Positions 1 through 64,000 of a DNA stretch of 64,000 bases are shown in pieces (position 1 is the first letter of the stretch; each line of letters begins with the position of its first letter). The stretch comes from Geminicoccaceae bacterium (GTDB lineage Bacteria; Pseudomonadota; Alphaproteobacteria; Geminicoccales; Geminicoccaceae): positions 255,501-319,500 of the forward strand of contig AP024683.1 in NCBI GenBank assembly GCA_025999455.1, read 5' to 3'. The notes under the pieces are model-generated. The model saw only the letters and a list, made by a program, of their open reading frames with translations, was not told the DNA's origin and did no database searches. The position numbers and the translations under genes were made by a program.

Positions 1-493
1 CTGGGCCGAGCTCTCGGGCGAGGTCACGGTCGGCGGTCCGGCCGGGCGGTTCCGGATCCGCGCCCGCGCCGATCGGATCGAGCTCGGCCGCGACGGCCGG
101 CTCGCCATCGTCGACTACAAGAGCGGCAGCCTCCCCGAAAAACGAGACGTCGAGAGCGGTCGCGAGCCGCAACTCGTGCTCGAAGCCTGGATCGCCGCCG
201 AGGGCGGGTTCCCGGAGGTACCGGCCGAGCTCGCCGCGGAGCTCGTCTATCTTTCGTTGCGGACCTCGGGCGGAACGAACCCGACCACCGAGCCGCGTCG
301 GTTCACGAACACCGACGAGCTCGTGCGCGCCGCTCGCGACGGCGTTTCTCGGCTGCTCGCCCACTTCGCCGACCCGGCGACGGCGTTCCGTCCGATTCCT
401 CGCCCCGAGATCGCGCGCGGGGACGACCCCTTCGACCATCTCGCGCGCTCGGCCGAGTGGTGGGGCACCGAGACCTCGGAGGTCGAGCCGTGA
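1..493 (+). CDS. addB: AddB, C-terminal part (5' end outside window)
   Basis: Partial gene whose frame is open from base 2 and stops at 491-493. The visible 163 residues are the C-terminal nuclease domain of the AddB subunit of the AddAB helicase-nuclease, which resects double-strand breaks for RecA loading. The segment RADRIEL...IVDYKSG is the PD-(D/E)XK core: the Asp and Lys of DYKSG are the expected metal-binding and catalytic residues. The stop overlaps the start of addA by four bases (GTGA), so the two subunits are translationally coupled, as is usual for this pair. The helicase-like N-terminus lies upstream and cannot be assessed. Confidence 0.88.
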   Translation, partial: WAELSGEVTVGGPAGRFRIRARADRIELGRDGRLAIVDYKSGSLPEKRDVESGREPQLVLEAWIAAEGGFPEVPAELAAELVYLSLRTSGGTNPTTEPRRFTNTDELVRAARDGVSRLLAHFADPATAFRPIPRPEIARGDDPFDHLARSAEWWGTETSEVEP

Positions 494-3400
494 GCGGCGA
501 GGTACGTTCCGGTCCGCGGCCACCGACCGACCAGCAGCGCCTCGCGGCCGATCCCGACCGGTCGGTGTGGGTCACGGCCAATGCCGGCACCGGCAAGACC
601 CGGGTGCTCACCGACCGCATCCTGCGGCTGCTCCTGGCGGGCGCCGACCCCGAAGGCATCCTCGCGATCACCTTCACCAAGGCCGCCGCCGCCGAAATGA
701 CCCAGCGCATCGAGCGCCGGCTCACGGATTGGGCGACCTTCGAGGAGGAGGCGCTCGCGGCCGACCTCGAAGCGCTCCTGGGTCGCCCGGCCCGTGAGGA
801 GGAACGGTCCCTCGCCCGCGCCCTCCTGGCCCGCTTGCTCGATCTCCCGCGCGGCCTGTCGATCGCCACGATCCACGCCTTTTGCCAGACGCTCCTCCGC
901 CGCTTCCCGCTCGAAGCCGGAGTCGCCCCGCATTTCGAGGCGATCGACGAGCACGACGCGGCCGAACTGCAACGCGAGGCCTATGCGCAAATCCTCTCGG
1001 CCGCTCACGCGGATACGGGCCCGCTCGGCCGTGCCGTGGCGAACCTCGCGGTCTGGCTCGCCGACTCCTCGCTCGAGGAGCTCCTCGGCGACCTGCTCGG
1101 CCAGCGGACGCGGCTGCAACGGGCGCGCGAGGCGCATGGCGGGCTCGACGGCTTGCTCGAGGCCGTCGCCCGTGCGCTGCGGGCCGAACCGGGTCTCGCA
1201 CCACGCCAAGTCGTCGAGCGGGCCTGTGCCGACGGGGTGTTCGATGCCGATCGGCTCGCTCGTGCGGCCGAGGTGCTGCGCGACGGCGCCAAGCGCGACG
1301 GCGAGCGCGCCTCCAGGATCGCCGCCTGGATCCAGGCGGTTCCGACCGACCGGTTTCAACTGTTCGACGACTATGCGCGCGCCTTCGTGGGCAGCAACGG
1401 CGAGCCGCTCCAGGAGCGCTCGCTGATGAGCAAGGCGCTCGCCGACCGCCACCCCGACCTCCTGCGCGCCCTCGTCCGAGAGCAAGCCCGTCTGCTCGAG
1501 GTCGACGACACGGTGCGCCGCCAAATGGTCTACGCGAAGACCGAGGCGATGTTGGTCTTCGGCTTCGCCGTCCTCGATCGCTACGAAGAGCTGAAGAAAC
1601 ATCGCGCTGCGCTGGATTTCGACGATCTGATCGAGCACACGCGCCGATTGCTGGCGATCTCGGATCAGCGCGACTGGGTCCTGTTCCGGCTGGATGCGCG
1701 GATCGACCACGTCCTGGTCGACGAGGCGCAGGACACGAGCCCTGCGCAGTGGGAGATCGTCGAGCGGTTGACCGAGGAGTTCTTCGCGGGCGAGGGTGCC
1801 CGGGGGCTCCGCCGTACCTTGTTCGTCGTCGGCGACGAGAAGCAGTCGATCTACCGCTTCCAAGGTGCCGACCTCGACAATTTCCGCGCCGTCCGCGACC
1901 GCATCGTCGCCCGTTCCGTCGCGGCGCGGCGGCCGATCGAGACGACCCTTCTCGACCGCTCCTTCCGTTCGATCCCGGCCATCCTCGAGCTCGTCGACGC
2001 GGTCTTCGAGCATCCGCAAGCGCGCATCGGCGTGAGCGACGGCCCCCTGCACCATGCGAGCGAGCGGGCGAGCGGCGCCGGGATCGTCGAGCTCTGGCCG
2101 CTCGCGCGGGCACCGGCTGCCGAGGAGGCCGAGGAGCCCTGGGCGCTGCCCGACGCGCCCACCCGGAGGGTCGAGGGCGAGCAGCTCGTGGCCGAAGCCG
2201 TCGCCCGGGAGATCGCCGGCTGGCTCGAGCGGCGGGAGTGCCTGCCGGCTTCGGGGCGGCCGATCCGAGGCGGCGACGTGCTGATCCTGGTCAGCCGGCG
2301 GGGGACGATCCAGGAGCGGATCGTGCGCGCGCTCCGGCGGTCGGGCGTGCCGGTCGCGGGCGCCGACCGCCTGGCGCTCCAGAGCCACCTCGCAGTGCAG
2401 GACCTCCTCGCCTTGGGCGAAGTCCTGCTCCTGCCCGAGAACGACCTGGCACTCGCCTGCCTGCTCAAGAGCCCGCTCCTCGGCCTCGACGAGAACCGCC
2501 TCTTCGAGCTGGCGCACGGCCGCGGGCCGGTCTCGTTGATGGAACGGCTGCGGGCGCGCGCCGGCTCGGACGCCGAGGACGGCCCCTTCCGGCGCGCCTA
2601 CGCCCGACTCGAGGAGTGGTTGCGGCGGGCCGACTTCATGCCGCCCTTCGAGCTCTTCACCTGGATCCTGGGGGCCGACGGGGGGCGCCGGCGGATCCTG
2701 GAGCGGCTCGGGCCCGAGGCGCTCGACCCGCTCGAAGCGTTCTTGGGCCAAGCGCTCGCCTACGAACAAGGCCATCCGGCTTCCTTGCGCGGCTTTCTCG
2801 CTTGGTTCCGGCTCGGCGCGGGCGAGCTCAAGCGCGATCCCGAAGCCCCGGGCGATCGGGTCCGTGTCTCCACGGTGCACGGCGCCAAGGGGCTCGAAGC
2901 CCCGATCGTGATCCTGGCCGATGCCGGTCCGCACGGCGATCCGCGGCCCGGGAAGCTGCTCTGGGGCGAGGTCGAACCCGCCCTTGGAAGCAGCGAGCTG
3001 CCGTTCTGGCGCGAAGAGAAGAAAGCTCGTGAGCCGCTCACGGATTCCTTCGTCGAAGCTGAAAAGCAGTTCGAAGAAGAGGAGAACCACCGGCTCCTCT
3101 ACGTGGCATTGACACGAGCGGCCGAGCGATTGATCGTCACCGGCTGGCATAACAAAAGGACCGCGCGCAACCCCGACCAGGGTGGCGAGTCCGCGGCGCT
3201 CGCGAACTCGTGGCACGGGATCGTCCGCCGCGCGTTGGAGCACCTCGACGGTGTCGAGACCGTCGAGGGGCACGGCCTCGGGGAGGCGTTTCCCGGACCG
3301 ATCCTCCGCTACCGACGTGGCGTCCCCGTCGCGGTGACCGAGCGACTGTCGGTCGCGACCCCGAGCGAGCCTCTGCCCGACTGGCTCGCACGTGCCGCAC

Positions 3401-3987
3401 CCGAAGAGCCGCGCCCGCCGCGTCCCTTGGCACCCTCCCGGGTCCTGCCGGAGCCGCTCTCCCCCGGCCGTCTGGCGGATGCCGAAGCCGCGCGGCGCCG
3501 GCGATATGGGACCTTGGTCCACCGCCTGCTCGAGCTCCTCCCCGCCCTCCGCCCCGCCGATCGGCCGGCGGCCGTCGACCGGTTCCTCGCGCGCTTCGCC
3601 TCCGACCTCGAACCGTCCGAACGCGACCGCCTGCGCGCGGATGTCACCGGACTTCTGGAGCGCCCCGATCTCGCTCCGCTCTTCGCCCCGGGGGCGCTCG
3701 TCGAACAAGCGATCGTCGGGCTCGTGGGTGACGTCCCGGTGAGCGGACAGATCGATCGCCTGCTCGTCTCGCCCGACGAGGTCGTGGCGATCGACTTCAA
3801 GACCGGTCGCCGACCGGCCACGCCGCCCGAGGGCTATCTGCGACAGATGGCGCTCTACCGAGCGCTCCTCGTGCAGCGCTTCCCGGACCGGAAGATCCGC
3901 TGCGGGCTGCTCTGGACGGAGGCCGCCACGGTGGACTGGCTCGACGAGGCCCGCCTCGCCGCGCTCGCGCCGGGACCCCCTCCTTGA
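490..3987 (+). CDS. addA: AddA, double-strand break repair helicase-nuclease
   Basis: About 1165 residues, the normal size for alphaproteobacterial AddA, a UvrD-family 3'-5' helicase with a C-terminal nuclease that works with AddB in double-strand break repair. Walker A (AGTGKT) is near residues 32-37. DEAQDT (Walker B) and QSIYRFQGAD follow in the helicase core, and VSTVHGAKGLE is a late helicase motif. The nuclease motif IDFKTGR lies near residue 1100, followed by QMALYR. I chose the GTG at 490, which overlaps the addB stop in GTGA; an in-frame ATG at 457 would add eleven residues lying inside addB and is less likely. Confidence 0.95.
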   Translation: MSGEVRSGPRPPTDQQRLAADPDRSVWVTANAGTGKTRVLTDRILRLLLAGADPEGILAITFTKAAAAEMTQRIERRLTDWATFEEEALAADLEALLGRPAREEERSLARALLARLLDLPRGLSIATIHAFCQTLLRRFPLEAGVAPHFEAIDEHDAAELQREAYAQILSAAHADTGPLGRAVANLAVWLADSSLEELLGDLLGQRTRLQRAREAHGGLDGLLEAVARALRAEPGLAPRQVVERACADGVFDADRLARAAEVLRDGAKRDGERASRIAAWIQAVPTDRFQLFDDYARAFVGSNGEPLQERSLMSKALADRHPDLLRALVREQARLLEVDDTVRRQMVYAKTEAMLVFGFAVLDRYEELKKHRAALDFDDLIEHTRRLLAISDQRDWVLFRLDARIDHVLVDEAQDTSPAQWEIVERLTEEFFAGEGARGLRRTLFVVGDEKQSIYRFQGADLDNFRAVRDRIVARSVAARRPIETTLLDRSFRSIPAILELVDAVFEHPQARIGVSDGPLHHASERASGAGIVELWPLARAPAAEEAEEPWALPDAPTRRVEGEQLVAEAVAREIAGWLERRECLPASGRPIRGGDVLILVSRRGTIQERIVRALRRSGVPVAGADRLALQSHLAVQDLLALGEVLLLPENDLALACLLKSPLLGLDENRLFELAHGRGPVSLMERLRARAGSDAEDGPFRRAYARLEEWLRRADFMPPFELFTWILGADGGRRRILERLGPEALDPLEAFLGQALAYEQGHPASLRGFLAWFRLGAGELKRDPEAPGDRVRVSTVHGAKGLEAPIVILADAGPHGDPRPGKLLWGEVEPALGSSELPFWREEKKAREPLTDSFVEAEKQFEEEENHRLLYVALTRAAERLIVTGWHNKRTARNPDQGGESAALANSWHGIVRRALEHLDGVETVEGHGLGEAFPGPILRYRRGVPVAVTERLSVATPSEPLPDWLARAAPEEPRPPRPLAPSRVLPEPLSPGRLADAEAARRRRYGTLVHRLLELLPALRPADRPAAVDRFLARFASDLEPSERDRLRADVTGLLERPDLAPLFAPGALVEQAIVGLVGDVPVSGQIDRLLVSPDEVVAIDFKTGRRPATPPEGYLRQMALYRALLVQRFPDRKIRCGLLWTEAATVDWLDEARLAALAPGPPP

Positions 3988-4064
3988 CGGTCTCGCGACC
4001 GACTCCTTAGCTAGGTGAGCGATGCGGGCGCCGCCCCGCGGTGCAACCACGACGGAACACGTCC

Positions 4065-4388
4065 ATGTCGGTGCTCCATGCGAGCGACACCAGCTTCGAG
4101 AAGGACGTTCTAAAGTCCGACAAGCCGGTCGTCGTCGATTTCTGGGCCGAATGGTGCGGCCCCTGCAAGATGATCGCACCTTATCTGGACGACATCGCCG
4201 CCGAGCTCGGCGATCGCGTCCGGATCGTGAAGATCAACATCGACGAGAACCCGCTCACCCCGACCAAGTACGGCGTGCGCGGCATCCCCACCTTGATGAT
4301 CTTCAAGAACGGGGCGGCGGTGGCCACCAAGGTGGGCGCCCTGCCGAAGCGCCAGCTGCAGGATTGGATCGAGCAGAGCCTGGCCTGA
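4065..4388 (+). CDS. trxA: Thioredoxin
   Basis: A 107-residue thioredoxin, the standard length. WCGPCK places the redox cysteines at residues 31 and 34, with the preceding FWAEW typical of Trx1. A cis-proline motif follows in [11 protein letters not shown]. It reduces cytosolic disulfides and is itself reduced by thioredoxin reductase (a trxB lies at about 42.6 kb). The ATG at 4065 gives the canonical N-terminus; an ATG at 4041 would add eight residues without family support. It follows addA closely on the same strand, a common alphaproteobacterial arrangement (addB-addA-trxA). It converges on the thiamine-diphosphate enzyme with about 30 bases between the stops. Confidence 0.96.
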
Positions 4389-4418
4389 ACCGCGCCGATT
4401 TTCTCCGTTCGGGGGCGC

Positions 4419-6098
4419 TCAGCGGCCGGCCGCGAGCGCCCCTTCGCGGATGGCCGAGAGCGTCGTGCGCGGCGTGATCGCCTCGGGATCGACGACGAGC
4501 TCCACGAGCGCCACCCCCGGATGTGCGAGGGCCGTGTCGATCGCCTCGTCGACCTCGGCGTCGCGGGTGACCCGTAGCCCCAAGCAGCCGAACGCTCGCG
4601 CATAGGCGGCGAAATCGGGATTGACGAGCTCGGTGCCGCTCACCCGGGTCGGGAATTCCCGCTCCTGGTGCATGCGGATCGTGCCGTACATGCCGTTGTT
4701 CACGACGAGGACGACGAGGCCCCGCACGCCGTATTGGACGGCGGTCGCGAGTTCCTGCCCCGTCATGAGGAAACAGCCGTCGCCCGCGAAGCACACGGTC
4801 GGGCGGTCGGGATGGACGAGCTTGGCCGCGATCGCGGCCGGCAGCCCGTAGCCCATCGAGCCGGAGGTCGGCGCGAGTTGGCTGCGGAACGGGCCGTAGC
4901 TGTAGAAGCGGTTGGGCCACGCGCAATAATTGCCGGCGCCGTTCGTCACGATCGCCTCGCGCGGCAGCCGCTCGGCGAGCCGGCGCATGACCCGCCCCAT
5001 CTGCACGTCGCCGGGGTGCCGAGCCGGCGTGCGCCAGGCGAGGTAGGATGCGCGGAGCCGCGCCCGATCCTCCGCCCAGGGTCGCTGCGCCGGTGGGGGC
5101 AGGGCGGCGAGCGCGGCGCAGATCGCCGGCATGGTGGCACAGATCGCGATCTCGGGGGTGTAGACCCGGCCGAGCTCGGCCGCATCGGGGTGCACGTGGA
5201 CGAGGGGAACGCCCGGGTTCGGCACGCCCAGGAGCGTGTAGCCCTGGGTCGTCATCTCGGAGAGGCGCGAGCCCAGTACGAGGAGCAGGTCGGCCGAACG
5301 GATCCGCTCGACGAGGGCTGGGTTCGGCCCGATCGCGATGTCGCCCACGTAACAGGGGTGCTCGTTGTCGAGCAGGTCCTGGCGACGGAAGCCGGCCGCC
5401 ACGGGTAGGTCGAACGCCTCGACGAAGCGGGCGAGATCGGCGCAGGCACCGGCGGTCCAACCGCTCCCGCCGACGATCACGAACGGCCGCGTGGCGTCGG
5501 CGAGGCGGGCGCGCAAGCGGGCGAGCTTGTAGGGATCGGGCCAGATTTCGACCCCCTCCCAGCGCGGCGCGTCCGCCACGACCGCCCGCTCGTGCAGCAT
5601 GTCCTCGGGCAGGGCCAAGACCACGGGACCGGGGCGTCCGCCCATCGCGGTCGACATAGCGTGCTGGACGAATTCGGGGATCCGCTCGACCCGATCGATC
5701 TCGGCCGCCCATTTGGCGATCCCGCCGAACATCCGCCGATAATCGATCTCCTGGAAGGCGTCGCGCTCGCGGGTCGTGCTGTCGATCTGACCCACGAAGA
5801 GGATCATGGGCGTGCTGTCCTGCTGGGCGACGTGGACGCCCGCCGCGGCGTTCGTCGCTCCCGGCCCGCGCGTCACGAACGCGACCCCCGGCCGGCCGGT
5901 GAGCTTGCCCACCGCCTCGGCCATCATCGCGGCCCCGCCCTCCTGGCGACAGACGACGAAGCGCGGCCGGTTGCGCCCGTGGAAGCCGTCGAGGACCGCG
6001 AGATAGCTCTCGCCGGGCACTCCGAAACAGAGCTCCACGCCCTGGGCTTCGAGCTGGTCCACGAGGATCTTGCCGCCGTGTCTCACCGAGCCTTCCAT
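4419..6098 (-). CDS. Thiamine-diphosphate-dependent enzyme, acetolactate synthase-like
   Basis: About 559 residues in the three-domain layout of the acetolactate synthase/benzoylformate decarboxylase superfamily. The N-terminal pyrimidine-binding domain has the catalytic Glu in CRQEGGAAMM, a central domain follows, and the C-terminal domain carries the diphosphate-binding motif GDGCFLMTGQE...VVNNGMYG. This is the size of an IlvB-type large subunit, but no regulatory small subunit (IlvH/N) is adjacent, so a catabolic or decarboxylase role is as plausible as branched-chain amino acid synthesis. The start at 6098 fits family N-termini (GGKILVDQLEAQGVELCFGVPGES); an upstream in-frame extension looks non-coding. 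It is divergent from larA, so a link to lactate/pyruvate metabolism is conceivable but unproven. Confidence 0.8.
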   Translation of the reverse strand: MEGSVRHGGKILVDQLEAQGVELCFGVPGESYLAVLDGFHGRNRPRFVVCRQEGGAAMMAEAVGKLTGRPGVAFVTRGPGATNAAAGVHVAQQDSTPMILFVGQIDSTTRERDAFQEIDYRRMFGGIAKWAAEIDRVERIPEFVQHAMSTAMGGRPGPVVLALPEDMLHERAVVADAPRWEGVEIWPDPYKLARLRARLADATRPFVIVGGSGWTAGACADLARFVEAFDLPVAAGFRRQDLLDNEHPCYVGDIAIGPNPALVERIRSADLLLVLGSRLSEMTTQGYTLLGVPNPGVPLVHVHPDAAELGRVYTPEIAICATMPAICAALAALPPPAQRPWAEDRARLRASYLAWRTPARHPGDVQMGRVMRRLAERLPREAIVTNGAGNYCAWPNRFYSYGPFRSQLAPTSGSMGYGLPAAIAAKLVHPDRPTVCFAGDGCFLMTGQELATAVQYGVRGLVVLVVNNGMYGTIRMHQEREFPTRVSGTELVNPDFAAYARAFGCLGLRVTRDAEVDEAIDTALAHPGVALVELVVDPEAITPRTTLSAIREGALAAGR

Positions 6099-6275
6099 GA
6101 TCGCTCCGTCCCCCGCGGTCCGCGGCGCCGGAGATAGCCGGCCCACGCCGCCCCGGCCAGGGTACCGAGCGCAGGGAGACCTCGGCGAAAGCTCCGGGCC
6201 ACGCACCTGCCCGTTCGGCACGCCGCCTTCCCCGGACGGTCGGCGACGCTATGATCACCGCGGGAGGTGGCGGCG

Positions 6276-7571
6276 ATGTCCGAACCGATCGCGCTGCTCT
6301 ACGGACGCGGGACACTCGAGGTCACGCCGCCGAGGGGCTGCGTGCCGACGATCGTGCGCAAGCGGCCCATGCCGGTGCTCGACGATCCGGCGGACGCCGT
6401 CCGCCGGGCGCTCGATCGACCGGTCGGCTGCCCGCCGCTCTCCGAACTCGCCCGTGGCCGCCGCTCGGCCTGCATCCTCGTCTGCGACATCACCCGCCCG
6501 GTCCCCAACCGACTCTTCTTGCGTCCGTTGATCGAGCGCCTGGTGGCTGCGGGCGTGCCGCTGACCGGGATCACGATCTTGGTGGCGACCGGCCTGCACC
6601 GCCCCGCCCCCCGCGACGAGCTCGCGGAGATCGTGGGCGACCCCGCACTCCTCGACGAGGTGCGCGTCGAGAACCACGTCGCCACCGCCGACGAGGACCA
6701 TGTCCTCTTGGGTCGGACGCCGAGCCGCGGCACGGTCGTCCGGCTCGATCGACGGCTCGTCGAGGCCGAACTCAAGATCGCGACCGGGCTCGTCGAGCCG
6801 CACTTCATGGCCGGCTGGTCGGGTGGTCGGAAGGTGATCGCCCCGGGCGTGGCGCATACCGAGACCATCACGACCTTCCACAACGCCGCCTTCATGAGCC
6901 ATCCGCGGGCGACGAGCTGCGTGCTCGACGGCAACCCCCTGCACGAGGAACAGCTCGCCATCGTCGCGATGTTGGGGGGCGCGCTCGCCCTCAACACCGT
7001 GATCGACGAGCATCGCCGGCTCGCCTTCGTGAACTTCGGCGAGATCGTCGAGAGCCACCTCGAAGCGGTGCGGTTCTGTGAGCGCTACGCCCGAGTCGAG
7101 CTGTCGCGCCGCTTCCGAACGGTGGTCACCTCCTCCGCCGGCTATCCGCTCGACAAGACCTACTACCAGACGGTCAAGGGCATGGTCGGCCCCCTCGGAA
7201 TTCTGGAGCCGGGGGGTGACCTGATCGTCGCCTCGGCTTGCTCCGAAGGCCTGGGCTCGCCGCATTTCGCCGAGGCGCAACGCCGCCTCGTCGAGCTCGG
7301 GGTCGACGGCTTCTGGCGGAGCATCGAGAACAAACCGCACGCCGACATCGACGAGTGGCAGACGCAGAAGCAGCTCGAGCCCATGCGGAAGGCCGGCCGG
7401 ATCCGGCTCTACACCGACGGGCTCGACCCGGAGGCGCGGCGGCTCACCGGGGTCGAGATCGTGGCCTCGATCGAGACGGCACTGGCCGAAGCGATCGAGC
7501 GGCAAGGTGACCCGCAGGTGGCCTTCGTGCCCGAAGGGCCCTACGTCGTGCCGGTGTATCGTGGCGCTTGA
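6276..7571 (+). CDS. larA: LarA-family nickel-dependent racemase/epimerase
   Basis: A 431-residue LarA homologue, the family of lactate racemase that uses the nickel-pincer nucleotide cofactor (a pyridinium dithiocarboxylate tethered to Lys). Expected active-site residues are visible: CDITRP (Asp and Arg), His108 in GLHRP, His176 in EPHFMAGWSGGRK, the cofactor-binding Lys186 of the same motif, and His202 in TFHN. An internal DKTYYQTVKG holds the late conserved lysine. The ATG at 6276 has a GGGAGG ribosome site eight bases upstream. First gene of larA-larC-larE-larB. LarA homologues include lactate, malate and other 2-hydroxyacid racemases and epimerases, so the substrate is not settled by sequence. 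Confidence 0.9.
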   Translation: MSEPIALLYGRGTLEVTPPRGCVPTIVRKRPMPVLDDPADAVRRALDRPVGCPPLSELARGRRSACILVCDITRPVPNRLFLRPLIERLVAAGVPLTGITILVATGLHRPAPRDELAEIVGDPALLDEVRVENHVATADEDHVLLGRTPSRGTVVRLDRRLVEAELKIATGLVEPHFMAGWSGGRKVIAPGVAHTETITTFHNAAFMSHPRATSCVLDGNPLHEEQLAIVAMLGGALALNTVIDEHRRLAFVNFGEIVESHLEAVRFCERYARVELSRRFRTVVTSSAGYPLDKTYYQTVKGMVGPLGILEPGGDLIVASACSEGLGSPHFAEAQRRLVELGVDGFWRSIENKPHADIDEWQTQKQLEPMRKAGRIRLYTDGLDPEARRLTGVEIVASIETALAEAIERQGDPQVAFVPEGPYVVPVYRGA

Positions 7572-8778
7572 GCCCCTGGCCCATCTCCATCTCGATCCCG
7601 TGGGCGGGATCGCCGGAGACATGTTCGTGGCCGCGATTCTCCACGCCCGGCCGCAGCTCGAGGCCGGGCTGCGCGAGGAACTCCGGCGGAGTGGCCTGCC
7701 GGAAGGGTCCCGGATCGGCCTCGCGCCGGCGCGCCGCGGCGGCCTCGCCGGGCTGCGCTTCGAGGTCGAGGTCGACGATGCCCCTTCGTCGGGGACGCTG
7801 GCGGCCATCCTCGAGCGGCTCGCGGCATCGGCGCTCGGCGAACCGGTCAAGCGACGCGCCGCGGCGATCTACCGGAGGCTCGGTGAGGCCGAAGCCGCCG
7901 TCCACGGCGTGCCGGTCGAAGCGGTGCATTTCCACGAAATCGCCGATTGGGATTCCTTCGTCGACATCGTGGCCGCGGCGTTCCTGATCGAGGCGCTCGG
8001 CTGCCCTTCCTGGTCGATCGGCCCGCTCCCCCTGGGCTCGGGCACGGTTGCGACCGCGCACGGCCTGCTTCCGGTGCCGGCACCCGCCACGGCCCTGCTC
8101 TTGCGCGGCTTCGCGGTCGTCGACGACGGGTTGCCGGGCGAACGGGTCACGCCCACGGGTGCCGCGATCCTGGCCGAGCTCGCGCCCGCGCTCCGGCCAC
8201 CGGAACGGCCCCTCCGGATCGTGGCGACGGGACACGGCCTCGGCAGTCGAGAGCTGCCCGGCAAACCGAACGCGCTGCGCGTGCTCCTCCTGGCCGAGGC
8301 CGAAGCCGCCGACGATGCGCCGTGCGATCGCGGCCGTGTCGCCGTTCTCCGTTTCGAGGTCGACGACCAGCCGGCCGAAGATCTGGCGCTCGGCCTCGAG
8401 CGGCTGCGGGCCCGGGACGATGTGCTGGACCTCTGCCAATGGCCGGTCGTCGGCAAGGCCGGACGACTCGCGAGTGCCGTCCAGGTGCTCTGCCTTCCTT
8501 CCGCGGTCGAGGCGGTGGCCCGCGCGTGCCTGGCCGAAACGACGACGCTCGGTGTGCGGATCGAGACGGTCGAGCGGCGGATCCTCGCGCGCGAGACGGT
8601 CACCGTCGAGGCGGCCGGCCGCTCGGTTCGGGTCAAGCGGGCGCGGCGGCCGGAGGGTGTGATTTCCGCCAAAGCCGAGCTCGCCGATCTCGCCCGCGAA
8701 GGCGATGCGGCCGCACGATCGCGGCTCCGCCGAGCCGCCGAAGCGGCTGCGCTCGACAGGCGGGAGGAGGGGTCGTGA
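7561..8778 (+). CDS. larC: LarC, nickel-insertion protein for the pincer cofactor
   Basis: About 405 residues, a full-length single-chain LarC (DUF111 family), the CTP-dependent cyclometallase that inserts nickel into the dithio-pyridinium precursor. HLHLDPVGGIAGDM at the N-terminus and HFHEIADWDSFVDIV further in are the family's signature motifs. In Lactiplantibacillus plantarum the protein arises by programmed frameshifting from larC1 and larC2; here one uninterrupted frame covers both parts. The GTG at 7561 gives the conserved N-terminus and overlaps the larA stop by 11 bases, so translation is probably coupled. Confidence 0.92.
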   Translation: MALEPLAHLHLDPVGGIAGDMFVAAILHARPQLEAGLREELRRSGLPEGSRIGLAPARRGGLAGLRFEVEVDDAPSSGTLAAILERLAASALGEPVKRRAAAIYRRLGEAEAAVHGVPVEAVHFHEIADWDSFVDIVAAAFLIEALGCPSWSIGPLPLGSGTVATAHGLLPVPAPATALLLRGFAVVDDGLPGERVTPTGAAILAELAPALRPPERPLRIVATGHGLGSRELPGKPNALRVLLLAEAEAADDAPCDRGRVAVLRFEVDDQPAEDLALGLERLRARDDVLDLCQWPVVGKAGRLASAVQVLCLPSAVEAVARACLAETTTLGVRIETVERRILARETVTVEAAGRSVRVKRARRPEGVISAKAELADLAREGDAAARSRLRRAAEAAALDRREEGS

Positions 8779-9599
8779 GCTCGCTCGAGCCGGACATCGA
8801 GCCCGCGGAGCAACTTCGGACGATCCTCGCGGGCTTCGACCGGCTCGCGGTCGCGGTGAGTGGCGGGGTGGACAGCACGACGCTCGGTGTGCTCGCCCAC
8901 CGACTGCTCGGCGAGCGGGCCCTGCTCGTCCACGCCGTCTCGCCCGCCGTGCCGGCCGCGGCGACCGCGAGGCTGCGCGACCTCGCCACGCGGGAAGGGG
9001 CGGCGCTCCGGCTCCTCGATGCCGGCGAGTTCGCCGATCCGCGCTACCGGGCCAACCCGGTCGACCGGTGCTATTTCTGCAAGGCCAATCTCTACGCCGC
9101 CATCCGGCGGATCTGGGAGGGGCCGATCGCTTCCGGCACGAACCGCGACGATCTCGGCGATTTCCGCCCGGGCCTTTCGGCCGCCGCCGAGTCGGGCATC
9201 CGCCATCCCTATGTCGAGGCGGGTCTCGACAAGGTGGCCGTGCGTCGCCTCGCCCGCGCGCTGGGGCTCGCCGAGATCGCCGACCTGCCGGCCTCTCCCT
9301 GCCTCGCGAGCCGGATCGAGACCGGCATCGCGGTCAGCCCCGAGCGGGTGGCGCTCGTGGCCGCGGTCGAACGGCTCCTCGAGGAGCGCTTCGGCCCGGG
9401 TGACCAGCGGTGCCGGATCCGCGCCGACCGGATCGACCTCGAGCTCGAGGCGCCCCGGCTCGCCGCACTCGGCGACGCCGACCGGGCCGCGCTCTTGGCC
9501 GAAGCCTCGGCCGTGGTACGCGCCCACGGCGTCGTGTTGCCGCTCCGGCTCGCCGCCTACGTCCGCGGCAGCGCCTTCCTGCGGCCTCGGGCCCGGTGA
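8775..9599 (+). CDS. larE: LarE, sulfur-transferring pincer-cofactor synthase
   Basis: A 274-residue ATP pyrophosphatase of the LarE family, which converts the carboxylates of the LarB product to thiocarboxylates. The PP-loop SGGVDST is at residues 29-35. Cysteines occur at 99 and 102 (DRCYFCK) and about 176 (SPCLASRI). The last matches the sacrificial cysteine of the one-cysteine enzyme; the CxxC plus this residue is the three-cysteine pattern of LarE types reported to carry an iron-sulfur cluster, so a reusable sulfur carrier is suggested (inference). The GTG start overlaps the larC stop in GTGA. Confidence 0.93.
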   Translation: MSSLEPDIEPAEQLRTILAGFDRLAVAVSGGVDSTTLGVLAHRLLGERALLVHAVSPAVPAAATARLRDLATREGAALRLLDAGEFADPRYRANPVDRCYFCKANLYAAIRRIWEGPIASGTNRDDLGDFRPGLSAAAESGIRHPYVEAGLDKVAVRRLARALGLAEIADLPASPCLASRIETGIAVSPERVALVAAVERLLEERFGPGDQRCRIRADRIDLELEAPRLAALGDADRAALLAEASAVVRAHGVVLPLRLAAYVRGSAFLRPRAR

Positions 9600-10258
9600 G
9601 CTCGATCTTCGTCCACGATGTGGAGCGGCCCCGGCGGATCGGCCTGCCGGAGGCGATCCTCTGCGCGAGCAAAAGCGTCGACCAGCTCGCCCACATCCTG
9701 CGCAGTTTGGCAGCGAAGGGGTCGAAGGCGCTCCTCACCCGGCTGGGCCCGGAGCAGCACGCCGCCCTCGCCGAGGAGCTCCGCAGCCGGATCGACTACG
9801 ATCCGGTTTCGCGCACGGGCTTTTTCGGACCGGTGGAGCCGGCCGCCGGACCGGCCCGCATCGCGGTCGTCACGGGCGGGACCGGCGACCAACGGGTCGC
9901 GGAGGAGGCGGCCCGCACGCTCGCGTTCCACGGCGAGGCGGTCGAGCGCCACTACGATGTGGGGGTGGCGGGGCTCTGGCGACTCCTCGGCCGGCGCGAG
10001 GCGCTCGCGCGCTTTCCGGTGGTGATCGCCTGCGCCGGGATGGAAGGTGCGCTCTTCTCGGTGCTGGGTGGGCTCGTCCCGGGTCTCGTCGTCGCCGTCC
10101 CGGTCTCGGCCGGCTACGGTGTCGCCGAAGCCGGTCGCGCCGCACTCTCGAGCGCGCTCGCGAGCTGCGCGCCCGGGATCGCCGTGGTCAACATCGACAA
10201 CGGCTACGGGGCCGCTTGCGTCGCGCTGCGTGCGCTCCGCGCGGCGGCCGCTCGCTAG
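9596..10258 (+). CDS. larB: LarB, pyridinium-3,5-biscarboxylate mononucleotide synthase
   Basis: About 220 residues. LarB carboxylates and hydrolyses nicotinate adenine dinucleotide as the first step of the nickel-pincer cofactor. The C-terminal half resembles PurE (AIR carboxylase): VVTGGTGDQRVAEEA, then VVIACAGMEGALFSVLGGLVPGLVVAVPVSAGYG, then NIDNGYGA. The N-terminal part (GLPEAILCASKSVDQLAHIL) is the LarB-specific region. The GTG start overlaps the larE stop in GTGA. The stop overlaps the convergent rodA stop in a four-base CTAG. With larA, larC and larE it completes cofactor synthesis and use; no larD channel or nickel transporter is adjacent. Confidence 0.92.
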   Translation: MSSIFVHDVERPRRIGLPEAILCASKSVDQLAHILRSLAAKGSKALLTRLGPEQHAALAEELRSRIDYDPVSRTGFFGPVEPAAGPARIAVVTGGTGDQRVAEEAARTLAFHGEAVERHYDVGVAGLWRLLGRREALARFPVVIACAGMEGALFSVLGGLVPGLVVAVPVSAGYGVAEAGRAALSSALASCAPGIAVVNIDNGYGAACVALRALRAAAAR

Positions 10259-11400
10259 GGATCGGCCGGGAACCGCGGGATCGGCGTGTCCCGGTTGACC
10301 TGCGCGTTGAGCAGGAGGCCGAGCCCGATCATGACCGTGAGCATCGCCGTACCGCCGTAGGAGACGAGCGGCAGGGGCACGCCCACGACCGGGATGAGGC
10401 CGGTCACCATCGCCACGTTGATGACCGCGTAGAGTGTGAAATTGCAGGTCACGCCCGCGGCGAGGAGCCGCGCGAAATGGCTTTCGGCGCGGAGCGCGAT
10501 CGCCGTGCCGGCGAGCGTGATCGCGACCACGAGCGCGAGGACCGCGACCGCGCCCACGAACCCCGCTTCTTCGGCGAGCATGGTGAAGGCGAAGTCGGTA
10601 TGCTTTTCGGGTAGGAAGGAGAGTTGGGCCTGGCTCCCCTGGAGATAGCCTCGACCCCAAAGGCCCCCCGACCCGATCGCGATCTTCGATTGGATGATGT
10701 GATAGCCGGCGCCGAGGGGATCGCTCTCCGGGTCGAGGAAGGTGTAGACGCGCTGCCGCTGATAGTCGTGGAGCTGCGTCCAGGCGATCGGCAGGGCCGC
10801 GGCGGCGAGCGCCCCGGCCGCGAGGAACTTCCAGAGCGCCACCCCACCCAGGAACAGCATCGCCGTGCCGATCATCCCGAGCATCAGGGCCGTGCCGAGG
10901 TCCGGCTGTTTGAGCACGAGGGCAACCGGCAAAAGGATCATCAAGACCGGTGGAACGAGGAACAGGGGCCGCCGGACCTCGTCGAGGTAGGCCGCGTGGA
11001 AATACCGCGCGAGCGCCAGAACCAGTGCCAACTTCATGAGCTCGGAAGGCTGGAGCTGGACGATGCCGAGATCGATCCAGCGCTGCGCACCTTTGTTGAT
11101 CTCGCCGACGATCTCGACCGCGACGAGCAAGAGGAGAACGACACCGTAAATCGGATAGGAAATCTTGAAGAGTTTTTTGATGTCGACGAGCGCGATCACC
11201 ATCGCGAGCCCGGTCATGGTGGCGAGCCGGATGCCGTGGCGCAGCGCCCAGGGCGTGTGCGATCCGCCGGCTGCGGAATAGAGGAGCGCGTAGCCGACCA
11301 GACCGAGCAGGAGCACGAGTGCGACGAGCGGCCAGGCGAGCCGGGCGAGCTTCTCGCCGACCGAGAGGGGGGCGGCGCGGACGAAACCTGCCTCGGCCAT
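10255..11400 (-). CDS. rodA: RodA, SEDS-family peptidoglycan glycosyltransferase
   Basis: A 381-residue polytopic membrane protein of the SEDS family, which polymerises peptidoglycan in the lateral wall together with PBP2 (mrdA, immediately upstream). About ten hydrophobic segments are visible. Diagnostic segments include INKGAQRWIDLG...QPSELMKLALVLALARY, KQPDLGTALM, LPEKHTDFAFTMLAEEAGFVG and the C-terminal PLVSYGGTAML. The start ATG at 11400 shares its first base with the mrdA stop, so the pair is tightly coupled. It ends convergently on larB with a four-base overlap. Confidence 0.96.
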   Translation of the reverse strand: MAEAGFVRAAPLSVGEKLARLAWPLVALVLLLGLVGYALLYSAAGGSHTPWALRHGIRLATMTGLAMVIALVDIKKLFKISYPIYGVVLLLLVAVEIVGEINKGAQRWIDLGIVQLQPSELMKLALVLALARYFHAAYLDEVRRPLFLVPPVLMILLPVALVLKQPDLGTALMLGMIGTAMLFLGGVALWKFLAAGALAAAALPIAWTQLHDYQRQRVYTFLDPESDPLGAGYHIIQSKIAIGSGGLWGRGYLQGSQAQLSFLPEKHTDFAFTMLAEEAGFVGAVAVLALVVAITLAGTAIALRAESHFARLLAAGVTCNFTLYAVINVAMVTGLIPVVGVPLPLVSYGGTAMLTVMIGLGLLLNAQVNRDTPIPRFPADP

Positions 11401-13277
11401 CAGCGGCGCTCCGCGACGTCGAGCCGACCGGGCACGGGTGACGGGGGCCCGGGCTGCAGCCGTAAGGCCTCCACCATGATGTCGCGCGCGACGGGTGCTG
11501 CGGCTTTGGCCCCGCTTTCGCCGTGCTCGATGATGACCGCCACGGCGTAACGCGGCCGATCGTGCGGGGCGTAGGCCACGAAGAGGGCGTGATCGCGCTC
11601 CTCGCGCGGCCGATCCTTGCGCTTGTGCGCACCGGTCGCGCGCTCGGCCTTGGTGATCCGGCGGACCTGCGAGGTCCCGGTCTTGCCGCTCATGAACACC
11701 CCCGGCAGAGGCAACGCGCTCGCTTTGGCGGTACCGCGCGGACCGTTCACGACCTCGAACATGCCCTTGAGCACGAGCTCGAGGTTGGCGCGGTTGAAGC
11801 CCAGGGAAGGGGCCGGGTGGCCTCTGCCCTCGCTCACGTGTGCGTGCGGCCCGCGCACGATCCAGGGATGGACCTCCCGGCCGCCGTTGCAGAGCCGCGC
11901 CGTCATGACGGCGAGCTGCAAGGGTGTGGCGCTCACGAAGCCTTGGCCGATGCCGCAGACCAGCGTTTCGCCCTTCTGCCAAGGCTGGCCCAACCGCTCG
12001 CGTTTCCAGCGGCTGTCCGGCACGAGCCCCGGCTTTTCGCCCGGCAGATCGATCCCGAGCGGAGAACCGAAGCCGAAGCGGCGCGCCGTGGCGGCGAGCG
12101 CGTCGATGCCGACCCGTCGCGCGAGTTCGTAGAAATACACGTCGCAGGACTGGGCGAGGGCCTGCACGAGCCCGATCCGGCCGTGCCCGTGCGATTTCCA
12201 ACAATGGAAGCGGGCGTTGCCGAGGCTCATGAACCCGGGGCAGAAGACCTCGGTCGTGGGTGTTGCGAGACCTGCCTCGAGGGCCGCCATCGCGGTGACC
12301 ATCTTGAAGGTCGAGCCCGGCGGGTATTGGCCCCGGATGCACTTGTTCACGAGTGGATAGCGCGGATCGTCGGCGAGCTGACGCCAAAGAGCGGCCGAGA
12401 GCCCGCCTGCGAAAGCGCCGGGATCGTAGGTCGGCACCGAGGCCATGGCGAGCACCGCACCGGTCGTGACCTCGAGCACGACGGCCGCGGCCGCCTCCTG
12501 GTCGGCCAGTCGCTCCATGCAATAACGTTGGAGATCGAGATCGATCGAAAGCTGGAGATCCGCGCCTTCTTCCCCTTCCTTCCGGTCGATTTCCCGGATC
12601 TCGCGGCCGATCACGTTGACTTCGACCCGCGACAGTCCGGCCCGGCCGCGAAGCTCGCGATCGTAGGCCCGCTCGATCCCGCTCTTGCCGATCCGGAAAT
12701 CGGGGAGTTTCAGGAGGGGATCGGGGTCACGCTCGACCTCCGGTGGGGCGACCGGACCCACGTAGCCGACCACGTGGGCGGTGACGGCACCGTGCGGGTA
12801 TTGGCGGAGCAGACCGGAATCGAGGAGCACGCCCGGCAATTCGGGGCCGCGCACGGCGATCCGCGCGACCTCGTCCCACGAGAGGTCTTCGCGCACCGTG
12901 ATCGGCACGAAGGGGCGGTGGAGCTTGGCGATCTGCAGGACCTCCTCGATCCTCCTGGAATCGAGGGCGATGATTTCGGCGAGGGCTTCGAGCACGCGCC
13001 GCAGGTCGCGAGCCTGCTCGCGCACCACCCGTACTCGATAGGTCGGCGCGTTGATCGCGAGCGGCCGGCCGTGGCGATCGGTGATCACGCCGCGCGGCGG
13101 AACCGTCAGACGTTGGTTGATGCGGTTGTCGTCGGCGAGCAGCTGATAGGTCGCGCCGTCACGCAGCTGGAGTTGCCAGAGCCGGGCGGCGAGACCGCCG
13201 AACAGCGCGACCTGCAGCCCGCCGAGCAGCAGGGTGCGCCGGCGGAAGCAGCGGTTGCGGTCAGCTTCCTGGTACAT
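11400..13277 (-). CDS. mrdA: PBP2, peptidoglycan transpeptidase
   Basis: About 625 residues, a class B penicillin-binding protein that crosslinks lateral-wall peptidoglycan as the partner of RodA. An N-terminal signal anchor (TLLLGGLQVALFGGLAARLWQLQL) is followed by the dimerisation domain and the transpeptidase domain. The nucleophile Ser322 sits in PGSTFKM (SxxK), the SxN-equivalent is in SCDVYFY, and KTG is in SGKTGTSQ. Its start lies inside the end of mreD (17-base overlap) and its stop touches the rodA start. Confidence 0.95.
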   Translation of the reverse strand: MYQEADRNRCFRRRTLLLGGLQVALFGGLAARLWQLQLRDGATYQLLADDNRINQRLTVPPRGVITDRHGRPLAINAPTYRVRVVREQARDLRRVLEALAEIIALDSRRIEEVLQIAKLHRPFVPITVREDLSWDEVARIAVRGPELPGVLLDSGLLRQYPHGAVTAHVVGYVGPVAPPEVERDPDPLLKLPDFRIGKSGIERAYDRELRGRAGLSRVEVNVIGREIREIDRKEGEEGADLQLSIDLDLQRYCMERLADQEAAAAVVLEVTTGAVLAMASVPTYDPGAFAGGLSAALWRQLADDPRYPLVNKCIRGQYPPGSTFKMVTAMAALEAGLATPTTEVFCPGFMSLGNARFHCWKSHGHGRIGLVQALAQSCDVYFYELARRVGIDALAATARRFGFGSPLGIDLPGEKPGLVPDSRWKRERLGQPWQKGETLVCGIGQGFVSATPLQLAVMTARLCNGGREVHPWIVRGPHAHVSEGRGHPAPSLGFNRANLELVLKGMFEVVNGPRGTAKASALPLPGVFMSGKTGTSQVRRITKAERATGAHKRKDRPREERDHALFVAYAPHDRPRYAVAVIIEHGESGAKAAAPVARDIMVEALRLQPGPPSPVPGRLDVAERR

Positions 13278-13791
13278 GCCCCGCCCGCGGCAGGAGTCGG
13301 CCGACCGGCGCCAGGAGCACCACGATCAGTGGATAGACGGCCCAACTCAACAGAGCTTCCAAGAGGAAGGCTCGGACCGGCACCGGCTGCATCCAAACGA
13401 GCGCCGCCAACAGCCAGCGCCAGAGACCCACGACTGCGACGATCGGGAAGAAGAGGAGCCAAGCGAGCGGCAGCGAGCGCTGCAGAAGGCCGCGCGGTAC
13501 GCGGCGGAGGAGCGCCGGCACGAGCAGGAAGCTCGAGGCGTGCAGGCCGAGCGGAAGGTGGCCGGCGAGATCGCGCACGAGGCCGAGAAGGAAAGTCGAA
13601 CCGGGCGTGAAGAGATCCGGTCGATGCACCGTCCAATGGTAGACGACGACGAGCGTGACGAGCGGCGCCGCCGACTGGGGGGCCGCCGAAGGAAGTGGCA
13701 AGAGGTCGAGGACGACGGCCACGAGCGCGCTCGCGAAGACCAGCGAGCGACGCGCCGCGAGGTCGAGCCGGGAGAGGCCCGTCTCGCTCAT
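13261..13791 (-). CDS. mreD: MreD, rod-shape-determining membrane protein
   Basis: A 176-residue hydrophobic protein with about five membrane segments (for example SLVFASALVAVVLDLLPLP and PLAWLLFFPIVAVVGLWRWLLAAL). MreD is part of the elongasome linking cytoplasmic MreB with MreC, RodA and PBP2. The sequence is weakly conserved in this family, so identity rests on size, topology (FTPGSTFLLGLVRDLAGHLPLG is MreD-like) and position between mreC and mrdA. It overlaps mreC by four bases and mrdA by 17. Confidence 0.88.
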   Translation of the reverse strand: MSETGLSRLDLAARRSLVFASALVAVVLDLLPLPSAAPQSAAPLVTLVVVYHWTVHRPDLFTPGSTFLLGLVRDLAGHLPLGLHASSFLLVPALLRRVPRGLLQRSLPLAWLLFFPIVAVVGLWRWLLAALVWMQPVPVRAFLLEALLSWAVYPLIVVLLAPVGRLLPRAGHVPGS

Positions 13792-14699
13792 CGCCCCGAC
13801 CGTTCGGCCGCCCGGATCGGCTCGGGCACCGCCTCACTCGTGGGAAGGCGACCGTCCGGCGTGGGCACCGGATCGCTCTCGAGTACCGTCACGTGATCGA
13901 GCCGATCCCAATCGACCAGAGGACGCACCAGAACGCGGCGATCGTCGACGTGCACGATCTCACCGACCGGCAGCCCGGGCGGCAGGAGACCGCCGCGACC
14001 CGAGGTCAAGACCCGGTCGCCGACCGCGACGGAGGGGTTCATCGGCAGGAAGCGGAGTTCGGCGAGCGGACCGTTGCGCCCTTCGAGGATCGCCTGATCG
14101 CGCGAGCGCTCGACGAGGACGGGGATCCGCGAGTTGAAATCGGTGATCAGGAGAACCCGGGCGCTGCGTTCACCGACCTCGACGATCCGGCCGACCATGC
14201 CGTAGGCGTCGACCACTGCCATGCCCTTCTCGAGGCCCCGGTCACGCCCCGCATCGATCAACCGCGTCTGAACGAACGGGCCGCCCGGGTCGGCCACGAT
14301 CCGCACCGTCGTCCGCCGCCGTGTGCCGGTCACGGGCGGCATCTTGAGCGCCTCGCGCAAGGCGGCGTTCTGGACGGCGAGTCGGATCGCCTCGTTCTGC
14401 CAATGGACCAGGCGGCGGTTCTCTTCGCGCAGCCGGGCGTTTTCTTCTTCGAGGGCGAGCAACGAGCCGATCGCCTCGCTGGCCCGCCGTACGAACGCGA
14501 GGGGTGCGGCCGGCCAGCTCGTGATCCCGGCCACGAGGTCGGCGGCGCGCTCGGAGAGATAGGCGAAGATCTCGAGATCGGCCTTGGTGAGCACGATCAG
14601 GCCGATCGCCGTGGCGGAGAGCGCGCCGATCGACCGCCGGGCGAGCGCCGAGCGCAGGGCCGCGAGGGTTCCACCACGCTCGCGTGGGCGCGCGTTCAT
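13788..14699 (-). CDS. mreC: MreC, rod-shape-determining protein
   Basis: A 303-residue bitopic protein: a short basic cytoplasmic N-terminus, one membrane segment near residues 22-42, then a coiled-coil rich in Leu, Glu and Arg (about residues 75-120, LALEEENARLREENRRL), and the periplasmic beta domain with LITDFNSRIPVLVERS...AILEGRN and GDRVLTSGRGGLLPPGLPVGEI, both typical of MreC. It scaffolds the elongasome by contacting PBP2. It starts about 34 bases after the mreB stop and overlaps mreD by four bases. Confidence 0.95.
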   Translation of the reverse strand: MNARPRERGGTLAALRSALARRSIGALSATAIGLIVLTKADLEIFAYLSERAADLVAGITSWPAAPLAFVRRASEAIGSLLALEEENARLREENRRLVHWQNEAIRLAVQNAALREALKMPPVTGTRRRTTVRIVADPGGPFVQTRLIDAGRDRGLEKGMAVVDAYGMVGRIVEVGERSARVLLITDFNSRIPVLVERSRDQAILEGRNGPLAELRFLPMNPSVAVGDRVLTSGRGGLLPPGLPVGEIVHVDDRRVLVRPLVDWDRLDHVTVLESDPVPTPDGRLPTSEAVPEPIRAAERSGR

Positions 14700-14733
14700 C
14701 GGGACCTGCCCGCCGCGACCGGCGCGCCGCCGC

Positions 14734-15843
<1,110 letters not shown>

Positions 15844-17430
15844 TCAGGCCGAGAGGGCCGCGGGCGCACTCCTAGCACGTTTGGTTAAGAGCTTGTTTAA
15901 CGCCGCCACGTAGGCGCGGCAGGAGGCGACCATCGTGTCGGTGTCGGCGGCTTGGCCGTTGACCGACTTGCCGCCCTCCTCGAGGCGCACCGTGACGACG
16001 GCCTGAGCATCGGTGCCCTCGGTCACGGCGTTGATTTGGAACAGCGGCAGCTGCGCCTGATGCGGCACGATGGCGCGGATCGCCTTGAAGATCGCGTCGA
16101 CCGGGCCGTCACCCACGGCCTCGGCACGCCGTTCGACGCCGTCCACCTCGAGGACGAGGTCGGCCTGCGGGCGGACACGGGTCCCGCAGCGCACCTCGAG
16201 GCTCACGAGGCGGACCCGTTGATCCTCGCTTTGGATCTGATCGTCGACGAGGGCGATCAAGTCCTCGTCGAAGATCTCCTTCTTGCGGTCGGCCAGCTGT
16301 TTGAACCGGACGAACGCATCTTCGAGCGCGTTCTCACCGAGCTCGTAACCCAGTTCGGCGAGCTTTTTCCGGAACGCGTGGCGACCGGAATGCTTGCCCA
16401 AGACGAGGGTCGATTTGACGAGCCCGACATCTTCGGGCCGCATGATCTCGTAGGTGCCGGCATGCTTGAGCATGCCGTCCTGGTGGATACCGCTCTCGTG
16501 CGCGAAGGCGTTCGCACCGACGATCGCCTTGTTGGGCTGAACGTTGAAGCCGGTGATCGCCGAGACGAGGCGCGACGCCTTCATGATGTCGCGCGTGACG
16601 ATCCTGTTGTGGAACGGCAACATGTCGTGGCGGGTGCGGATCGCCATGACGATCTCTTCGAGCGCGGCGTTGCCGGCCCGCTCGCCGATCCCGTTGATCG
16701 TGCACTCGATCTGCCGGGCGCCGGCCTTGACGGCCAAGAGGCTGTTGGCGACGGCGAGGCCCAGATCGTTGTGGCAGTGCACCGACAAGACCGCCTTGTC
16801 GATGTTGGGCACGTTGTTCTTGATGGCGCGGATGAGGTCGGCGAACTCTTCCGGATAGGCGTAGCCGACCGTATCCGGGATGTTGATCGTGGTGGCGCCG
16901 GCTCGGATCGCGCTCTCGATGCAGCGGAACAAGAAATCCCGCTCGGTGCGCGAGCCGTCTTCGGCCGACCATTCGACGTCGTCGGTGTAGCGACGGGCCC
17001 GGGTCACACTCTCGATCACCCGCCGATGGACCTCTTCCGGGTCCATCTGCAGCTTGTATTTCATGTGCAGCGGGCTGGTCGAGATGAAGGTGTGGATCCG
17101 CCGGCGTTCGGCCGGAGCGAGCGCTTCCGCGGCGCGATCGATGTCGGCGGCCGAGGCGCGGGCCAAGCCGCAGACCACGCTCCCCTTCACCTTGCGGGCG
17201 ATCGCTTGGACGGCCTGGAAATCGCCCTCCGAGGCGATCGGGAAGCCGGCCTCGATGACGTCGACCCCCATCCCTTCCAGGACCTCGGCGACCTTGAGCT
17301 TCTCCTCGACGGTCATCGAACAGCCGGGCGACTGCTCGCCGTCGCGCAAGGTCGTGTCGAAGATGATGACGCGCTCGCCCTGCGCAGCCTCGCTCGCCTG
17401 CTGGGCCAACTCTCGGATCGGATCGGACAT
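15844..17430 (-). CDS. leuA: 2-Isopropylmalate synthase
   Basis: 528 residues. LeuA condenses acetyl-CoA with 2-oxoisovalerate, the committed step of leucine synthesis. The TIM-barrel part carries IIFDTTLRDGEQSPGCSM (Arg and Asp at the active site and metal) and VHCHNDLG (the HxH metal ligands), with GERAGNAALEEIVM. The C-terminal third is the leucine-binding regulatory domain (AQAVVTVRLEEGGKSVNGQAADTD), so feedback inhibition is expected. A GAGGAG ribosome site precedes the ATG at 17430. The leader upstream is unusually structured (see the entries at 17437-17685 and 17470-17512). Confidence 0.97.
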   Translation of the reverse strand: MSDPIRELAQQASEAAQGERVIIFDTTLRDGEQSPGCSMTVEEKLKVAEVLEGMGVDVIEAGFPIASEGDFQAVQAIARKVKGSVVCGLARASAADIDRAAEALAPAERRRIHTFISTSPLHMKYKLQMDPEEVHRRVIESVTRARRYTDDVEWSAEDGSRTERDFLFRCIESAIRAGATTINIPDTVGYAYPEEFADLIRAIKNNVPNIDKAVLSVHCHNDLGLAVANSLLAVKAGARQIECTINGIGERAGNAALEEIVMAIRTRHDMLPFHNRIVTRDIMKASRLVSAITGFNVQPNKAIVGANAFAHESGIHQDGMLKHAGTYEIMRPEDVGLVKSTLVLGKHSGRHAFRKKLAELGYELGENALEDAFVRFKQLADRKKEIFDEDLIALVDDQIQSEDQRVRLVSLEVRCGTRVRPQADLVLEVDGVERRAEAVGDGPVDAIFKAIRAIVPHQAQLPLFQINAVTEGTDAQAVVTVRLEEGGKSVNGQAADTDTMVASCRAYVAALNKLLTKRARSAPAALSA

Positions 17431-17436
17431 GACGGC

Positions 17437-17685
17437 TCACTCCTCGGACGTGACGATACTCGCGACTCGACCCCTGAACGCCGGCCGGTCACCCGGCCCA
17501 CCGCTCAGGGGTTGGTAAGTCGCAGCCCGAGGCGAAGCACCGCGATCGGCACGATGGACGACGCGACGCGGCCGGCGGTCTCGCACCGCCTCTCGCCCGT
17601 CCCTGCGTCGAACGGCACCGTCACCGGTCGCAACGAGATCTCCATCCCGACCGGCGGCCGGGCACGCGCCCCGCACCGCCGTCAT
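17437..17685 (-). CDS. Possible small ORF in the leuA leader (doubtful)
   Basis: An 82-codon frame starting at an ATG five bases after a very good Shine-Dalgarno sequence (AAAAGGAG, complement of 17692-17699) and stopping six bases before the leuA ATG. The leuA ribosome site lies in its last codons, so translation would be coupled. Against it: the peptide is rich in Arg, Gly, Ala and Asp, as expected of GC-rich non-coding DNA, resembles no family I know, and has no leucine run, so it is not a classical attenuation leader peptide. It spans the leader hairpin, so ribosomes translating it would open that hairpin. Confidence 0.3.
   Translation of the reverse strand: MTAVRGACPAAGRDGDLVATGDGAVRRRDGREAVRDRRPRRVVHRADRGASPRAATYQPLSGGPGDRPAFRGRVASIVTSEE
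17470..17512 (-). promoter_or_regulatory. Stem-loop in the leuA leader
   Basis: A two-part hairpin about 40 bases upstream of leuA. The outer stem pairs ACCCCTGAGCG (from 17512 downward) with CGTTCAGGGGT (ending at 17470) over 11 bp with one G-U. An inner 6-bp GGCCGG/CCGGCC stem is closed by a GTGA loop. No U-run follows on the leuA strand, so it is not an intrinsic terminator as it stands. It may be an RNA control or stability element for leuA; the outer stem is long for chance even at this GC content. The rest of the 360-base leuA-priA interval shows nothing beyond this and the small frame. Confidence 0.5.
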
Positions 17686-17790
17686 CGTGCTCCTTTTGAA
17701 GATCGCCGATTCCGGCGCGTTTTGTAAAGACCGCCCGTTGGCAGCGGTGGCCGCGGCGCGGCGCTTCTCGATCCGGTGGGCGTTCGAAGG

Positions 17791-19971
17791 TCAGAGGAAG
17801 CTCACCGGGTCGACGTCGACCTCGAGGGCGATCCGGCTCGGCACGCGGCGGCCGGCGAGCCAATCGCGCAGATAGGCGGGCAGATCCACCGTGGGCCGGG
17901 CCTGGACGAGGAGCCGTTCGCGCCAGCGGCCACGCAGGAGGGCGAGGGGGGCCGGAGCGGGGCCCAGGATCCGCACCCCTTCCGTCACGGGGGCGGCACG
18001 GGCCAACGCGCGTGCCAGCTCGCGCACCTCATCGGCGTCCGCCCCGCTCACGACGATGGCCGCGAGGCGGCCGAAAGGCGGCAGACCCGCCGCCTCGCGC
18101 TCGGCGAGCTCGGCGCGCAGGAAGGCCGCCCGGTCACCCCGCGCCGAGGCCACCATGACCGGATGGCCGGGATCGTGGGTCTGGAGCAGGACCCGGCCGG
18201 GCCGCTCGGCACGACCGGCCCGCCCCGCCACCTGGTGGAGGAGCTGGAAGCTGCGCTCCGCGGCCCGAGGATCGCCGCCGGCGAGCCCCAGATCGGCGTC
18301 GACCACGGCCACCAGAGTGAGCTTCGGGAAGTGGTGGCCTTTGGCCAGCATCTGGGTGCCGACCAGCAGGTCGAGCTCGCCCGCGAGCACGCTCGTGACC
18401 AAGTCGGCCGCGGCCCGTGCGGTCCCGACCGTGTCGCTCGTGACGACGGCGATGCGGGCCGTCGGGAAGAGCGCGCGGGCCTCCTCGGCGATCCGCTCGA
18501 CCCCGGGGCCCGACGCGACGAGCGTCCCGACCGAACCACAAGCCGGGCAATGTTCGGGTTCCGGCGCCGACCAGCCGCAGTGATGGCAGAGGAGCCGGCG
18601 GCGCAGGCGATGGGCGGTCAACCAGGCCGTGCAGCTCGGGCAGCGCAGGCGATGGCCACAGGCCCGGCAGAGCGTGAGCGGCGCGAAGCCGCGGCGGTTC
18701 AAGAACAGGAGCGCCTGCTCGCCGGCCTCGAGCGTAGCGCCGAGTGCCTCCCGCACGGGTGGGGACAGGAAGGACCCGCGGGGTGGCCGCTCGCGCCGGA
18801 GGTCGACGAGCTCGACCTTCGGCATCACCGCACCACCCCAGCGATCGGGGAGGAGGAGATGCGTCCAGCCGGGCCGCGCCGAAGGTCCGCCGGGCACGGC
18901 ACCCGCGGCGGTCGCCGTTTCGAGGGAAGGCGTGGCACTCACGAGCACGACCGGGCAAGCTTCGAGACGCGCGCGCAGGCACGCCAGATCGCGGGCGTGA
19001 TAGGTCACACCCTCGTCCTGCTTGAAGCTCGGATCGTGCTCCTCGTCGACGACGACGAGACCGAGCTCCGCGAGCGGCAAGAACAGGGCCGAGCGGGCGC
19101 CCACCACGACGGGTGCCCGACCTTCGGCGATCCGCCGCCAACCCTTGCGCCGTTGTGCGGCCGTGAGCCCGGAATGCCAGAGCTGGGGCTCGACGCCGAA
19201 GCGACGGGTGAAACGCTCGAGCCATTGGGCGGTGAGCGCGATCTCGGGAAGAAGCACGAGGACCCGTTTCCCGCGCCGCAGAGCCGCGGCGATCGCCTCG
19301 AAATAGACCTCGGTCTTGCCGCTGCCCGGCACGCCTTCGAGGAGGGCGACACCTTCCCCTCGCTCGACCTGGGCGACCAAGGCTCGGGCCGCAACCGCCT
19401 GGTCCGCGCTCAAAATCGGCCCGGCGCGATCGGGGTCGGGGGTCGGCTCGGGCGGCGGCTCCGCACTCACCACCTCGATCAGGCCCGTTTCGACGAGCCG
19501 GGCGAGGGCGGGTCGGCTCGTCCGCGCCCGCCGCGCGAGCTCCGCGGCCGGTAGCGTACCGGCCTCGGCGAGGGCTTCGAGAACCCGCCGTTCGAGGGCG
19601 GTGCGGGCCGCTCGCCCGCCCTCGGCGATGCGGTAGGCGAGCGGTGCAGGTGGCGGCTCGAGCGCCGCCGGTACGGCGAGCACGAGCCGGAGCATCGCAC
19701 CGAGGGGGGTGAGCGTCTCGCGCGCGGCGGCCTCGAGGAAGCGGCGCAGCGGCTCCGGCAGGGCCGGGGCTTCGATCCGCCCGAGGATCGGCTTGAGACG
19801 CGCCGGCGCGATCCCGCCGGTCGCCGGCCCGTCCCACACCACACCGACCGTCTCGCGCGCGCCGATCGGGACCCGAACCAGGCTGCCGGCCGGGATCGGG
19901 GTCTCCGAGCGGTAGTCGAGCGGGCGATCGAGCGGGACCGGGAGCAGGACCGGCAAGAGGATGGCGGGCAT
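17791..19971 (-). CDS. priA: PriA, primosomal replication-restart helicase
   Basis: About 726 residues. PriA binds abandoned forks and reloads the replicative helicase. An N-terminal DNA-binding domain (ILLPVLLPVPLDRPLDYRS) is followed by the helicase core with Walker A GVPGSGKTEVYFEAI, Walker B VVDEEHDPSFKQ and the aspartate/glycine loops. The zinc domain is the Cys-rich run CRACGHRLRCPSC...CHHCGW...CPACGS. The C-terminal helicase domain contains GTQMLAKGHHFP and HQVAGRAGR. The ATG at 19971 gives the family N-terminus; the open frame continues far upstream but that part is antisense to xerC. Divergent from xerC. Confidence 0.96.
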   Translation of the reverse strand: MPAILLPVLLPVPLDRPLDYRSETPIPAGSLVRVPIGARETVGVVWDGPATGGIAPARLKPILGRIEAPALPEPLRRFLEAAARETLTPLGAMLRLVLAVPAALEPPPAPLAYRIAEGGRAARTALERRVLEALAEAGTLPAAELARRARTSRPALARLVETGLIEVVSAEPPPEPTPDPDRAGPILSADQAVAARALVAQVERGEGVALLEGVPGSGKTEVYFEAIAAALRRGKRVLVLLPEIALTAQWLERFTRRFGVEPQLWHSGLTAAQRRKGWRRIAEGRAPVVVGARSALFLPLAELGLVVVDEEHDPSFKQDEGVTYHARDLACLRARLEACPVVLVSATPSLETATAAGAVPGGPSARPGWTHLLLPDRWGGAVMPKVELVDLRRERPPRGSFLSPPVREALGATLEAGEQALLFLNRRGFAPLTLCRACGHRLRCPSCTAWLTAHRLRRRLLCHHCGWSAPEPEHCPACGSVGTLVASGPGVERIAEEARALFPTARIAVVTSDTVGTARAAADLVTSVLAGELDLLVGTQMLAKGHHFPKLTLVAVVDADLGLAGGDPRAAERSFQLLHQVAGRAGRAERPGRVLLQTHDPGHPVMVASARGDRAAFLRAELAEREAAGLPPFGRLAAIVVSGADADEVRELARALARAAPVTEGVRILGPAPAPLALLRGRWRERLLVQARPTVDLPAYLRDWLAGRRVPSRIALEVDVDPVSFL

Positions 19972-20058
19972 GACACTCCGCGGCCGCGAGCTGCGCGCGG
20001 CGGTTGACGGCGGGCGCGGCCTTATCATGCTCGCTCGGTCACGCGAAGGACGGAGCCC

Positions 20059-20997
20059 GTGTTCACCCGAGCCTCCGAGGACATCGCCCGGCTCGCCCGG
20101 GCCTGGCTCGCCCGGCTCGCCGGCGAACGGCGCCTCGCCGTCCGCACGGTCAGGGGCTACGGCCGCGACCTCGACGGCTTCCTCGATTTCCTCGCCGGCC
20201 ACAGGGGCGGGCCGGTCGACCGCGCCGACCTCGCCGGGCTCGCGCCCGCGGATCTGCGGGCCTGGCTCGCCGACCGACAGAGACGCGGCTATGCGCGCAG
20301 TTCGACCGCCCGCGCGCTGGCCGCGCTGCGCAGCTTCCTCCGCTTCCTCGAACGCACGCACGGGATCGCCTGCCCGGCCGCGCGCGCGATCCGCTTCGGT
20401 GGGGCGAAACGTGCGCTGCCCCGCGCCCTCGCACCGCCCGAGGCGGCGGCCCTCACCGAGGCCGCGGCCGAGGCGGGGACACGGCCGGGCTGGATCGAGC
20501 TGCGCGACCGCGCCCTCCTCCTCCTGCTCTGGGGCTCCGGCCTGCGGATCGGGGAGGCGCTCGCGTTGACCCGGGGCGCGCTCGGCCCGGAGCCCGCCGC
20601 CCTGCGCTCGCTCGCGGTCCGCGGCAAAGGCGGCCGCGACCGTCTGGTCCCGGTGCTGCCCGAGGTGGCCGAAGCGCTCGCCGCCTACTGTGTCGCCTGC
20701 CCTTGGACCCTGCCGGCCGACGGCCCCCTGTTCCGCGGGGCGCGCGGCGGGCCTTTGCAGCCGGCGATCGTGCAGCGGCGCGTCCGTGAACTCCGGGCGG
20801 CGCTCGGTCTGCCCGAGACCGCCACGCCGCACGCGCTCCGCCACAGTTTCGCATCCCACCTGCTCGCCGACGGGGCCGATCTGCGCGCCATTCAGGAGCT
20901 CCTCGGTCACCGTAGCCTCTCGACGACCCAGATCTACACCCGGGTGGAAGCCGAGCGGCTCGCGGCCTTGCACGCCGCCCGCCATCCGAGAGGCTGA
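20059..20997 (+). CDS. xerC: XerC-like tyrosine recombinase
   Basis: 312 residues, the size of chromosomal XerC/XerD, which resolve chromosome dimers at dif. The N-terminal core-binding domain (about 1-110) is followed by the catalytic domain with Arg in GSGLRIGEAL, Lys in VRGKGGRDR, HALRHSFASHL, the second His in LLGHRSLSTTQIY, and the nucleophile Tyr in QIYTRV. All catalytic residues are present, and the gene lies with priA as in other Alphaproteobacteria, so this is a housekeeping recombinase and not a phage integrase. GTG start at 20059; XerC is favoured over XerD by context, not proven. Confidence 0.88.
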   Translation: MFTRASEDIARLARAWLARLAGERRLAVRTVRGYGRDLDGFLDFLAGHRGGPVDRADLAGLAPADLRAWLADRQRRGYARSSTARALAALRSFLRFLERTHGIACPAARAIRFGGAKRALPRALAPPEAAALTEAAAEAGTRPGWIELRDRALLLLLWGSGLRIGEALALTRGALGPEPAALRSLAVRGKGGRDRLVPVLPEVAEALAAYCVACPWTLPADGPLFRGARGGPLQPAIVQRRVRELRAALGLPETATPHALRHSFASHLLADGADLRAIQELLGHRSLSTTQIYTRVEAERLAALHAARHPRG

Positions 20998-21109
20998 GCG
21001 GCAGCCCACCTTTCCCGCGCGGAGCGATTGCACGGCAACGAGGTCACCCGTTAGAGCTGGGCCGGAGGTCGGGTCGGCGGGCACGGGCCCGCTCGGATCG
21101 CGTGGCGGC

Positions 21110-24030
21110 GTGCGCGCTCTCTTCTGGATCCTCGCTGGAACCGTCGCGGCGGCGGTCGCGGGCCTCCTGCTCGGCCCGCGGCTGATCGACGGCGAGCTCG
21201 CCCGCGACCAATTCGTCGCCCGCCTGGAGCGCGTCACCGGACAGCCGGTGCGCGTCCTCGGCGCCACGACGTTGAGCGTTTGGCCCGAGCCCCGCCTCTC
21301 GATCGCCCGTCTGGTGGTCGGCGACGCGACCCAGGGCGGCACCGGCGTTTCCGTCGAGCGGGTGGAGCTCGTGCTGGGTTTCGCGGAACTGGTCGGCGTC
21401 GGCTCCGGCCCACGCGAGATCCGCCTCTTCCGCCCGCAGCTGCGCGCCACGGCTCTGCCCGACCCGACCGATTTCGGTCCGTTTCTGGAGCTGCTGCGGG
21501 GCGAGACTTTCGCGGTCGACACCGTCTCCGTCGTCGCCGGTCGCGTCCTCTTCCGCGATCCGAGCTTGCCGGCACCTCTCGAGGTCGGCGAGCTCGACCT
21601 CGAACTCGCCCGCGAAGCCGGGGGCGGCCCGCTCGTGCTCACGGGCGGAGGGCGCTTGCGCGACCAGCCGCTCGCGCTCGAGGTCGAGCTGCGGCCGGCC
21701 TCGGCGGGCCCCCACGCGGTCCGCGGCCGGCTCGTCGTCGGCAGCGGGGCCGAGGCGTCGCGGCTCGCCTATCGTGGCGGGCTCGATCTCGGCCGGAGCC
21801 CGGCGCGCCTCGACGGCGAGCTCGAGCTCGCCGCCGATACCGAGCACTTGGCACCCCTCCTCACCGCCTTCGGCGCTGCTCGTCTCGCCGCAAAGCTGCC
21901 GCCAATCGGGGCGTTCGCTGCGCGCGGGCGGCTGCGGAGCGACGGCGCCCTGCTCGAGGCCGACGGACTCCGCCTCGCCACGGCCGCGGGCGAGCTCCAG
22001 CTTCGCCTGGCGCTCGGTCTCACCGAGCCCCACGAGTTCCGCGCCGAGGTCGAGGCGACGCGGCTCGACCTGCCGGCCGGCTTCGACCTCCGCCGAGCCC
22101 TCGCCGATCTCTGGCGAAGCCCGCCTGCGGATCTCGCAGGCAGCCTCACCGTCCGGATCGGCAGCCTGGCCCGCGCCGGCGAAGAGGTCCTCCTGTTCCG
22201 CCTGGATGCGCATTGGCCGGGCGACGGAACGTTCGTTCTCGACACGCTCGGCGCCCAATTGCCGGGCACCGGGGACCTGGAGCTCGGCGGTCGGTTGGCT
22301 CCCGACCCGGCCGGGCCGAGCTTCCGCGGTCGGCTCGTCGCGCGCGCCGAAGATCCGACGCCCGTCCTCCGCTGGGCGGGTCTGGAGCCCCCACCCTTCC
22401 TCGAGCGCCTCGGCGCGGTCGCACTCGAAGGCGAGCTCCGGGCGACGCCGGAAGGTGCGAGCCTCGCCCAGGCGGAGATCCGGCTCGGCGGCGTGCGGGC
22501 CTCGGGTACCTTCGCGTTCCTCTCGGGTCCACCGCCGCGGCTCCGCCTCGTCGGAGCCCTCGATCGTCTCCTGCTCGACCCGTGGCTCGACGGCACGCTC
22601 GATCCGATCGTGCGCAGCTGGCTCACGAGCGGTCCGCCGCGCGATCTCGAAGCCGAGCTCGACCTCGCCGTGGACCGGCTCGCCTTTCGCGGCCTGCGCG
22701 CCGAGCAGGTCCGGCTGCGCGCCGAACTCGCGGACGGCCGACTGCGGATCGACGAGTTCGCGAGCCCGCAACTCGGCGGTGGGTCCGCTCGGCTGTCCGG
22801 GAACCTGGGACCCGAAGCGGCGGCCGATCTCGTCCTCGAGCTCGAAGCCGATCAGCCGGCCCGGCTCGCCCGTGCGCTGGAGCTCCACCCCGGTCCGGCG
22901 GCGCTCCTCGAGGGGACGGTCCGGGCGCGGGCGCGTTTCCTGGACGACGGAGCGAGCCGTCGTCTCGAAGCCGAGCTCGCCACCCCGGACGGCGCGGTGC
23001 AGGGCGACGTCGTGTTGGCGCCCGGTACGCTCGAGCCCGAGCGGTGGCGGCTCGCGAGCGAACTCGCCGACACGACGGCCCTCGCCGCCCGCCTTTCCGG
23101 CCGGGGTGGACTCGCGGCCGGCTTGGCGGGCCGGCTGCGCGCCGACGTCGAGGCCCGCCGCGAGGTCTCGGGCTGGCGGATCGACGGTCGGGTCGGGGCG
23201 GCACGGTTCGCTTTCGCGGCCGGGCTCGAGCTCGTCGAGGGGCACGGCGTTCCCCTGCTCCGCGGCCGGCTCGCCCTCGAGCGGGCCGACGCCGCGAGCC
23301 TCGCCGATCTCTACCGGCTCGCCGAAATACCCCTCGGCCTGCCCGCCGGACCCTTGCGCGCCTGGCTCGGTGCTTGGCCCAGGCGGCCGTTCGGCCCGCC
23401 GCGGCTGCCCTCCGTCGATCTCGACCTCGTCCTCGATCTGGGGCTCGAACGGGAGGACGGCACATCCCTCGGCCGCGGCGGTGCCACGCTCGCGTTCGCG
23501 GGACGGGCACTCGCCCTCGACGCGATCGACCTACCGCTCTCGGGAGGTCGGCTCAGCGGCCGGCTGCTCGCAGAGCTCGGCGCGGATTTCGGCCGGATCG
23601 AGGGCTCGCTCGCGCTCGCGAGCGGGTCGCTCGAGACGCTCGCGCAGGCCCTCGGCATCGCCGTACCTCCCGGGGGGATCCTCGATCTGGAGCTCGCCTT
23701 CGCGAGCGAGGGGCGCTCGCTCGCCGAACTCGTCGCCAACGCGGGCGGGCGTGGCGCCCTCACCCTGCGCGAGCTCGCCCTGTCGGGCGTGCCGATCGGG
23801 TCGACGGATCGTGTCCTCTCGTTCCGGGGACCGATCGCCATCGAACGCGGCGTGGCTCGCGCCGACGACCTGGTCGTCGAGGTCGAGCCGGAACCCGGCC
23901 GGGCCCGGCTCGCCTTCGATCTCGCGAGCTGGATCCTCGACCTCGAGCTCGCGCTCCCGAGCGGCCGGCTGCGCCTCTTGGGCCCGCCCGAACGGCTGCG
24001 TCGCTACGTCGAAGCCGCCGCGCCGCAGCC

Positions 24031-24034
<4 letters not shown>
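21110..24034 (+). CDS. AsmA-family envelope protein
   Basis: About 974 residues. An N-terminal membrane anchor ([27 protein letters not shown]) is followed directly by the AsmA N-terminal motif ([42 protein letters not shown]), then long repetitive beta-rich sequence and an AsmA-like C-terminal region ([27 protein letters not shown]). Relatives are bridge-like periplasmic proteins implicated in phospholipid transport or outer-membrane homeostasis. GTG start at 21110 just before the anchor; the frame opens further upstream into xerC but without a better start. It ends on the convergent fumC stop with a four-base overlap. Confidence 0.82.
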
Positions 24035-25434
<1,400 letters not shown>

Positions 25435-25528
25435 CGCCGTCCCTCCGTGCTCGAACGGCCTCGCGCCTAGCGCAGCGTCGCGGCCCTGTCGACGCGGCCG
25501 CGAGACGTCGGGGAACGGACGGGCGGGA

Positions 25529-26008
25529 TTACTTCTTGCGGAAGCGGTCGAGGGCGACGATCTCGGCTCCACCCTTGGGCGGCTCGCCCTCGCTCTCGGT
25601 TCGGGTGATCGGCCGCTTCTCGACCGCCGGTGCCGGCAGTGGCACGATCTCGGGCTCGAGGGTGAACTGCAGGCCGAACTCGGCACCCGGGTCGGCGAAG
25701 ACCTTGATCGCGTGGAACGGGATCCGCAGCCGGTGCGGCACGTCGTTGAAGCTCAAGGTCACGGAAAGGCCGGTGTCGTCGACCTCGAGGTCCCAGAACT
25801 GGTGCTGGAGCACCACCGTCATCTCGGTCGGGTAGCGCTCCCGGAGATAGTCCGGGAGCTCGACCCCGGGGTCGGAGGTCCGGAAGGTGATGTAGAAATG
25901 GTGCGGCGGCGGCAGACCCTCGACCGCGAGGCGACGCAGCACGTCGCGCACGACGGTCCTGAGCGCCTGCTCGACCATGCGCCCGTAATCGATCGCCCCT
26001 CGCGCCAT
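25529..26008 (-). CDS. sspB: SspB, ClpXP adaptor for ssrA-tagged proteins
   Basis: About 159 residues. SspB tethers ssrA-tagged polypeptides to the ClpXP protease. The N-terminal domain ([21 protein letters not shown]...[25 protein letters not shown]) is the alphaproteobacterial SspB/DUF2204-like fold, and a flexible charged tail ends in [10 protein letters not shown], the expected ClpX-binding tail. The start MARGAIDYG at 26008 is chosen over an upstream ATG at 26029 because it matches family N-termini. It begins only about 70 bases beyond the end of the tmRNA gene on the same strand, so tag and tag-reader genes are neighbours. Confidence 0.88.
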
Positions 26009-26056
26009 GCCCGTTCGGCCGCTCCGCACCGGCGATGGAGGTGGGGGGCTTCTGTT

Positions 26057-26331
26057 GCCCGGCGCCCCCCGGGCCGCGCTTACCTAATCGAGATCAGGCA
26101 GCGAGCGCCAGACGATTGTCGTTGGCACTTGTGGTTTCGGCCCGATAACGGCGGTACCATGCCGGGCGAAAGCTGCTCCTTTACTGCGCGCGTCGATCCT
26201 GAGTCGCCCCCGCGCGGCCGGGCTCCCTCACGGAAGCCCGGCTCGGAATTGGTGGAGGCGCCGGGCTCTGCCCCCGGGTCCGCAACGCCTATTCCGAGCA
26301 GTGTTCATCGCCATCTCCGGCTCGCGCCGGC
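26057..26331 (-). ncRNA. ssrA: tmRNA, two-piece (circularly permuted)
   Basis: Transcribed from about 26331 downward. The acceptor piece comes first and ends in CGCCTCC-A-CCA (26260-26250). After a spacer (26249-26212) containing a 7-bp GCCGGGC hairpin, the coding piece starts at 26211 with GGGGGCGACTCAGGATCGACG. The seven bases GGGGGCG pair with CGCCTCC, giving an alanine-type G3-U70 pair. The tag frame (26126-26094) reads [10 protein letters not shown] then UGA, and its end folds into helix 5 (GCCUGAU/AUUAGGU, CUCG loop). The acceptor T-stem CCGGG/CCCGG encloses GGCAGAG where tRNAs have TTCGAAT. The 3' end of the coding piece is approximate; a GCCCGG/CCGGGC hairpin closes it at 26057-26074. 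Confidence 0.93.
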
Positions 26332-26337
26332 AACCCC

Positions 26338-26365
26338 AATATAGGGATCGGCCACCGAACTGCAA
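26338..26365 (-). promoter_or_regulatory. Probable sigma70 promoter of ssrA
   Basis: On the minus strand TTGCAG (26365-26360) and TATATT (26343-26338) are separated by 16 bases. The -10 matches the consensus at five of six positions, the -35 at four. Initiation about seven bases downstream, near 26331, fits the expected 5' end of the acceptor piece of the tmRNA precursor. AT-rich elements like this stand out in sequence of about 70% GC. Confidence 0.6.
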
Positions 26366-26441
26366 CGGGCGCCCCGGGCCGGCTCTCGACAGCGCTACCT
26401 CGGCGCTCCATGAAACGCCGCGTCTCGACGGGAGATGCGGC

Positions 26442-27467
26442 ATGCGGCTCGAAGCCGACAAACTCGCCGAAATCGAGGCGGCGCGTGCCGAGGTGACCCC
26501 CACCCGGCGGCCGACGGTGGCGGCGCTCGAGGAGATCCTGGGCCGGCCCCTGCCGGTCCTCGACCACGGCTTCGTGCGGGTCGTCGACTACATGGGCGAC
26601 GACGCGGCGATCGTGCAGGCCGCGCGCGTCTCCTACGGCAAGGGGACGAAGCAGGTGAGCAGCGATCGAGCGCTCATCCGCTATCTCATGCGCCATCGCC
26701 ACACCAGCCCCTTCGAGATGTGCGAGATCAAGCTGCACGTGAAGTTGCCGATCTTCGTCGCCCGACAATGGATCCGTCACCGCACGGCGAGCGTCAACGA
26801 ATATTCGGCCCGCTACTCCGTCCTCGATCGCGAGTTCTACCTACCGGATCGTGAACTCCTGCAGCTCGTGCGGCTCGAGCGGAGCGGTGACAGCGTGCGG
26901 CAGGAGCGGCTGTTCGACGCGCCGGCTCCCGAAGCGCGCGCCACCGCTCCCCAGTCGACCAATAATCGGCAGGGCCGCGAGGGCAAGCTCGAGGCCGATG
27001 TCGCGGCCGACGTCGTGCGGCGGATGAAGCGCGCCGCCGAGACCGATTTCACGCTGTACGAAAAGCTCCTCGGCGCCGACGACGGGGTCGAGGGTTTCGG
27101 GATCGCCCGCGAGCTCGCGCGGACCGTGCTGCCACTTTCGACCTACACCCAGTGGTATTGGAAGATCGACCTGCACAATCTCCTGCACTTTCTGCGGCTG
27201 CGCGCCGATCGGCACGCCCAGCACGAGATCCGTGCCTATGCCGAGGTCCTGCTCGACGTCGTGCGCCGCTGGGTGCCGCTCGTCTACGAGGCGTTCGAAG
27301 ATTATCGGCTCCAGGCGGTCGAGCTTTCCGCAGCGGCGCGGGAAGCGGTTCGGCGGGCGCTGCGCGGCGAGCCGGTCGATCCCGAGAGCCTGGGGCTCGG
27401 CCGACGCGAATGGGACGAGCTCGTGGCGGCTCTGCCCGAGCTCGCCGGTGCCGCGCGGAAGGGTTAA
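26442..27467 (+). CDS. thyX: ThyX, FAD-dependent thymidylate synthase
   Basis: About 341 residues. ThyX makes dTMP from dUMP using methylenetetrahydrofolate with NADPH and FAD. The family motif RHRxxSxNE is present as [24 protein letters not shown] and the C-terminal [11 protein letters not shown]...[12 protein letters not shown] are also typical. A hydrophilic insert (about residues 150-180, Ser/Gln/Arg-rich) is common in alphaproteobacterial ThyX. GGGAG lies about nine bases before the ATG at 26442. No thyA is seen in this window. Divergent from ssrA; its stop overlaps a small convergent gene in a four-base TTAA. Confidence 0.95.
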
Positions 27468-27643
27468 GCCTTTCGGGTCGTGCCCGTGCAGAGGGCGATG
27501 ATGACGCCGAACACCACGAGGGTGAGCGGCAAGGCGAGCCACACGAGCCGGGAGAAGCCCGCGGTCAGCGCCATGACGACCCCGAGCAGCACGATCGCGA
27601 GCGCCACCCAGCCGATCGTACCCAGTCCTTCGGTTTCCGGCAT
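27464..27643 (-). CDS. Small membrane protein, uncharacterised
   Basis: A 59-residue protein with two hydrophobic segments ([21 protein letters not shown] and [22 protein letters not shown]) joined by a short loop, ending in a basic tail (TTRKA). GGAGGT five bases before the ATG at 27643 is a strong ribosome site and favours a real gene; an in-frame ATG at 27673 would add ten residues without such a site. No family recognised. Convergent with thyX, overlapping stops. Confidence 0.55.
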
Positions 27644-27882
27644 GCCCCACCTCCGCGCCGTGACCGTCCTCAACTAACAGGGAGCGGTGCTTTCGAGCCA
27701 GGGCGCGGCTGGTCGCACGGGCTGGATCCTTCCGGTCGGCAGTGCGCTGGTGTAGGAAACCGACAACAGCACGGTGGCTTTCCCGCGCGGCGGCCGTTTT
27801 GCGCGGACGCCGAGCGTTCCCTTGCCTCGACGATGCCGGTATCAGCGGTGCTCACGGGAGCAGAGCAGAGGGAGCAAGTCGC

Positions 27883-28773
27883 ATGCTCAAGCCGTTTCGT
27901 ATCGCCGCCGCGGTGAGCGGCTTGGCGCTTCTCGTCGGTTGCGGCGATCGCCCGCCCGGCCACACGGACATTTTCGGCCGTCTCATGGAGGCCGGGCCAG
28001 CGGCCGAGACGATGAAGCGGGCCCGTGCGACCAACCCCGGCACCGACCCGTATCGGGCGGCGTACTACAAGTATTCGATGGAGCACGCGGAATACGAATT
28101 CAAGCTGATGGAGCACTACAAGAGCGCCGTCTACCACGCGAACAACGCGATGGCGGCTGCCGGCGGTGCTGCTCCCGAGCCGGCCGCGATCTCCTCCCGC
28201 CAGCTCCCCGCCGACAAGGTCGACGAGCTCACGAGCGCGCGCAACCGTCTGGTCGCCGCGCTGAACGCCGGGGGTGCCAGCCGCAACCCCGACGCCGCCG
28301 GTAAGGCCGTCGCGCGGTTCAATTGCTGGATGGAGCAGCAGGAAGAGAACTTCCAGCCGCGCGACATCGCCTACTGCAAGAACCAGTTCCTGGAGGCGCT
28401 CGCGCTGATCGAGCCGACGGCCGCCGGGGCACCCGAGACGATCACGATTTCGGCCGACGTGCTGTTCGACTTCGACAAGGCGGTGATCAAGCCGGCCTTC
28501 TTCCCGGCGCTCGACAAGGTCGCCGACATGTTGGTGAAGAACACCAACATGCGGGTCGAGATCGCCGGCCACACCGACACTGCCGGTCCGGCCGCCTACA
28601 ACCAGCGGCTGTCCGAGCGGCGGGCCGCGGCGGTCGCGAGTTACCTCGAGCGCAAGGGCGTGTCGCGCGATCGGATGACGGTCCGCGGTTACGGCGAGAC
28701 TCGCCTCGCCGTGCCGACGCCGGACAACACCCGCGAGCCGCGCAACCGGCGCGTCGAGGTCCGTCAGCGCTGA
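27883..28773 (+). CDS. OmpA/Pal-family outer-membrane lipoprotein
   Basis: 296 residues. The N-terminus has a lipoprotein signal peptide (AAAVSGLALLVGCGD; lipobox LVGC, acylated Cys near residue 20). The middle is alpha-helical and unassigned. The C-terminal 110 residues are an OmpA-like peptidoglycan-binding domain: VLFDFDKAVIKPAFFPALDKVADML, VEIAGHTDTAGPAAYNQRLSERRAAAV, and RGYGETRLAVPTPDNTREPRNRRVEV, with the Asp and Arg that bind diaminopimelate. It probably links the outer membrane to the wall. It is not next to tolB, and the N-terminal part differs from Pal, so pal is not assigned. An intrinsic terminator follows. Confidence 0.85.
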   Translation: MLKPFRIAAAVSGLALLVGCGDRPPGHTDIFGRLMEAGPAAETMKRARATNPGTDPYRAAYYKYSMEHAEYEFKLMEHYKSAVYHANNAMAAAGGAAPEPAAISSRQLPADKVDELTSARNRLVAALNAGGASRNPDAAGKAVARFNCWMEQQEENFQPRDIAYCKNQFLEALALIEPTAAGAPETITISADVLFDFDKAVIKPAFFPALDKVADMLVKNTNMRVEIAGHTDTAGPAAYNQRLSERRAAAVASYLERKGVSRDRMTVRGYGETRLAVPTPDNTREPRNRRVEVRQR

Positions 28774-28801
28774 ATCCGGCGTTCCGGCGCATTCGAGAGG
28801 G

Positions 28802-28823
28802 GGCGGCCGGGTAACCGGCCGCC
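28802..28823 (+). terminator. Intrinsic terminator after the OmpA-like gene
   Basis: A perfect 9-bp stem GGCGGCCGG/CCGGCCGCC with a GTAA loop begins 29 bases after the stop. The tail is TTCGGCTTTT, a weak interrupted U-run, so termination may be partial. Confidence 0.6.
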
Positions 28824-28848
28824 TTCGGCTTTTCCGGCCCGGCCCCGG

Positions 28849-29229
28849 TCACGTTAGGAACCGCAGCGCCAGGCCGATCATCCAAAAACCGATGGCAGCT
28901 TCGAGCGCGCGGCGGGCGTAGCGGCGGAAATGCCGTTCGAGCGCGGCACCGACGAGCCGCTGGGCCACCGGGGGTGGCAGCCGCGGTCGCGGGTCGAGCA
29001 GGAGCCAGGCCTCGGTCCGCTTGTAGGGCCGGGTGGGGGCGAGCCGTGCCTTGAGCTCCAGAACGGCGGCCATGAGCAGGCTCGAGCCCGCCGCCACCGC
29101 GAGCGCGAGCTCCGGGTAAGCGGCGAGGCCGAGGCAGGCGCAGCCGATCGCCAGGGTGGCGAAGCCGACGCCGCGGAGTACCGACAGCTCCGCCGCTTTC
29201 TCGATCGGATCCAGGCGCTCCGGTTCCAC
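28849..29229 (-). CDS. Uncharacterised membrane protein
   Basis: 126 residues with two central hydrophobic segments (GFATLAIGCACLGLAAYPELALAVAAGSSLLMAAVL), a basic loop (RPYKRTEAWLLLDPRPRLPPPVAQRLVG) and a C-terminal hydrophobic helix (ALEAAIGFWMIGLALRFL). No family recognised. GTG start at 29229, 12 bases after the preceding gene's stop, so it is probably cotranscribed with the YggT-like gene. It converges on the OmpA-like gene and its terminator. Confidence 0.6.
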   Translation of the reverse strand: MEPERLDPIEKAAELSVLRGVGFATLAIGCACLGLAAYPELALAVAAGSSLLMAAVLELKARLAPTRPYKRTEAWLLLDPRPRLPPPVAQRLVGAALERHFRRYARRALEAAIGFWMIGLALRFLT

Positions 29230-29241
29230 GGCGATGGCCGC

Positions 29242-29574
29242 TCAGAAGGGCGAATCGATCGTCGGCGCCAGCCCGAGCGATCGGCAGAGGATCCACCAGG
29301 CGATCCGCGCCGCGATGAGCCACCAGACCGCGACGAGCGGCATGAGCGGCTCGACCACGAAGGACGGGGTGACCACACGGACGAGCCCGATGATCGGATC
29401 GGTCACCCGGCGGAAGAAGCGCCAGATGTAGAAATCCCAATCGGCCGGGACGAAGAGCCCGAGCACGAACCGCCCGAGCATGGTCCACATCAAGGCGGCG
29501 AGGATGAAATTGCCGATCCCGAAGATCGGGTCGCGGAAGAAGTAATAGGCCAGGGCTTCGGTCAGCGCGTCCAC
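29242..29574 (-). CDS. YggT-like small membrane protein
   Basis: 110 residues with two or three membrane helices (FGIGNFILAALMWTMLGRFVLGLFV and LMPLVAVWWLIAARIAWWIL). The connecting segment RRVTDPIIGLVRVVTPSFV resembles the amphipathic repeat of YggT proteins (fold typically RVTEPxLxPIRRxLP), hence the tentative name. Role unknown. First gene of a two-gene minus-strand unit with the uncharacterised membrane protein downstream; the actP terminator lies just upstream of it. Confidence 0.5.
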   Translation of the reverse strand: MDALTEALAYYFFRDPIFGIGNFILAALMWTMLGRFVLGLFVPADWDFYIWRFFRRVTDPIIGLVRVVTPSFVVEPLMPLVAVWWLIAARIAWWILCRSLGLAPTIDSPF

Positions 29575-29597
29575 GGCCGGCTTTCCCTGCGAAACGC

Positions 29598-29621
29598 GGG
29601 CGGGGCCCGAAGGCCCCGCCC
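29598..29621 (-). terminator. Intrinsic terminator after actP
   Basis: A perfect 10-bp stem GGGCGGGGCC/GGCCCCGCCC closed by a UUCG tetraloop on the minus strand, 27 bases beyond the symporter stop. It is followed by GCGTTTCGC, so the U-run is poor, but the stem with UUCG loop is very stable. Confidence 0.6.
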
Positions 29622-29647
29622 CTGATCCGACGAGCCGCGCCGCGCGG

Positions 29648-31552
29648 TCAATGCCCGATCGCGGGCTTCGCCTCGCTCATGACCGGACCGCCCTTGGGGA
29701 TGCGGATCTGGTCGATGAAGTCCTGCAGCTCCTTCGAAGGCGCCTTGGTGAGAAGGCTCACGACGATCGTCACGATGAACGCGACCGGGATGCCGATCAC
29801 ACCCGAGGCGATGTTCGAGAGCCCTTGGCGCGAGATCCAGGTGCCCTGGAACCACCTCGCCATGCCGTAATATTCGGTGCCAAACATGTAAAAGACGCAG
29901 ATCGCGAAGCCGGCTACCATCCCGGCGATCGCGCCGGCCGTCGTGCAGCGCTTCCAGAACACGCCGAGCACGAGAGCCGGGAAGAGACCCGAGGCCGCCA
30001 CCGAGAACGCCCAGGAGACGAAGATCAAGATCCCCTGCGGCAGGGTGATCGCGGTGTAGGCCGCGAGCAGCGCCACGAAGATGAGCAAGATCCGAGCGAC
30101 GATCAGCCGGCGGGCCGTCGGCGCGTTGGGATCGAGCATCTTGTAGTAGATGTCGTGGCTCAGCGCGTTGGCGATGGCGAGCAGGAGACCGTCCGCCGTC
30201 GAGAGGGCGGCGGCGAGGCCACCGGCCGCCACGAGACCCGCGATCACGTAGGGCAGCCCCGCGATTTCGGGTGTAGCGAGAACGACCGTGTCCGGCGCGA
30301 TCGAGAACTGGTTGAAGCTCAAGACCGTGACCGGGGTCACGTTGCCGGCCGCGTCCTTGACCGCCTGGCAGGCGGCGAACACCGCCTCCGGGCTCGCGGC
30401 GTTCGCGCCGCAGATCTTCACGAGGCCGATCTTGCCGTAGGTGAAGATCCAGGACGGCAGAGCGGCCACCGCCTGCAAGGTCGAGATGTCCTTGCCGAGC
30501 ACGTTGGTGAAGACCTCGTACTTCGCGAACACCGCGTAAGCCGGTGCGGTGAAGTAGAGAATGAAGATGAAGAGCAGAGACCAGCCGACGGACTGCCGCG
30601 CTTCACGCACGCTCGGCGTGGTGAAGAAGCGCATGATCACGTGCGGCAGGGATGCCGTGCCGACCATCAGGCACAGGATGAGGCCGAAGAAATTGAGTGG
30701 ATCACGGAACCAGAAGGGCGTCGTGTGCCCCTTCGCTTCCCCCACGAAAGGCGCGATGTAGGAGGCGGTCCGCTCCAGCGTCGTGATTTCCTGGAGGATC
30801 GAACCGTAGACTATCTGCGGCAGCGGCACGCCGGTCTTCTGGGTCGACAGGATCACGACCGGGATCAAATAGGCGATGATCAGCACGATGTACTGCGCGA
30901 CCTGGGTCCAGGTGACCGCCCGCATGCCGCCCAGCATCGAGCAGACCAGGATACCCAAGAGCCCCACGAACACGCCGTACTCGAACGGAATGCCCAAGAG
31001 CCGTGAGGCGACGAGCCCGGTGCCGGTCAGCTGCCCCATGAGGTAGATGAAGGAGCAGCTCACCAGAATGATGACACCGATGAAACGAGCGAAGTTGCCG
31101 CCGTAGCGGGCCGCCAGGAAGTCGGGCACCGTGTAGGCGCCGAACTTGCGCATGTACGGCGCGACCAGCACGGCCACGAGCACGTAACCGCCCGTCCAGC
31201 CCAGGATGAAGGCGAGGCCGTCGTAGCCCTGGGCGTAGAGCGAGCCGGCCATGCCGATGAAGGAGGCGGCGCTCATCCAGTCCGCCGCGGTCGCCATGCC
31301 GTTGTAGAAGGCCGGCACCCGACGTCCTGCGACGTAGTATTCGGAGACCTGTGCCGTCCGCGAGATGTAGCCGATCCCGGCATAGACCGCGATCGTCAGG
31401 AGCACGAACATGTAGCCGAGCACGTAACCCGGCACGCCCAGCTGCTCGAGGATCGCGAGGACGATCACGAACCCGAGAAAGGCGCCGGTGTAATAGCCGT
31501 AAATCTTACCGAGATTGGATATGAAGGCGTCTTGACCGGTTTGCTGTGCCAC
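29648..31552 (-). CDS. Solute:sodium symporter, ActP (acetate permease) type
   Basis: 634 residues with about 13-14 membrane helices, of the sodium:solute symporter family. The N-terminal region has SEYYVAGRRVPAFYNGMATAADWMSAASFIGMAGSLYAQGYDGLAFILGWTGGY, the sodium-site helix pattern of ActP/DhlC relatives, and a later ALSTADGLLLAIANALSHDIYY is the family signature. Relatives import acetate, pyruvate or other short carboxylates. A longer periplasmic insert carrying two cysteines (about residues 370-400) is present. Preceded by the DUF4212 subunit gene 12 bases upstream, the standard two-gene arrangement. Carboxylate uptake fits the lar operon loosely, but substrate is undetermined. Confidence 0.88.
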   Translation of the reverse strand: MAQQTGQDAFISNLGKIYGYYTGAFLGFVIVLAILEQLGVPGYVLGYMFVLLTIAVYAGIGYISRTAQVSEYYVAGRRVPAFYNGMATAADWMSAASFIGMAGSLYAQGYDGLAFILGWTGGYVLVAVLVAPYMRKFGAYTVPDFLAARYGGNFARFIGVIILVSCSFIYLMGQLTGTGLVASRLLGIPFEYGVFVGLLGILVCSMLGGMRAVTWTQVAQYIVLIIAYLIPVVILSTQKTGVPLPQIVYGSILQEITTLERTASYIAPFVGEAKGHTTPFWFRDPLNFFGLILCLMVGTASLPHVIMRFFTTPSVREARQSVGWSLLFIFILYFTAPAYAVFAKYEVFTNVLGKDISTLQAVAALPSWIFTYGKIGLVKICGANAASPEAVFAACQAVKDAAGNVTPVTVLSFNQFSIAPDTVVLATPEIAGLPYVIAGLVAAGGLAAALSTADGLLLAIANALSHDIYYKMLDPNAPTARRLIVARILLIFVALLAAYTAITLPQGILIFVSWAFSVAASGLFPALVLGVFWKRCTTAGAIAGMVAGFAICVFYMFGTEYYGMARWFQGTWISRQGLSNIASGVIGIPVAFIVTIVVSLLTKAPSKELQDFIDQIRIPKGGPVMSEAKPAIGH

Positions 31553-31564
31553 GTTGCGCCTCCC

Positions 31565-31825
31565 TCACTCTTCCTCGGCCATGCCGTACTCTTCGTCGAT
31601 CTTGTTCTGCTTCCAAGCGAACCAGAAGATCAAGGCGACGAAGACGATCAGCGAGCCCTGCGCTGCCATGTAGAAGCCGAGGGGAAAGCCCCCGATCACG
31701 AATTGATTGAGGACACCGACGAAGAAATGGATCCCGAAGCTGAAAATGAACCAGATGACGAGCGACGTGATCATCAAGTTGCGCGTTCGACGCCAATGCT
31801 CTTCCGCGCGTGGCGACGTCTGCAT
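31565..31825 (-). CDS. DUF4212 small subunit of the sodium/solute symporter
   Basis: 86 residues. N-terminal RAEEHWRRTRNLMITSLVIWFIFSFGIHFFVGVLN and second helix GGFPLGFYMAAQGSLIVFVALIFWFAWKQNKIDEEYG are the DUF4212 signature; these proteins are encoded directly before ActP-type symporters and presumably bind them. The ATG at 31825 gives the family N-terminus and follows GGGAGGTGG; upstream in-frame codons look non-coding. Twelve bases separate it from the symporter start. Confidence 0.88.
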   Translation of the reverse strand: MQTSPRAEEHWRRTRNLMITSLVIWFIFSFGIHFFVGVLNQFVIGGFPLGFYMAAQGSLIVFVALIFWFAWKQNKIDEEYGMAEEE

Positions 31826-32028
31826 GGTCCACCTCCCGGTCCCACCGGCTCGCGTCGCTCGGTCGGTTCGACGCGCGCGGTCGGCCCTCCCTCTCCCTCG
31901 TTCGTCGACCGGGTCCACCGCCCGCCTCCAGGCGAACGACCCCGGTGCGACCCGCGCTGCGGTGTTTCACGACGGTAATCCGCTGTAAGGTGGGCGCAAG
32001 GACGCACCCTTGAGGCCGGGGCCGACCC

Positions 32029-32718
32029 ATGCTGGGACACGCTGCCGCAGCGCTCGAACGGATCCGGAACATCGGCCGTCGTTTCCGGTTCGGCTGGTCG
32101 ACGGAGCCGTCCTGCCGCAATCCCGAACAGCTGGCTGCGCTGCTCGCCGGCGAAGCGGCGTTCGTCGTGCAGAAATCGACGCTCGAATATTGCCGAGCGC
32201 GCGCCGGTTGCAGCTGGACCAAGCTTTTCGAGACCGACGAGCTCGTCACGGCGCTGCGGCGGGCGCGTTGGACGGCTTTTCCCGTCGTCTTGGGAGACCT
32301 CGCCGAAGCCGGCCAGATCCTCTTGCGCCGTGCCGGCTTCGAAGAGGCGGCCTCGGCCGCGCGGTTGCGCCCGGTCGTCGCCGGTGCACTCCGCCATCAC
32401 GGCGAACCCGAGATCCCACTCGATCTTGACGCCGCCGAGCGCACGATCCTCGACCGGCTGGAGCGGGCCGCGCAGGCCCCGACGCGGTCGGTGCGGGCGT
32501 TCGGGCCCGCCACCGGCCGGGTGATCTTCGAGCTCTTGCCGCTCAAGACCGACACTCGGGGCGACCGCGAGGTCGTGCAGAACCAGGTCGCCTTCTTGCT
32601 CTGCGGCGCCTATGCGCGCCTCGAGGAGCGGGTCGCTACTGCCCCGCTCGCCGAAGCCCTGCTCGCCGAGGCCGTGGGGGGCCCGGCAGGATTCGAACCT
32701 GCGACCAGACCGTTATGA
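32029..32718 (+). CDS. Conserved-looking protein of unknown function
   Basis: A 229-residue soluble protein, no membrane segments or signal peptide. Visible features: CRNPEQLAALLAGEAAFVVQKSTLEYCRARAGCSWTKLFETDEL with three cysteines, and a C-terminal GRVIFELLPLKTDTRGDREVVQNQVAFLLCGAYARLEERV. The composition and hydrophobic pattern look coding. I do not recognise a family. The last 14 codons run antisense through the tRNA-Ile2 gene, so the final residues (GFEPATRP) merely mirror the tRNA T-arm; the true end may be a recent read-through. No strong ribosome site precedes the ATG. Confidence 0.6.
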   Translation: MLGHAAAALERIRNIGRRFRFGWSTEPSCRNPEQLAALLAGEAAFVVQKSTLEYCRARAGCSWTKLFETDELVTALRRARWTAFPVVLGDLAEAGQILLRRAGFEEAASAARLRPVVAGALRHHGEPEIPLDLDAAERTILDRLERAAQAPTRSVRAFGPATGRVIFELLPLKTDTRGDREVVQNQVAFLLCGAYARLEERVATAPLAEALLAEAVGGPAGFEPATRPL

Positions 32719-32750
32719 GCGGCCGGCTCTGACCGCTGAGCTACGGGCCC
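32675..32750 (-). tRNA. tRNA-Ile2 (anticodon CAU, lysidine-modified)
   Basis: A 76-base cloverleaf including an encoded CCA: acceptor GGGCCCG/CGGGCCC, D-arm GCTC...GAGC, anticodon stem GGCCG/CGGTC with loop CTCATAA, variable loop TGGTC, T-arm GCAGG-TTCGAAT-CCTGC. The anticodon CAU could be Met or Ile2. The short D-loop (AGCGGTCAGA) and the TGGTC variable region resemble Ile2, in which TilS converts C34 to lysidine to read AUA. The discriminator base is C (position 32678) where Ile and Met tRNAs normally have A. Confidence 0.88.
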
Positions 32751-32795
32751 GCACGCCCCGAACCTACCGTTCGCCGAGCCGCGCGCAAGGCGGGC

Positions 32796-34943
<2,148 letters not shown>

Positions 34944-35042
34944 ACGGTGGGTCTCCTCGGGAGCGGGCGATGACGGTGACGACGGGGTCCGGACGGGGAC
35001 CCGTACCACCCACCCGGCCCGGCGACGACCGATCGGCTCCGC

Positions 35043-36944
35043 TCAGCGAGGGCGCGGACCGGCGGGGTGGGGCGGCGGGTGGCCAACGGCATCCTCGTCC
35101 CGTGCGTTCAACAGGCGGTCGAGGCCTGCGAGCGGCCGCTCGGCGTGGGAAACGTCGGAACGCTGGGCAAGCGCGTGGAGTTCGCGCTGGTGAGTCATCC
35201 GCCTGCGGAGACGCGCGACCGTGGCCCGCCACCGTTCCAGGGGCGACCCCGATCCTTCGTCCACGCCGGCCTCGCCCCCGGTCCCGCCCGTCTGCCGCAC
35301 CCGCGCCGCCGGCTCGGCCAAACCGCATCGAGCCAGATGGTCAGCGAGCGCCGGTGCGTCAAGATGATGGTTCTGCGACCAGCAGAGGAGCAGCTCCTGG
35401 CGCAGCCGCTCGAGCACGGGGTTCTCGAGCTCGAGCTCGGCGAGCTCCTCCTCGACTTCGGCGAGCAGCTCCGGCGCCGCGAGGAGCGGTGCGAGGATCG
35501 GTGCCTCGCGCCAGCTCTCGAGCCGGCCGAGCCCGGACAGGAGCTCGCTCGCGGCGACCGCGCGCGTCGCCGGCAGCCCGGCACCGGCCGGCCCGGGCCG
35601 GGAGCCGGGTGAGCCGCCTCGGCGTGTCGCCCGTCGGTCGAGACCGAGCCGCTCGAGCTCGGCCGAAAGGCGAGCGCGGAACTCCTCGGCGAGGCTCGCG
35701 CGGACGTCCGGATCGCGGACCTCGGCCACGATTTCGCGCAGCCGGGTACGCAAGCGTGCCCGCTCCTCCATCCGCTCGAGGCCGGGCGAGAGCTGGGCGC
35801 GGATCACGCGGAAGACGAAGGAGGCGAAAGGTTCGGGCCGGGCGAGCAGGGAAGCGAGCACGTCCCCGGCCCCGGACCGCAGGAGGCTGTCCGGGTCCTC
35901 GCCTTCGGGCAGGACCACGAAACCCAACGAGCGGTTCGGGCGCAAGAGCGGAGCGGCACGTTCGGCGAGCCGGAGTGCCGCGCGGAGCCCGGCCGCGTCA
36001 CCGTCGAGGCAGACGATCGGCTGGTCGACGAGCTTCCAGCACCGCTCGAGCTGCAGCTCGCCCATCGCCGTGCCGAGGGGCGCGACCGCCGGGAACCCGG
36101 CCCGGTCGAGCGCGATGACGTCCATGTAGCCCTCGGCGACGACCAAGAGCCCCTTGCGGCGCGCCGGCTCCGCCGCCCGGTCGAGGCCGTAGAGCAGGCG
36201 GCCTTTGTGGAAGAGCTCGGTATCGGGCGTATTGAGATATTTCGGCTGGCCGTCCCCGAGCGTCCGGCCGCCGAAGCCGACGATCCGGCCGCGCCCGTCC
36301 GCGATCGGGAAGATCACGCGCTCGCGGAACAGTGCGTAGGGCTCGCCGCCGCCCTCCGGCACGCGCAAGAGCCCGGCCGCGACGGCGCGTTCCGGAGCGA
36401 AGCCCTGGGCGGCGAGCGCGCGTCGCAGCGCCGTGCGGTCCGCGGGCGCCCAGCCGAGCCGGAACGCGGCGATCGTCGCGCGGTCGAGGCCTCGGCGTTC
36501 GAGATAGGCGCGCGCCGGTTCCGCCTCGGGCTCGGCGAGCCGCGTCTGGAACCACAAGGCCGCGGCGGCGTTGAGCTCGTAGAGGCTCGGATCGACGCGC
36601 TCGGCGTCGGGTCCGGCCCGACGCGGTGCCCGGATCCCGGTGAGCTCTTCGAGCCGGGCGAGGGCTTCTTTGAACTCGAGCCGCTCGATCGCCATGACGA
36701 ACGACACCGCGTCGCCGTGCGCGCCGCAGCCGAAGCAATGATAGAAGCCCTTGTCCTCGACGACGCTGAAAGACGGCGTCTTCTCGGCGTGGAACGGGCA
36801 GAGCCCGACCCATTCCCGGCCGCGGCGGGTGAGCTTGACCCAGCGGCCGACGATCTCGGCGAGCGGCAGGCGCGCCTTGAACTCCTCGAGCGAGCCCGCC
36901 GTTCCGTCCCGCGGCCGCGCTGCCCGAGCCCCGCCGCCGGCCAT
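35043..36944 (-). CDS. dnaG: DNA primase
   Basis: 633 residues. DnaG lays RNA primers for replication. The N-terminal zinc-binding domain has CPFHAEKTPSFSV...HCFGCGAHGDAV (CHC2 type). The RNA polymerase domain follows with ERVIFPIADGRGRIVGFGGR and the TOPRIM motif VVAEGYMDVIAL, and DGDAAGLRAALR carries the metal-binding acidic residues. The C-terminal helicase-interaction domain is more variable. About 100 bases upstream of rpoD on the same strand. Confidence 0.96.
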   Translation of the reverse strand: MAGGGARAARPRDGTAGSLEEFKARLPLAEIVGRWVKLTRRGREWVGLCPFHAEKTPSFSVVEDKGFYHCFGCGAHGDAVSFVMAIERLEFKEALARLEELTGIRAPRRAGPDAERVDPSLYELNAAAALWFQTRLAEPEAEPARAYLERRGLDRATIAAFRLGWAPADRTALRRALAAQGFAPERAVAAGLLRVPEGGGEPYALFRERVIFPIADGRGRIVGFGGRTLGDGQPKYLNTPDTELFHKGRLLYGLDRAAEPARRKGLLVVAEGYMDVIALDRAGFPAVAPLGTAMGELQLERCWKLVDQPIVCLDGDAAGLRAALRLAERAAPLLRPNRSLGFVVLPEGEDPDSLLRSGAGDVLASLLARPEPFASFVFRVIRAQLSPGLERMEERARLRTRLREIVAEVRDPDVRASLAEEFRARLSAELERLGLDRRATRRGGSPGSRPGPAGAGLPATRAVAASELLSGLGRLESWREAPILAPLLAAPELLAEVEEELAELELENPVLERLRQELLLCWSQNHHLDAPALADHLARCGLAEPAARVRQTGGTGGEAGVDEGSGSPLERWRATVARLRRRMTHQRELHALAQRSDVSHAERPLAGLDRLLNARDEDAVGHPPPHPAGPRPR

Positions 36945-36954
36945 CGGCCGCGCC

Positions 36955-37410
36955 TCAATGCAGCCGTTCGCAGAGCAGACGGCGGGCGAGCGCGAAATCC
37001 ATCCGGCCGTTGTGCCGCTGCTTGAGCCAGGCGATCACCTTGCCCGTGTCCTTGAGCTTGACCGCACCCACCGCGCGGATCGCCTCCTCGACCGCGGCCC
37101 GGGTCTCGCTCTCGCCGAGCTTGGGCGGCAGGAAGGATTGGAGGAGGCGGATCTCCGCCGATTCCTGCTCGGCTTCGTCGAGCCGCGCTTGGCTCTCGCA
37201 GCGCGAGATCTGCTCGGTCCGCTGCGCGACCATCTCGCGCAACAGCTCTTCGATCTCCGCGTCGCTCACACCTTGGCTCGCACCGGCGGCGCGCGCGCAA
37301 TGGTCGCGCTCGCGCACCGCCGCGAGCACCAGCCTGAGCGTCGCCGCAGCCTGCTCGTCGGTCCGCTCGGTCGCGGACTTGAGCGCGGCCTGCAGCCGTT
37401 CCCTCAACAC
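36955..37410 (-). CDS. yqeY: GatB/YqeY-domain protein
   Basis: 151 residues, the usual size of stand-alone YqeY: N-terminal MLRERLQAALKSATER, then LRLVLAAVRERDHCARA, helical LLREMVAQRTEQISRCESQARLDEAEQESAEIRLLQSFLPPKLGE and C-terminal GKVIAWLKQRHNGRMDFALARRL. The domain is related to the tRNA-binding tail of GatB; its exact role is unsettled. Lies ten bases upstream of dnaG on the same strand and divergent from carA, which is conserved in Alphaproteobacteria. Confidence 0.92.
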   Translation of the reverse strand: MLRERLQAALKSATERTDEQAAATLRLVLAAVRERDHCARAAGASQGVSDAEIEELLREMVAQRTEQISRCESQARLDEAEQESAEIRLLQSFLPPKLGESETRAAVEEAIRAVGAVKLKDTGKVIAWLKQRHNGRMDFALARRLLCERLH

Positions 37411-37451
37411 CTCGATGTCTCCGTCTCCGAGCCGCGATCCACCCGCCTTGC

Positions 37452-37479
37452 TTGACGCCCGCCCGCTGGCTGGTAGAAC
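37452..37479 (+). promoter_or_regulatory. Probable sigma70 promoter of carAB
   Basis: TTGACG (37452-37457) and TAGAAC (37474-37479) separated by 16 bases, preceded by C to give the alphaproteobacterial CTTGAC form. Located about 70 bases upstream of the carA start in the 137-base divergent yqeY-carA interval. Confidence 0.55.
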
Positions 37480-37547
37480 CCGGGGCGTTTGCCCGAACGG
37501 CGACGCGGCTGCCCTGCGCCGTGCGCCGATGCAGCGGATCCTCGCAC

Positions 37548-38708
37548 GTGAATCCAGACTCCGACCGGCGCTCGGCCACCGCGGCGTTGGCGCTGCAGGA
37601 CGGAACCATGTTCCTGGGCTCCGGCATCGGCGCGCCGGGCGTCCATGTCGGTGAGCTGGTCTTTAACACCGCGATGACCGGCTACCAAGAGATTCTCACC
37701 GATCCGTCCTACGCCGGCCAGATCGTCACCTTCACCTTCCCGCACGTCGGTAACGTGGGGACGAACCCCGAGGACGTCGAGTCGACGACGCCCGTCGCCC
37801 GTGGGCTCGTTCTGCGCGCGCCGGTCACCTCGCCCTCGAACTGGCGGGCCGACCGGCACCTCGCCCGCTGGCTCGAGGCCAACGGGATCGCCGGTATCAC
37901 GGGCGTCGACACCCGCCGGATCACCCGGATCCTGCGCGAGAAGGGTGCGCAGAACGCGGCGCTGGCCTACGCGCCCGACGGCCGCCTCGATCCGCACGAG
38001 CTCGTCGCCCGCGCCCGATCCTGGCCCGGCCTCGTCGGCATGGATCTCGTCCCGGAAGTGACCTCCCGGCAACGGGCGGTGTGGCGCGAGGGGCGTTGGG
38101 AGTGGGGCCGCGGCTACGTCGCGGGCACGCCCGGCGGTCCGCCCGTCGTCGCGATCGACTACGGCATCAAGCGCAACATCTTGCGCTCCTTGGTCTCGGT
38201 GGGTTTCGAGGTCACCGTGGTGCCGGCCACGACGAGTGCGGAAGAGATCTTGGCCCTGCGCCCAGCCGGTGTCGTGCTCTCGAACGGCCCGGGCGATCCG
38301 GCGGCGACCGGGGTTTACGCGGTGCCCGTGATCCGCGAGCTCTTGGCCTCGGGTCTGCCGATCATGGGGATCTGCCTCGGCCACCAGATGCTCGGGCTCG
38401 CGGTCGGCGCGCGGACCGAGAAGATGCGGTTCGGCCACCACGGCGCCAACCACCCGGTCAAGGACCTGACCACCGGCAAGGTCGAGATCACGAGCCAGAA
38501 TCACGGCTTCGCGATCGCCGACGAAGGCCTGCCCGAGGGGGTCGAGGTCACCCATCGCTCGCTGTTCGACGGCACGATCCAAGGCATCCGGCTGGTCGGT
38601 CGGCCGGTCTTCTCGGTCCAATACCATCCCGAGGCCTCGCCCGGGCCCCAGGACAGCCACTATCTCTTCCACCGCTTCCGCGCGCTCGTCGAGCGGGCCG
38701 CGGTCTGA
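37548..38708 (+). CDS. carA: Carbamoyl-phosphate synthase, small (glutaminase) subunit
   Basis: About 386 residues. It releases ammonia from glutamine for CarB, feeding arginine and pyrimidine synthesis. The N-terminal domain has ALQDGTMFLGSGIG and GYQEILTDPSYAGQIVTFTFPHVGNVG. The class I amidotransferase domain carries the nucleophile Cys in GICLGHQMLGLAVGA and the His/Glu of VQYHPEASPGP. I chose the GTG at 37548, giving a short N-terminal tail before the conserved region; longer in-frame starts would run into the promoter. Followed 18 bases later by carB. Confidence 0.95.
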   Translation: MNPDSDRRSATAALALQDGTMFLGSGIGAPGVHVGELVFNTAMTGYQEILTDPSYAGQIVTFTFPHVGNVGTNPEDVESTTPVARGLVLRAPVTSPSNWRADRHLARWLEANGIAGITGVDTRRITRILREKGAQNAALAYAPDGRLDPHELVARARSWPGLVGMDLVPEVTSRQRAVWREGRWEWGRGYVAGTPGGPPVVAIDYGIKRNILRSLVSVGFEVTVVPATTSAEEILALRPAGVVLSNGPGDPAATGVYAVPVIRELLASGLPIMGICLGHQMLGLAVGARTEKMRFGHHGANHPVKDLTTGKVEITSQNHGFAIADEGLPEGVEVTHRSLFDGTIQGIRLVGRPVFSVQYHPEASPGPQDSHYLFHRFRALVERAAV

Positions 38709-38726
38709 CCCGCGCGAGCTCCTCCC

Positions 38727-41993
<3,267 letters not shown>

Positions 41994-41994
41994 G

Positions 41995-42030
41995 CCGGCG
42001 GTACGGCGACCGCCGGGCCGTTATTTTTTT
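41995..42030 (+). terminator. Intrinsic terminator after carB
   Basis: An 8-bp stem CCGGCGGT/ACCGCCGG with loop ACGGCG starts just after the carB stop, followed by GCCGTTA and a run of seven T (42024-42030). A convincing terminator separating carAB from greA, though greA begins only 24 bases later. Confidence 0.75.
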
Positions 42031-42053
42031 GCCTGAACAGCGGACGCGCAGGG

Positions 42054-42530
42054 ATGTCCAACCGCATACCGATGACCCCCGAGGGCCACGCGAGGTTGAG
42101 CGCCGAGCTCAAACGGCTCAAAACGGTCGAGCGTCCGGCCGTGATCAAGGCGATCGCCGCGGCGCGCGAGCACGGCGATCTCTCCGAGAATGCCGAATAT
42201 CACGCGGCGCGCGAGCGTCAGGGCTTCATCGAAGGGCGGGTGATGGAGCTCGAGGACAAGCTCGGCCGGGCCGAGATCATCGACATCTCGAAGCTCTCCG
42301 GTTCGAAGATCATGTTCGGCGCCAAGGTCCGCTTGGTCGACGAGGAGACCGACGAGGAGGTCACCTACCAGATCGTCGGACCCGAGGAGGCCGAGATCGC
42401 CCAAGGCCTCCTCTCGATCAACTCGCCCTTGGCTCAAGCGCTGCTCGGCAAGGAAGCGGGCGACTCGGTCGAGGTCGCGACGCCGCGCGGTACGCGCTAC
42501 TTCGAGATCCTCGAAGTCAAGTACGGCTGA
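42054..42530 (+). CDS. greA: Transcription elongation factor GreA
   Basis: 158 residues, exact GreA length. The N-terminal coiled coil ([55 protein letters not shown]) carries the acidic tip residues in GDLSENAEY that trigger RNA polymerase to cleave backtracked RNA. The C-terminal globular domain has [34 protein letters not shown]. Follows the carB terminator, an alphaproteobacterial arrangement; presumably has its own start or read-through transcription. Confidence 0.97.
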
Positions 42531-42579
42531 GCGGTGAGGGGCCGGCGGCGCCGGCCGGGCTCGGGGGCGAGGGTCGGCG

Positions 42580-43530
42580 ATGGGTGAGCGGCGGGTCAAA
42601 CTCGCGATCGTGGGAGCCGGGCCGGCCGGCTACACGGCGGCGATCTACGCCGCGCGCGCCAACCTCGCCCCGCTCCTGATCCAGGGCCTGCAACCGGGCG
42701 GCCAGCTCGCGATCACGACCGACGTCGAGAACTTCCCGGGCTTCCCCGAGCCGATCCAGGGGCCCGAGCTCATGGAGCGGATGGCCGCCCAAGCACGGCA
42801 TTGTGGGGCCGAACTGTTGGCCGACGTGGTGAGCGCGGTCGAGCTCGGGCGACGACCCTTCAGGCTCGTCCTCGACAGCGGCGACGTGGTGCTCTGCGAC
42901 GCCCTCATCGTCGCCACGGGCGCCCAGGCGCGCTGGCTCGGTCTGCCGAGCGAGCGGCGGTTTCAGGGCTTCGGCGTGTCGGCCTGCGCGACCTGCGACG
43001 GGTTCTTCTTCCGCGGCAAGGAGGTCGCGGTGGTGGGCGGCGGCAACAGCGCGGTCGAGGAGGCGCTCTACCTGGCGCAGATGTGCGCCAAGGTGACCCT
43101 GGTTCACCGCCGCGACACGCTGCGCGCCGAAAAGATCCTGCAGAAGCGGCTCTTCGCCAATCCCAAGATCGAAGTCGTCTGGAACCACGTCGTCGAGGAG
43201 GTGCTCGGCGAAGACGAGCCGCGCGGTGTGACCGGGCTCCGATTGCGCCACGTCCACACGGGTGAGACGCGTGTTCTCCCGGTCCACGGGCTGTTCGTGG
43301 CGATCGGCCACGATCCGGCGACCGCGCTCTTCAAGAACCAACTCGACATGGACGCGGAGGGCTATATCCTGACCGCGCCGGGCAGCACCCGGACCAGTGT
43401 TCCGGGCGTGTTCGCGGCCGGCGACGTCCAGGACAAGCTGTTCCGTCAGGCGGTCACGGCCGCCGGTACCGGCTGCATGGCGGCGCTCGAGGCCGATCGC
43501 TGGCTGGCGGAACAAGCGGCGGGCGGTTGA
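42580..43530 (+). CDS. trxB: Thioredoxin reductase
   Basis: 316 residues. An NADPH-dependent flavoprotein that reduces thioredoxin (trxA at 4.1 kb is a candidate partner). FAD-binding GAGPAGYTAAIYAARANL at the N-terminus; redox-active Cys136 and Cys139 in ACATCDGFFF; NADP-binding VAVVGGGNSAVEEALYLA; C-terminal FAD motif VPGVFAAGDVQDKLFRQAVTAAGTGCMAALEA. Followed 37 bases later by a lysR gene, the order seen in related genomes. Confidence 0.96.
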   Translation: MGERRVKLAIVGAGPAGYTAAIYAARANLAPLLIQGLQPGGQLAITTDVENFPGFPEPIQGPELMERMAAQARHCGAELLADVVSAVELGRRPFRLVLDSGDVVLCDALIVATGAQARWLGLPSERRFQGFGVSACATCDGFFFRGKEVAVVGGGNSAVEEALYLAQMCAKVTLVHRRDTLRAEKILQKRLFANPKIEVVWNHVVEEVLGEDEPRGVTGLRLRHVHTGETRVLPVHGLFVAIGHDPATALFKNQLDMDAEGYILTAPGSTRTSVPGVFAAGDVQDKLFRQAVTAAGTGCMAALEADRWLAEQAAGG

Positions 43531-43567
43531 CGGCCGGGGCCCGCGTGGCGGGAGACGCGCGGATCAC

Positions 43568-44473
43568 ATGCTCGACTGGGATCGCATTCGCATTTTCCAC
43601 GTCGTCGCCGAGGCGGGCAGCTTCACCCGCGCGGCCGACAAGCTCGGGCTCTCGCAGTCGGCGATCAGCCGGCAGATCGGCGCCCTCGAAGAGGATCTGG
43701 GCGCGCCCCTCTTCCACCGCCACGCCCGCGGTCTCGTGCTCACCGAACAAGGCGACATCCTCTTGGAAGCCGCCCGCGAGGTCGCCCGCAAGATGGCCGC
43801 GGCGCAGACCGCACTCCGCGAGAGCCGCGAAGTGCCGGCAGGGCATTTGCGGGTGTGCACGACGGTGGGCGTGGGCACGGTCTGGCTCGCCTCGCATCTC
43901 GCCGAGTTCCTCGACCGCTACCCGGACATCACGATCTCCTTGATCGTGACAGATGCCGAGCTCGACCTCTCGATGCGCGAGGCCGACGTCGCCGTGCGGA
44001 TGCAGCGGCCGACCCAGTCGGATTTAATCCAGCGGCGGCTCATGACCGTGCACACGCACATCTACGCCGCGCCCTCCTATCTCGAGCGGTACGGCACGCC
44101 GACCTCGACGGCCGATCTCGACCGGCACCGGCTCGTCGCCTACGGGGAGGATCCGAACCTGTCGAGCCAACCGCTCAACTGGATCCTCTACGCCGGGCTC
44201 GAAGAGGGCGAGATCGACCGGCCGCGCAAGGCGGCTCTCAGGGTCAACAACGTCTACGGCATGTTGCGGGCCGTCCAGAGTGGCCTCGGCCTCGCCTCGC
44301 TGCCCGACTATCTCGCGAGCGGGGCGGGTTCGCTCGTGCGCGTCCTGCCGGAGCTCGATGGTCCGAGCTTCACGGGCTATTTCGTCTATCCCGAGGAGTT
44401 GCGGAACTCGAAGCGGGTCGCCGTGTTCCGCGACTTCCTGCTGGAGAAGGTCGCCCAGCAGCCGGTCTGGTGA
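43568..44473 (+). CDS. LysR-family transcriptional regulator
   Basis: About 301 residues. The N-terminal winged helix-turn-helix (IFHVVAEAGSFTRAADKLGLSQSAISRQIGALEEDLGAPLFHRHARGLVLTEQG) is textbook LysR. The C-terminal effector domain (TVGVGTVWLASHLAEFLDRYPDITISLIVTDAELDLSMREADVAVRMQRPT) is of the GcvA/ArgP-like class. Target and effector unknown. Same strand as trxB, so it may be cotranscribed; a 7-bp CCATGCC/GGCATGG hairpin with AAAAA loop (44479-44497) follows the stop without a U-run. Confidence 0.9.
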   Translation: MLDWDRIRIFHVVAEAGSFTRAADKLGLSQSAISRQIGALEEDLGAPLFHRHARGLVLTEQGDILLEAAREVARKMAAAQTALRESREVPAGHLRVCTTVGVGTVWLASHLAEFLDRYPDITISLIVTDAELDLSMREADVAVRMQRPTQSDLIQRRLMTVHTHIYAAPSYLERYGTPTSTADLDRHRLVAYGEDPNLSSQPLNWILYAGLEEGEIDRPRKAALRVNNVYGMLRAVQSGLGLASLPDYLASGAGSLVRVLPELDGPSFTGYFVYPEELRNSKRVAVFRDFLLEKVAQQPVW

Positions 44474-44497
44474 GGCCGCCATGCCAAAAAGGCATGG

Positions 44498-44680
44498 CAC
44501 TGTTGCACTGGAGCACTAGCGGAAATCGTCAGCGATCCCTAATTGATGCGGTGCAACAAGGGCTGCTCTGGGAGCCCTCGTTGCAGCGGCCTTCACGGGC
44601 CGCAGCCCCGGGGGCGCGATGCCCTCGGGTGGGATCTCCGGATCCCTTTCCCCCAGACGTTTAGCCTCCCTGATCCACTC
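44498..44680 (+). ncRNA. Putative structured non-coding RNA, unidentified
   Basis: Intergenic sequence on the strand that ends in a strong intrinsic terminator. Successive hairpins: GTTGCAC (44502-44508) with GTGCAAC (44551-44557), a 7-bp long-range stem; AGGGCT/AGCCCT (44559-44578); GCGGCC/GGCCGC (44586-44603); CCCGGGGGC/GCCCTCGGG, 9 bp with GCGAT loop (44607-44629); GGGATC/GATCCC (44631-44646). No coding frame of quality and no downstream gene within 1.4 kb on this strand, so a cis riboswitch is unlikely. I see no SRP, RNase P, tmRNA or known riboswitch signature; 6S RNA is possible by size. The 5' end is uncertain. Confidence 0.55.
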
Positions 44681-44709
44681 GGCCGGGCCTCGCGCCCGGC
44701 CATTTTTTT
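44681..44709 (+). terminator. Intrinsic terminator of the putative RNA
   Basis: A perfect 8-bp stem GGCCGGGC/GCCCGGCC with CTCGC loop (44681-44701) followed by A and seven T (44703-44709). One of the clearest terminators in the window, lying over 200 bases after the lysR stop. The remaining interval, 44710-45105, shows no gene or obvious signal. Confidence 0.85.
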
Positions 44710-45105
44710 CGTCAGGGAACCGGTTGCCCTCGATGTTCGCGGCTCCGCTCCGCGTCGTCGCGGTGAGGCAATCCGTCACAGCCGTGCTACGGCGCCCCTG
44801 CCTGCCCGTCAAGCGCGGATGCAAGGCACTCGCGCGTTTTTGCAGCGCAACATGTTCGACCGCGGCACGAGCTGGCCCGAGACGTGCACGAGCGGCCCCG
44901 GCCTGCCACGCGCTCGAGGCCGTCGGGCGGAACACGGGTGCAGAGGCGAGGATCGTGGCCCGCACGCTCGACCCGCCAAGCGAACGCGTCACCGTCACCA
45001 GAAAAGGGGTCGACCCGCGCGGCGACCCCGACGGAGTCGCCGCCGGCTCACCTCGCCGTGGGGAAGGCTCCGCCTCGTCGCGGACCGGCTCGGCCCGCGG
45101 CCGCT

Positions 45106-46077
45106 TCAATCGTCGATCAAGAGCCCGTACGGCACTTCGCCCACGGGGATCGAGCGAAGCGCCTTGAGGCTCGCCGTGTCGATCACCGTGATGTCGTCGG
45201 AGAGGCCGTTGGCGACGTAGAGCAGCCGCTCGTCGCGGGTCAGCCGCAAGCCCCAGGGTCGCCGACCCACGAGGACGTAGTCGATGACCTTCTTGCTCGG
45301 CACGTCGACGACCGCCACGTGGTTGGCTCGGCCGAGCGCCACGAAGGCTCGTTTGCCGTCGCGCGTGATCAGCACGTCCACCGGCGTGACCATCTCGCGC
45401 CGCATGCCCCTCGGCAAAAACTCGATCGTGTGGACGACCTCGAGCGTCGCCACGTCGACGACGTTGACGACGCCCGCGATCTCGGCCGAGACCCAGAGTT
45501 CCTTGGCGTCCGGGGTGAGGGCGAAGCGGCGCGGTCGCGTGTCGGTGACGATGTCCTTGACGACTTCCTGTTTCTCGGTGTCGATCACGTGGACGAGGTT
45601 GGCCGCTTCGGAAGCCACGAAGACGAGCTTGCCGTCCGGGGTGGCGAGCACCCCTTCGGGTTCTTCGCCCGTGTCGAATGCGCCGACTTGCTCGCCGGTC
45701 TCGAGGTCGAAGACCGTCGCCTGCGCATCTTCCTCGTTGGAGACGTAGAGGTGCCGCCCGTCGGGATGCAGATCGAAGGTCTCGGGTGCCGCCACGTTGG
45801 TGATCCGCCGGACCAGCTCGAAAGTCCCCGTATCGTAGATGGCGATGAGGTTGTCGTCGGCGCAGCCGACCAGGAACTGCTTGCGGTTGGGCGTGAAGAT
45901 CATGCCGCGCGGCCGGCCACAGGTCGGGATCGTTTTGATCACCTTGTCCTCGGCGTCGAGGATGGTGAGCGTGCTGCTCTTCTCGTTGGCGACGATCCGG
46001 TTCCCCGTGGCAGCCGAGGCCGCCCCGGCGAGGGCCGTCGACAGCACGAGCACCGTCCCGAAGCTGCGCCAGACCAT
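45106..46077 (-). CDS. PQQ-catabolism-associated beta-propeller protein
   Basis: 323 residues with an N-terminal signal peptide (FGTVLVLSTALAGAASA) and about seven YVTN-type beta-propeller repeats, such as PDGRHLYVSNEEDAQATVFDLETGEQVGAF and RDERLLYVANGLSDDITVIDTASLKALRSI. It matches the secreted propeller family found beside PQQ-dependent alcohol dehydrogenases; its role is unknown, perhaps scaffolding or electron-transfer partner binding in the periplasm. Divergent from the ankyrin gene with under 100 bases between them. Confidence 0.85.
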   Translation of the reverse strand: MVWRSFGTVLVLSTALAGAASAATGNRIVANEKSSTLTILDAEDKVIKTIPTCGRPRGMIFTPNRKQFLVGCADDNLIAIYDTGTFELVRRITNVAAPETFDLHPDGRHLYVSNEEDAQATVFDLETGEQVGAFDTGEEPEGVLATPDGKLVFVASEAANLVHVIDTEKQEVVKDIVTDTRPRRFALTPDAKELWVSAEIAGVVNVVDVATLEVVHTIEFLPRGMRREMVTPVDVLITRDGKRAFVALGRANHVAVVDVPSKKVIDYVLVGRRPWGLRLTRDERLLYVANGLSDDITVIDTASLKALRSIPVGEVPYGLLIDD

Positions 46078-46167
46078 CCTCTACCTCCCTTCGCTTCCGC
46101 TTATCGGGAGCATAAGGCGCGCTTTTCGTTTCGACCAGTCCGCGATCGTCACGGCCGGCGCGCCGCG

Positions 46168-47103
46168 ACGTGGAGGTTCGCGCCCGGTTGGATCGGCCTG
46201 CTCGCGGCGATCCCGCTCCTGCTCCTCGCCGCCACCCCCGCCGCTGCCCAGAGCTGCCGCGAGCGGGAGATCCGGCTCGCCCAGCTCGTCGAGCCGACCC
46301 CGCGTCAGCTCGCCCAAGAGCTCGCCTTCGCCGCCGAACGGGGCTGTCGGGAGCTCGCCGAGCGCCTCCTCGACGCGGGGGCCCCGATCGACGTGCGTGA
46401 CCGTGCCGGCGAGACCGCCCTTTTGAAGGCGGCGCGCGCCGGCCGGGTCGAGATCCTGCGGCTATTGCTCGACCACGGCGCCGATCCGACGGTGCGCAGC
46501 CTCGCCGGGGCGACCGCCCTGTTCCTGGCGGTCGAAGCCAATCGCCCGAACGTCGTCGCCCTCCTCCTCGAGCGCGGCGTGCCGGCCGACGGACCCGGCC
46601 GGAGCGGCGTCACGCCCTTGGCCGCCGCGGCGTTCAACGGCACCGAGCGGCTCGTCGAGCTCCTTCTGCGCCACGGGGCGAACCCGGCCGCCGCCGATGC
46701 GACCGGCAAGACACCGCTCGTTTACGCCGCCGCGCGCGGCCACGCGGCGATCGTCCGCCGCCTCTTGGACGCCGGAGTTGCGGTCGACACCCGCCACGCC
46801 CACGGCCTCACCGCTCTCATGTGGGCAGCCGGCCACGCTAACGACGTGCCCGCGGCCGACGGGCTCGCCACCGTTCGCCTGCTGCTCGAGCGCGGCGCCG
46901 ACCTCGAACTCCGCGACGATCGCGGTCGAACGGCGCTGTTGATCGCGGCCGAGCGGGGCCATGCCGCGATCGTCGATCTCCTGCTCGCAGCCGGTGCCGA
47001 TCCGCGGGCGCGCGATCGGGAAGGCCTCGGTCTCGTCGAGCTCGCGGCCGACCAGGCGATCGCCTCCCGCGCCCTTGGCACCCCTCAGAGCGCGCCCAAA
47101 TAG
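46168..47103 (+). CDS. Exported ankyrin-repeat protein (start uncertain)
   Basis: About 311 residues. A signal peptide (GWIGLLAAIPLLLLAATPAAAQS) precedes some eight ankyrin repeats, such as AGETALLKAARAGRVEILRLLLDHGADP and TGKTPLVYAAARGHAAIVRRLLDAGVAV. Periplasmic ankyrin proteins occur near redox enzymes, but no function can be read here. No ATG, GTG or TTG is in frame between the start of the divergent gene and the signal peptide; the listed start (ACG) is only the likely region. A GTG at 46170 lies in another frame, so a start-region frameshift or a rare start codon must be assumed. It overlaps the convergent cytochrome gene by 19 bases. Confidence 0.75.
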   Translation, partial: TWRFAPGWIGLLAAIPLLLLAATPAAAQSCREREIRLAQLVEPTPRQLAQELAFAAERGCRELAERLLDAGAPIDVRDRAGETALLKAARAGRVEILRLLLDHGADPTVRSLAGATALFLAVEANRPNVVALLLERGVPADGPGRSGVTPLAAAAFNGTERLVELLLRHGANPAAADATGKTPLVYAAARGHAAIVRRLLDAGVAVDTRHAHGLTALMWAAGHANDVPAADGLATVRLLLERGADLELRDDRGRTALLIAAERGHAAIVDLLLAAGADPRARDREGLGLVELAADQAIASRALGTPQSAPK

Positions 47104-47717
47104 CGGGCGAGGGCGTCGATCTCCTCGTCCGTGAAGGTGTCGAGGAGGCTCGACATGGCGGCGTTGTTGGCGCGTTCCTTGGTTTTGAAAGCGCGCATGG
47201 TGACCACGAGGTAGCTCGTGAGCTGGCCCGCCAGACGCGGCACGGTGCTGTCACCCATGTAGCCGGAGAGATGACACTCCTTGCACATACCGGCGCTCGC
47301 CAAGCGCTCGGCCACCACGTCGTCGCCCTCTTCGGCGGTTTGCTGCAGCCTCGGCCAGGGGCGCTTGGCGAAGAAGGCCGCGAGCTCGCGTATGTCCTGG
47401 CGGGAGAGGTCCTTCACGATCTCGTTCATGACCTCGTGCTTGCGCGAGCCGTTCTTGTAGTCACGGAGCTGGATGTAGAGATAGCCTTCGTGCTGGCCGT
47501 CGATGATCGGAGCTTCCGCGTGGTTGGGCACACCGTTCTCGCCGTGACAGGCGAGGCACATCGGGACGAGCTCGGCCAGATGGCCGGAAAGCTGGTCGAG
47601 GCCGGGGATGGCAGCCGGTGCCGGCGATCGTTCGGTCTGTGCGCCGATCGACGAGCCGATGCCGCCGAGGACGGCGACGCAGAGCGGGAGGAACCAGCGA
47701 CCTCGTTTCATGAGCAT
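47085..47717 (-). CDS. Di-haem cytochrome c (c4-like)
   Basis: 210 residues: signal peptide (FLPLCVAVLGGIGSSIGA) then two cytochrome c domains, with CLACH at residues 54-58 and CKECH at 145-149, and methionines suitable as distal ligands in each half (HEVMNEIVKDLS; NNAAMSSLLDTFTDEEIDALARYL). The tandem layout resembles cytochrome c4. It is encoded just downstream of the first PQQ dehydrogenase on the same strand, so it is the likely electron acceptor. Start ATG at 47717 or 47711; both leave the signal peptide intact. Confidence 0.88.
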   Translation of the reverse strand: MLMKRGRWFLPLCVAVLGGIGSSIGAQTERSPAPAAIPGLDQLSGHLAELVPMCLACHGENGVPNHAEAPIIDGQHEGYLYIQLRDYKNGSRKHEVMNEIVKDLSRQDIRELAAFFAKRPWPRLQQTAEEGDDVVAERLASAGMCKECHLSGYMGDSTVPRLAGQLTSYLVVTMRAFKTKERANNAAMSSLLDTFTDEEIDALARYLGAL

Positions 47718-47738
47718 TCCCTGATCCTCGAACGCGAT

Positions 47739-47766
47739 GGGCGGAGCCCGTGCCCGGGCTCCGCCC
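47739..47766 (-). promoter_or_regulatory. Perfect hairpin between the quinoprotein and cytochrome genes
   Basis: A 12-bp perfect stem GGGCGGAGCCCG/CGGGCTCCGCCC with a four-base loop in the 83-base gap between the PQQ dehydrogenase (stop at 47801) and the cytochrome (start at 47717), both on the minus strand. No U-run follows, so it may act as an mRNA 3'-end stabiliser or partial terminator setting different expression levels. Confidence 0.55.
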
Positions 47767-47800
47767 GCCCGTCAACGGTCGAAATGCCGCAGACGGCCCG

Positions 47801-49507
47801 TCAGTCCACCAGGCTGAAGGCGATGATCGCGTTCCCGCGCTTGTAGTCCAGCTGGGTGTTCCCACCCGCCGCCACAACGATGTACTGCTTGCCGTCGACC
47901 GTGTAGCTCGCCGGCGGCGCGTTCACGCCGGCGCCGGCCTGGAAGCTCCAGAGCTGGGCGCCGGTTGCGGCGTCGAGCGCGTTGAACCGACCGTTGCCCT
48001 CACCGAAGAAGACGAGCCCGCCCGCGGTCGCGAGCACGCCGCCGATCAAGGGCTGCGGGGTCTTCACCTCCCAGCGGATCTTGCCGGAGTGGTAGTCGAC
48101 CGCCGAGAGGATGCCCCACTGCTCCTCGGTCGGGATCACCTTGAAGGCACCGCCGAGCCAGAGCTTGCCGCCCGGATAGGGCGTGCTCTCCACGTGGTAC
48201 GTCATCGGCTGGTGCAGGTTCATGGCGTAGGCGAGGCCGAGCCGCTCGTCGACCGCCATGGGTGACCATTCGACGCCGCCGTTCGCACCCGGCAGCATCC
48301 GCGCGCCCTCCTTGGTCGGCAGGGTCCACATGTTCTCCTGCGGAACCATCGCTTCGGAGAAGCGGATGAGCGAGCAGTCGTCGCGCTTGTGGACGTAGAT
48401 GTGACCCGTCTTGCCGCCGTGGATCACGCCCGGGACGAGCTTGCCGTCCTTGTCCTTGACGTCGACCAGGATGGGCGGGCTCACCGCATCGAGGTCCCAG
48501 ACGTCGTGCGCGATGTATTGGAAATGACAGATGTACTTGCCGGTGTCGAGATCGACCGCGACCAGACTGTCGGTGTAGAGATTGTCGCCGGGCCGGAGCG
48601 AGCCATCGAGGTCGGGTGAGGGATTGCCGACCACGAAATAGACGCGACGCCGCTCGAGATCCACAGCCGGATTCTGCCAGACACCGCCGCCGAGCGTCTT
48701 GTAGGGGTCGCCCATCTTGGCGAGTGCTTCTTTCTCGGCCGCGATGTTCCGTTTCATGTCGCGGCCGGTGGCGTCGTGCGTCGCCCACACGCCCACCGAA
48801 TTCTCGGGGATCGTGTAGAAGGTCCACAAGAGCTTGCCGGTCTTGGCGTCGAACGCCTTGACGAAGCCGCGGATGCCGTACTCGCCGCCGTTCGTGCCGA
48901 TCAGGATCTTCCCGTCCACCGCGGTCGGCGCCATGGTCTCGGAATAGCCGAGCTCCGGATCCGCGATCTCGGTCTCCCAGACGAGCTTGCCGGTCTTGGC
49001 GTCGAGCGCGACGAGCTTGGCGTCGAGCGTGCCCATGTAGACCATGTCGCCGTAGGCCGCGACGCCGCGATTGTTCGGGCCGCAGCAATAGACCGTGATC
49101 GGCCCAAGCTTGTGTTTGTAGTGCCAGAGCTCTTCGCCGGTGCGCGCATCGAGCGCGTAGACGTGGTTGAACGCCGTAGTGACGTACATCACCCCGTTCA
49201 CCACGATCGGCGTCGTCTCCATGGTCTCCTTGACCTCGGTCTGGAAGATCCAGGCCGGGCGCAGGCGATGCACGTTCGAGGTGTTGATCTGAGCGTTGGG
49301 ATAGAAACGGGTCTGCTTATAGTTGTGGTTCGTATGGAGGAAGTTGTTACCGTCTCCGGCAGCCGCGTTCAGCATGCGCTGAGTGACGGTGCGCATGTCT
49401 CCGTATTTCGTCGCACCTTTGACTTCTTCGGCCCCAGCCGATCCGACCGCCGTCGCGGCCGCAACGAAAAAACTGGCTCCGGCGAGCCAGCGCGTGTGCT
49501 TCTTCAT
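47801..49507 (-). CDS. PQQ-dependent alcohol dehydrogenase 1, lanthanide-type
   Basis: About 568 residues: signal peptide ([20 protein letters not shown]) and an eight-bladed quinoprotein propeller with tryptophan-docking motifs ([27 protein letters not shown]). The vicinal disulfide is Cys141-Cys142 (YCCGPNNRG). Metal/PQQ residues: Glu in GGEYGIRG, Asn in VVGNPSP, catalytic Asp338, plus Asp340 in HDVWDLDAV; this Asp-x-Asp is the lanthanide signature (calcium enzymes have Ala at the second position). The PQQ-contact segment is [13 protein letters not shown], Lys instead of the Arg of methanol dehydrogenases, so ethanol or other alcohols are likely substrates. ATG at 49507 chosen for the signal peptide. 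Confidence 0.9.
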
Positions 49508-49624
49508 CGTCCGCCCCCCGCGGATAGCTCGCCGTCCGTTCGGCAGCGAGCGGCGCGAAGGGCTAGACCTCCGTGGGCATTTCAGCAAGCGCGCAAACGC
49601 GGGTGCGCCTTTGCGGCTCGCCGA

Positions 49625-50845
49625 TCAGAAACGGCAGCGGGTCTCGGGCTGGTCGACGCCGAGCGTGTCGAGCACGTTCCGCTGGTGGAGGAACCGGTCG
49701 AGCGGTGCGCGCGCGATCACCGAATCCGTCGTGGCGAGCAGGATCGGCTGGCGGAGCTGATTGTCCCACGGCCGGAAGGAGGCCGGGTTACCCTTGTAGA
49801 CGTCGAGCGTCGCCTCCTGCGTCTTGAGCGCTTCCAGCACACGGGCGGGATCGGTCGAACGGACCCGAGTGTGCGCCTCGAGCAGCGCCCGTACGGCCGC
49901 CCAGGCCGCGAATTCGGCGTCCTGCATCCGTCGCCCCGGCCCCACCGTCCGCTCGAAGCGCTGGTTGAGCTGGGGGGCACCATGCCGCTCGAAGGCCCAG
50001 TGCCAAGCGAGCGGCACGAGCCCATGCGTCCCGACGACCGGGCGGGGAAGCACGGTCTGGTAGGGCAGGTGCCGGCCGAACTCGCCCTCGCTGTCGGCCA
50101 CCACCACGACGTCGTAGGCGACGCCCTGGGTCAGGAGCCGGACGTTGTTGAGCTCGCGCTGGCGCGGATCGCGGCCGGCCACGAAGCGTCGGGTCTCGAC
50201 GATGCGGCCGCCGAACCGGCGGATCGCGCGGGCGAAGGCCTCCCCCATCGCCTGATCCTCGGCCTCGGGACCGACCAACAGGAGCGCGTCGCGCCACTGC
50301 TGGTTCGACAGATATTGCCCGAGCGCGTCGGCGAGCATCGCCTGGCTCGGGATCAGGTGCAGGAGATGCGGGGCACAGCGTTCGGCGCGGAGCTCGTCGT
50401 CGATCGCCGAGACGTTCAACAGCGTCACCCCCTTGCCGCGCGTGCGTGCCGTGAGCTCGGCCAAAAGCTGGCCAGGGAGGTCGACGAGGACGAAATGCAC
50501 GCGGTGGTCGGCCACGAGCCGGTCCAGGCCCGTCAACAGCGGCTCCAGACCCTCGGCCTGGACCGCCTCGAGCGCGAATTCCGCCTTGAGCGCCCGGCCG
50601 AGAACCCGTGCCTCCCGGAGCCCCACCTTCGCCCCGTCGAGCGGCACGATAGCCGGCCGGATCGGCACGTTGGCGTAAGTCTCGAGGGCGCGATGGCGCG
50701 GATCGTCGGTGAGCCCGAGATAGCCGAAGGTGACGCGCGTGGTCTCCTGCGCCTGCCCCACGGCCGCCACGGCGAGCCCGAGGAACGCCCCGGCGAGCAC
50801 CCCGAGCGCACGCCGTGCCGGTGACATCTTGGTCGACCCGCTCAC
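49625..50845 (-). CDS. Substrate-binding protein of PQQ-dependent alcohol systems
   Basis: About 406 residues: signal peptide (LGVLAGAFLGLAVAAVGQAQ) and a type I periplasmic binding fold (VTFGYLGLTDDPRHRALETYANVPI...LLLVGPEAEDQAMGEAFARAIRRFGGRIVETRRF...YDVVVVADSEGEFGRHLPYQTVLPRPVVGTHGL). It matches the ABC-type binding proteins found specifically with PQQ-dependent alcohol dehydrogenases; the usual partner ATPase and permease are absent here. GTG at 50845 overlaps the upstream stop by four bases; an ATG at 50827 is the alternative. Upstream of dehydrogenase 1 on the same strand. Confidence 0.85.
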   Translation of the reverse strand: MSGSTKMSPARRALGVLAGAFLGLAVAAVGQAQETTRVTFGYLGLTDDPRHRALETYANVPIRPAIVPLDGAKVGLREARVLGRALKAEFALEAVQAEGLEPLLTGLDRLVADHRVHFVLVDLPGQLLAELTARTRGKGVTLLNVSAIDDELRAERCAPHLLHLIPSQAMLADALGQYLSNQQWRDALLLVGPEAEDQAMGEAFARAIRRFGGRIVETRRFVAGRDPRQRELNNVRLLTQGVAYDVVVVADSEGEFGRHLPYQTVLPRPVVGTHGLVPLAWHWAFERHGAPQLNQRFERTVGPGRRMQDAEFAAWAAVRALLEAHTRVRSTDPARVLEALKTQEATLDVYKGNPASFRPWDNQLRQPILLATTDSVIARAPLDRFLHQRNVLDTLGVDQPETRCRF

Positions 50846-51252
50846 TTGACGACGAACTTGCCGACCGGCGCGCGCCCCCTCACGCCGAACGCATATTCAC
50901 CCGGTCGAACCGGCATGAAAAAAATGTTGGCTGCCCCATCCGCGTCGAACTCGATCCAGCCGAACGAGCCGACCCCGTGAATCTCGATGTCGCGGATCGA
51001 GATCTGATCCACGAAGGAGTTGGCGAAGAGCTCGGGAGCGGCGAACTGCCATTCGTCGCCGGCTTTGCTCTCGACCGTGAGCCGATAGTAGGTGCCCGTG
51101 GTGAGCTCGAAGGTGGTGACCGACGGCTTGAGCTCCTTGTCGAAAACGAGGGGCGGGAGCCGGTTGGCCCGAGCGGTCAGATTGCCGGCCGCTTCGGCCG
51201 CACCGGCCCACAACACCGCGCCGAGCGCGGCGACGACGACAGCTTTGCGCAC
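50842..51252 (-). CDS. Small exported cupredoxin-like protein
   Basis: 136 residues: signal peptide (AVVVAALGAVLWAGAAEAAG) then a beta-rich domain. TTFELTTGTYYRLTVESKAGDEWQFAAPELFANSFVDQISIRDIEIHG followed by ANIFFMPVRPGEYAFGVRG has the strand order and PGEY turn of cupredoxins, but the Cys-His-Met copper-binding loop is missing, so copper binding is not predicted. First gene of the minus-strand unit leading into the binding protein and dehydrogenase 1. GTG at 51252 lies six bases after GGAGG; GTG at 51255 is possible. Function unknown. Confidence 0.7.
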   Translation of the reverse strand: MRKAVVVAALGAVLWAGAAEAAGNLTARANRLPPLVFDKELKPSVTTFELTTGTYYRLTVESKAGDEWQFAAPELFANSFVDQISIRDIEIHGVGSFGWIEFDADGAANIFFMPVRPGEYAFGVRGRAPVGKFVVK

Positions 51253-51438
51253 CACCGACCTCCCCTCTTCGCGCGCCGGCCCCGAACCAGCGCTTATGGA
51301 GGTCATAAGGACCAGCTCTGGGCATTCGTCAAGCCTTGCAGCGGGACTGCTTGACGGCGCGTCCGAGCGACCCACTTGCTCTCGCATCGATCGTAGGATT
51401 CGGTCGAAAAGCTCGTCGGAGGGGGAGGCCGACACGCC

Positions 51439-52431
51439 GTGACTGGTTCGATTCGTTCCCGCTGGCGCGCGATGCTGGTGCTCCTGGCTTGCCTTGTCGC
51501 GGCACCGCTCGCCGCCGCCGGAGACCTCGGCACGGTGCGGGCCGGCGTGCTCAAGTTCGGCACGGTGAGCTGGGAGCTCGACGTCATCAAACGCCACGGC
51601 CTCGACACCAAGGAAGGCTTCACCCTCCAGGTCCAAGAGTTCGCCGCCAACGACGCCGCCTCCATCGCCTTCATGGGCGACAACGTGGACGTCGTGGTCG
51701 AGGACTGGCTCTGGGTCGCGCGCCAGCGCGCCGAGGGCGTGGCGGTGAGCTTCATCCCCTATTCGAGCGCCGTGGGTGCGCTCGTCGTCCGGCCCGATCG
51801 CGGCATCGCACGGCTCACCGATCTCACGGGCAAGAAACTCGGGGTGGCCGGTGGCGCCCTCGACAAGAGCTGGCTGATCCTCCAGGCCCTAGCCCGCCGC
51901 GACGCCGGGCTCGAGCTCGCGAGTGCCGCGAGCCCCGCCTTCGGCGCCCCGCCGCTCCTGTCGGAAAAGCTCCTGTCGGGCGAGCTCGACGCGGTCGTGA
52001 CCTACTGGCCTTTCGCCGCGCGGCTCGAAGCCAAGGGGATGACCCGCCTGATCGGGATCGCCGACGCGCAAGAAGCGCTCGGCGTGCCGCGCACCACGCC
52101 GCAGCTCGGCTACATCTTCAAGGAGAGCTGGGCCAAGGCCGCCCCGGAGCGGGTCGCGGCGTTCGCGCGCGCGTCGCGCGCCGCCAAAGCGATCATGAAG
52201 GAGAGCGACGCCGAGTGGGAGAAACTCCGGCCGCTCACCCGCGCGGAGGACGACGCCACACTCGTGGCCCTGAGGCAGCGCTATCGGGAGGGAATCGTCG
52301 CGAGCTGGGGTGAGGCCGAACGGCAGGCGGCCGCTAAGCTCTTCGCGGTCCTCGCCGAGCTCGGCGGCGAGAAGCTCGTCGGCAAGGCCAAGACGCTCCC
52401 CGATGGCACGTTCTGGCCCCTGGTCTGGTGA
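51439..52431 (+). CDS. ABC transporter substrate-binding protein, NitT/TauT-like
   Basis: 330 residues with a signal peptide (AMLVLLACLVAAPLAAAG). The mature part (VRAGVLKFGTVSWELDVIKRHGLDTKEGFTLQVQEFAANDAASIAFMGDNVDVVVEDWLWVARQRAEG) is typical of the nitrate/sulfonate/taurine-type class, with KLGVAGGALDKSWLILQAL in the second lobe. GTG start at 51439. Overlaps the permease gene by 29 bases. The ligand is unknown; such genes recur beside lanthanide-type quinoproteins, which makes a small alcohol-linked compound or a metal complex imaginable but unproven. Confidence 0.82.
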   Translation: MTGSIRSRWRAMLVLLACLVAAPLAAAGDLGTVRAGVLKFGTVSWELDVIKRHGLDTKEGFTLQVQEFAANDAASIAFMGDNVDVVVEDWLWVARQRAEGVAVSFIPYSSAVGALVVRPDRGIARLTDLTGKKLGVAGGALDKSWLILQALARRDAGLELASAASPAFGAPPLLSEKLLSGELDAVVTYWPFAARLEAKGMTRLIGIADAQEALGVPRTTPQLGYIFKESWAKAAPERVAAFARASRAAKAIMKESDAEWEKLRPLTRAEDDATLVALRQRYREGIVASWGEAERQAAAKLFAVLAELGGEKLVGKAKTLPDGTFWPLVW

Positions 52432-53245
52432 GGTCGAGCTGAGCCCGGCCGAACTCGCGAGCGCGGCGCCCGCCGCACCGGCCGCGGCGCCTTCGGGGTT
52501 CCGCCCGCGCCGGTTCCTGCCGTTCGCCTCCTTCCTGCTCTTGTTGGCGCTCTGGGTCCTGGCGGCCGAGCTCGCGCAAGGGTCGCGGACGCTCCCCGGG
52601 CCGCTCGCGGTCCTCGAAGCGGCGTGGCGCGAGCTCCTCGCGGGCGAGCTCCTGCATCACCTGGCGGCGACCCTGGGCCGGGTCGGCGCGAGCTTCGCGA
52701 TCGCCATGACCGTGGGCTCGGCGATCGGGATCGCGATGGGCCGCTCGGCTTGGGCCGACGAGTTCGGCCGGCCTTGGCTCCTGCTCGGCCTCAACATGCC
52801 GGCGCTCGTCACGATCGTCCTCTGCTACGTCTGGATCGGGCTGGTCGAGGCGGCGGCCGTGACCGCCGTCGCGCTCAACAAGATCCCGAACGTGGCGGTG
52901 ACGGTGCGCGAAGGGGCGAAAGCCCTCGACCGTGGCCTCCTCGAAATGGCCCAGGCCTTCGCCGTCCCGCGCGGCCGCGTTCTCGCCCACCTCGTGCTGC
53001 CGCAGCTCGCCCCCTACCTTCTGGGGGCGGCCCGGTCCGGTCTCGCCCTCGTCTGGAAGATCGTGCTCGTCGTCGAGTTGCTCGGCCGGCCGAACGGCGT
53101 GGGTTTCCAGATCCACACTGCCTTCCAGCTCTTCGACGTCGCCACGATCCTCGCTTACGCGCTCGCTTTCGTGGCGATCGTCCAGCTCATCGAGTGGGGG
53201 GCCCTGGAACCCCTCGCGCGCAGGCTCCAGCGCTGGCGGCGCTGA
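52403..53245 (+). CDS. ABC transporter permease, NitT/TauT-like
   Basis: About 280 residues with six membrane helices (FLPFASFLLLLALWVLAAELAQGS and later). The EAA loop is LLEMAQAFAVPRGRVLAHLVLPQLAPYLLGAARSGLALVWKIVLVVELLG, typical of SsuC/TauC permeases. The ATG at 52403 lies within the end of the binding-protein gene; a proline- and alanine-rich N-terminal stretch precedes the first helix. No cognate ATPase follows: the next gene is dehydrogenase 2, and the ATPase at 56.4 kb belongs to the sugar-type class. Confidence 0.85.
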   Translation: MARSGPWSGEVELSPAELASAAPAAPAAAPSGFRPRRFLPFASFLLLLALWVLAAELAQGSRTLPGPLAVLEAAWRELLAGELLHHLAATLGRVGASFAIAMTVGSAIGIAMGRSAWADEFGRPWLLLGLNMPALVTIVLCYVWIGLVEAAAVTAVALNKIPNVAVTVREGAKALDRGLLEMAQAFAVPRGRVLAHLVLPQLAPYLLGAARSGLALVWKIVLVVELLGRPNGVGFQIHTAFQLFDVATILAYALAFVAIVQLIEWGALEPLARRLQRWRR

Positions 53246-53284
53246 CCCGGGTCGGGCGGTCCGCGCCCGCCCGCCGCAGCGCGC

Positions 53285-53290
53285 TTGACA
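53285..53290 (+). promoter_or_regulatory. Possible -35 element of dehydrogenase 2
   Basis: A perfect TTGACA, preceded by C as in alphaproteobacterial promoters, in GC-rich sequence 63 bases before the start of dehydrogenase 2. No good -10 is visible at 16-18 bases (CCTAGC is the nearest), so an activator may be needed. Confidence 0.4.
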
Positions 53291-53353
53291 AGCGGGGCGC
53301 CCTCCTGTCCTAGCCTCGGTCGACCCGAGCCATGCGCCGGGCAGGGAGGTCCC

Positions 53354-55045
53354 ATGCGAAAAGCCCAGTCGTTCTTGCTCGCGAGCTGCGCGGCGGTGGC
53401 CGTCGCCGCATTCGGTGCCGCTTCCGCCGCCGCCGAAACCGGTTGGCCGATGTACGGCGGAAACTACCAAAAGTGGCACTACAGCACGCTCGACAAGATC
53501 AACACGACCAACGTCAAACGGTTGAGCTTCGCCTGGGCGCAGTCCCTCGGCAACGCCTTCTCGCAAGAGTCCACGCCGCTCGTCGTCGGTGACACGCTCT
53601 ACGTCACGAGCGCCAACGGCCCGCAGCACGTCATGGCGCTCGATGCCGCGACCGGGGCCATCCGCTGGAAGACCGACCTCGAGATGCCGGCCGGCGTTCA
53701 GCAATATGCCTGTTGCGGTGTCGTAAACCGTGGCGTCGCCTACAGCGAGGGGCTCGTCTTCGTCGGCCGGCTCGACGGCGCGTTGACGGCCCTCGACGCC
53801 AAGACCGGTGAGGAAGTCTGGACGGCGGACGTCGTCGACTACAAGCAGGGCTCGGTGATCACGTCGCCGCCGCTCGTGGTGAAAGATCTCGTCATCACGG
53901 GCTTCGGCGGCGGCGAGTACGGAGCGCGCGGGTACATCGTCGCCTACGACAAGAAGACCGGCAAGGAGCGCTGGAAGACCTGGACGGTCCCCGGCCCCGG
54001 TGAGCCCGGCAACGAATCCTGGAAGGGCGATTCCTGGAAGCAGGGTGGTGGCACGGTCTGGCTCGTCGCCTCCTACGACCCGGAGCGCAATCTCGCCTAT
54101 TTCGGCACCTCCAACCCAGCGCCCTGGGCGGCCCACGTCCGCGGCCCCAACACCTCCGATTTCGGCCAGTATTCGAACAAATGGACCGCCGCGACGATCG
54201 CCGTGAACCCCGACGACGGGAAGATCGTCTGGGGTTTCCAGGGCACGCCGCACGATGCTTGGGACTACGACGGGGTGAACGAGCTCGTGCTCGTCGACAT
54301 CGACGTCACGGGCGACGGCAAGCCCGATCCGGTCGGGCTCAAGGCCGATCGCAACGGCTTCTTCTTCGTCCTCGACCGGGTCACCGGCAAGGCGCTCTCC
54401 GCCCAGCCCTTCGTGCCGACCAACTGGGCCAAAGGCTTCGATCTCGCCACCCAGCGCCCGATCGAGGATCCGGCCAAGCGTCCCGGCCTCAAGAAGAAAG
54501 CCGTCGACATCTGCCCCAATCTGATCGGTGGCAAGAACTGGATGCCGATGGCCTGGAGCCCGCAGACCAACCTCGTCTACATCCCCGCCAACAATCTCTG
54601 CATGGACATGGAGGACAGCGAGGTCGAGTACAAACGCGGCTCCTTCTACCTCGGGAAGGATTTCCCGACCAAGCCCGGCCCGGGTGGCTATCTCGGCGAA
54701 CTCATCGCCTGGGACCCGGTCAAGCAGACCAAGGTCTGGGGGATCAAGGAGAAGTGGCCGTTCAACGGTGGGGCGCTCGCCACCGCGGGCGGTCTCGTCT
54801 TCGCCGGCAATTACGAGGGGCTCTTCCGCGCCGTCGACGCGAAGACCGGTGAGGTCCTCTGGTCGAAGCGACTCGGCTCGGGCATCCACGCCGGGCCCGC
54901 GACCTACGAAGTCGGCGGCAAGCAATACGTGGTCGTGGCGGTCGGTCGCTCGGAGACCATTCCGGGCTTTCTGGGCGAGATCGGTCGGCAGATGATCGAC
55001 GCCCAGCCGACCGGCGGCACGCTCTTCGCCTTCACCCTCGAGTGA
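53354..55045 (+). CDS. PQQ-dependent methanol/alcohol dehydrogenase 2, XoxF-like
   Basis: About 563 residues: signal peptide (FLLASCAAVAVAAFGAASAAAE), then WPMYGGNYQKWHYSTLDKINTTNVKRL, typical of the methanol/ethanol family. Vicinal Cys120-Cys121 (YACCGVVNRG). Active-site Glu in GGEYGARG, Asn in GTSNPAPW, catalytic Asp304 with Asp306 in HDAWDYDGVNE, the lanthanide-type Asp-x-Asp of XoxF. The PQQ-contact arginine is present in ADRNGFFFVLDR, as in methanol dehydrogenases. GCAGGGAGGT precedes the ATG. Followed by a UUCG-loop hairpin and the XoxJ-cytochrome fusion, which supports a XoxF-type role in methanol or other alcohol oxidation. Confidence 0.92.
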   Translation: MRKAQSFLLASCAAVAVAAFGAASAAAETGWPMYGGNYQKWHYSTLDKINTTNVKRLSFAWAQSLGNAFSQESTPLVVGDTLYVTSANGPQHVMALDAATGAIRWKTDLEMPAGVQQYACCGVVNRGVAYSEGLVFVGRLDGALTALDAKTGEEVWTADVVDYKQGSVITSPPLVVKDLVITGFGGGEYGARGYIVAYDKKTGKERWKTWTVPGPGEPGNESWKGDSWKQGGGTVWLVASYDPERNLAYFGTSNPAPWAAHVRGPNTSDFGQYSNKWTAATIAVNPDDGKIVWGFQGTPHDAWDYDGVNELVLVDIDVTGDGKPDPVGLKADRNGFFFVLDRVTGKALSAQPFVPTNWAKGFDLATQRPIEDPAKRPGLKKKAVDICPNLIGGKNWMPMAWSPQTNLVYIPANNLCMDMEDSEVEYKRGSFYLGKDFPTKPGPGGYLGELIAWDPVKQTKVWGIKEKWPFNGGALATAGGLVFAGNYEGLFRAVDAKTGEVLWSKRLGSGIHAGPATYEVGGKQYVVVAVGRSETIPGFLGEIGRQMIDAQPTGGTLFAFTLE

Positions 55046-55053
55046 CGGTCTCC

Positions 55054-55085
55054 GGACGGGCGGCTTCGGCCGCCCGTCCTTTCTC
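55054..55085 (+). terminator. UUCG hairpin with short U-run after dehydrogenase 2
   Basis: An 11-bp perfect stem GGACGGGCGGC/GCCGCCCGTCC with a TTCG tetraloop (55054-55079) followed by TTTCTCC. It begins eight bases after the dehydrogenase stop and ends about 20 bases before the next start, so it probably limits read-through into the XoxJ-cytochrome gene. Confidence 0.65.
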
Positions 55086-55101
55086 CGCGCGGAGACGCCC
55101 C

Positions 55102-56235
55102 ATGCGACGCCTCGCTTCGCTCACGCTGGCCGCGGCCACGGCGTTCCTCCTGGCCGGGCCCGACGTCGCCGCCGAGCCGCTGCGGGTCTGCCTGGATCCC
55201 GACACGCCGCCCTTGAGCACGGCCCAGGGGGACCGCCACGGCATCTACTACGAGGTCGGCGAACGGCTCGCAGCGGCCCTCGGCCGGCCTTTCCAGGTCT
55301 ATTGGTGGCCGACCGATCTCGGCAAACGCGCCATCCGGCTCACGCTTCTGGCCGACCGCTGCGACGTGATGCTCGGCGTCCCGCACGTGAAGGGGCTCAT
55401 GGGTCCCCGCCTCCTGGTCGCGGGACCGTTGCTCGAGCTCGGCTACGTTCTCGTCCTGCCGGAAGAGGGCGCGATCGATCGGATCGACGAGCTCGTGGGC
55501 CGGCGTGTGGCGGTGGCGTTCAACAGCGAGGCCCAGAACGCCCTCGCCACGCTCGACGGCGTCGTGCCGGTCACCTTCCGCGAACCCGAGCAGGCGCTGC
55601 GGGCGCTCGCTGCGCGCGAGGCCGATGCGGCCTTCGTCTGGGAAGCACCGGTTCCCTGGATCGAGCGGGAGACGGGGCGGCGCTTCACGGTGATCGCGAT
55701 CGACGGCCCGCGGCTGCGCTGGCAGTCGGCAGCCGGCGTCGCCCGTGGGAACGAGGCCTTGCGCGACCGGTTGGACGAGCTCCTCCGGGGCATGCGCGAG
55801 GAGATCGCCGCGATCGCCCGGAGCTACGGCCTCCGCTACGACGGCCGCCTGAGCTGGAACTGGCTGCCGGCCTCGGCCGAGCGGCGCAGCGATCTGCCCG
55901 TCGAACCTTCGCCGATCGTTCGGGTCGCGGCCGAGGCCCCGGCGGCGGACGATCTCCGGGCGGTCGCCGAGCGCGGCCGCGAGCTCTTCAACTCGGTCCT
56001 GGGCTGCGCCCATTGCCACGGCCCCGACGCCGTCGGCCCCGACAAGCCGCGCGATCTGCGCCGCATGAAGATCCGCTACCGGACGGGCTGGGTGGACGCC
56101 TATTGGGAGACGGTCCGCGAGGGTCGGCTGCAGACCCAATCGGGCCTCGTCATGCCGGCCTGGAAGGACACCGCCTCCGAGGAGGATCTGCGGGCGATCC
56201 TCGCCTGGCTCACGGGCCTCCAGGTGAGCCGCTGA
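55102..56235 (+). CDS. XoxJ-like periplasmic binding protein fused to cytochrome c
   Basis: About 377 residues: signal peptide (ASLTLAAATAFLLAGPDVAA); a type II periplasmic binding domain to about residue 270 (LRVCLDPDTPPLSTAQGDRHGIYYEVGERLAAALGRPFQVYWWPTDLGKRAIRLTLLADRCDVMLGVP), the quinoprotein-associated XoxJ/MxaJ class; then a mono-haem cytochrome c domain with Cys302-x-x-Cys305-His306 and a probable ligand Met in GLVMPAWKD. XoxJ and the cytochrome XoxG are normally separate; the fusion would tie enzyme maturation or binding to electron transfer. ATG at 55102 has GGAGA upstream. Confidence 0.88.
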   Translation: MRRLASLTLAAATAFLLAGPDVAAEPLRVCLDPDTPPLSTAQGDRHGIYYEVGERLAAALGRPFQVYWWPTDLGKRAIRLTLLADRCDVMLGVPHVKGLMGPRLLVAGPLLELGYVLVLPEEGAIDRIDELVGRRVAVAFNSEAQNALATLDGVVPVTFREPEQALRALAAREADAAFVWEAPVPWIERETGRRFTVIAIDGPRLRWQSAAGVARGNEALRDRLDELLRGMREEIAAIARSYGLRYDGRLSWNWLPASAERRSDLPVEPSPIVRVAAEAPAADDLRAVAERGRELFNSVLGCAHCHGPDAVGPDKPRDLRRMKIRYRTGWVDAYWETVREGRLQTQSGLVMPAWKDTASEEDLRAILAWLTGLQVSR

Positions 56236-56400
56236 GCCGGCGGCGGGCAATCGTAAGGCACCGCCTGGGCCGAACCGGCGAGATCGGCACGGACAGCTCT
56301 TCGCTGGCGACGGAGCCGTTTCGAGGCCGTCCGACCCGACCGCTTGCCGCGTCGGGGCCGATCGCCTAGGCCTCGGCCGCGCGCGAGCGAGAGGGAAGCC

Positions 56401-57453
56401 TTGCCCGAAGTCCGCATCGAGCGGCTCGCCAAGCGGTTCGGGGCGACCGTCGCGGTCGACGAGGTGAGCTTCACCGTCGAGGACGGCAGCCTGGCGGTCC
56501 TGCTCGGCCCCTCGGGCTGCGGCAAGTCGACGACGCTGCGCCTCGTCGCCGGACTCGAAACGGCGAGTTCGGGTCGCATCCTGGTCGACGGCAAGGACGT
56601 CACGGCGCTGCCGCCGCCGGCGAGAGGCCTCGCCATGGTCTTCCAGAGCTACGCGCTCTTCCCGCATCTCGACGTCGCCCGGAACATCACCTTCGGCCTC
56701 GAGGTCCGGCGGGTTCCGAAGGCCGAGCGGCAGCGACGGTTGGCGGCGGCCGCGGCGCTGTTGGGCCTCGAGGGACTCTTGGCACGTAAGCCCGCCCAGC
56801 TTTCGGGTGGCCAGCAGCAGCGCGTGGCGCTCGCCCGCGCGATCGTGGCCGAAGCCCGCCTCTGCCTCATGGACGAGCCGCTCTCCAACCTCGACGCCAA
56901 GCTCCGTCAGGAGATGCGCAAGGAGATCCGCGAGCTGCAGCGCCGGCTCGGCATGACGATGCTCTACGTCACCCACGACCAGGTCGAGGCGATGACCATG
57001 GCCGACCGGATCGTCCTCTTGAAGGACGGTCGGGTCGAGCAGGTGGGCACGCCGGCGGAGCTCTACGGCCGTCCGGCGACACTCTTCGCCGCATCCTTCC
57101 TCGGGACACCCCCGATGAGCCTGTTGGCGCTCGAGGACGGGCCGGAGGGCGCGGTCGTGGCCGGCAGCTCGACCTGCGTCCTTCCCGGCCGGCCGGGCCG
57201 CGGTCGGGTCTTGGGCTTGCGTCCGGAGGCCGTGCGGCTTGCCGATGGGGACGGTCATCGAGCTGTCGTCGAAGGCGTCGAGTTTCTCGGCGCCGACAGC
57301 CACCTCACCTGCCGGATCGGGAGCGAGCGTCTGCTCGTCCGTGCGAGCGGGCTCGTCGATCTCGCCCCCGGAACCGAGATCGGGCTCGACTGGCCGGCCG
57401 GGGCGGTGCACCTGTTCGACGCCGGGAGCGGCCGACGGATCGAGGCAGGCTGA
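56401..57453 (+). CDS. Sugar-type ABC transporter ATP-binding protein (UgpC/MalK-like)
   Basis: About 350 residues. Walker [11 protein letters not shown]-loop [16 protein letters not shown], signature [15 protein letters not shown], Walker [16 protein letters not shown], and a C-terminal TOBE-like regulatory region ([16 protein letters not shown]...[15 protein letters not shown]) as in MalK/UgpC. TTG start at 56401 after GAGGGAA; the longer in-frame extension lacks conservation. First gene of an ATPase-binding protein-permease-permease operon. The class serves sugars, polyols or glycerol-3-phosphate. Confidence 0.93.
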
Positions 57454-57480
57454 GCGGCGAGCCGAGGGAGGAGCAGAGCG

Positions 57481-58779
57481 ATGCGTGTGACACGGCGTGG
57501 CTTCACCGCCTTGGGGGCGGCGGCGATCGGCAGTGCCGGCCTCGGCGTTCGGCCGGCCCGCTCCACCGAGGTGAAGCTCACCTTCTACTACCCGATCGCC
57601 GTGGGCGGGCCGATCACCAAGATCGTCGACGGCTACGCCAAACGTTTCGCCGAGCTCCATCCCGGCATCATGATCGAACCCGTTTATACCGGTAGTTATC
57701 AGGATACGATGACCAAGACCTTGACCGCGCTCAAAGGCGGCAACCCGCCGCATCTGGCGGTGCTGCTCGCGGTCGACACCTTCACGCTCTACGACGAGGA
57801 CGCGATCGTCCCGTTCGACGAGCTCGTCCAGAGCGAGGCCGACCGGGCCTGGATGAAGAGCTTCTATCCGGCGTTCCTCGAGAACGGGGCGATCGACGGC
57901 AAGACCTGGGGCATCCCCTTCCAGCGTTCGACCCCCGTCCTCTACTGGAACAAGGAGGCTTTCGCCGAGGCCGGGCTCGACCCGGAGCGGCCGCCGGCAA
58001 CCTGGGACGAGCAGGTCGAGTTCGCCAAGAAGCTCACCAAGCGGGATTCGGCCGGCAACGTCACACAATACGGCATCCAAATCCCCTCGTCCGGCTTCCC
58101 CTACTGGCTCTTCCAGGGACTCGTGATCCAGAACGGCGGTCAGCTCATGAACGCCGCGGGCAACGAAGTCTATTTCGACACGCCCGAAGTGGTCGAGGCG
58201 TTGCAGTACCAAGTCGATCTGGCCCGCAAGCACGGAGCCATGGCCCCGGGGATCATCGAATGGGGCACCACGCCCAAGGACTTTTTCGAGCGCCGGACGG
58301 CGATGATGTGGACCACCACGGGCAACCTCACGAACGTGCGCAACAACGCGCCCTTCCCCTTCGGTGTGGCGATGTTGCCCGCCAAGAAGCGGCGCGGCGC
58401 GCCCACCGGTGGCGGCAACCTCTTCATTTTCAAACGCGCTACACCCGCCGAGCGTCAGGCCGCGTTCACCTTCGTGCGCTGGCTCACCTCGCCCGAGATG
58501 GCGGCCGATTGGGGTATCGCCACGGGGTACGTCGCCACGAGCCCGGCTGCCTGGGAAACGCCGGCCATGAAGAAGTACGTGGCCGAGTTCCCGCCCGCGA
58601 CCGTGGCCCGCGACCAGCTCCAGTACGCCAAGGCCGAGCTCTCGACGCACGAGAACCAGCGGGTCACCAAGGTCTTCAACGACGGGCTGCAGGCCGCGCT
58701 CACGCTCGCCAAGAGCCCGGCCCAGGCCATGAAGGACGCGCAGGCCGAGGCGATGCGGATCCTCGCCCCTTACCGCTGA
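57481..58779 (+). CDS. ABC transporter substrate-binding protein, UgpB-like
   Basis: 432 residues of the extracellular solute-binding family 1. The N-terminus TRRGFTALGAAAIGSAGLGV fits the twin-arginine signal (S/T-R-R-x-F-x-x-L), so export is probably by Tat. VKLTFYYPIAVGGPITKIVDGYAKRFAELHPGIMIEPVYTGSYQDTMTKTLTALKGGNPPHLAVLL is close to glycerol-3-phosphate binding proteins. GGGAGGAG precedes the ATG. Ligand inferred only to class: glycerol-3-phosphate, polyol or sugar. Confidence 0.9.
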   Translation: MRVTRRGFTALGAAAIGSAGLGVRPARSTEVKLTFYYPIAVGGPITKIVDGYAKRFAELHPGIMIEPVYTGSYQDTMTKTLTALKGGNPPHLAVLLAVDTFTLYDEDAIVPFDELVQSEADRAWMKSFYPAFLENGAIDGKTWGIPFQRSTPVLYWNKEAFAEAGLDPERPPATWDEQVEFAKKLTKRDSAGNVTQYGIQIPSSGFPYWLFQGLVIQNGGQLMNAAGNEVYFDTPEVVEALQYQVDLARKHGAMAPGIIEWGTTPKDFFERRTAMMWTTTGNLTNVRNNAPFPFGVAMLPAKKRRGAPTGGGNLFIFKRATPAERQAAFTFVRWLTSPEMAADWGIATGYVATSPAAWETPAMKKYVAEFPPATVARDQLQYAKAELSTHENQRVTKVFNDGLQAALTLAKSPAQAMKDAQAEAMRILAPYR

Positions 58780-58813
58780 GCCGAGCGGGCGAGACGGCCC
58801 GGGAGATCGTCGG

Positions 58814-59692
58814 TTGGATCGCCGCATCCAGGCGGTCTATGGCTGGCTCCTCGCCCTGCCGGCCTGCGTCTTGCTCGCCGCCTTCACCCACTGGCCGGCC
58901 GTCGCCTCGCTGATCGACAGCTTCTGGTCGACCCCGCGCGGGCGGCGGCCGGCACAATTCGTAGGCTTCGAGCACTACCGACGAATGCTCGCCGACGACC
59001 CGATTTTCTTGCAGGTCGTCTGGAACAACTTCCTGTACGCGCTCGTGACCGTGCCGGCCGCGATCGGCCTCGCCCTGCTCATGGCGCTCCTCGTCAACGA
59101 GCGGATCCGCGCCCGCGGGCTCGTCCGCCTCGCCTACTTCACCCCCACCGTCCTGCCGATGGTGGCCGCCGCCAACATCTGGCTCTTCTTCTACACGCCG
59201 GGCTACGGCCTCTTGAACCAGATCCTGAGCGCATTCGGCCTGCCCGACACCAACTTCCTCGGATCGCGCGACACGGCACTCTGGAGTGTCATGGTCGTGA
59301 CGATCTGGAAGGAGGCCGGCTTCTTCATGATCTTCTACCTGGCGGCCCTGCAGGCGATCCCGCCGGTCCTCGAGGAAGCGGCCCGGCTCGAGGGCGCCTC
59401 GCACCTCGTCTATCTGCGCCGGGTAGCTCTGCCGCTCCTGATGCCCACGACCCTCTTCGTCCTCGTGAACGCGCTGATCGGCGCCTTCCGGGTGGTCGAC
59501 CACGTCGTCGCCATGACCCAGGGCGGCCCGGACAATGCGAGCGCGCTCCTGCTCTTCTACATCTACGAGACCGCCTTCCGTTTCTGGGACACGGGCTACG
59601 CCTCGGCACTCACCGTGGTCCTCCTCCTGGTCCTGGGCGGCATCTCGATCGCCCAGGTCCGCCTCCTCGACCGGCGGATCCACTACCGATGA
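58814..59692 (+). CDS. ABC transporter permease, UgpA-like
   Basis: 292 residues, six membrane helices (for example YGWLLALPACVLLAAFTHWPAVASL). EAA motif EEAARLEGASHLVYLRRVALPLLMPTTLFVLVNALIGAFRVVDHV. Matches the first permease of glycerol-3-phosphate/sugar importers. TTG start at 58814 after GGGAG; no closer ATG. Its stop overlaps the next gene's ATG in ATGA. Confidence 0.92.
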   Translation: MDRRIQAVYGWLLALPACVLLAAFTHWPAVASLIDSFWSTPRGRRPAQFVGFEHYRRMLADDPIFLQVVWNNFLYALVTVPAAIGLALLMALLVNERIRARGLVRLAYFTPTVLPMVAAANIWLFFYTPGYGLLNQILSAFGLPDTNFLGSRDTALWSVMVVTIWKEAGFFMIFYLAALQAIPPVLEEAARLEGASHLVYLRRVALPLLMPTTLFVLVNALIGAFRVVDHVVAMTQGGPDNASALLLFYIYETAFRFWDTGYASALTVVLLLVLGGISIAQVRLLDRRIHYR

Positions 59693-60567
59693 GCCGCGCG
59701 CTCGCTTCCGCTCCGGCCACCCCCTACGCGCGCGCCGGCGAGGGCATGGTCGGCCGCAGCGCGGGCCCGGGCTTCACCCTCGTCCAGGTGGGTGCCTGGC
59801 TTCTCGCCATCGTCTGGGTGGCACCGCTCCTCTACGCGATCTGGACCGCCTTCCACCCGCCGGCCTTCGCCGCCCGCTTCACTCTTCTGGCCCCGCTCAC
59901 CCTCGACAACTTCACCCGTGCACTCGAGGCGGCCCCGTTCCCGCGCTACCTCCTCAACACGGTGCTCCTCGTGACCATGACGCTCGCGGGCCAGCTCGTG
60001 CTCTGCTCGCTCGCCGCGTTCGCCTTCGCCCGCTTCGAGTTCAAGGGCCGCGAGCTCCTCTTCGCCCTCGTCCTCGTCCAGCTTTTGATCACCCCGGACG
60101 TACTCCTGGTCGAGAACTACCGGACCATCTCGCGTCTCGGCATCCTCGACACGATCCTGGCGATCGGCCTGCCCTACATGGCCTCGGCCTTCGGCATCTT
60201 CCTCCTCCGCCAGACCTTCAAGCAGGTGCCCAAAGAGCTCGAGGAGGCGGCGCGGATCGAGGGCTGCTCCTGGCTCGGCGTCTTGTGGCGGGTCTACGTG
60301 CCGGTCGCGCGGCCCGTCTACGTCGCCTACGGCCTCGTCTCCGTGAGCTACCATTGGAACAACTTCCTCTGGCCGCTCATCGTCACCAACTCGGTCGAGA
60401 CCCGGCCCGTGACCGTCGGCTTGCAGGTCTTCTCGAGCGTCGATCAGGGCATCGACTGGTCGATCGTGTGCGCCGCCACGCTCGTCACGAGCGGGCCCTT
60501 GCTCGTGGCCTTTTTGATCTTCCAGCGCCAGTTCGTGCAGAGCTTCCTGCGCGCCGGGATCCGCTGA
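59689..60567 (+). CDS. ABC transporter permease, UgpE-like
   Basis: 292 residues, six membrane helices. EAA motif ELEEAARIEGCSWLGVLWRVYVPVARPVYVAYGLVSVSYHWNNFLWPLIV, typical of the second permease (UgpE/MalG). Translationally coupled to the preceding permease through a four-base overlap. Its stop lies ten bases from that of the convergent HerA-like gene. Confidence 0.92.
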   Translation: MSRALASAPATPYARAGEGMVGRSAGPGFTLVQVGAWLLAIVWVAPLLYAIWTAFHPPAFAARFTLLAPLTLDNFTRALEAAPFPRYLLNTVLLVTMTLAGQLVLCSLAAFAFARFEFKGRELLFALVLVQLLITPDVLLVENYRTISRLGILDTILAIGLPYMASAFGIFLLRQTFKQVPKELEEAARIEGCSWLGVLWRVYVPVARPVYVAYGLVSVSYHWNNFLWPLIVTNSVETRPVTVGLQVFSSVDQGIDWSIVCAATLVTSGPLLVAFLIFQRQFVQSFLRAGIR

Positions 60568-60577
60568 GGCCACCCCC

Positions 60578-62218
60578 TCAGCGCTTGAGGAGCGAGCCCA
60601 GGATGCCGCGCACGAGTGCGGTGCCGAGCTGCCGGCCGACCTGGCTCGAGACGGTGCGTGCCAGGGTCTTGGCCGCCGCTTCGGCGAGTCCCTGCCGACG
60701 GCCACCGCCCCCGGTCAGGATCTCGCCCAGGATCCCGCCGGTCGGGCGCGGTTGCGGCTCGACCGCGTCGTCGAGGATCCGCCGCCGACCGCTCGGGCTC
60801 GCCGGCTCCGCCGGGCGTGCCGCACCACCCACCCGCCGCGCCGTCCCGGCCGGGGCCGTACCCCAGGGGCTACCGGACCGTGTCGGCGCCGGCTGGCCGC
60901 CCCACGGAAGATGCGGCTCGACCTGTTGCGGCGCCCGCGTCGCCCGGCCCTGGAGGATCTCGTACGCCGATTCGCGATCGATCGGGTCCTCGTATTTGCC
61001 GAAGAGCGGGCTCTCTTCGACGATCCGCCGGCGCTCCTCCTCGCTGAGCGGCCCGATACGCGAGCGCGGTGGGCAGATCCGCGCCCGCTCGACGATGCTC
61101 GGCACGCCACCCGGCTCCAGGGTCGAAACCAGTGCCTCGCCGACCGCGAGCTCGGTGATCACCGCCTCGGTCTTGAACCTAGGGTTGGGGCGGAAGGTCT
61201 CGGCCGCCGCCTTGACGGCCTTCTGCTCGAGCGGCGTGAAGGCTCGGAGCGCGTGTTGGACCCGGTTGCCGAGCTGGCCCAACACGGTTGGGGGCAGATC
61301 GAGCGGGTTCTGGGTGACGAAGTAGACCCCCACGCCCTTGGAGCGGATCAACCGCACGACCTGCTCGACCTTCTCGACGAGCGCCTTCGGGGCGTCCTTG
61401 AAGAGGAGATGCGCCTCGTCGAAGAAAAAGACGAGCTTCGGCTTGTCCCGATCGCCGACCTCGGGCAGTTCCTCGAAGAGCTCCGACAAGAGCCAGAGCA
61501 GGAAGGTCGCGTAGAGCCGCGGGCTCTGGATGAGCTGATCCGCCATCAAGACGTTGACGGCACCGCGCCCGTCGGGGGTGGTGAGCAGGAGATCCTCGAG
61601 CTCCAGGGCCGGTTCGCCGAAGAAATGCTCGCCACCTTGCTGCTCGAGCGTGAGCAGCCGGCGCTGGATCGTGCCGACCGTCGCCTTCGAGACGTTGCCG
61701 TAGATCGTGGTGATCCGATCGGCCTGTTCGGCCACGAACTGGAGGATCGCCGTGAGATCCTTGAAGTCGAGGAGCAAAAGCCCCTCGTCGTCGGCGAGCT
61801 TGAAGGCGATGTTGAGGACACCCTCCTGCGCCTCGTTGAGCTCGAGCAGGCGCGCCAAGAGAAGCGGGCCCATCTCGCTCACCGTCGTGCGGATCGGATG
61901 ACCCTGGCGACCGAACAAATCCCAGAAGATGACCGGCGCGGGCTCGTAGGCGAAATCGGCGACCCCGAGCTCGGCCGCTCGCTTCTCGAGCTTGGGGTTC
62001 GGGGTCCCGGGCACGGCGATGCCGGAGAGGTCGCCCTTGACGTCGGCGCAGAAGACCGGGACGCCGGCGCGCGACAGGTTCTCCGCCATCACCTGGAGCG
62101 TGATCGTCTTGCCGGTGCCGGTCGCCCCGGCCACGAGCCCGTGCCGGTTGGCGAGCGGGAGATGGAGCCGGACCTCCCGCTCGCCCTTGCCCAAGAGGAT
62201 CGATCCGCCGCTCACCAT
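60578..62218 (-). CDS. HerA-like ATPase, DUF853/YjgR family
   Basis: About 546 residues. Walker [19 protein letters not shown] near residue 35, Walker [11 protein letters not shown], and [46 protein letters not shown] typical of the DUF853 (YjgR) branch of HerA/FtsK-type ATPases. The C-terminal 110 residues are low-complexity (Pro, Arg, Gly) then helical. Cellular role poorly known. ATG at 62218 ([13 protein letters not shown]) fits the family start; an upstream ATG at 62245 would add nine residues. Confidence 0.85.
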
Positions 62219-62288
62219 GACACCCTTCCTCGACCGCCCCGTCACCGATATAGGCGAACCGCGTGAAGCGGGCGACGGGAACCTCGGC

Positions 62289-63161
62289 GTGAGCGCGCCG
62301 GCACCGGCGGCGGAGCATCGGATCCGGCTGCCGGACGGGCGTCGGCTCGTCTGTGCCGAGTACGGCGAACCGGGTCGCTCGCCCCCGGTCCTCTATCTGC
62401 ACGGCTTCCTGGGCAGCCGGCTCGAGCCGCGCGTCGTGGGCGACACGGGCCTCCACCTCTTCGCCCCGGACCGACCCGGCTACGGCGCCTCCGAGCCGCG
62501 GCCGGGCCTCACGCTCTCGGCCTTCGCCCGGGACATGGCCGCCCTCCTCGATGCGCTGCGGCTCGATCGGGTGGCGGTCGTCGGCATTTCCGCGGGCGGC
62601 CCTTACGCGATGGCGACGGCGGCCCTCTTGCCCGACCGCGTGCTCCGCCTCGCGCTCGTCTGCGCGGTCGCCGACAAGCGCACGCTCCGGAGCGAGGGAG
62701 GTGCCGTCCGGTGGATGCGGATCGCCCGCCGCCACGGCCGTCCGGCGCTCGGCCTCGCGCCCACGATCTTGCGCAACCTCCGCCGGCACGGGCTCGACCA
62801 GCTGATCCTGCGTCTCATGCTCCTGCCGGAACGGCACCTCTTCGCGCCGGGCATCGATCCCGACCGGATCGAGCGGCTCGTGCTCGTCTCGCTGCGGGAG
62901 GGAACCCGCAACGGCATCCAAGGTGCGCTCGCCGACCTCGAGCTCCTGACCCGCCGGTGGGACGTCGAGCCACGTGAGGTGCGCTGCCCGACGCTCGTGC
63001 TGCACGGCGCGCTCGACCGGGTCGTGCCGCTCGCGCACGCGCACTGGTACGCCGGTCGCGTGCCGGACGCGCGCCTCGAGATCGTACCCGACGCGGGCCA
63101 CCTCTCGCTGCCGATCAACCGCGCCGCGCGCATCGCCGCCTTTCTGCGCGGCGAGGCTTGA
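62289..63161 (+). CDS. Alpha/beta hydrolase
   Basis: About 290 residues. [13 protein letters not shown] is the oxyanion-hole HG motif; nucleophile Ser in [11 protein letters not shown] (GxSxG); acid Asp in [14 protein letters not shown]; catalytic His in [11 protein letters not shown]. The catalytic triad is complete; substrate unknown (esterase, haloperoxidase-like or dehalogenase-like). GTG start at 62289 gives a short tail before the beta-sheet; an in-frame ATG at 62217 within the divergent gene's start is an alternative. Confidence 0.88.
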
Positions 63162-63240
63162 CGGCCGCGCCGAGCTCCGGACCTCCTCCGGGGCTCGAAC
63201 GGGGTGACGACCGTCGTCCGCCCTCGCGAGGAGGAGAGCG

Positions 63241-64000
63241 ATGCCCGAGCTCGATCCGGCCATGGCCGAGATCTTGGCGATGCTGCGGGCCCGGGCCCTG
63301 CCGCCCTACGAGACTATGGCACCGGCCGAGGCGAGGGCCGAATGCGAGCGCCGCAACGCCTTCTGGAACCGGGACGCACCGGTCCTACCCGAGGTCGACG
63401 ACGTGACGATCGAGGGTCCGCGTGGCCCCCTCCGACTGCGCTTCTACGTTCCGCAGGGCGCGGGCGAGCCGGAGCCGGCGATCGTCTACGTCCACGGTGG
63501 CGGCTGGGTGATCGGCTCGCTCGACACCCACGACCATGTCTGTCGCCGGCTCGCCCGGGCCGTCGGCCTCGTCGTGGTGAGCGTGGATTACGGGCTCGCC
63601 CCCGAACATCCCTTCCCGCAAGGCCTCACCGACGTCGTGCACGCCTTGCGCTGGCTCGGCGAGCACGGCGCGAGCGAGGGGATCGACCCGGGCCGGCTCG
63701 CGCTCGCCGGCGATTCGGCCGGCGCCAACCTGGCGCTCGCCGCCTGCCTGCGCCTCAGGGATGCCGGCGAGCCGCTCGTCCGCGCCGCCGCCCTCGTCTA
63801 CGGCTGCTATTCGGCCGATCTCGACAGCCCGAGCCACGCCGCCTTCGGCGGCGGCCCCTACTTCCTCACGACATCCGCGATGCGCTGGTTCTGGAGCCAC
63901 TACGTCGCCGATCCGGTGACCCGCTCCGACCCGCTCGCCTCGCCGCTCTGGGCCGACCTGCGCGGTCTGCCCCCGCTCTTCCTCGCGGCCGCCGAGTTCG
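63241..64000 (+). CDS. Alpha/beta hydrolase of the hormone-sensitive lipase family (3' end outside window)
   Basis: Partial: 253 codons are visible and the frame runs off the window. IVYVHGGGWVIGS is the HGGGW oxyanion motif of the bacterial hormone-sensitive lipase family (family IV esterases), and nucleophile Ser is in LAGDSAGANLAL (GDSAG). The acid and His residues lie beyond the window end. GGAGGAG lies eight bases before the ATG at 63241. Predicted esterase on short acyl esters; follows the previous hydrolase by 79 bases on the same strand and may be cotranscribed. Confidence 0.9.
   Translation, partial: MPELDPAMAEILAMLRARALPPYETMAPAEARAECERRNAFWNRDAPVLPEVDDVTIEGPRGPLRLRFYVPQGAGEPEPAIVYVHGGGWVIGSLDTHDHVCRRLARAVGLVVVSVDYGLAPEHPFPQGLTDVVHALRWLGEHGASEGIDPGRLALAGDSAGANLALAACLRLRDAGEPLVRAAALVYGCYSADLDSPSHAAFGGGPYFLTTSAMRWFWSHYVADPVTRSDPLASPLWADLRGLPPLFLAAAEF

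Follow-up and report, generated by a model that had tools for sequence, protein, structure and literature searches.

Organization of the locus

The window analysed here, 64,000 nt in length, is the segment C1:255501-319500 of the 3.76 Mb genome of a Geminicoccaceae bacterium. The interval between a LysR-type regulator gene (ending at 44473) and a divergent beta-propeller gene closes in a perfect terminator. Trimmed to the putative transcript, it holds a candidate small RNA (sRNA) at 44552-44709 of the plus strand, ∼158 nt long, with an inferred start that is accurate to a few nucleotides at best. It is predicted to fold into four stem-loops and ends in a perfect 8-bp terminator with seven T; between them lies an anti-Shine-Dalgarno seed (GUUUAGCCUCCCUGAUC) that is mostly left unpaired. 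The features of the locus are as follows.

42580-43530, plus strand: trxB, thioredoxin reductase (TIGR01292, 403.9 bits; cut-off 343.45)
43568-44473, plus strand: LysR-type regulator following trxB, LsrB/VtlR homolog (nearest structure 9HH1), proposed activator
44478-44498: inverted repeat GCCATGCC-AAAAA-GGCATGGC, LysR-type dyad, 54-74 nt before the predicted start
44516-44521, plus strand: predicted −35 hexamer, CTAGCG
44539-44544, plus strand: predicted −10 hexamer, CTAATT, 17 bases after the −35 hexamer
44541-44561: PhaR-like operator AATTGATGCGGTGCAACAAGG (19.3 bits), covering the −10 hexamer and the start site
44552-44585, plus strand: stem-loop 1 (fold, genus alignment, swap test)
44586-44603, plus strand: stem-loop 2 (fold, genus alignment)
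44607-44629, plus strand: stem-loop 3 (fold, genus alignment)
44631-44646, plus strand: stem-loop 4, GGGAUC-UCCG-GAUCCC (fold, genus alignment)
44567-44572 with 44652-44657, plus strand: proposed long-range pairing of UCUGGG, in the loop of stem 1, with CCCAGA (swap test)
44658-44680, plus strand: seed region CGUUUAGCCUCCCUGAUCCACUC, predicted to be mostly single-stranded, with CCUCCCUG at 44665-44672
44681-44709, plus strand: Rho-independent terminator, 8 bp and seven T (stem 44681-44701)
45106-46077, minus strand: beta-propeller gene (TIGR03866)

In the terminator, GGCCGGGC-CUCGC-GCCCGGCC precedes an A and seven T, the last base being 44709. On the plus strand beyond the RNA (∼1.4 kb), the list of ORFs contains overlapping frames only. 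The beta-propeller gene belongs to a quinoprotein cluster on the minus strand (45106-49588), together with cytochrome c and PQQ dehydrogenase genes. Elsewhere in the window, a permuted alphaproteobacterial tmRNA was found at 26040-26369 of the minus strand (201.7 bits).

Distribution and family searches

A DNA search of 60 relatives gave matches in 32 genomes, 29 of them among the 31 Geminicoccaceae genomes (own genome included). From 29 genomes we compiled 40 oriented copies, all found via the 3′ core (the family copies). A covariance model of the 3′ module, R1, built from 36 sequences, matches 199 of 386 Alphaproteobacteria genomes at an E-value of 0.001 or better; other CUCCCU RNAs may be among these matches, given that R1 assigns 33.4 bits to an alpha-r8-like copy in the own genome. 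The class copies are 85 R1 matches outside the family, taken as 25 and 60 loci, with the 60 being mostly the strongest of each family.

The covariance-model search proposed with the original prediction (all Rfam, including 6S) yielded no family at threshold for the RNA locus, neither a riboswitch nor any other. The models coming close are SorX (RF02784), with 42.4 bits where 46.6 are needed, and suhB/mmgR (RF00519), with 31.8 bits where 41 are needed. 6S RNA, named at that time as the main alternative by size, is not supported: no 6S model appears at the gathering level or among matches up to E 10. In 20 class loci no related Rfam family reached threshold, and L147 alone gave a match, to int-alpA; among another 20 class loci, 16 match SorX below threshold. 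In the plasmid collection the studied stretch has no match, and one class copy matches one Tistrella record. A full-text literature search, largely confined to freely available papers, produced no report of this RNA in Geminicoccaceae among the papers listed. By title, none of the listed papers containing the seed motif concerned a bacterial sRNA, and none of those listed for other orders dealt with AbcR.

Additional sRNA candidates were noted. The own-genome alpha-r8-like copy (C1:2955950-2956003, minus strand) is a second candidate, with the core CGUUUCCUCCCU and a terminator; it scores 33 bits with suhB and has no PhaR-like box by eye. A third (C1:421478-421534, plus strand) has CUCCCU and CCUCCCC before a terminator and scores 24.3 bits with R1. 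Near position 1713 of L048, on the minus strand, another CCUCCCUGAUC sRNA candidate with a terminator lies on the strand opposite to the family copy. In Marinimicrococcus flavescens (L015, L061) the sRNA is present in three tandem copies, each with its own box.

Fold and conservation of structure

The whole interval, 44498-44710, folds with −105.4 kcal/mol (z −4.7; not reached by any of 200 shuffles) and the trimmed RNA with −84.8 kcal/mol (z −3.8; not reached by any of 300). Together with the terminator ending at 44709, these values bear out the successive stems and strong terminator of the original prediction. Its assignment of 44498-44710 as the RNA held at the 3′ end; the start lay too far 5′, because 44498-44551 spans the predicted −35 and −10 hexamers and the start site (∼44551-44553), and most of this segment looks like promoter. 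The 5′-most stem of the whole-interval fold (44501-44510 with 44549-44558) and one GATCCC would thus be promoter DNA. For this GATCCC (44534-44539) the suggested long-range pairing with GGGATC is unsupported. Covariation gives moderate support to another long-range pairing, between UCUGGG and CCCAGA.

Alignment of six genomes of the genus (46 pairs, 273 cells scored, slid partners as control) supported the local stems. We observed that 96.7% of the cells pair, as compared with 38-50% for slid partners, and that both sides changed in 8 of the 46 pairs (17 cells) as compared with 0-1 pairs. Compensatory changes occur in all five local stems, so that the comparison of related genomes suggested earlier came out in favor of stems largely kept within this genus. 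Stem 1 loses its two outer pairs in three of the six genomes, and one of the five measures, the number of further pair types, was not above shuffles (16 versus 16.6). The genus is uninformative for the proposed long-range helix, whose six pairs never vary there.

We also used a swap test with 20 representatives of our own choosing and 20 000 permutations. The arms of stem 1 pair with their own partner at −16.7 kcal/mol and with swapped partners at −12.1 kcal/mol (no permutation as low). For the stem 1 loop and the bases before the seed the values are −11.5 and −9.9 kcal/mol (17 permutations as low), and for 255 of 929 other windows from these RNAs the pairing with the loop is as good as that of the proposed partner. 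Four boxed copies from three genera (L037, L048-L050) have instead a local hairpin, ACGUCU-CCC-AGACGU, a sequence found exactly in 60 of the 85 class copies and 5 of the 40 family copies. RNAalifold returned the terminator and three other pairs from the mixed family alignment and no pairs from the class alignment; the absence of 5′ stems from these mixed alignments is probably due to MAFFT aligning by sequence. The seed CCTCCCTGA is invariant across 36 distinct copies, and AGCCTCCCTGATC across 29.

Predicted promoter and PhaR-like operator

Thirty-three family copies, anchored on a box located 92-141 nt before the core, were aligned without gaps; seven copies lacking a visible box were excluded by eye. 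In this alignment 17 bases separate the elements CTnG and CTAnnT. The −35 element keeps its C, T and G in 27, 28 and 29 of the 33 copies, and the −10 element its C, T, A and T in 24, 29, 30 and 32. From the positions of the hexamers the start is expected near 44552, hence an RNA of ∼158 nt. This predicted promoter agrees with the alphaproteobacterial sigma70 pattern, CTTGAC-N17-CTATAT, which is described, along with a T-N11-A motif, for Sinorhizobium meliloti PabcR1 (PMC8844928).

The box is a PhaR-like palindrome whose right half doubles as the 5′ arm of stem 1. It was scored with a matrix of 17 S. meliloti sites from promoters reported as bound efficiently in gel shifts (PMC12542648), a set that includes mmgR's own site. 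A site of at least 8 bits precedes 31 of the 40 family copies. Of 292 control windows 5 contained such a site, and four of these five, at 18 bits or more, may be real sites. The nine remaining family copies stay below 8 bits, and seven of them have no visible box. Outside the family, scores of at least 12 bits were observed in 28 of 85 copies (2 of 206 control windows) and of at least 16 bits in 14 (none in the control); in these copies the palindrome is often placed, as it seems, deeper within the transcribed region, so that it could partly be an RNA hairpin. A PhaR domain is present in 30 of 31 family genomes. At 16 bits or more the matrix finds sites before the domain at 25 of 30 phasin loci (30 of 57 matches examined), at 2 of 30 phaR loci and at none of the eight phaC loci examined.

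In S. meliloti, PhaR is reported to shift the mmgR promoter, with the site listed at position 13 from the start; the main text of the same paper mentions neither AbcR nor lsrB (PMC12542648). No PhaR site at an abcR promoter was reported within the scope of our literature search. Repression of the S. meliloti phasin genes by PhaR is relieved when granules of PHB take PhaR away. In two loci with boxless copies, L009 and L013, the sRNA and a class I PHA synthase gene converge, with ∼65 nt between the end of the gene and the beginning of the sRNA core. L004, L005, L006 and L042 have strong PhaR-like sites (18.9-27.7 bits) beyond the sRNA, some hundreds of bases 3′ of its core.

The adjacent LysR-type regulator

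Among solved structures, the best match of the LysR-type protein is 9HH1, LsrB of Agrobacterium tumefaciens (318.6 bits, with the next at 126.7 bits); no curated NCBIfam model reached its cut-off among the matches listed. For A. tumefaciens LsrB, cysteines C144 and C273 are reported to matter for redox sensing (PMC11975290). The studied protein has valine at both positions and a sole cysteine at residue 97; a redox role was dropped since both redox-sensing cysteines are missing.

Of the 40 family copies, 23 have a homolog of this gene upstream in the same orientation; the figure for the class is 51 of 85, where upstream sequence covered only ∼460 nt for 60 of the copies. No lysR was present in the other 17 family copies within the 148-1579 nt covered. 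Thirty loci covered the whole lysR gene plus more than 100 nt of preceding sequence; in 29 of them trxB comes before lysR, the exception being L162. The gene order in A. tumefaciens is given as trxB-vtlR-abcR1-abcR2 (PMC7486931), and abcR1/2 of S. meliloti are described as adjoining lsrB (PMC3712013). LsrB is reported to bind and activate PabcR1 in S. meliloti (PMC8844928); the control of AbcR by LsrB in this species is disputed between sources, PMC7486931 giving it no role and PMC8844928 a strong role for AbcR1.

The inverted repeat before the predicted promoter contains ATGC-N7-GCAT, of the T-N11-A type, at 44481-44495. This dyad precedes 56 of the 85 class copies, as compared with 2 of 335 control windows; among family copies it is exact in only 4 of 39 (none of 555 controls). 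The published VtlR box, GCAT-N3-TG-N3-T, is absent from both strands of 44450-44552; its pattern occurs in 4 of 39 family copies as compared with 4 of 555 control windows, and in 19 of 85 class copies as compared with 7 of 335.

Seed and target scan

The predicted seed, CCUCCCUG, is complementary to strong ribosome-binding sites. In the own genome CAGGGAGG occurs 27 times at 4-9 bases before ATG, as compared with once for the reversed pattern. The 26 matches followed by an ORF of at least 80 aa, our target set, include nine genes for substrate-binding proteins, one for a permease and one for acetoacetyl-CoA reductase (TIGR01829, 373.8 bits; cut-off 302.1). The control set had another base before the site; from the first 30 of its 46 matches, 27 have an ORF of at least 80 aa. 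Transporter enrichment was absent, with substrate-binding proteins in 9 of 26 targets and 7 of 27 controls and one permease in each, and the control set thus removed the idea of a transporter-rich target scan.

Interpretation

The trans-acting RNA of the original prediction is supported by the promoter pattern of its own, the conserved stems, the invariant anti-Shine-Dalgarno seed and the terminator. The label ‘unassigned’ stands insofar as no Rfam model reaches threshold; it gives way where place, seed and likely regulator point to the position of rhizobial AbcR1, and where the 3′ end resembles SorX and MmgR. Our main reading, with a probability of about two in three, is a trans-acting sRNA of AbcR1-like but divergent type, which the LsrB-type LysR protein activates and PhaR represses until PHB accumulates. 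The LysR protein would activate transcription from the dyad; PhaR, by analogy with the S. meliloti phasin genes, would block transcription at the start site until PHB granules remove it. The sRNA, probably Hfq-dependent, would pair via GCCUCCCUGAUC with ribosome-binding sites, and this pairing may lower translation of uptake and carbon-storage genes. A model-aided analysis places PHB metabolism among the traits likely under AbcR1/2 (PMC8844928). Our confidence, in this reading and in the more speculative one below, is slightly lowered by the absence of the redox cysteines and of the published VtlR box.

An MmgR-like PHB sRNA of the alpha-r8 kind, with PhaR as its sole real regulator and the place beside lysR incidental, would account for a PhaR-like operator overlapping the start site, a position also listed for mmgR of S. 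meliloti, for the suhB/mmgR score and for the two boxless copies with an opposite-strand PHA synthase gene. We consider it unlikely: the seed GUUUAGCCUCCCUG is unlike the alpha-r8 core UUUCCUCCCU as given in PMC12559287, a distinct copy with GUUUCCUCCCU exists in the genome at the second candidate locus, and many families of the class show the same linkage to trxB-lysR. Somewhat less likely again is a SorX-like piece processed from the 3′ UTR of a trxB-lysR mRNA and having no promoter of its own. Rhodobacter SorX derives from the ompR-1 3′ UTR (PMC8625941), the SorX model comes near its threshold here and finds most of the 20 class loci below it, and lysR ends only ∼80 nt before the RNA; against this stand the promoter-like hexamers and operator at fixed spacing in 33 copies, 11 of which have no lysR within the covered sequence. 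That the strong terminator merely ends lysR or a read-through transcript, with no trans function, is very improbable given a seed that is invariant while stems covary and extra copies with no adjacent lysR, three of them in tandem in one genome.

Returning to the AbcR1-like reading, AbcR sRNAs (alpha-r15) have been described from Rhizobiaceae and Brucellaceae (PMC3712013, PMC8844928). Were it true, a LysR-sRNA pair at the trxB locus would reach much of Alphaproteobacteria, the sRNA in many lineages would carry an operator reading PHB stores, and the LysR signal, carbon storage and nutrient uptake would meet on one small RNA. A covariance-model seed is gained for RNAs that stay below Rfam thresholds. 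More speculatively, and with doubt prevailing, AbcR1, SorX, SmelC671 and the studied RNA may be branches of one ancestral alphaproteobacterial sRNA located beside trxB-lsrB and wired early to an LsrB-type LysR and, via PhaR, to stored carbon. Most Geminicoccaceae copies would then have exchanged the local hairpin by the seed for a long-range pairing that engages the stem 1 loop; the 5′ arm of this stem also forms half of the PhaR operator.

Comparison with known sRNAs

Like AbcR1/AbcR2 of S. meliloti and A. tumefaciens, the studied RNA is placed after trxB and lsrB/vtlR, and it shares the T-N11-A motif, a CTTGAC-N17-CTATAT-like promoter, an anti-Shine-Dalgarno motif and a terminator. AbcR RNAs are shorter, 114-121 nt as compared with ∼158 nt, and have GUUCCC before the terminator where the studied RNA has CCUCCCUG; in place of the published VtlR box the studied locus has the T-N11-A dyad, and a PhaR-like operator goes unmentioned for abcR in the portions of the sources covered. 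The Rfam model ar15 (RF02345) gave no match up to E 10 in 44200-45000 and none in the 386 class genomes, where controls were equally silent. Brucella AbcR RNAs are described as having motif M1, CUCCCA, in the first hairpin and motif M2, GUUCCC, single-stranded (PMC5461406); the studied RNA has CCCCCA and its seed octamer instead, so that it departs from both. Among the copies, CUCCCA precedes the seed in 75 of the 85 from the class and in 18 of the 40 from the family.

With MmgR and SisA-D (alpha-r8) the studied RNA shares a hairpin, a CCUCCCU seed, a terminator and, judged by sequence only, a PhaR site at the transcription start as listed for mmgR. It differs in having GUUUAGCCUCCCUG and not the 10-nt core UUUCCUCCCU, in its score below the suhB gathering value, in a much longer 5′ domain and in its neighbor gene. 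As in Rhodobacter SorX, a CUCCCUG seed is followed by the terminator stem GGCCGGGC; SorX, however, is 75 nt long and cut from the ompR-1 3′ UTR, whereas the studied RNA has a predicted promoter of its own and stays below the SorX gathering score.

SmelC671/Sm84 of S. meliloti, compared by description only, is similar in having a single-stranded CUCCCUGU between hairpins and a terminator (PMC3927594), and dissimilar in its length of 100 nt (PMC2873474) and in the corresponding motif, which is CUCCCUGA in the studied RNA. By the tests run, the studied RNA is a strict member of none of ar15, aR8 and SorX. Its sequence features are those of a conserved regulatory RNA that appears AbcR1-like in place and probable control and divergent in sequence, with a PhaR-like operator.
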